The translations under genes and the position numbers were made by a program. Shown here in pieces: positions 1 to 22,636 of a DNA stretch of 22,636 bases. A model generated the notes under the pieces. That model was given only the letters and a program-made list of their open reading frames with translations, was not told where the DNA came from and did no database searches. The stretch is from a virus. How positions within the stretch are numbered: the first letter of the stretch is position 1; every line of letters starts with the position of its first letter. Location: positions 1 through 22,636 of IMG/VR virus record IMGVR_UViG_3300010354_000721. One strand, written 5' to 3'.

Positions 1-77
1 CCAAGAGGTGAAATAGAAATAGTAAGGTCTGATGACGCCGCACGATACGACGGTGGCGTGAAATCAAGAAATGACAT
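1..77 (-). CDS. Start of an unidentified phage protein (3' end outside the window)
   Basis: The ATG at 77-75 opens a frame that stays open to the window edge, giving 25 residues beginning MSFLDFTPPSYRAASSDLTI. The ATG overlaps the stop of the upstream gene by one base (TAATG), the same coupling seen throughout this block, which supports a real start. The fragment resembles the N-terminus of proteins encoded near the packaging genes of actinobacteriophages, but I cannot name it. Portal or another head or tail protein would fit the position downstream of the terminase. The rest of the gene lies to the left of the window. Confidence 0.6.
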   Translation of the reverse strand, partial: MSFLDFTPPSYRAASSDLTISISPL

Positions 78-334
78 TACTTCTTGCCTTTATCCTTTTC
101 GGATTTTTTATCTTCTTTTTTAGTTGAACGTTTCTTTTCTTGAGCGTGCTGTTGTTTCTTCTGTGCCATCTTACGACGACGGTCTGCTTCTGTTGTTTCT
201 ACGTATTGACCACCTGCTTGTTGATATTTTTTTGCAACCCAAGCACTTGCTCCAGGGTTAGGCCATTTAGAATATTTTGCTTTGGCCTGTGCGACAAACA
301 TCGCATACAGTTTTGGATTAGCAGGTTTTCTCAC
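77..334 (-). CDS. Small Lys-rich protein, DUF5872-like
   Basis: An 85-residue, strongly basic protein. Residues 9-45 carry the pattern YAMFVAQAKAKYSKWPNPGA followed by SAWVAKKYQQAGG. This resembles a small family (DUF5872-like, recalled by eye) with a K-W-P-S-A-Y-A-S pattern, found in phages and large viruses and of unknown function. The C-terminal 40 residues are almost entirely Lys, Glu, Gln and Arg, and are probably disordered and nucleic-acid binding. The start is GTG, chosen because GGAGGAG lies five bases upstream. It follows a hairpin at 360-387 and runs by one base into the next gene. Its place between terminase and structural genes suggests a minor virion or DNA-binding protein, which is inference. 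Confidence 0.7.
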   Translation of the reverse strand: MRKPANPKLYAMFVAQAKAKYSKWPNPGASAWVAKKYQQAGGQYVETTEADRRRKMAQKKQQHAQEKKRSTKKEDKKSEKDKGKK

Positions 335-359
335 TTGACTCCTCCGAATGCATCCTGTT

Positions 360-387
360 CCCGCCCATACACTACCGTATGAGCGGG
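360..387. repeat. Inverted repeat between two late genes
   Basis: CCCGCCCATAC and GTATGAGCGGG pair over 11 positions with one C-A mismatch around a six-base loop. It lies between the stop at 405 and the GTG start at 334 of two leftward genes. No U-tract follows on the minus strand, so a simple intrinsic terminator is unlikely. An mRNA-processing or stabilising hairpin is more plausible. Confidence 0.5.
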
Positions 388-404
388 TTCAGGTTGTTAA
401 ATAA

Positions 405-800
405 CTAGTCGTTTACGACTGTTGGTGCTGGGCGCTGTTGACGTCCACCGGAACGTACAACAGTCTCAATTGTTTGCTCTGCACGGTCTGTGTATGTGCC
501 ATGAGCAAACTCACCAAGCATTGTTGGTGCTTCAATCCAAGCAGCAGAGCCTACGTGTGCACGCTCTGAGAGGGTTTCAGCGGCTGGTTTCTGCCAAACA
601 GGTGCGTTCCGATTTGGACGACCTGGTGCTACAGCAGAACCTTGTGCCATTCCCTTCTGGAAATCACTTGGAACATCAGTGTCAGTTGCGACACCTTCTT
701 CAAAGCGAAGTGGTCCACGGCGTACTGGGTTATCACCCATCTTGCGCTCGTAGATATTTGGTGCACGCTCTGGAAAGCGAGGTGCTGGAGAAATAGCCAT
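405..800 (-). CDS. Hypothetical late phage protein downstream of terminase
   Basis: A 131-residue protein rich in Pro, Arg, Ala and Thr, with no recognisable enzyme motif, transmembrane segment or signal peptide. The composition suggests an extended or disordered structural accessory protein. The ATG start is supported by AAGGAG about seven bases upstream on the minus strand. It sits directly after the large terminase and before a small basic protein. A head-completion or scaffold-like role is possible from position only. I do not recognise the family. Confidence 0.65.
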   Translation of the reverse strand: MAISPAPRFPERAPNIYERKMGDNPVRRGPLRFEEGVATDTDVPSDFQKGMAQGSAVAPGRPNRNAPVWQKPAAETLSERAHVGSAAWIEAPTMLGEFAHGTYTDRAEQTIETVVRSGGRQQRPAPTVVND

Positions 801-870
801 TGGAGACTCCTTGTTTCTAGGTTTAGGTATACCTGGTAATAGTTTCCACCCTTTTGTCTATTTTGTGTGG

Positions 871-2454
871 CTAACCAAAGAATGGATTGCTTGAGGCTAC
901 AACTTCTGGCATTACCAGGTCTTGAGTTAATGAACAGGCTATGGCTAGAGAATCCACAAAGTCATCGTGAGCATAGGATTCATCTGGAGCCTGTACAAGG
1001 AAATTAGGGCCCTTATATTGTACTTCTGCGTCTACCATTTGTTGGTAAAAACGTTTCCAAGTTCTTAGGCGCCGTGTTTTTGCATGAGAAGGCCAGGAAA
1101 TCATTTTTCGTTGAATTAAGGCTTGTAGGTGTTTCCATCTCTTCGACTGTTCAGACGGGCTAGATGTTAAAGACATAACTTCGGCTCTTGGCAAAAGTAA
1201 CTTTAATCTTTGAGCAACCGCATCACCAACACCATTTGCATCAACACCAACAGCAAGAACGTCGTAATTTTCTAGAAAATTAACAATCTGGTAATACTGC
1301 TCTTCCCAATCATCTCCCTGCATTTCAAGCCAGTTAAGAATACGATGGTCAAAGTAACCAAATTCATCTGGTCTATCCCAATCAACCCAAACTACTGTCA
1401 CAACTGTGCTGTCTGTTTTACGAGCAGGGTCAATGCCAACAACAACTGGAGTCTTGTGCCAAGACTTAACTAACTCTTGTGATGTATCTCCAAGTTCATC
1501 CATAATCGTTGAAGTAACAAACATTCCTCGTTCAAGCAACCATTTGCAGTTGTATGACATTTGAAACTCATCAGAGTCTTCACCAATACGCAACATTTCT
1601 TTGCGAATGAACTTCTCGTAGTTGGCATTGAACTTTGCTACATCTTTCCAATCCCATTGAAAGTGATTCTGTCGTGCAGCACGTCCAGTCTGTCGTCTGC
1701 GGTTTAACTGAATAGAGCGGTAAAAGTTATTCTTGCTGGTAGTTGGAGTTCCTGTCTTTACCATTGTTCCAGCGTAATACGCCAACATAGGTGAAATAGA
1801 TTTAGATACAACGAAGTCATCTGCCTCTTGGCACTCATCAATAATTACAAGGTGAAATGACTTAGATTCAATCTTTGCTCTTGGGTTTGCTGTCATCATC
1901 GTTATAGTAGAACCAGATTTTTTCAAACGAATTTGTCTAGTTACCCCGCCTACGCGTGCGGCTGTGTCATCAATTTCTGGGTCATCCATAATTTCTACTG
2001 CACGCTCTGAACTAAGTCGTGTAACAGTTCTACCGAATAAAGTTTCAGCCTGTGCTTCTGTCGGTGCAAATAATCCAACCCAAATTCCATCTTTAAATTT
2101 GCCTAGTAAATCTGGATATAACTTTGCAAGACGTGGAAGTAGAATCATCATCGTTGCAACAGTGTCTGCAACAGTTTCAGATTTACCAGACTGACGAGAA
2201 GCAAGAGCGGTTATTTCTTCACCATCATTAATAATGACAGATTCCATAATACGACGAGCGAGTGGCTTCTGGTATGGGTGTAAATCATGGCCAACAAGTA
2301 CCTTGAGGAACTCAAGCATCTTGTCTATAAGTTTGTCTACAAACTGTTGAGATAACTCATCTAACGGCTCATCCACATCTTCTTCAACGGGCTGTTCGTC
2401 TTGAAGATAGAACTCCGGGTTTATTTCTTCAAATTTATCTTCTTCCATACACAC
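871..2454 (-). CDS. terL: Phage terminase large subunit (ATPase and nuclease)
   Basis: This is the 527-residue DNA-packaging motor that translocates DNA into the procapsid and cuts concatemers. The N-terminal ATPase has a Walker A-like SRQSGKSE at residues 86-93 and a Walker B LVIIDE at 202-207. A TGTPTT motif near 235-240 probably couples ATPase to translocation. The C-terminal RNase H-like nuclease shows GIDPARKTDST (D342), VGVDANGVGD (D405) and HDDFVDSLA (D497/D498/D501), the spaced acidic residues of terminase nucleases. The length is normal for the family. GTG at 2454 gives MCMEED; ATG at 2448, with GGGTG just upstream, is an equally good start. The hairpin at 2469-2489 lies in the leader. 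No classical small terminase was identified, although the 78-residue product of 2529-2765 is the nearest candidate. Confidence 0.95.
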   Translation of the reverse strand: MCMEEDKFEEINPEFYLQDEQPVEEDVDEPLDELSQQFVDKLIDKMLEFLKVLVGHDLHPYQKPLARRIMESVIINDGEEITALASRQSGKSETVADTVATMMILLPRLAKLYPDLLGKFKDGIWVGLFAPTEAQAETLFGRTVTRLSSERAVEIMDDPEIDDTAARVGGVTRQIRLKKSGSTITMMTANPRAKIESKSFHLVIIDECQEADDFVVSKSISPMLAYYAGTMVKTGTPTTSKNNFYRSIQLNRRRQTGRAARQNHFQWDWKDVAKFNANYEKFIRKEMLRIGEDSDEFQMSYNCKWLLERGMFVTSTIMDELGDTSQELVKSWHKTPVVVGIDPARKTDSTVVTVVWVDWDRPDEFGYFDHRILNWLEMQGDDWEEQYYQIVNFLENYDVLAVGVDANGVGDAVAQRLKLLLPRAEVMSLTSSPSEQSKRWKHLQALIQRKMISWPSHAKTRRLRTWKRFYQQMVDAEVQYKGPNFLVQAPDESYAHDDFVDSLAIACSLTQDLVMPEVVASSNPFFG

Positions 2455-2468
2455 CCATTAAACAGCGA

Positions 2469-2489
2469 GACCCACCTTTTGGGTGGGTC
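2469..2489. repeat. GC-rich hairpin in the leader of terL
   Basis: GACCCACC and GGTGGGTC form a perfect eight-base-pair stem with a five-base loop (TTTTG). It ends 15 bases before the first possible terL start and lies downstream of the stop at 2529. On the minus strand only a short GTTTA follows, so it is a poor intrinsic terminator. It may separate or stabilise the terL message. Confidence 0.6.
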
Positions 2490-2528
2490 AACGCTAGACC
2501 TGTAGAGAGGCAACGCGTTAAAATCATA

Positions 2529-2765
2529 TCAGGATACGTGTCTTTTCTTCAACTCTTTTGCAATAGCGTGAAAGGCTTCTGCACCCAGTAGAACTTCATC
2601 TAAGTCTGCTGCGCTATTTTGTTTCTGATAAATCGTTATATGTTTGCCAATCAGGTACATCGAGTGCTCCATCCAGGCTATCAAGTCTGGGGTGGAAATC
2701 GACGCTACTCTCTTCTCTATCCGAGTCTGGGGCTGGTGTCCATCCCGCTTCTTCCGTAAAATCAT
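2529..2765 (-). CDS. Small helical protein upstream of terL, possible terminase-associated
   Basis: A 78-residue protein whose segment from about residue 22 (SISTPDLIAWMEHSMYLIGK, then AADLDEVLLGAEAFHAIAKE) resembles a small helical family often found near terminase genes in actinobacteriophages. The similarity is recalled, not searched. The first 152 bases overlap the end of the preceding gene in another frame. The only other in-frame Met (residue 32) would cut the conserved-looking helix, so I keep ATG 2765 although no clear ribosome binding site precedes it. A small-terminase-like or packaging-accessory role is possible but unproven. Confidence 0.65.
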   Translation of the reverse strand: MILRKKRDGHQPQTRIEKRVASISTPDLIAWMEHSMYLIGKHITIYQKQNSAADLDEVLLGAEAFHAIAKELKKRHVS

Positions 2766-3006
2766 CGTAAGTTACATCCCGCCTTTCTAGAGCCGAGTTT
2801 AACGCATCCTCTTCAGTCTTTGACCCACTCCATAGTCCAAAAACTATGGCTTTGTAGTTTGGAAGCCTAAAAATTACAGGTTTAGAAGTTCTGAAGGGCT
2901 CTTCAATTTCTTGGGTCCAGCCCCTAACCATGAGTTTATTGCCCCATTCGTAAGGAAACTTTGTTACTTGTACGAATAGTGGTCCAATGTTATGTGCCTT
3001 GGGCAT
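2614..3006 (-). CDS. Hypothetical phage protein with a long out-of-frame 3' overlap
   Basis: A 130-residue protein with a compact, ordered-looking first 100 residues (MPKAHNIGPLFVQVTKFPYE, RTSKPVIFRLPNYKAIVFGL) and an acidic, low-complexity tail. The tail (about residues 81-130) is encoded by DNA shared with the start of the next gene. Translation begins at the ATG directly after the TAA of the upstream gene (TAAATG), so reinitiation is likely. Function unknown. The conserved look of the N-terminal part and the loose tail suggest that the overlapping gene was created or extended over this gene's 3' end. Confidence 0.75.
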   Translation of the reverse strand: MPKAHNIGPLFVQVTKFPYEWGNKLMVRGWTQEIEEPFRTSKPVIFRLPNYKAIVFGLWSGSKTEEDALNSALERRDVTYDDFTEEAGWTPAPDSDREESSVDFHPRLDSLDGALDVPDWQTYNDLSETK

Positions 3007-3837
3007 TTATCTCTTTCTAGGTTTGTTTGCCTTTGGTGGTTTGGGGGTGTTTCGTTTAGCCATACGGTCATACTGTTTACGCTCATTAGTTAACTGTATA
3101 GCACGAGTAATCTTATACAAAGCAGAGCGTGCATAAGATGGGAGAGACTTGACGCTTGCGGGCCCACGTGGTTTGTAGTCTAAAACTTGATAAATGTATT
3201 TGCCTTTTGAAACTCGGCGCTTAAAATCTTGCCACTCAGTTGTAGTGACCTCGTAATAGTTGTAATAAGTTCCATCACGAAATACAACCGTCAGTACAGA
3301 GCGACTACGGTCATATCCAGCAGCCACAGTTCTTGGGCGCTCAGGATTTGTCGTAGATGTAGGAACTAGAGATAGAGGCGCTGGAGCATCGGACTCGCCT
3401 TCTTGTGGCCCCTTCAAACCTGGAACAACAATTTCACCTGTGTCTAAATCTTCATCATAATATTTACGACCAGCAGAACGGTCTACAAAGTTTCCTTGTG
3501 CATCTATGTAGTAGACATCTTCGCCAAGTCCTGGAAATACAGCCTCTCCTGCCTGATTTCTACGAGCAACTTCTGTAGGACTTTGAGGATTGTAGTAACG
3601 CATAGTTTCATCTGCGTTAATTAAAGAGATTGTTTCAAAAAATTCACCAGCAGACGCTGCAGTTGGTAATGCAGCAAATGGACTCTGGAATCCACCTTCT
3701 TGTGATAAGGCTTTCATCATTCCTGAAGTTTGTTTTGGACCAAATCCATAAGGTTTACCCATTGCTCCAAGAAGTTCTTGCGCAGAGGGAAGGGCAGAGC
3801 GACGACCCGCTCCACCCTGACCTCTGATTCTTGCCAT
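3007..3837 (-). CDS. KTSC-domain phage protein
   Basis: A 276-residue protein. Residues about 170-215 match the KTSC pattern: AAGYDRSRSVLTVVFRDGTY, then YNYYEVTTTEWQDFKRR and SKGKY, i.e. a Y-D-x-x-x-x-x-L-x-V-x-F-x-D-G-x-x-Y-x-Y-x-x-V signature followed by S-x-G-x-Y. KTSC domains are small beta-rich modules of unsettled function, found beside Lys-tRNA synthetase and in many phages. The N-terminal half is Gly/Ala/Gln-rich and probably flexible. The last 20 residues are strongly basic (TPKPPKANKPRKR), suggesting nucleic-acid contact. Its place between structural genes suggests a virion or head-associated protein, which is inference. Confidence 0.8.
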   Translation of the reverse strand: MARIRGQGGAGRRSALPSAQELLGAMGKPYGFGPKQTSGMMKALSQEGGFQSPFAALPTAASAGEFFETISLINADETMRYYNPQSPTEVARRNQAGEAVFPGLGEDVYYIDAQGNFVDRSAGRKYYDEDLDTGEIVVPGLKGPQEGESDAPAPLSLVPTSTTNPERPRTVAAGYDRSRSVLTVVFRDGTYYNYYEVTTTEWQDFKRRVSKGKYIYQVLDYKPRGPASVKSLPSYARSALYKITRAIQLTNERKQYDRMAKRNTPKPPKANKPRKR

Positions 3838-3846
3838 TTAACTAGT

Positions 3847-4482
3847 TTATGCCCAAGGAGTAATAGTTACTGCTTGTCCTACTGCAATCGTTGCTCCACC
3901 AGCAGCAACAGACTGTGTCTTGATTGTTCCAGATACTGCAACTACAGAACCAGAAAGTCCTGTTGCACCATAAGATGCTGTTGAAGTTCCTGTAACGTCA
4001 AACGCGTTTGCGTTTGGAACGTTAACAATCGTCCAAGTAGCATTGAACTCAGAATCAAGACCAGATACGGTTACTTTTTGATTAATAGCATATCCGTGTG
4101 TTGATGCTGTAAAGCGAATAGTTGTTGAACCAGTTGTACGAGACACTGCTGTGACTGTCTTTGCAGTGTTTGTAGCAGCAGATGCTGTTGTTACTGAAAG
4201 ACCAGCATCATCAAGAGTATCTACAGCGGTTGCTGTAACTACACCAATAACAGATGGGACGTTTACATATCCAACGCCTGCTCCATCATCGTTTGGTGTA
4301 TAAAGTGGATAACCATTCCATCCTGCATAAGCAATGACATGGTCATTTAGAGTTGCGTCCAAGTCACCTTGAACTGCTTCGCTGCGCTCATCGTTTGGCT
4401 GCATAGGCATATTGCCCCAAACTCTGTCAACGCAAACATTTCCTGCGGAATCGAGTAGATTCCCATTGTTATTTACGGCCAT
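3847..4482 (-). CDS. Structural beta-rich protein with a split PASTA domain
   Basis: A 211-residue Thr/Val/Ala-rich protein without a signal peptide. Residues about 75-100 (VPSVIGVVTATAVDTLDDAG) match the first half of a PASTA domain. The last 26 residues (TIKTQSVAAGGATIAVGQAV, TITPWA) match the second half, G-x-V-x-x-Q-x-x-x-x-G-x-x-V-x-x-G. Between them is a module of roughly 75 residues (FTASTHGYAINQKVTVSGLD, then TWTIVNVPNANAFDV) of the H-G-[YL]-x-x-x-x-x-V-x-[IV]-x-G type common in phage tail and fibre proteins. PASTA domains bind cell-wall muropeptides or act as spacers, so a virion surface or tail-associated role is likely. It is one base from the TAA/ATG junctions of its neighbours. 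Confidence 0.75.
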   Translation of the reverse strand: MAVNNNGNLLDSAGNVCVDRVWGNMPMQPNDERSEAVQGDLDATLNDHVIAYAGWNGYPLYTPNDDGAGVGYVNVPSVIGVVTATAVDTLDDAGLSVTTASAATNTAKTVTAVSRTTGSTTIRFTASTHGYAINQKVTVSGLDSEFNATWTIVNVPNANAFDVTGTSTASYGATGLSGSVVAVSGTIKTQSVAAGGATIAVGQAVTITPWA

Positions 4483-4719
4483 TTATTCTTCTTCCTCACA
4501 TGTGTGGTTGTCTAGTTCAGTCTCAAAAAGAACTTCTTCGCAGTCGCGACATTTGAAGAAGCGAACTTCATCTAGTGCTGGATGTAAGGAATCCGAGTTG
4601 TTTTCCCCGTGTGCCATCTGAGGCCCTGCTAGGACTTCAGGCGGAAACGGTCCTCTTGGACTGTGTGAGGATGATGGTACAGCATGTCCTTGTACTGCGA
4701 ACTTGCGAATGACCTTCAT
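4483..4719 (-). CDS. Small putative zinc-binding protein
   Basis: A 78-residue protein. The C-terminal FKCRDCEEVLFETELDNHTC gives C-x2-C-x11-H-x-C, which could hold a zinc ion. The N-terminal half is Pro/Ser/His-rich and unstructured in appearance. The start overlaps the preceding stop by four bases (ATGA), indicating translational coupling. It follows another small Cys-containing protein. Function unknown. Confidence 0.7.
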   Translation of the reverse strand: MKVIRKFAVQGHAVPSSSHSPRGPFPPEVLAGPQMAHGENNSDSLHPALDEVRFFKCRDCEEVLFETELDNHTCEEEE

Positions 4720-4958
4720 TCTTGACTCGGTTTTTCTGCCGCTTTCTTCTTCTTAGACTTAGATTTTGGTTCTGAAGTAGCCAAAATGTCTAAAGCAGAC
4801 TCTTTCTCTACTTCTAACTGCTCTGTAGTCTTTAAAAGACCAGCCTTACGACGTGCTTCTAAAAAATTTGGTAAATGCTTTCCGCAATAAGGAACATCAA
4901 CACTCTTGGTTATTTGATATATGTAGAAAGCATCCCTATCGCAGTTAGCACACTTCAT
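4716..4958 (-). CDS. Small putative zinc-binding protein with basic tail
   Basis: An 80-residue protein. The N-terminal 30 residues contain C-x2-C (CANC), then YCGKH, a treble-clef-like Cys/His set often seen in phage micro-proteins. The C-terminus is Lys-rich (KSKSKKKKAAEKPSQE). The ATG overlaps the preceding TAA by one base, and its own stop overlaps the next ATG by four. A nucleic-acid-binding or transcription-modulating role would fit but is not shown. Confidence 0.72.
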   Translation of the reverse strand: MKCANCDRDAFYIYQITKSVDVPYCGKHLPNFLEARRKAGLLKTTEQLEVEKESALDILATSEPKSKSKKKKAAEKPSQE

Positions 4959-5134
4959 TATTTAGCCTTCTTGGTGGCCTTCTTTTTTGCAGGAGCCTTC
5001 TTTGCAGGCTTCTTCTTAGGCAGAACCTTTACGTATTCAACAGGTTGTTCAGAGGCTGCCTCTGCAAGTAGTTTTTCAATAATCTTTTTTGGGTCTTCTC
5101 TTAGGCCAAGTTTAATAAGTAGTTTTGTAAACAT
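4958..5134 (-). CDS. Small Lys/Ala-rich histone-like-tail protein
   Basis: A 58-residue frame beginning MFTKLLIKLGLREDPKKIIE. The N-terminal 35 residues are amphipathic and helical-looking. Residues 36-58 are a KKKPAKKAPAKKKATKKAK-type tail resembling histone H1 or HupB C-termini. It starts directly after the TAA of the upstream gene and its stop overlaps the next ATG (TAATG), filling exactly the gap between two coupled genes, which strongly supports it. It is likely a DNA- or RNA-binding phage protein. The same tail type in actinobacterial HU proteins is established knowledge; a role here is inference. Confidence 0.75.
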   Translation of the reverse strand: MFTKLLIKLGLREDPKKIIEKLLAEAASEQPVEYVKVLPKKKPAKKAPAKKKATKKAK

Positions 5135-5431
5135 TTAACAGTCCCATGCTCGTAGTGATTTGTTAATACGACTGTTAGGGTCTCTAGCAGTCTTTGAAGA
5201 GGTGTTCTTTCTCTTCATGCCCTCCATCCTAGCGCAGAATGACTTACGACGTGCTGCCGACTTCTTAGACTTTGCGGCTTGTTCACGCTTTACTGGTGGC
5301 TTTAGGTCAGAGCCAGGGTTCTCGCGCTCGTACGAACGACGACCCTTCTCATTTAATCCGCCCTTCTTATTCTTACCTTCACTGCGAGTCCAGGCTGCTG
5401 ACTTATGATGTTTTTTCTTTTTTGTAGTCAT
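5135..5431 (-). CDS. Basic phage protein, DUF6321-like
   Basis: A 98-residue, very basic protein. The order SAAWTRSEGKNKKGGLNEKG, RRSYERENPGSDLKPPVK, RRKSFCARMEGMK, then DPNSRINKSLRAWDC is a characteristic pattern I associate with DUF6321, a family widespread in phages and of unknown function. ATG at 5431 is preferred over the upstream TTG at 5437, because it overlaps the preceding TAA by one base (TAATG). The conserved Trp, Cys and Arg residues suggest a structured nucleic-acid-binding protein. Confidence 0.8.
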   Translation of the reverse strand: MTTKKKKHHKSAAWTRSEGKNKKGGLNEKGRRSYERENPGSDLKPPVKREQAAKSKKSAARRKSFCARMEGMKRKNTSSKTARDPNSRINKSLRAWDC

Positions 5432-5766
5432 TACCAATCCAATCCATGAGAGAACTGTTTGCTATCAAGTATGGGAGCGCCACCGGTCATAGGACCCGGA
5501 GTAGACATAAGATTAGAGAGTCTGCTACGAGTTTGTTTACCAAGTTGAGGATGGTCTTTAAGTGATTCAAGTTTTCTATAATAGTCTATTGAATGCATTC
5601 CAAACCTTGACCTAATTGCTTGGTCTCTATCTGCTAATGACTGAAACGAACGATTAGAAAATCGAATCATCTTCTTTTCTGTAGGTGTTAGAGGAGCGTT
5701 TCTATCATCATAGCCTGCTTTAAATGACTTATAGGCGTCGTCATCACCATTTAATGCTACCGGCAT
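5431..5766 (-). CDS. DUF3263-like small protein
   Basis: A 111-residue protein. Residues about 30-90 (EKKMIRFSNRSFQSLADRDQ, AIRSRFGMHSIDYYRKLESL, then KDHPQL) resemble DUF3263, a helix-turn-helix-like actinobacterial domain with a pattern of aI...fG.s...YYr.L..L...P. The C-terminal 30 residues are Gly/Pro-rich. The fit is by eye and not searched. If correct it supports an actinobacterial host and suggests a DNA-binding or regulatory role, although it lies among structural genes. The start directly abuts the stop of the upstream gene. Confidence 0.72.
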   Translation of the reverse strand: MPVALNGDDDAYKSFKAGYDDRNAPLTPTEKKMIRFSNRSFQSLADRDQAIRSRFGMHSIDYYRKLESLKDHPQLGKQTRSRLSNLMSTPGPMTGGAPILDSKQFSHGLDW

Positions 5767-6201
5767 TTATGCCTCTCTATATTTAATTCGACCTGTTTCT
5801 GGGTCGTTGTAGGCCAACTTCTTAGGTTTTATTTGTTTGGTTTGTTTGGTTTGTTTTGGTGCTTGACCTTGTGGTGTTTCTGGTTTTGGTTTTCTTGTGA
5901 ATTGAGTTGCATAGTCGCCCATGCTTATGTGAATCGGAGTTTCATGCTTTGCATGACGGAGCACTGACGTGACAAATTCTTTTCTACGATTATGCTCTGC
6001 TTGTGCCGCTTGTTCTTCAAGAGCAGCCTTATGGGACTCCATTTCCATTCCATACTGATGTGCAGCATAGTGAGCCTTGTGTATCTCCATAGCATGGTCC
6101 AATGGAGTGTCTTCTTGTTTCTTTGGATACTTGCCCAATTTATTGGCAACCCAAGCAAAGGGGTTTACATCACCACTGGAAAACGAGGGCTGCATACTCA
6201 T
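5767..6201 (-). CDS. Hypothetical phage protein with Lys/Gln/Thr repeat tail
   Basis: A 144-residue protein. The N-terminal 30 residues include NPFAWVANKLGKYPKK. Residues 35-85 are His/Glu/Ala-rich and likely helical (HKAALEEQAAQAEHNRRKEF). The C-terminus has a short TKQTKQIKPKK repeat. No catalytic motif, signal peptide or membrane segment was seen. Either ATG 6201 or ATG 6195 could start it; GAGGG lies about 11 bases upstream of the former. A structural or scaffold-like role is possible from position only. Confidence 0.65.
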   Translation of the reverse strand: MSMQPSFSSGDVNPFAWVANKLGKYPKKQEDTPLDHAMEIHKAHYAAHQYGMEMESHKAALEEQAAQAEHNRRKEFVTSVLRHAKHETPIHISMGDYATQFTRKPKPETPQGQAPKQTKQTKQIKPKKLAYNDPETGRIKYREA

Positions 6202-6221
6202 AGGCTAATAATCCCTCAGTA

Positions 6222-6596
6222 TTAATCTTTTGGGGTATTTAACGAGTCTTCAATCTTAATCAAGCGCTCACCCATCTCAACGAAGGCTTCTAGCATAAGG
6301 TCAACCTTCTCTTCAATCTTCTCTTGCTTGTATAGCAGTTTATTAACAACGTCTTTTGTGGACTTACCACTATTCTGACTCAACTCACCATCCAGTTTAT
6401 TTAGACGTTCCATGACGCCGGGTACGGCGTCTCTACCAGGAGCCTCTTCTTCTCCCATCCAATCTCTACGGAAATGGTCGAACCAACTAAGAAACTCTTT
6501 TGTCTTTTTGTAACCTGGTAAAAAGATGACGCCCAAAGCCGTCACTATTGACGCTGCAAGGATAACTGCAGCAGCGATTGCTTCGAGCGTCATCAT
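6222..6596 (-). CDS. Membrane-anchored coiled-coil protein, DUF2746-like
   Basis: A 124-residue protein. Residues 4-28 (LEAIAAAVILAASIVTALGV) form one transmembrane helix, followed by charged residues and a probable coiled coil (about 65-118, KLLYKQEKIEEKVDLMLEAF). This one-helix plus coiled-coil layout matches DUF2746-type proteins found near the lysis genes of mycobacteriophages (recalled, not searched). It follows a holin-like gene, so a lysis-accessory or envelope role is plausible. ATG 6596 and ATG 6593 are adjacent alternatives. Confidence 0.75.
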   Translation of the reverse strand: MMTLEAIAAAVILAASIVTALGVIFLPGYKKTKEFLSWFDHFRRDWMGEEEAPGRDAVPGVMERLNKLDGELSQNSGKSTKDVVNKLLYKQEKIEEKVDLMLEAFVEMGERLIKIEDSLNTPKD

Positions 6597-6603
6597 TTAT
6601 GTA

Positions 6604-6804
6604 TTACTTCTTCTTTTTTGCGCCGAACCCGTATGCTGGGTCTTTTGGATTTAGGGCCTTAGCCAATGGGCCAAGGAGACCTGCGATAAATGCGTTTACC
6701 AAGGTCTTTGGGTCAGTGATACCGCTCATGTATAGAGCAGCAACTGCAGCGGCTGCCGCACGTAGGTACGTGGCTGCTGCTGCTTCTAGTGCTTTCTTAT
6801 CCAT
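6604..6804 (-). CDS. Holin-like small membrane protein
   Basis: A 66-residue protein with two hydrophobic stretches, residues 11-29 (TYLRAAAAAVAALYMSG) and about 35-50 (LVNAFIAGLLGPLAKAL), separated by a short polar turn. It ends NPKDPAYGFGAKKKK, basic as in many holins. Size, two helices and a charged tail fit a class II-like holin. AGGAGAG precedes the ATG. It is flanked by two other small membrane proteins and lies a few kilobases from the CHAP lysin. Which membrane protein is the actual holin cannot be told from sequence. Confidence 0.7.
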   Translation of the reverse strand: MDKKALEAAAATYLRAAAAAVAALYMSGITDPKTLVNAFIAGLLGPLAKALNPKDPAYGFGAKKKK

Positions 6805-6846
6805 ATCTCTCCTAGTTGAGATGCCCTTCTCAAGGTCAATAATGCT

Positions 6847-7014
6847 CTAGTCTTCGCGGTTGCGCAGTGGATACGTGGCTATCCAAGCGACTAACGTTCC
6901 GATAGTTGCCCAACCAACTACGTCCTTTGCGCTTCCGTCAAGCACAATCCAGGCTATAAACATACCCAGTAGTGTCCAAAGTTGGTCAAGCATATCTTTG
7001 AAGAAGTTAATCAT
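6847..7014 (-). CDS. Small two-helix membrane protein, possible holin or antiholin
   Basis: A 55-residue protein, MINFFKDMLDQLWTLLGMFI at the start. Hydrophobic segments lie at about residues 12-25 and 33-49 (VVGWATIGTLVAWIATYPL), followed by a charged RNRED tail. The ATG overlaps the stop of the 895-residue protein by four bases (ATGA), so it is translationally coupled to it. The pattern G-W-x-x-I-G-T-L-V-x-W-x-A-T-Y-P-L-R resembles small membrane proteins in the lysis cassettes of mycobacteriophages. A holin or antiholin role is likely but not certain. Confidence 0.72.
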   Translation of the reverse strand: MINFFKDMLDQLWTLLGMFIAWIVLDGSAKDVVGWATIGTLVAWIATYPLRNRED

Positions 7015-9698
7015 TTGCGGCGTCTCCTAACTGCCTTCATATCTCCAGTTGGCGCTCCGCCACCTGAACTGCTGCCTCCAGTTGACCCTCCAGTTGTTGC
7101 TGCGGCAACTGCAGCAGCGTTGATAGCAGCACCTGCAGCGACTACAGTTGCTACAACCATCTTTGTTGCTTCTTCTCGTTCTTCAGGCGACATATCTGCA
7201 CCGATACTTCCCAGTGCAAGAAGAACTTGACCTGGGTCATTAAATAATTCGCCAAGTAATTCAGATGGATTTTCAATTAGTTCAAGAGCGGCTGCAACTT
7301 CTGCAGTAATGATAACCTCATTACCGTTCTCATCGGTTCTAACATCGACTGGTGTTTCTGGAGGCAGGTCTTCATAGGTGATGCCTGCTTCTTTTATAGC
7401 CTCGCTAGATATAGCCTCACCTGGTGCTACACTTGAAATCAAAGCAGTAACTACAACGGCCTTTTCTTCGGCTGTTAACTTGCCATCAGAAAGTGCGTTG
7501 GAGATGACCGTTTCTGGTGTAGGCTCTGGCTTACTTGGTTCAACGATAGGAGTATCTTGTGATTCTTCAGACTGATTTTCTTGCTCTTGGTTGTCTGGTT
7601 CTGGCTCTTCTGATTCTTCAGAAGGGGGTTCGTCCACAGGGTCGTCGGTTTCGTCAGTTTCTTCGGGCGATGTGGGTTGTGACTCTTCTTCTGTGGGGGT
7701 CGGCTCTGGCTCTGTATCTGAATCAGTAGATGAATCCGTATCTTCTGACGGATTATCGGAAACTGGAGGATTGTCTTCAGGATTCTCTGTCTCGTCTGGA
7801 GTGTCTGAAGAGTTGTCATCTGGAGAGTCAGCAGGTTCCTCTTCCGGATTTTCTGTTTCCTCTTCAGAAGGTTCTTCTGGATTCTCTGGAGCAGGTTCAG
7901 TTGGCTCTGTCTCAGGTTCAGAAGGTTTCTCTGGCTGAGGTTGAGTCTCAGGTTGAGGTGTTGGAGCCGTGGGCTCAGAAGGAGTAGGTTGAGGTGAAGG
8001 TTCGGGTGTGGGTTGCGGTTGTGGTTGCGGCTCTGGTTGGGGTTGTGGCTGTGGCTGTGGCTGCGGTTCGGGAGTTGGCTCAGGCGTTGGAGTCGGAGTG
8101 GGATTGGGCTGAGGAAGAGGAGTAGGTTCTGATGTCGGAGTTGGTTCTGGGGTTGGTGTTGGGGTTGGGGTTGGCTCTGGTGTTGGGGTTGGCGTTGGTT
8201 CTGGCTGTGGTGTGGGCGTGGGAGTCGGAGTGGGCTCAGGTGATGGCGCGGGCTGAACAGGAGTTTGAAGAGCGGTCACAGCAATAGCAACAGTTGCTGT
8301 AGCCGTATCTGCTAGTGCATTTGCAGTAGCAATTGCAGTCGCTGCTGCAGTTTGGGCTGCAGCGACAGTTTCACTTGTAACGTTTGTCATTGGTTGCACA
8401 GGCTGTCCTGCGGTCTCGCGCACGCCCGTGCGTGGGCCATTCCAAAGAATTGTATTACCTGACATTTTTCCAATACCAGTCCACTCACCTGTTTCTGGAT
8501 TAACTGTCATCTTCCAATTGACATTAGTTAAAGGACCATTTGGGTCAGAAAATCTATGAAGTTTCCAGTCAACTTCAAGTGTTGTTTCTGTTGTAGTTAC
8601 AACAGTTGAGGCTCCTGTACCTGCACTTTGATAGTCGCTGGCAAATACAGAGATGTTTGGAGTATTTGGGAAATCCCACCAATTAAAATCTCCAGTACCA
8701 AATGTAATTGTGGCTTTAGATGTTACATAGATTTGACTATTTGGCCCCTGACCGTTGTACAGGATGTCACCCATCTTTATATCAAAAGGCGTTTGAATTT
8801 TTGTAGCAGCGTCATACATTGTAGGAAGAACTGTCGTCGTGACAGTTGGAGTATCTACAGGGGCTGGGGCTACATATCCATCTGTTGTATAAACTTTTGT
8901 ATTTTGAGGAGCAGAAGACAAATCATTGGCTGTGTTTTGTGCAGCGATGGCCGTAACAGTCGCAGACTCTGCTACAGATATAGCAGTTTGAGCCTCTGTT
9001 ATTTGAGTAGCAGCAGCCGCTTGTTGTGTGACAGTTGACGATTCAATTGCAGTATTTAGCGTTACAGTTGCCGTCTCAATTTTTGCTTGTACGGAGGTGA
9101 CTGTAGGTGTTTCAGGTGTGGTGGCAGTGGGCGTTTGTGGTGTATTGCTTGGGGACGGGGATTGTGTTGGGCTGGATATGGGCGTCGGAGCCACTGAAGC
9201 GGAAGGTGAAGGTTCTGCAGACGGTGATACAGACGGACTCGGCTCAGAAGATGGAGCGGGTGTTGATGTTGGAGCAACAGTTGCGGTTGCACCGTCAGAA
9301 ACTGTCGGAGTTGGAGACGGAGTTGAAGTGGAAGACTGCGAGGGTTCTGGCGTTGGAGTCGGACTTGGAGAGGGTTCAGTCGAAGTACTTGTGGAAGGAC
9401 TAGGAGAAGGTTCGACTGTCGGCGTAGGAGTTGGTGAAGGTTCTACTGTTGGAGAAGGAGTTGGTGATGGAGCAGGTGCTGTGGTTTCTGTTTGGCTTGG
9501 GGTTGGGGTTGGCGTTGGATTTTGTGTTGGTGAAGGTGATGCTTCGCTCGGTGATGGAGAGACTGTCGGTTCTGGAGACGGCTCAGTTGCGCGAACAGGA
9601 CTCAATACTAGAAGCGCATAAATAAATAACGCTCCTGCTAAGAAAGATATTCGACTAAAGAAACCAGATTGTGCTGCGGATGAACGCAGTAATTTCAA
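7011..9698 (-). CDS. Large secreted, membrane-anchored Pro/Thr/Ser-rich surface protein
   Basis: An 895-residue protein. Residues 1-37 form a signal peptide (basic n-region, core FLAGALFIYALLVLSPVRA). Then come a Pro/Ser/Thr stretch (about 38-195), an Ala/Thr helical stretch (about 200-265), and a beta-rich domain (about 275-440) containing DFNWWDFPNTPNISVFASDY and WKMTVNPETGEWTGIGKMSG. A second Pro/Thr/Gln stretch, an acidic Glu/Pro/Ser region and a helical C-terminal domain follow. A hydrophobic segment (VVATVVAAGAAINAAAVAAA), a Gly/Ser linker and a basic end (RRRRK) close it. The layout implies an extracellular protein tethered by its C-terminus. The start is TTG with GAGGGG four bases upstream. 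Wall-spanning lysis factor, superinfection-exclusion factor or virion decoration are possibilities; none is demonstrated. No LPxTG sortase motif is present. Confidence 0.85.
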   Translation of the reverse strand: MKLLRSSAAQSGFFSRISFLAGALFIYALLVLSPVRATEPSPEPTVSPSPSEASPSPTQNPTPTPTPSQTETTAPAPSPTPSPTVEPSPTPTPTVEPSPSPSTSTSTEPSPSPTPTPEPSQSSTSTPSPTPTVSDGATATVAPTSTPAPSSEPSPSVSPSAEPSPSASVAPTPISSPTQSPSPSNTPQTPTATTPETPTVTSVQAKIETATVTLNTAIESSTVTQQAAAATQITEAQTAISVAESATVTAIAAQNTANDLSSAPQNTKVYTTDGYVAPAPVDTPTVTTTVLPTMYDAATKIQTPFDIKMGDILYNGQGPNSQIYVTSKATITFGTGDFNWWDFPNTPNISVFASDYQSAGTGASTVVTTTETTLEVDWKLHRFSDPNGPLTNVNWKMTVNPETGEWTGIGKMSGNTILWNGPRTGVRETAGQPVQPMTNVTSETVAAAQTAAATAIATANALADTATATVAIAVTALQTPVQPAPSPEPTPTPTPTPQPEPTPTPTPEPTPTPTPTPEPTPTSEPTPLPQPNPTPTPTPEPTPEPQPQPQPQPQPEPQPQPQPTPEPSPQPTPSEPTAPTPQPETQPQPEKPSEPETEPTEPAPENPEEPSEEETENPEEEPADSPDDNSSDTPDETENPEDNPPVSDNPSEDTDSSTDSDTEPEPTPTEEESQPTSPEETDETDDPVDEPPSEESEEPEPDNQEQENQSEESQDTPIVEPSKPEPTPETVISNALSDGKLTAEEKAVVVTALISSVAPGEAISSEAIKEAGITYEDLPPETPVDVRTDENGNEVIITAEVAAALELIENPSELLGELFNDPGQVLLALGSIGADMSPEEREEATKMVVATVVAAGAAINAAAVAAATTGGSTGGSSSGGGAPTGDMKAVRRRRK

Positions 9699-9736
9699 AA
9701 AACCCCTCGGAATCTTTGTACCCCTCGAAGACTAAA

Positions 9737-9970
9737 TTATACTGGTTTCCAATTTCTTCGCACGATTAACTTTGATGCAGCAGGATTATGTGAATTAACA
9801 GATTCGCCTTGTACACCACGTCCTCGATTGCTCCAAGAGACAACGCTTGGCTCTGCTTTTGATTTGTAACCTAAGTTAGTATTGTAACTAAAGTGTTGCT
9901 TTATTCCACGACGTTGATTAACACGTAGTGTTTGTCTTTGCATTCTTGGCGAACCAAATACTTCATCCAT
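9737..9970 (-). CDS. Small basic hypothetical protein
   Basis: A 77-residue protein starting MDEVFGSPRMQRQTLRVNQR, rich in Arg, Asn and Ser, without cysteine pairs or membrane segments. ATG 9970 is preferred over TTG 9973 because it overlaps the upstream TGA by four bases (ATGA). It lies just before the large surface-protein gene. Function unknown. Confidence 0.65.
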   Translation of the reverse strand: MDEVFGSPRMQRQTLRVNQRRGIKQHFSYNTNLGYKSKAEPSVVSWSNRGRGVQGESVNSHNPAASKLIVRRNWKPV

Positions 9971-10326
9971 CAACTTACTCCTGCTGCTCCGTTAAATGTT
10001 GTTCCACCCATTCCCATTCCATCTGTAGTTGCAGCAGTTTGTCCAGAGCCAGCATCAGCAGGAACTTGTTCTGGATTCATTACACCAGTTCCAGAACCCA
10101 TCGCTCCAACCATATTTGGATAAAGACCAAACCAAAATCCTGCGCCTGAATAACCTGATTCTCTTTTTCTTTTGAAACGACGACGCTTGTTCTCTTCTAC
10201 AGTATCCATGTAGTCATTAAATTGAGCAGCAAGGTTATTCACACGAGGCCCAACACTATAACGACCATAACTTCCTTTAATACCGCCATACATCCCCTGA
10301 CCAAGTACGTATCTATTGTTTTCCAT
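9970..10326 (-). CDS. Gly/Met-rich hypothetical protein
   Basis: A 118-residue protein starting MENNRYVLGQGMYGGIKGSY. A basic stretch (ENKRRRFKRKRES) near residue 50 is followed by a Gly/Ala/Met-rich tail (AMGSGTGVMNPEQ, GMGMGGTTFNGAAGVS). The frame is open further upstream to 10407, but that part overlaps the previous gene heavily, so ATG 10326 with a 14-base overlap is preferred. The Gly-rich tail suggests a virion-associated or low-complexity protein. Not recognised. Confidence 0.65.
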   Translation of the reverse strand: MENNRYVLGQGMYGGIKGSYGRYSVGPRVNNLAAQFNDYMDTVEENKRRRFKRKRESGYSGAGFWFGLYPNMVGAMGSGTGVMNPEQVPADAGSGQTAATTDGMGMGGTTFNGAAGVS

Positions 10327-10534
10327 AATTAAACACACCTTGTGGGTCATAGACTTCGATTGATTTAAGTACAAGAGGAGTTGCGATTTGACGAGCATGA
10401 TGCCCACAGAAGTACAACTCTCCGGTAATTAAAGTAGCACGAATCATTGCTGCTGCGCCGCACTTATCGCACCTGTCCATCGCTGTCAGGGGCGCTCTAG
10501 TGTCGGTAGTGGTCACTACAGTGGTCGCTTGCAC
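10313..10534 (-). CDS. Small zinc-ribbon-like protein, DUF7455-like
   Basis: A 73-residue protein. MDRCDKCGAAAMIRATLITG followed by ELYFCGHHA gives C-x2-C ... C-x-H-H, the pattern of DUF7455-type proteins common in actinobacteria and their phages (assigned by eye). GTG at 10534 overlaps the lysin stop by 19 bases. ATG at codon 19 (MDRCDKC) would remove the overlap and keep the whole zinc motif, so it is a good alternative start. Function unknown, probably nucleic-acid or protein binding. Confidence 0.75.
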   Translation of the reverse strand: MQATTVVTTTDTRAPLTAMDRCDKCGAAAMIRATLITGELYFCGHHARQIATPLVLKSIEVYDPQGVFNYGKQ

Positions 10535-11085
10535 TCACTGCAGACCTTGGCTTCAGCAGGTGCTGCAGCCTCAGTCTTTGCCGCTCCTTTGAACTTTGGA
10601 CGACCAAATCCTACGATTGATATCTGTACATTCTGTTTATTCTTTTTATAGGCACGAAGTTTCTTTACAACTTCTCCACCATTACGTTGTGATTTCTTTG
10701 GGTCGCCAGAAGTGTTACCTTCAATGCACCATACAGTGCCGTCTTCGTTGTCTTTGATAACGATACCGACGTGAGAGATTCGCTCTACACCATCACCAGG
10801 AAAGTCAAAGTAGGCAATGTCACCAGGTTCTGGGTCGCAAATCTGTGCGTCATACCAACGACCAGACTTCTTAAATGCCGCAGCACCACCTGGTGTGTAT
10901 ACAGTGTTAGGAACTTTTACTCCGGCCTTATCTGCACACCACATAACGAATGAACCGCACCATGGCTGAAAATTAGCCTTTGTAAAGGCGCCGTACTTTG
11001 TCTCGTTGTCTTTTGGACCTTCGATATAGCCAATCTCTTCTTTTGCAATCTCAATGAGTTTGGCTGCTGTACCTAGTTCTGCCAT
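10516..11085 (-). CDS. CHAP-domain endolysin
   Basis: A 189-residue peptidoglycan hydrolase. The CHAP (Cys/His amidohydrolase) domain spans about residues 7-160. C43 lies in FQPWCGSFVMWCADKAGV, H105 in RISHVGIVI and N124 in CIEGNTSG, in the expected catalytic order, with PGDIAYFDFPGDG between them. CHAP enzymes cut amide bonds in peptidoglycan stems or cross-bridges. After an Ala-rich linker, the C-terminus is VCSECKRPL, a lone C-x2-C that may bind metal with another chain. There is no signal peptide, so export would depend on a holin. The ATG follows the stop of the upstream two-helix membrane protein (11085 overlap), supporting a lysis cassette. Confidence 0.9.
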   Translation of the reverse strand: MAELGTAAKLIEIAKEEIGYIEGPKDNETKYGAFTKANFQPWCGSFVMWCADKAGVKVPNTVYTPGGAAAFKKSGRWYDAQICDPEPGDIAYFDFPGDGVERISHVGIVIKDNEDGTVWCIEGNTSGDPKKSQRNGGEVVKKLRAYKKNKQNVQISIVGFGRPKFKGAAKTEAAAPAEAKVCSECKRPL

Positions 11086-11486
11086 TAGTCTTTATCCCAA
11101 TCTTCGTCGATGTCCTGCTCATCAGGCATCTGTGAATTATCTTTTCCAGATTGAACCTCTGCCACTACCTCTTCTGGAGAAGAAGCAACAGGCTCTTCAG
11201 TTGTTACAGAAGGAGAACCGTTTTCCATTGCCTCTTTCATTTCTTGGGCGCCACTCTTGCCAATCAATAGACCAGCGAGTGTTCCAGTAATGAAGGTTGC
11301 TACGCTTCCAAGAACATTGAAGAACATCTTGTCATTCTCTGATTGAGCATTTACAGGTTGCGTAACAAAGATAAGAGCGTAGAGAATTCCAAGTGTTGTG
11401 GATAAAAGAATTACTCCCAACATAATTCCTAATGCAAACTTTAATCGTGCATCTAGTTCTGCTGATGTATACCTGTTATTACTCAT
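11085..11486 (-). CDS. Two-helix membrane protein next to the lysin, holin candidate
   Basis: A 133-residue protein with two transmembrane helices, about residues 17-41 (FALGIMLGVILLSTTLGILY) and 57-76 (NVLGSVATFITGTLAGLLIG). A long acidic C-terminal tail follows (EEVVAEVQSGKDNSQ ... DEDWDKD). Its stop shares a base with the lysin start. Placement directly before the lysin makes it a strong holin candidate, although the acidic tail is longer than usual and the other small membrane genes at 6604 and 6847 compete for the role. Confidence 0.75.
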   Translation of the reverse strand: MSNNRYTSAELDARLKFALGIMLGVILLSTTLGILYALIFVTQPVNAQSENDKMFFNVLGSVATFITGTLAGLLIGKSGAQEMKEAMENGSPSVTTEEPVASSPEEVVAEVQSGKDNSQMPDEQDIDEDWDKD

Positions 11487-11700
11487 TGGTGGTTTCCTCT
11501 GTAGTGTCCGATGTTCCGTTTATTGCGTCTGGTCCAACTAAATCTTCTGGACATGCGCCAGCAACAGTGCATAAGGGTGGTTTGCACTCTTCATTCTCCC
11601 AGTTTGCTGGGTCTTGGCAAGGATAACGATAGTGTCCATCATATCCACAACCGGTTAGAAGGGCTGTAAGAGCCAAGAGGAGTGTAGTTAGTTTTAGCAC
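11479..11700 (-). CDS. Small phage lipoprotein
   Basis: A 73-residue protein with a lipoprotein signal: MLKLTTLLLALTALLTGC, where LLTGC is the lipobox and C18 would be lipidated. The mature part is about 55 residues with four more cysteines (CQDP, CKPPLC, ACPEDL) and a Thr/Glu tail. It would sit on the outer face of the cytoplasmic membrane. The start is GTG. It overlaps the next membrane-protein gene by eight bases. Phage lipoproteins can block superinfection or act as spanin-like lysis parts; the lysis location favours the latter slightly, but function is unknown. Confidence 0.78.
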   Translation of the reverse strand: MLKLTTLLLALTALLTGCGYDGHYRYPCQDPANWENEECKPPLCTVAGACPEDLVGPDAINGTSDTTEETTNE

Positions 11701-11712
11701 GAACTGATTTTA

Positions 11713-11976
11713 TCAGTCTTGCTGGATTCCCAGTCTTTCTAAGTACTTCTCTTTTTCTTGCATGAGGAAGTCCTCTATGCGTTTATGTTGCTCTTGAGCC
11801 TTCTCTTCGGTTGCCTTTACCTGTTCCTCAGTCAACTCACCCATTCCATCCTTAAAAGTCTGTATGGCTAGGTCTAGTTCAGTCTTGGCAAGAGCGGCAC
11901 GTAGTTGTGCCTGCTTCCATCTTGCTTCTGCGTGTCTAATCTTCTTCCTCTTCCTCTTATCTTTTTTGCTAGACAT
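11713..11976 (-). CDS. Basic coiled-coil hypothetical protein
   Basis: An 87-residue protein, strongly basic at the start (MSSKKDKRKRKKIRHAEARW), then helical and charged throughout with heptad-like spacing (KATEEKAQEQHKRIEDFLMQ). It overlaps the upstream gene by eight bases. No catalytic motif was seen. It could be a scaffold, tail or nucleic-acid-associated coiled coil. Confidence 0.68.
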   Translation of the reverse strand: MSSKKDKRKRKKIRHAEARWKQAQLRAALAKTELDLAIQTFKDGMGELTEEQVKATEEKAQEQHKRIEDFLMQEKEKYLERLGIQQD

Positions 11977-12475
11977 TTATCAACTCTGGTATTGAGTCGT
12001 TAAATTCATGTAGTGGAACTCTCCAAGAACCTTCAGGAGCGTATATCCACTCATCTCTTTGAGTGTCTTCCATACGAATCCATCCATATACCTCTACTTG
12101 AGAGTAGAAGTCGCGGTCGAGTACGCGTGCGCCCACGAGAAGATGACCAGGCTTTATATCTTTTGGAAAGACAGGAATCTCATCACGAGTTCTGACACTC
12201 TTGACTTCAATGTTAGAGCCAACATCTGGAATGTGCTTTCTAAATGGGTGCTCTTCGTTTGGATAGAACGGGAATGTCAATGGCATCTTATAAAGTTTTG
12301 CAACAGCATATTCTGCAACGATAGTGCGAATGTTTGCTGACACTTCTGGCTCTAACTTTGCTTTGTTTTCACCAGCGTAATTTGGTCTGTCAATACTGCC
12401 CCACTTCATTAACCATCTATTTAGAGCGATATCTGCACATGCACGAACTTCTTCTTTGCTTAGGTTAACAATCAT
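11969..12475 (-). CDS. PD-(D/E)XK nuclease-like protein
   Basis: A 168-residue protein from ATG 12475. Residue E55 lies in IVAEYAVAKLY, D84 in HIPDVGSNIEVKSVRT, and E90-V-K92 follows, matching the E ... P-D-x(n)-E-x-K core of PD-(D/E)XK nucleases. Hydrophobic strands after it (GHLLVGARVLD, SQVEVYGWI) fit the fold. Such proteins cleave or repair DNA, for example as restriction-like or recombination nucleases; the exact substrate is unknown. ATG 12475 has a strong AGGAG five bases upstream. The frame extends to 12541, but those codons carry a hairpin that would hide this ribosome binding site. Hence the shorter start is preferred. Confidence 0.7.
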   Translation of the reverse strand: MIVNLSKEEVRACADIALNRWLMKWGSIDRPNYAGENKAKLEPEVSANIRTIVAEYAVAKLYKMPLTFPFYPNEEHPFRKHIPDVGSNIEVKSVRTRDEIPVFPKDIKPGHLLVGARVLDRDFYSQVEVYGWIRMEDTQRDEWIYAPEGSWRVPLHEFNDSIPELINV

Positions 12476-12477
12476 AA

Positions 12478-12508
12478 AGGCTCCTACCTCTTGTGAAGAT
12501 AGGAGCCT
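12478..12508. promoter_or_regulatory. Ribosome-binding-site-sequestering hairpin
   Basis: AGGCTCCTA and TAGGAGCCT form a perfect nine-base-pair stem with a 13-base loop. In the minus-strand RNA the 3' arm contains the AGGAG of the ribosome binding site for ATG 12475. A second copy of the sequestering octamer (AGGCUCCU in the RNA) is at 12553-12546 and could pair with the same site. This suggests translational control or competition between two structures. It could also act as an mRNA-processing site after the Hsp20 gene. The pairing is seen; the role is inference. Confidence 0.6.
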
Positions 12509-12575
12509 ATCAGATGAAATGGGCAGTTTTTGCGTGCTCATACCCAGGAGCCTCGTATTAAATTGTTCCGATATT

Positions 12576-13070
12576 TTATTTGATTTCTATAGTCCGTGGC
12601 TTCTTATGCTCAGGTATTTCTCGCTCAAGACGTATGGACAGAATTCCATCAGTCATATTGGCTTCGACAACCTTTACATCGTCTCCAAGAATGAAACTCT
12701 TCTCGAAAGTTCTAGCGGCAATACCTTTGTGTAGGTAGTCGGCTTCATCTCCATCTTTAGAGCCCTTTACAACTAGTTGGTTCTCTGTATATGTGAGTTC
12801 AATGTCTTCCTTGGAAAAGCCAGCAGCAGCAATCTCGATGATGTAAGTCTCATCGTCATCAACCTTAACAATGTTGTATGGGGGATATGTGTGCTTTGGC
12901 GCATTTCGCATTTCTTCAAGAAGACCAAATTGGCGTTCAAGGCCGATGGTCATTGAATTAAGTATTGGGCTTATTAAATCGAATGGATTTACAGGATTTT
13001 CTTTTTGTTCAAAGTATTTGCCGTAATCTGGATATTGAGTTTTCTTTTTTGCAACTTCATAGGGTGTCAT
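12576..13070 (-). CDS. Small heat-shock protein (Hsp20/alpha-crystallin)
   Basis: A 164-residue chaperone of the IbpA/Hsp20 type. The alpha-crystallin domain covers about residues 63-155: PPYNIVKVDDDETYIIEIAA, GFSKEDIELTYTENQLVVKG, IAARTFEKSFILGDDVKV, then ANMTDGILSIRLEREIPE, which includes the G-I-L beta9 motif. Residues 158-163 (PRTIEI) stand at the place of the C-terminal I-x-I motif. sHsps hold unfolding proteins for refolding and form oligomers in the cytoplasm. Similar genes occur in cyanophages and other aquatic phages, where they may assist virion assembly. AAGGAGAG precedes the ATG. It lies directly downstream of the proteasome-like gene, a protein-quality-control pair. Confidence 0.92.
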   Translation of the reverse strand: MTPYEVAKKKTQYPDYGKYFEQKENPVNPFDLISPILNSMTIGLERQFGLLEEMRNAPKHTYPPYNIVKVDDDETYIIEIAAAGFSKEDIELTYTENQLVVKGSKDGDEADYLHKGIAARTFEKSFILGDDVKVVEANMTDGILSIRLEREIPEHKKPRTIEIK

Positions 13071-13158
13071 AATCTCTCCTTAGACGAGACTAGGTAATGG
13101 CTCCCATTTGGCGAGCCGCATATGTAACATTAGCAGACTGTGATTTATTTCACAAAAG

Positions 13159-13710
13159 TTACTTCTTGTACTGGATTTCCTTTTGAAACGGCCCAGAAGT
13201 GTTGACGTCTATCTTTTCAGCAACGGCCATAGCCTTCTCAGGCTTAACACCGCCATAGAGAGCGCCTAGTGCATATGGAGAGCCAGAGCCAACGCCATAG
13301 AAGCCAGCATCTGACATACAAACAGACATATCATCTGCAATATCAAAGATTTGACCATTAGCGGCAATGAGAAGATTGAATCTGGTTTCACCTGACTTGC
13401 CATCAGATTTGCCTTCATTGAAGTCGTAGCCGTTATCTTCAAGGCATTTGCGTAGCGATGGCATTAACTTAGCGATAACGAAATGGTATGTATCTTTTCT
13501 GTCCTTGGCAGACATAGCAGGTGGACTCCATAAGTGCTGCGCAATATCGCAAGGAGCAACTTCGCCAGAACCTGCAACAAGGTATTCGCCTACCTTGCTA
13601 ATCTTTTTCATATTGGGGTGCTTATAACGACGACCACCATCTAATGTAACTTGATTATCTGCCATAAATAGGCAGTGGTCGTCGTATTGGACGCCAATGA
13701 TTGTTGTCAT
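13159..13710 (-). CDS. HslV/proteasome-beta-like Ntn hydrolase
   Basis: A 183-residue protein. After Met removal the N-terminus would be TTIIGVQYDDHCLFMADNQV, like HslV and proteasome beta subunits: Thr1 as nucleophile, Asp17 exactly at the expected spacing (MADNQVT), and Lys35 in NMKKISKVGEYLV as the equivalent of Lys33. LVAGSG and YGVGSGSPYALGALYGG match conserved family loops. ATG 13710 has GGGGAG upstream and gives the Thr directly after Met; the frame is open to 13755, but that start would bury it. HslV works with HslU, and 20S subunits with a proteasomal ATPase; no such ATPase is in this window, so a host partner or independent action is possible. Prohead-protease-like or host-proteolysis roles are inference. 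Confidence 0.82.
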   Translation of the reverse strand: MTTIIGVQYDDHCLFMADNQVTLDGGRRYKHPNMKKISKVGEYLVAGSGEVAPCDIAQHLWSPPAMSAKDRKDTYHFVIAKLMPSLRKCLEDNGYDFNEGKSDGKSGETRFNLLIAANGQIFDIADDMSVCMSDAGFYGVGSGSPYALGALYGGVKPEKAMAVAEKIDVNTSGPFQKEIQYKK

Positions 13711-13768
13711 GTTCTCCCCTTCGCCTCCAGGACCCAAGGATACCAAAGTGGTCAATCAGGGGTTGAGC

Positions 13769-13912
13769 CTAAAGAGACGTCCGATTTGCGCCCTTTGAAT
13801 GCTTTTTCTTCCTTGTATAGACCTTCTTAGAGGGAATGGGGGTAGCAGCGTTAGAGCGCCTCAACTCCTGAACCTTCTTGACCCTGGCAGGATTAGGACT
13901 CTTCTTTGTCAC
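13769..13912 (-). CDS. Small Lys/Arg-rich protein
   Basis: A 47-residue frame from GTG 13912, MTKKSPNPARVKKVQELRRS at the start, with SKKVYTRKKKHSKGAN near the end. GGAGA lies about eight bases upstream of the GTG. It overlaps the end of the ADP-ribosyltransferase-like gene by 20 bases and ends before the HslV-like gene. The strongly basic composition is typical of tiny phage nucleic-acid- or ribosome-binding proteins. No family recognised. Confidence 0.6.
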   Translation of the reverse strand: MTKKSPNPARVKKVQELRRSNAATPIPSKKVYTRKKKHSKGANRTSL

Positions 13913-14324
13913 GTTTTCGTCTCCAAGCGCTCAGAGCGTTCTCTAGAACCTTGTTATCGGTAACTATCTGTGGATGCGCTCTCATTGACTCGATGCCCTC
14001 TACTTTAAATCCCTTTTTGGATACGTAGATATTAGGAATGTCTTTAGCAAGACGTAGGTTCTTTTTAACTGGGTCAGTTCTCCATGGCTCTGTCTCTGAG
14101 TGCATCTCTTTTTCATCCACAGGACTAACTCTGTAGGTATATGTAAATAAAGACTTTGGGTCTCTAGTGTAATCTCGTTCTGCATCTAATGTCGAGTAGT
14201 TATCGGCATATGCTTTGTCTTTTGTGGCATGTGCGTGGTCCATCTCCATAGGCTTAATAATATCGCCCTTGTTAAATGGATGGCTTGTTCCATGAAATAG
14301 CGGCCCAGATAAAGGTGCACTCAT
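13893..14324 (-). CDS. Arr-like ADP-ribosyltransferase-fold protein
   Basis: A 143-residue protein starting MSAPLSGPLFHGTSHPFNKG. LFHGT is the NAD-binding H-G-T motif of Arr/rifampin-ADP-ribosyltransferase-like folds. It is followed by HAHATKDKAYADNYS, matching the A-T-x-x-x-x-A-Y segment, a strand FTYTYRVSPVD (position of [IV]-Y-x-V-x-P), and a terminal SKKGFKVEGI as in the Arr S-x-x-x-[FL]-x-[IV]-x-G end. Arr enzymes ADP-ribosylate rifampin; relatives in phages may modify host proteins. It shares its first 13 residues, all but one base of spacing and the fold with the 14793-15212 product, a clear duplication. ATG 14324 overlaps the previous TGA (ATGA). Confidence 0.65.
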   Translation of the reverse strand: MSAPLSGPLFHGTSHPFNKGDIIKPMEMDHAHATKDKAYADNYSTLDAERDYTRDPKSLFTYTYRVSPVDEKEMHSETEPWRTDPVKKNLRLAKDIPNIYVSKKGFKVEGIESMRAHPQIVTDNKVLENALSAWRRKRDKEES

Positions 14325-14518
14325 ATACTCCACCAGCCTCGTATTGTGCCGCCCTCAACTGGACACTTGTATACCAGATGACGTCCCTGCTCGTAATGCT
14401 CATTAAACAACTTGTGATGAAGTTCTGTATCTGGCTCGTGCGTATCGCGCCCGCACGCGGGACAGATTGCAGCACCAACATACTCATACACGTGACGACA
14501 GGTCATAGTTCTGTCCAT
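14321..14518 (-). CDS. Small Cys/His zinc-binding protein
   Basis: A 65-residue protein starting MDRTMTCRHVYEYVGAAICP. CPACGRDTHEPD gives C-x2-C-x3-H with preceding C-R-H, and a later KCP, consistent with a zinc ribbon of the type recurring in actinobacteriophages. The frame is open to 14560, but ATG 14518 reduces the overlap with the upstream gene to 16 bases and starts at the conserved-looking part. It stands inside the enzyme cassette between two ADP-ribosyltransferase-like genes. Function unknown. Confidence 0.68.
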   Translation of the reverse strand: MDRTMTCRHVYEYVGAAICPACGRDTHEPDTELHHKLFNEHYEQGRHLVYKCPVEGGTIRGWWSI

Positions 14519-14796
14519 GCTCTTAAGACTTGCACGTGACGCGGCTCGACACCATACCAAGACTCATCTTCGTGAACATCTGGGTTAGCAGACATATTCG
14601 TAAAGTGTGCTCTAGGGTCGACACTTACTTCAACAACAGAACGCCCGAATGGTTTTGCGCCCCCGTGAAGTTTTGTCGATAGGAATACCTGGTCTTCACT
14701 CTTTGATGGCTTTAACTTCTTGGACTCTACTATCTTGCCAGCAGTATTAGGGTCAGTGCGATGATAGAGAACGAACTGTTTGCCAAGGTTACTCAT
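14503..14796 (-). CDS. Possible ADP-ribosyltransferase-like protein with NLGKQF tag
   Basis: A 97-residue protein starting MSNLGKQFVLYHRTDPNTAG. The order Y-H-R-T, a helix with KIVESKKLKPS, then VFLSTK and VVEVSVDP resembles compact ADP-ribosyltransferase folds (H-x-T, S-T, and a VxVDP strand), though less clearly than its neighbours. The N-terminal NLGKQF is shared with other proteins of this cassette. It is coupled to its neighbour by ATGA at 14793-14796. A toxin-like or host-modifying role is inference. Confidence 0.6.
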   Translation of the reverse strand: MSNLGKQFVLYHRTDPNTAGKIVESKKLKPSKSEDQVFLSTKLHGGAKPFGRSVVEVSVDPRAHFTNMSANPDVHEDESWYGVEPRHVQVLRAWTEL

Positions 14797-15212
14797 TCGA
14801 AACGTTCCCTGCCACGTTCTACATAACTTTCTTTCTTTGGGTCGAAAGTCTTAAATCGCTTCTTGATAACTTCACGGTCCTCTTGTGGGCCGATAGCAGA
14901 TGCCACTTGGCGCTTTACTCTAAAGCCAGTTGTTGAATAGTATGCATCTGGGTCTGGATGTGCTTCGTTGTGATGAACGTTCTTGGAGTCGATTGGTTCT
15001 ACTTCATAGATGTTGCCATGATGAACTGGCCACTCGCCACCAGACTTAGCACCAAAGCCAGTGCGTACACGTTCTTCGGCATGCTTGACTGCATAATCGA
15101 GTCGTCCTGTTGCCCATGCAACATCACCCTTGTCACGTGGCTTGATTTCTCCACCTTCTGGCAGAGTCTCGATAGTGCCGTGAAATAACGGTCCTGATAA
15201 TGGTGCGCTCAC
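14793..15212 (-). CDS. Arr-like ADP-ribosyltransferase-fold protein (second copy)
   Basis: A 139-residue protein starting MSAPLSGPLFHGTIETLPEG. H11-G-T, AWATGRLDYAVKHAEE (Y40), NIYEVEPID (E72) and YYSTTGFRVKRQV follow the Arr order: NAD-binding His, central aromatic helix, Y-x-V-E-P strand and closing S-x-x-x-F-x-V segment. The C-terminus adds a basic helical extension (REVIKKRFKTFDPKKESYVE). The first 13 residues are identical to those of the 13893-14324 product, so the two arose by duplication or share a leader. Coupled by ATGA to both neighbours. The target is unknown. Confidence 0.7.
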   Translation of the reverse strand: MSAPLSGPLFHGTIETLPEGGEIKPRDKGDVAWATGRLDYAVKHAEERVRTGFGAKSGGEWPVHHGNIYEVEPIDSKNVHHNEAHPDPDAYYSTTGFRVKRQVASAIGPQEDREVIKKRFKTFDPKKESYVERGRERFE

Positions 15213-15529
15213 TTATGTTCACCTATAATTCTAAATCCATGAGGAGATGTGTAGAAAGTCTCATCATCTAGATTTCCCGACTCTGCTTTGTAATAACTTG
15301 TTAATGGCTCTACTTTGTAGACTGTTACATCTCCAAGTTTGCCTTGTTTTGGATATTTTGATTCGCCAAAGAAATATGCTTGTTCTGGGTCACTAGTAGC
15401 AAATGCTTTTGCGTGTGGACCTTCTCCTTGTGTTATTGCAGGAAGGATTATGTTGCCTTTTATCTCTGCACGAGTTCCGTGATACATAGGTGGAAATTGA
15501 CGTTTTGAAAGATTATCTGATGCACTCAT
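15209..15529 (-). CDS. Arr-like ADP-ribosyltransferase-fold protein with NLSKRQF tag
   Basis: A 106-residue protein and the clearest Arr-like member: MYHGTRAEIKGNIILPA (H17), AFATSDPEQAYFFGES (Y52), VTVYKVEPLTSY (E74) and ETFYTSPHGFRIIGE. This closely follows Arr, which has F-Y-H-G-T-x-A-x-L-x-x-G-D-x-I, a [YF]-x-T-x-x-x-x-x-A segment, Y-x-V-E-P and the S-x-x-P-L-R-V-x-G-E end. It is preceded by MSASDNLSKRQF, whose first eight residues differ by only one from those of the next upstream protein. Arr inactivates rifamycins, but in a phage operon a host-protein or nucleic-acid target is as likely. Start and stop overlap its neighbours by four bases each. Confidence 0.75.
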   Translation of the reverse strand: MSASDNLSKRQFPPMYHGTRAEIKGNIILPAITQGEGPHAKAFATSDPEQAYFFGESKYPKQGKLGDVTVYKVEPLTSYYKAESGNLDDETFYTSPHGFRIIGEHK

Positions 15530-16038
15530 GTCACATCCCTGCGCAATTCTCTAGCCATCTTCTTACCTAGAGGCTTGGTCTTTCTACCCTCTGTGTACAA
15601 CTTTGCGTGTTCTGCATCAGTGCGCAGAGTTCTAAAGCCCTTCATTACTTTTCTATCTTGAAACTTCTGTAGTGGCTCTACTAGGGGAGTCTTCTCTGAA
15701 GAATCAAATTGATGATGCGTTAAATCAACGGCGTGCATGCCCTCTGTAGTAGGTACGTGATGTACGAAGTGATTGCTGTACCAATCTTCTGGATTTGTAG
15801 ACTTTGGGTCGTGGTGCTTTCCACCATATACAGCGACGTGTGAACCATGAGGCAGATAACCATGAATTAAACAGGCAGCGTCATAGCAAGAACCGTGAGG
15901 ATACTTTTGGATTCTTTCTGTTGTTGTTCTATGAGGGTTTGATTCAATGATTTCTTGTACATGACCTTCTAACTCTTTTGGCGTCATGATTAGTGGGTCT
16001 TGCTTCCATTGTTTACCCAAGTTGTCTGATGCGCTCAT
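15526..16038 (-). CDS. Papain/transglutaminase-like protein (putative Cys-His-Asp enzyme)
   Basis: A 170-residue protein starting MSASDNLGKQWKQDPLIMTP. C51 lies in PHGSCYDAACLIHGYLP at the start of a helix. A His occurs in SNHFVHHVPTTEG (H90, H93 or H94) and D105 in MHAVDLTHHQF. Cys on a helix, His on a strand, then D-x-T-x-x-Q-F is the arrangement of papain-like transglutaminases, deamidases and polymorphic-toxin peptidases. The last third is basic. The start shares MSASDNL with the next gene's product. Deamidation or cleavage of a host protein is plausible but the reaction cannot be read from sequence. Confidence 0.6.
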   Translation of the reverse strand: MSASDNLGKQWKQDPLIMTPKELEGHVQEIIESNPHRTTTERIQKYPHGSCYDAACLIHGYLPHGSHVAVYGGKHHDPKSTNPEDWYSNHFVHHVPTTEGMHAVDLTHHQFDSSEKTPLVEPLQKFQDRKVMKGFRTLRTDAEHAKLYTEGRKTKPLGKKMARELRRDVT

Positions 16039-16298
16039 TGCATACCTATGTTCTTTAAGAAGTTCTCTGGGTCTTCGGCATGCTTACGTATAGCCCAACT
16101 CAGACGCTCACGCTTAGTTAACTTTTTGCCAAATAACAATCTGGAGTTCTTATTCAAGTGCTCTGATATAGCAGAGAAGTTAACGCCCTGTTCACGGATG
16201 GTCTTCTTCATTGGCGCTAAGTCTGCATGGAATGACATGACTCGTGCTCTGTGCTCATCTAACTTCTGACGTTTGAACTGCTTATCGTTTAGACTCAT
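16035..16298 (-). CDS. Small helical basic protein with LNDKQF start
   Basis: An 87-residue protein starting MSLNDKQFKRQKLDEHRARV, helical and basic, with the segment KLTKRERLSWAIRKHAEDPE near the end. No catalytic residues were seen. ATG 16298 overlaps the previous TGA by one reading unit (ATGA), so it is chosen over two upstream GTG codons. The N-terminal L-N-D-K-Q-F resembles the N-L-S/G-x-x-Q-F sequence of other proteins in this cassette. It may be a chaperone, inhibitor or DNA-binding companion; function unknown. Confidence 0.65.
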   Translation of the reverse strand: MSLNDKQFKRQKLDEHRARVMSFHADLAPMKKTIREQGVNFSAISEHLNKNSRLLFGKKLTKRERLSWAIRKHAEDPENFLKNIGMQ

Positions 16299-16693
16299 CA
16301 CCACTCCTCATAGTGAGAGCGTGGTGGCATTTCGCCGCCAACGGCGCCTGCCCACTTCTCACCTAGTTCGGTGCGGTGCCTAGAGTGTTTTGGCGCTCTT
16401 ATTCCAGTATCGGCAGATAACTTATGAGCCTTTTCCCACAAAGTCGTTGCGACACCTAGACCTCGATAATCTTGATGTGTGCGCACCCAGTTGACTTCAC
16501 CTGTACGTTGATGCCACTGTAGCCGCCCGACGACTAATCCTTTTCCTGTTTTACTTTTGCTATTTTCAGAATCTGGAGAAATAGCATGTAGTTCATGATA
16601 TGAGTATCTGTCTTCAGGTGGGAAATACCTAAACTGAACCTCCGAAAGGTTTTTACGACCACTTGGGTTAGTTGGAGGAGGTGTCTTCTTCAT
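16298..16693 (-). CDS. GNAT-family N-acetyltransferase with NLSEVQF tag
   Basis: A 131-residue protein. Residues about 50-92 hold the GNAT core: GLVVGRLQWHQRTGEVNWV, then VRTHQDYRGLGVATTLWEKA, where Y-R-G-L-G-V-A at 76-82 is the acetyl-CoA pyrophosphate loop. It ends with APKHSRHRTELGEKWAGAVG, shared with the neighbouring GNAT. GNATs move acetyl from acetyl-CoA to an amine; the acceptor is unknown. The N-terminus carries SGRKNLSEVQFRYF, the cassette's shared motif. The start overlaps the upstream stop by four bases. Confidence 0.8.
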   Translation of the reverse strand: MKKTPPPTNPSGRKNLSEVQFRYFPPEDRYSYHELHAISPDSENSKSKTGKGLVVGRLQWHQRTGEVNWVRTHQDYRGLGVATTLWEKAHKLSADTGIRAPKHSRHRTELGEKWAGAVGGEMPPRSHYEEW

Positions 16694-17226
16694 TCGTCCC
16701 TACTAAAGTCAATCATCATATTCATCTGACGAGCACTGAGCAGACGCCCACGAGCAGGTAATTCTCCACCGACTTTCTTAGCCCATGCCTCTCCTGCACT
16801 TGTTCTTCCTGACGAGTGCTTTGGAGCAGGAACTCCCATATGACCAAGTGAACTTGCATAGTCCCACAACTTTGTTGCTAATCCTTGTCGTTGATACTTT
16901 GGATGCGTCTCTACGCCCTTTACTTCGCCCTCTTCACTTAGGTTCATGTTAGATAACATCTTGCCCGACTTCTTATCGCTAAGAATGAACCAGTGCGGAT
17001 GTACGGGCGTTGCGTAGTAGTGATAGTCGATTCGGTGCACGTCGTCCTCTACAGAATGACTGCGAGGTTTATCTGGATGCTGTCCTTCGACGTGAGAGGT
17101 GTACTTATCGCCATTGAAGAATTTGGCAGGGCAATGTGGACAGCCTAGACCAGGATACTTAGTGGATGTCTGACCATTATCCATCTTGGTTATAGGTAAG
17201 TCGCCGCCGTATTCGTCAGTTCTCAT
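16690..17226 (-). CDS. C2H2 zinc-finger and GNAT acetyltransferase fusion
   Basis: A 178-residue protein. Residues 29-50 form a zinc finger, C-x2-C-x12-H-x4-H (CPHCPAKFFNGDKYTSHVEG, then QH). Residues about 65-150 form a GNAT domain: HWFILSDKKSGKMLSNMNLS, GVETHPKYQRQGLATKLWDY (Q-R-Q-G-L-A, 112-117, is the acetyl-CoA loop) and APKHSSGRTSAGEAWAKKVG. The last segment aligns with APKHSRHRTELGEKWAGAVG of the next gene, so the two GNATs are paralogues. The zinc finger may direct the enzyme to nucleic acid or a protein target. The ATG overlaps the preceding TGA by four bases. Confidence 0.8.
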   Translation of the reverse strand: MRTDEYGGDLPITKMDNGQTSTKYPGLGCPHCPAKFFNGDKYTSHVEGQHPDKPRSHSVEDDVHRIDYHYYATPVHPHWFILSDKKSGKMLSNMNLSEEGEVKGVETHPKYQRQGLATKLWDYASSLGHMGVPAPKHSSGRTSAGEAWAKKVGGELPARGRLLSARQMNMMIDFSRDE

Positions 17227-17405
17227 GCTTTTGTACTACTTGCTGTATTAGTTGCCCCTGATGGAGGCATCATCTGCATGGCGACATTTACATACATTGA
17301 TTTGGGCATTTCTTTTCTAAAGTAGAACTGCTCACCAGATAGGGCGTGATGGCCTAACTCCTGATGGAGTTTCTGTGTAGGGTTCTTCTTTACAATAAAG
17401 GCCAT
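17223..17405 (-). CDS. Small protein with LSGEQF motif, first gene of the coupled cassette
   Basis: A 60-residue protein. ELGHHALSGEQFYFRKEMPK contains L-S-G-E-Q-F, a variant of the sequence found near the N-terminus of the enzymes downstream. The C-terminus is Ser/Thr/Ala-rich (PPSGATNTASSTKA). No enzyme motif. Its stop overlaps the zinc-finger GNAT start by four bases. If the shared motif is a sorting signal, this small protein might be a decoy, chaperone or docking subunit, which is speculation. Confidence 0.6.
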   Translation of the reverse strand: MAFIVKKNPTQKLHQELGHHALSGEQFYFRKEMPKSMYVNVAMQMMPPSGATNTASSTKA

Positions 17406-17442
17406 AAGACTATTATGAAGCCGTTACTGAGAATTTTAAGCG

Positions 17443-17847
17443 TTAATCTTGAAAGCCGTCGCGTTCGCGCTGTTGTCTATACTTTTCTTCACGTACCCAT
17501 GCCGGTTCTACATTGTCACGTTCTACGTGGTGCATTTCACTGATGTTTTCATTAGGAATGAAGAAAGCACCAGCAGGATGATGAGCAGTAATTCCCTTTT
17601 TACCGTCCTCAATACTTGGACTAATGCGGGGATATTTATACATTGTATGCCCGTCGCCACCACCAACTAACGGCTTGTGGTGAACTAGCCATTCATGTGC
17701 GCCACGATGAGCAGGCGAGTTCATCCATGTCTTCATTCCATATTCTGCTGCATCATAAGCACTCTGATGTCCAGAGAGACTCGGATTCCAACTTGGTGTT
17801 GGGCGACGCTTTGGGTCGCTGCCTCTATCGGGTACGTGATTAGCCAT
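17443..17847 (-). CDS. Hypothetical His/Pro-rich phage protein
   Basis: A 134-residue protein starting MANHVPDRGSDPKRRPTPSW. It is rich in His, Pro, Gly and Trp (HRGAHEWLVHHKPLVGGGDG, KKGITAHHPAGAFFIPNENI), suggesting a folded small enzyme or metal-binding protein, but I do not recognise the family. ATG 17847 is preferred over an in-frame TTG two codons upstream. It precedes the coupled enzyme cassette with a 37-base gap and may belong to it. Confidence 0.65.
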   Translation of the reverse strand: MANHVPDRGSDPKRRPTPSWNPSLSGHQSAYDAAEYGMKTWMNSPAHRGAHEWLVHHKPLVGGGDGHTMYKYPRISPSIEDGKKGITAHHPAGAFFIPNENISEMHHVERDNVEPAWVREEKYRQQRERDGFQD

Positions 17848-17890
17848 AAGCAAATGATAGGGCTACTGCCTAAAAATTGTATGTAAAAAC

Positions 17891-18028
17891 TTATTTTTTA
17901 GGGGAGGTAGCCTTATATGGCTCAAGTTTGGCCTTTACCGTGCCATCTTTGCGCAATCTGACTATCCAGCCATCCTTTATCTGCGTCTTATTAAAGCCGC
18001 GATGTGGTTTGTGTTGTCCGGAACTCAT
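17891..18028 (-). CDS. Small basic hypothetical protein
   Basis: A 45-residue frame: MSSGQHKPHRGFNKTQIKDG at the start, then WIVRLRKDGTVKAKLEPYKA. The strand-turn pattern W-I-V-R-L-R-K-D-G-T-V suggests a small beta-hairpin. It fills the gap between two larger genes, starting 11 bases after the upstream stop. AGGATAGGG lies upstream of the ATG. Codon use resembles its neighbours. Function unknown. Confidence 0.6.
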   Translation of the reverse strand: MSSGQHKPHRGFNKTQIKDGWIVRLRKDGTVKAKLEPYKATSPKK

Positions 18029-18038
18029 AGCCCTATCC

Positions 18039-18752
18039 TTACTCTAGTACCTTGTCCTGTATAAGTTTTAGCAGAAGTGCTGGTCTATTGCTGTTTGTAA
18101 ACCTTCCGTAGAGGTTTTCTAGAGATAACGAAGGCTTTTCAAACTTTAATTTGATTCCGTTACTTCCTATATCGAATATCTCTTGAGATAACTCGAACTG
18201 CTTTAACACTACCCGTTCTTCCGTGTCGAACTCTACATAGGCAAGCGGTTCATCTTCGGTCATAGTCAAGGATGTTTCGCCTGGAAATAGATGGAAGGTA
18301 GATGATACGGGTCTAAACCAGCGATGAATATCAAATCGACCAGGAGTTAAATATCCGGTGCTACTAACGGAGGTCTTATGTAGATATGGAGGAGTAACTT
18401 TCATTGTTAATGGCTGGTCCGCAAAGAATATCCACTGGAAGTCGCAGTCGATTACATACGAATTCTCAAACGAACTATTGCGAGACATCCAGATATTGTT
18501 CGTTGCTGTGAAGGATGGGTTGAATGTATCGCCCGAAAAGTCAACTCTATCGCTATACGGACACGAAAGGACGTATGTGTTCTTTAAATGAGTTGTAGAT
18601 GCGGGACAGGCCCTGTAGTTGTTTATTCGAGGTGTGCGGTCATCTACTGCAGGAAGTGTCTTCCACACATGCTTTGGTGGTTCCATGACTAGATTCATCA
18701 GAGTCATGCGGTCAATCATGGCCCAAGGCGACCAGTACACCGTAATAGTCAT
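18039..18752 (-). CDS. Hypothetical phage protein, 237 residues
   Basis: A globular-looking protein starting MTITVYWSPWAMIDRMTLMN, rich in Phe, Tyr, Trp and Ser, with strands such as STFHLFPGETSLTMTEDEPL. The segment NNYRACPASTTHLKNTYVLS followed by CPYSDRVDFSG recalls uncharacterised proteins of marine T4-like phages, but I cannot assign a function. The start follows the TAG of the upstream gene with no gap. No membrane segment or signal peptide was seen. A virion protein is possible. Confidence 0.75.
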   Translation of the reverse strand: MTITVYWSPWAMIDRMTLMNLVMEPPKHVWKTLPAVDDRTPRINNYRACPASTTHLKNTYVLSCPYSDRVDFSGDTFNPSFTATNNIWMSRNSSFENSYVIDCDFQWIFFADQPLTMKVTPPYLHKTSVSSTGYLTPGRFDIHRWFRPVSSTFHLFPGETSLTMTEDEPLAYVEFDTEERVVLKQFELSQEIFDIGSNGIKLKFEKPSLSLENLYGRFTNSNRPALLLKLIQDKVLE

Positions 18753-18974
18753 CTAGTTATCCTTTATTAGGGCGTTAGATTCTTTAATTGTCACATGCTC
18801 TAGGGTTCCATTTACCTTTACATCTCTGTAATACAGGTGAACATCTCGTAGCACGTTAATTGTGGCCCTCTTGAACTTTTTAGTTATGAAGGTCAACTCT
18901 TCTGGGGTCACATTGTCGGTACTGAGAGGAATAACAATCTCTAGGCGCAGATTTTGTAATCCTCTTCTAGCCAT
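18753..18974 (-). CDS. First gene of the leftward block, hypothetical
   Basis: A 73-residue protein starting MARRGLQNLRLEIVIPLSTD, with a later VLRDVHLYYRDVKVNGT. It looks like a small alpha/beta protein. A frame open to 19055 exists, but ATG 18974 is preferred, having GGGGG about eight bases upstream, while the longer form starts at TTG. Its stop abuts the start of the 237-residue gene. As the first gene after the control region it would be the first translated from the leftward promoter. Function unknown. Confidence 0.65.
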   Translation of the reverse strand: MARRGLQNLRLEIVIPLSTDNVTPEELTFITKKFKRATINVLRDVHLYYRDVKVNGTLEHVTIKESNALIKDN

Positions 18975-19250
18975 GAAAATGCCCCCAATACTCAATTGTG
19001 AAGTACCAAAATAGGAAATCAATCGATAAATCATAGCGGTCAATGGATACTCCAAAGGCTACCCGCTTAAAATTCCAACCAAAATACAGCCAAACCCTAC
19101 CAACCCGCTTCTCTATGCTCATATAGAGAGCCTATCACGGCTACTGCCTTGGCCCCACATCGTCAACCATGTTTCTCACCTGGCTGTTCCTCTCGCGTAT
19201 CACGCTTAATGGTGGGGGGGTCATGTGTTAGTGATACACAACAACACTCA

Positions 19251-19273
19251 CCACCTGACTACTAATCAGGTGG
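19251..19273. repeat. Perfect inverted repeat upstream of the leftward block
   Basis: CCACCTGA and TCAGGTGG form a perfect eight-base-pair stem with a seven-base loop. Outside it, ACAACAA on the left and TTGTTGT on the right can extend the pairing after a bulge of about six bases. It could be an operator, or a terminator facing right, since the downstream side is T-rich (TTGTTGTTC), although the run is interrupted. Confidence 0.6.
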
Positions 19274-19292
19274 TTGTTGTTCAACTCATGCG

Positions 19293-19421
19293 TTGTTATC
19301 AGGTGTAACAAATAACTTGGTGACAATCTTGGTGACAACACTTCGGCTACTGTCGCAATAACTGAATGGCTTGTGCGCCTACTACCAAGCCACCATGTCA
19401 TCTAGCGAATTGTTATCAGGT
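19293..19421. repeat. Direct repeats TTGTTATCAGGT and CTTGGTGACAA
   Basis: TTGTTATCAGGT occurs at 19293-19304 and 19410-19421. Between them CTTGGTGACAA occurs twice, at 19316-19326 and 19328-19338, one 12-base step apart. Repeats spaced by about one helical turn suggest side-by-side protein binding, for example a repressor or replication initiator. Confidence 0.6.
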
Positions 19422-19497
19422 AATTTAGTTATGTTGTCATCTGTCTATCGAGTTAGTTATGTATCTATTGTTAATTGTTTCAATTATCTTTATTACA

Positions 19498-19683
19498 TGA
19501 CTAACTCAGTTGTTCTCCTTGTAATGACTAAGTAACTAACTGCGTAGGTCTGGGGCTATCTGAGTTACTTAGTAACTATCTTTACCGGATTTCCTTCAGG
19601 TGACAGTTAGTTACTTATTTATGTGGCTCTTGGGTCTATTACAAACTTATTTATTTGTATTTGATAACTGACTAACTCAGTTG
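19498..19683. repeat. AT-rich iterated repeat block
   Basis: TGACTAACTCAGTTG is present twice identically, at 19498-19512 and 19669-19683. Between them ACTAAGTAACT (19527-19537) and AGTTACTTAGT (19563-19573) form a perfect 11-base inverted repeat. Further AGTTACT-type words occur near 19589-19595 and 19683-19700. The block is AT-rich and lies near the centre of the non-coding region. It resembles an iteron or operator array. Confidence 0.6.
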
Positions 19684-19836
19684 AGTTACTGAGTTACTTA
19701 TCTTGGTATTTATCTATTGTTTATTATCTATCTATTACATTCTTTGTATTAGTCATTACTGAAAAGAAAAACTCTTTGGCGCGATTAGTTATGTGGGGGC
19801 GCACGCTCAAAGTGGGAACTAACTTCTACGGCTAGA

Positions 19837-19882
19837 CCCCAAGTTACTTGGGGCTCTTGGGGCGGATAGTTGAACTTTCAAC
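19837..19882. repeat. Two adjacent palindromes in a GC-richer segment
   Basis: CCCCAAGTTACTTGGGG (19837-19853) is a perfect 17-base palindrome around one central T. GTTGAACTTTCAAC (19869-19882) has two six-base arms, GTTGAA and TTCAAC, with a two-base spacer. CACGCTCA at 19802-19809 and TGAGCGTG at 19896-19903 are inverted around both. The nested arrangement fits an operator cluster or a structured RNA leader. Confidence 0.55.
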
Positions 19883-19958
19883 CAAGTTACCCCCCTGAGC
19901 GTGGGAAACGCCTATAAACAGGCGTGTATAACTGAGTCGGTCAGTTGTGGCATAATTG

Positions 19959-19985
19959 GACTCGCACACGCGACCAACGCGAGTC
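19959..19985. repeat. Inverted repeat GACTCGC/GCGAGTC
   Basis: GACTCGC (19959-19965) and GCGAGTC (19979-19985) are perfectly complementary with a 13-base loop. It lies in the GC-richer centre-right part of the non-coding region. No U-tract follows on either strand. Confidence 0.5.
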
Positions 19986-20162
19986 GGAAAAGAAGCGCCA
20001 ATCCGAGCGATTCCGATTCGCAAGTAGTCAGAAGTGAAAAACGCAAAACGCACTAGCACTAGCGGTGAAGTTCGTTGAACATAAGTTCAGCACCTAACTT
20101 GGTGGCGAATGTGGCGAAATAACTAGAGGCGTTGAATTAAATAGTGACTAAGAAACTACGAA

Positions 20163-20583
20163 ACAAATTATTTGTGACATGTGTATTGCTAACACATTCG
20201 ATTAAAAACACTTACCAATTAAGTAAGTTCGATAAAACAAATAACGCGTTTTAATTCGTGAGCAAACGGAGTGGCGAGGACTTATCTCATTCGCAATTAG
20301 ATAACGAGCGTTCGACAAGTTACAGCGAACAACAGATACGAAATTATCTGTGAATAGTAGTAGGGCTTAGACGAGTTACGGAAAGTTGTATAACTCAAAT
20401 CGTCATTACTTATGGATTGCTAACAACAGTTAGTGCCGACAGTAACCAATCTGTTCCAAGAACAATGACAGTAATGACGATACGAGTTATTCATACTTAG
20501 TAATTTCGCTTATGTGTTTAAGAACTTTGTGTTCTTACTGTGATTGTCACCGATACCGATTCTGCGAATGAGATTCGGTGACA
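20163..20583. repeat. Array of short perfect inverted repeats
   Basis: Going rightwards: ACAAAT-T-ATTTGT (20163-20175); ATGTGT/ACACAT (20179-20197); ACTTAC/GTAAGT (20210-20228); TTATCT/AGATAA (20282-20304); ACAGATA/TATCTGT (20332-20351); long arms at 20390-20410 and 20470-20490 (19 of 21 paired); TAAGAAC/GTTCTTA (20519-20537); TGTCACCGA/TCGGTGACA (20545-20583). The last lies 32 bases before the first rightward start codon. Also ATTGCTAACA is repeated at 20185-20194 and 20416-20425. None is followed by a U-tract. Confidence 0.6.
20286..20313. repeat. 28-base imperfect repeat shared with the AAA+ gene
   Basis: The 28 bases match 21814-21841 at 25 positions. CTCATTCGCAATTAG is identical in both, followed after five partly different bases by the identical GAGCGTTC. 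In the AAA+ gene it encodes part of HSQLVDERS. Its first ten bases also occur inverted at 20563-20572 (TGCGAATGAG). Confidence 0.7.
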
Positions 20584-20614
20584 GTTGCGGTAGCAACATA
20601 CGGAAAGAGGCAAC

Positions 20615-20794
20615 ATGGCAACAAATAACAACACATACACAATCGGTGATTTATTCACCACTACTAAATCTCAGGTGACAGGAATTATTGAAGAGATTGT
20701 TCCTGTATCTCCTGACTTGGTAAAGGTTCGTATAAATGTAGAAGGCGAATCTCGCTGGACTACATGGACTCCTTATCGAGATACAACTAAATAA
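20615..20794 (+). CDS. Small beta-rich protein, first gene of the rightward block
   Basis: A 59-residue protein: MATNNNTYTIGDLFTTTKSQ, VTGIIEEIVPVSPDLVKVRI, then GESRWTTWTPYRD. The pattern T-G-x-I-E-E-I-V-P ... V-x-V-R-[IL] ... R-W-T-T is familiar from small actinobacteriophage proteins and suggests a compact KOW- or SH3-like barrel, but no function is known to me. AAAGAGG lies upstream of the ATG. It begins 32 bases after the strong hairpin at 20545-20583. Confidence 0.75.
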   Translation: MATNNNTYTIGDLFTTTKSQVTGIIEEIVPVSPDLVKVRINVEGESRWTTWTPYRDTTK

Positions 20795-20820
20795 ACCAAT
20801 ACAAGAAAGAGAGGAACTTC

Positions 20821-20925
20821 ATGGCGCGATTTATTGTCTGCCCTGATTGTAAAAAGCAGATTGAAGTTCGCTCATCTTTCGCTTACCAAACACTAATCAG
20901 ACACCGAAAGGAAACGCATAAATGA
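20821..20925 (+). CDS. 34-residue C2H2-like zinc-finger micro-protein
   Basis: A very short frame, MARFIVCPDCKKQIEVRSSF at the start, with IRHRKETHK at the end, giving C-x2-C-x17-H-x4-H. AGAGGAA sits upstream of the ATG at good spacing. The stop overlaps the next ATG (ATGA). The intact Cys/His set and coupling support a real gene despite the size. It likely binds DNA, RNA or a protein. Confidence 0.65.
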   Translation: MARFIVCPDCKKQIEVRSSFAYQTLIRHRKETHK

Positions 20926-21014
20926 ATACCGAACACACACTTGTCGCATACGACAAAGATGATTGGTTCTGCTTGATTCACAATCAGTTAGAGCCACGAA
21001 AGGAAAACAAATGA
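20922..21014 (+). CDS. 30-residue micro-protein
   Basis: The frame reads MNTEHTLVAYDKDDWFCLIH at the start, then NQLEPRKENK. ATG 20922 overlaps the stop of the zinc-finger micro-gene and its own stop overlaps ATG 21011, both as ATGA. AAAGGAAA lies about eight bases upstream. Tight coupling on both sides supports it, but the length gives little independent evidence. Function unknown. Confidence 0.5.
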   Translation: MNTEHTLVAYDKDDWFCLIHNQLEPRKENK

Positions 21015-21298
21015 ATCCAATGTATGACTTCGCAAAAGAAGAAATCCAATTTATACAAATGGGTTTAATGGCAATCGCACATTCAACAAGAGAAGCGGTA
21101 AATGAGGGCAACGAACCACCTGACGGATTCGTTGAAGTTCTCAATTCTGTTGTTGGAAAGATAAACAAAGTAATCGAATTGCGTATCGAGAATGATGAAC
21201 AGTTCGAGTCACTTACCGAGTTACTTAATGATGTTGAGAATGTTGGCAACATGATTACTAACTCTCACCCAATCCCCGAAACAATCGAATACAACTAA
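21011..21298 (+). CDS. Helical acidic hypothetical protein
   Basis: A 95-residue protein starting MNPMYDFAKEEIQFIQMGLM. It is acidic and mostly helical, with leucine/valine spacing in VLNSVVGKINKVIELRIEND and EQFESLTELLNDVENVGNMI. ATG 21011 overlaps the previous TGA by four bases; a longer in-frame GTG/ATG start upstream would overlap two genes and is rejected. It precedes the AAA+ ATPase by 52 bases. Possibly a regulator or subunit of that ATPase; this is from position only. Confidence 0.7.
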   Translation: MNPMYDFAKEEIQFIQMGLMAIAHSTREAVNEGNEPPDGFVEVLNSVVGKINKVIELRIENDEQFESLTELLNDVENVGNMITNSHPIPETIEYN

Positions 21299-21350
21299 AT
21301 ACACAACTTAATAATCCAAATACAAACAATCACCTAGAGAAAGCAAACAA

Positions 21351-22636
21351 ATGACAACAATGTATGGCGCACTACTCGTATCACAACCTGCTGATGTAAC
21401 ACTTACACGACAGGTATTTATCGCAAACATAGACGGAAGAGTTATTACTCGTTCTCGTTTAACTGACGGAAAGCAAGGAAGAGCAAACGCTTGGACTAGC
21501 GAACCATTCACTTATGAAAGTGGCGAACCACTAATCGGTGAGCCTGTCGCAATTCCTGTATCTCAGAATGACATTAACGATTTCAACGACACAGGATTTC
21601 CACGCGTTCTGATTCAGAAACTAATTCGCAAACACACGCTCGGTGACCAAACACTCGGTGATGAAGCGATTGTTGTTGCTGATTCAATCTTTGAGGCGGT
21701 TGATAACAACCCTGCTTCTCTTGCTCAGTATTACACCGACAATCGTGGGCAACGCTCTACAAAGTCTGACTCACCGATTCGCGTTGAATACGCGGAACAA
21801 TCTGTATCAGTAACTCATTCGCAATTAGTTGATGAGCGTTCTCTCTTCATTCCAAAGATTGAAGAGTTCGCACACTACATTCCACGAAAGTTCGCTGGTG
21901 ATGTTGATGAACTAACTATGTATCAGTTCGCATTACAGAACAAATTAAATGTTCTTCTGTATGGTGAAGCGGGAACAGGTAAGACTTCCTCTTCTATGTG
22001 GATTGCTTCATTACTTGGGCTTCCATTCTTTGCGATTCCTTCTAACTCTGCTCTTGATTACACACAAATTGTTGGCGGTTATGTTCCAAACGCTAATGGT
22101 TCGTTGTCATGGACAGACGGGGCGGTTACTCGCTTAGTTCGTAATGGTGGCGTTCTTCTTATCGGTGAAGTAAATACACTCGCTAAGAATGTTCAACAAT
22201 TCCTAATGCCATTACTCGATTACAGGCGCTCAATTACTGTAATGGAGAATGGTAATGAAGTAATCAAAGCCCATGACAACTTGTTAATTGTTGCTGACAT
22301 GAATCCAAATTATCGTGGCACGCAATTACTTAATGAAGCATGGAAAGACCGCTTCGAGATTAAGTTGAACTACAACTACGACAGAAGTATCGAGAGCAAG
22401 ATTCTTAAATCAGATTCGTTGCTCGAACTTGCTTATGGCATGAGGTCACGCTCTCGTGGTGCTGATGAAGTTGCTCATACTGATAGCAACACAATCTTCG
22501 ATACACCTGTTTCAACTCGTATTCTCAAAACCTTTGAGAAGTTGGCAACAGGTCTTAACTTTGATTTCGCTTGTGAAGTCTTTGTTAATAACTTCGACCA
22601 AAACGAACGCCCTGCTGTTCGTCTATTGCTTGAAGC
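21351..22636 (+). CDS. MoxR/CobS-like AAA+ ATPase (3' end outside the window)
   Basis: At least 428 residues from ATG 21351. An N-terminal region of about 195 residues without recognised motif precedes the ATPase. Walker A is YGEAGTGKTSSS (about 203-214). The Walker B position reads GGVLLIGEVNTL, with Gly where Asp is usual. Sensor 1 is LLIVADMNPNYRGTQLL, and NEAWKDRFEIKL carries the conserved Arg of the D-R-F motif. This order fits the MoxR/CobS/NorQ group, which remodels partner proteins, often with a VWA-domain protein encoded next door. In phages such pairs are common in the early region. The gene runs off the window, so the C-terminal lid and the partner cannot be seen. AGAGAAAG is a weak ribosome binding site. 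Confidence 0.85.
   Translation, partial: MTTMYGALLVSQPADVTLTRQVFIANIDGRVITRSRLTDGKQGRANAWTSEPFTYESGEPLIGEPVAIPVSQNDINDFNDTGFPRVLIQKLIRKHTLGDQTLGDEAIVVADSIFEAVDNNPASLAQYYTDNRGQRSTKSDSPIRVEYAEQSVSVTHSQLVDERSLFIPKIEEFAHYIPRKFAGDVDELTMYQFALQNKLNVLLYGEAGTGKTSSSMWIASLLGLPFFAIPSNSALDYTQIVGGYVPNANGSLSWTDGAVTRLVRNGGVLLIGEVNTLAKNVQQFLMPLLDYRRSITVMENGNEVIKAHDNLLIVADMNPNYRGTQLLNEAWKDRFEIKLNYNYDRSIESKILKSDSLLELAYGMRSRSRGADEVAHTDSNTIFDTPVSTRILKTFEKLATGLNFDFACEVFVNNFDQNERPAVRLLLE

Follow-up and report, generated by a model that had tools for sequence, protein, structure and literature searches.

The window, i.e. the whole stretch of 22,636 nt that was analysed, is a 22.6 kb phage contig with an actinophage-like genome. 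A non-coding region of 1.56 kb (19056-20614) separates divergent gene sets, with leftward genes on its left and rightward genes on its right. Among the leftward genes is a terminase with 54% identity to Streptomyces phage BRock. The host is probably actinobacterial, as judged from the cultured relatives, which are phages of Streptomyces, Gordonia and Brevibacterium. In one relative (L090, 12111-12440) a WhiB-like cysteine pattern was recognised by eye in an encoded protein, which fits such a host. A DNA similarity search against named phages gave no match. tRNA genes were found neither in the window nor in two near-complete relatives (95-97 kb).

Elsewhere in the window, an HSP20-like chaperone gene adjoins a proteasome-subunit-like gene (12576-13755, Pfam). 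On the minus strand, paralogous genes in tandem (13893-15529) have a common N-terminal YHGT/FHGT motif and resemble the ADP-ribosyltransferase fold by eye only. A protein of 895 aa (7011-9698) is very abundant in Pro/Ser/Thr/Glu repeats and belongs to no PHROG family.

The features of the non-coding region and of the rightward operon are summarised in Table 1. Apart from the hairpins treated below, a second conserved non-coding block is present in nearly all relatives. It contains two GGCTACTG sites about 206-215 bp apart, a perfect hairpin CACCTGACTACTAATCAGGTG (19250-19274) and tandem TTGGTGACAA repeats. Fold energies of both strands are similar (19138-19430), and the block could be an operator, an origin or the leader of the leftward genes. 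To its right, about ten GAGTTACT-like sites are located on both strands within 250 bp; the entire window has 36 of these sites versus 20 expected. They possibly form an operator cluster before the putative leader promoter. In some relatives HNH endonuclease-like genes are inserted between the left block and the hairpin region.

Table 1. Features of the non-coding region, its surroundings and its relatives. Positions refer to the window unless a locus is named.
Feature	Position	Strand	Remarks
Second conserved non-coding block (left block)	19135-19430
Cluster of GAGTTACT-like sites	19450-19700	both
Conserved promoter-like block TAACTGAGTCGGTCAGTTGTGGCATAATTGG	19929-19959	+	kept in 6/6 close relatives, recognisable in L115
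Predicted leader RNA	19962-20614	+	about 640-650 nt, up to first start codon; MFE z-score -4.3
Perfect inverted repeats	20163-20175, 20179-20197, 20210-20228, 20233-20253, 20282-20304, 20332-20351, 20373-20396, 20519-20537
Four short perfect hairpins	20163-20253	+	beyond chance as part of the set; segment swapped out in relatives
Kink-turn-like hairpin module	20274-20309	+	GC-GAG-GA-C / helix UUAUCU-AGAUAA / C-GA-GC
Hairpin with GAAA (GNRA) tetraloop	20332-20351	+	24/29 relatives, stem varies
Conserved 3' domain, covariance model R1	20350-20601	+	36 loci; 39/53 pairs compensatory
Long variable-sequence helix P1 (outer, middle, inner), carries core	20373-20506	+	helices 1-4; 79-95% of cells paired
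Core hairpin P2 (GCUAAC aaca GUUAG-u-GC)	20419-20436	+	helix 5; both-side changes in 4/5 pairs
Octaloop hairpin GACAG-UAACCAAU-CUG-U-UC	20438-20456	+	97.2% of cells paired; score 0.540 vs 0.226 shuffled
Terminal hairpin P3, closed by UAUGUG / ACAUA	20512-20600	+	helices 6 and 7, 97.7% and 98.7% paired; adjoins ribosome binding site
First gene behind the RNA	20615-20794	+	59 aa, no known family; start codon 11 nt past RNA domain
MoxR-like AAA ATPase	21351-22634	+	Pfam AAA_5 3e-25; extends beyond window edge; VWA protein next in relatives
HNH endonuclease-like genes	L098 4003-4374, L099 3041-3460 (read as L011 and L012)	-	by eye
Non-coding stretch >1 kb before AAA/VWA operon, cultured Gordonia phages	L139 2941-3994; L140 3493-4654

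Number of hairpins and fold energy

Exactly eight non-overlapping perfect inverted repeats (arms of at least 6, loop of at most 20) are found in 20163-20583. In 300 dinucleotide shuffles of this segment the number was 2.24 ± 1.37, and none of the shuffles reached eight. Likewise, 50 bases are paired, compared to 14.4 ± 8.8 in the shuffles (0/300 as high). Only 1.9% of the 421-nt windows over the whole sequence reach eight hairpins, the top ones being neighbours within the same non-coding region. Moreover there are two longer stems, one of 12 bp (20399-20410/20470-20481) within arms of 24 nt that are 88% complementary, and one of 9 bp (20545-20553/20575-20583). The row of eight hairpins described in the initial annotation is hence confirmed, also under the shuffling named there as a possible refutation, and its remark that they differ in sequence and do not represent one repeated operator is right. 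Short palindromes are commoner in AT-rich non-coding DNA, which would speak for inverted repeats due to chance or composition. With no shuffle being as rich and with strong covariation (see below), this explanation is already refuted and retains practically no probability.

The predicted leader folds well below the energy of shuffled sequences (Table 1), as does 19740-20614 (z -5.5). Scanning in windows of 200 nt locates the energy signal in the 3' domain and additionally around 19450 and 19800. The segment 20150-20330, which contains half of the short hairpins, is unremarkable in such windows. For the 3' domain, z-scores of -6.3, -5.8, -4.5, -4.8 and -3.4 were obtained for five relatives including the window (20350-20601, -6.3). 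The four short hairpins are in a segment (20163-20253) that is replaced in relatives, so they may not be conserved; any function of theirs would be putative.

Conservation and structure of the 3' domain

Relatives were collected from IMG/VR using the AAA protein as anchor, yielding 20 and then 48 loci. Upstream of the operon, blocks are common to the window and its relatives even at ~60% identity of the AAA protein. A covariance model of the 3' domain at about 20350-20601, termed R1, was built from 11 sequences. The 36 matching loci take in the window itself and two identical loci of one phage group; 34 or more score 111-236 bits and two are partial matches at 56 bits (L105, L107). They represent every phage with an AAA protein at least 60% identical, except L093, L116 and L125, the latter ending inside the AAA gene. 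Ten genome-scale records (66-97 kb) contain exactly one forward copy each, and weaker matches on the opposite strand of these records correspond to the same terminal hairpin read backwards. R1 does not match AAA relatives of 42-48% identity, nor GMA6, ChisanaKitsune, Cantare or BRock. A host copy was sought in bacterial genomes with a 16-base core pattern; the 54 matches are no more than chance for a 16-mer in 257 Gb. Taken together, dozens of viruses of bacteria, all uncultured, carry this RNA ahead of one and the same gene cluster.

Covariation in related regions, suggested by the initial annotation as a further check, was evaluated for 53 pairs in 29 distinct sequences. 92.9% of the cells are paired, and most pairs are changed on both sides (Table 1). 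The covariation score is 0.536 versus 0.218 for shuffled and at most 0.112 for slid alignments, whereby the alignment of the 29 sequences was fitted to the structure, which favours the score. RNAalifold on a plain MAFFT alignment of 11 sequences yielded 19 compensatory pairs out of 40. Compensatory changes exceeding shuffled and slid controls are the general mark of a conserved structured RNA. On the + strand of 20350-20601, secondary structure has been kept by selection while the sequence changed among 29 distinct phage sequences. A shape kept in this way argues for a working RNA. G-U and U-G pairs are frequent (GU:29 in helix 5; UG:21 and GU:11 in helix 7), hence the RNA is on the + strand.

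These pairs also bear on the single-strand replication origin considered by the initial annotation and, more generally, on replication initiating at the hairpin-rich DNA. The hairpins are located where gene direction diverges, and the cumulative GC skew turns nearby in two relatives. However, this turn coincides with the switch in gene direction, so it may reflect transcription as well as replication, while the G-U pairs that were kept matter for an RNA but not for a DNA hairpin. We thus regard an origin at the hairpins as very improbable; an origin in the left block (19138-19430) instead of the hairpin region is conceivable.

From 5' to 3', the elements are the promoter-like block, a variable 5' half, four hairpins, a kink-turn-like module, the GNRA hairpin, P1, P3, the ribosome binding site and the start codon at 20615. 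The hairpin row would then constitute the 3' two thirds of a folded RNA of roughly 640 bases. The kink-turn-like module recurs with different helix sequence in eight leaders, four of which have two in tandem. Its pattern is GC-NNN-RA-C, helix, C-GA-GC; in several copies the bulged strand reads AA where others have GA, and the C stem comprises only 2-3 bp. P1 shows changes on both sides in most pairs. Its cap consists of AUGGA, hairpin P2 and the octaloop hairpin, the latter being outside the structure of the R1 model. The octaloop is near-invariant, UA[AU][CU]CAAU (UAWYCAAU), on a varying stem (GACAG/CUGUUC, GGUGG/CCAACC, GACGG/CCGUUC). A pseudoknot of the octaloop was considered and rejected, since in most sequences there was no partner beyond those of shuffled loops. 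In several distant relatives the strand closing the terminal hairpin can pair downstream instead (GAAUACAU...AUGUAUUC).

The hairpins initially described are therefore real but not all independent: by covariation, the arms at 20373-20396 form part of a long helix whose closing strand is 20470-20506. The conserved part is not built as eight consecutive hairpins; it comprises a long branched helix with capped core and, besides, a closed terminal hairpin. The coordinates given initially are too narrow, since conserved structure reaches 20601 and a start of the RNA near 19962 is probable.

Predicted transcript and possible functions

The promoter-like block contains an extended -10 element TGGCATAAT at 19948-19956 without a consensus -35, and a sigma-70 consensus scan found no promoter at 19929-19959. 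We assume a promoter near 19930-19957 with transcription starting at about 19962. In the two closest groups, 10-14 nt lie between the end of the RNA and the first start codon. As this leaves no room for another promoter, cotranscription with the operon is suggested, and the messenger of the first gene would include the RNA, barring a transcription start within the latter. In more distant groups 37-92 nt separate the RNA from the first plausible gene, with a possible extra hairpin; a processed 3' end of the RNA is hence possible. At least four unrelated kinds of gene come first behind the RNA. Regulation of a single gene is thus unlikely, and a role at the level of the operon more likely.

A riboswitch-like element for translational control of the first gene would suit the closest groups, in which a few nt lie between the closing helix UAUGUG/ACAUA and the ribosome binding site. 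The diversity of first genes, the longer gaps elsewhere and a size far beyond that of usual riboswitches make it improbable.

We tentatively favour, at close to an even chance, a large structured operon leader. Transcribed rightward from the above promoter, this RNA of about 640 nt would form the 5' leader of the operon starting with the 59-aa gene and the AAA/VWA pair. Cotranscribed with it, the leader would act in cis on the transcribing polymerase or on the operon mRNA, by antitermination-like control or by protection of the message. Action at operon level in cis seems most likely because the RNA stays in place although the first gene after it varies. A single copy per genome at the head of the same operon, the conserved promoter-like block and a similar-sized non-coding stretch of low fold energy before the AAA/VWA operon of Gordonia phage GMA6 (see below) are in line with a leader, whereas the missing consensus -35 speaks against it. 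Two roles offered by the initial annotation, structured non-coding RNA and long leader, are thereby supported together, by covariation and by the position directly before the start codon in the closest groups.

To our knowledge, 600 nt with kink-turns and elaborate motifs far exceed the needs of known cis-acting antiterminator RNAs. This speaks for an RNA with its own function in trans, cut from the operon transcript or accumulating apart from it, and acting alone or as an RNP like GOLLD, ROOL and OLE. Besides size and complexity, the GNRA hairpin and the tandem kink-turn-like modules, typical of packed RNAs, would fit, as would the conserved 3' domain with variable 5' half known from GOLLD (PMC12286853). 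On the other hand, the RNA matches neither GOLLD, ROOL, OLE nor any other Rfam family and runs straight into a gene start. Moreover the two near-complete relatives are free of tRNA genes, whereas GOLLD and ROOL, phage RNAs of similar size, are often found near tRNA islands (PMC12286853). We give such a trans-acting RNA a substantial minority chance.

Comparison with known RNAs and Gordonia phages

The window, its relatives and the Gordonia phages were searched against Rfam at gathering as well as relaxed thresholds, which yielded no family and one meaningless miRNA match (E 2.7). The Rfam models of GOLLD and ROOL did not match at gathering threshold or relaxed E-value. In open-access papers we found neither this RNA nor the Gordonia counterpart described. 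Judged by these searches, the RNA is of a kind not yet catalogued.

The cultured Gordonia phages GMA6 and ChisanaKitsune likewise have divergent genes and the AAA/VWA pair, preceded here by a gap of 1.05-1.16 kb; in most records of these phages and their relatives 620-820 nt are without listed genes, and two of the records have short genes annotated in the gap. Ten other records contain the ChisanaKitsune gap at 84-100% identity. GMA6 has a promoter-like TTGACA/CATAAT. The fold z-score is -3.7 for GMA6 and only -1.6 for ChisanaKitsune, and 13 of 222 pairs are compensatory; the structure is only partly supported. ChisanaKitsune apparently contains two copies of a GUACUGCGA...CACGCGAGCUA module. 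The genomic place is the same, the size similar and the fold energy low in GMA6, but the sequence is unrelated and R1 does not match. The stretch is thus likely a counterpart, not a proven homologue.

Going further, the RNA may represent a new class of modular giant phage RNA (about 550 nt or longer) with kink-turns and near-invariant octaloop, serving as an RNA machine at the operon head and with a sequence-unrelated functional counterpart in cultured Gordonia phages. This proposal is possible but somewhat doubtful. Large structured RNAs of unknown role are few, GOLLD, ROOL and OLE being the best known, and each new covarying class is a defined object of study. In this case the genomic position is fixed, the near-invariant motifs can be mutated, and cultured phages have a similar-sized stretch at the same place. 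The role of a giant phage RNA thereby becomes directly testable.

Kink-turns of the Kt-7 type consist of a C stem (GC), a 3-nt bulge, tandem sheared G-A pairs and an NC stem (GC-NNN-GA-C / C-GA-GC). The module described here resembles them in its sequence pattern, differing by AA in place of GA in some copies. The put RNAs of HK022 and EAR are RNA-only processive antiterminators, which let polymerase pass terminators; they are promoter-proximal and have tens of nt to about 120 nt. They are far shorter and no common sequence was seen, but the RNA here is likewise placed at the operon head whichever gene comes next, with the promoter being predicted in our case. ROOL differs by its tRNA island and its own Rfam family, but is likewise a large phage RNA made up of many helices. 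GOLLD, an RNA-only multimeric cage, differs in the same two respects, and the RNA here is located directly before the ribosome binding site of an operon. Like the present RNA, GOLLD is a phage RNA of 500-1000 nt, and its conserved 3' region and variable 5' region (PMC12286853) were found here as well.
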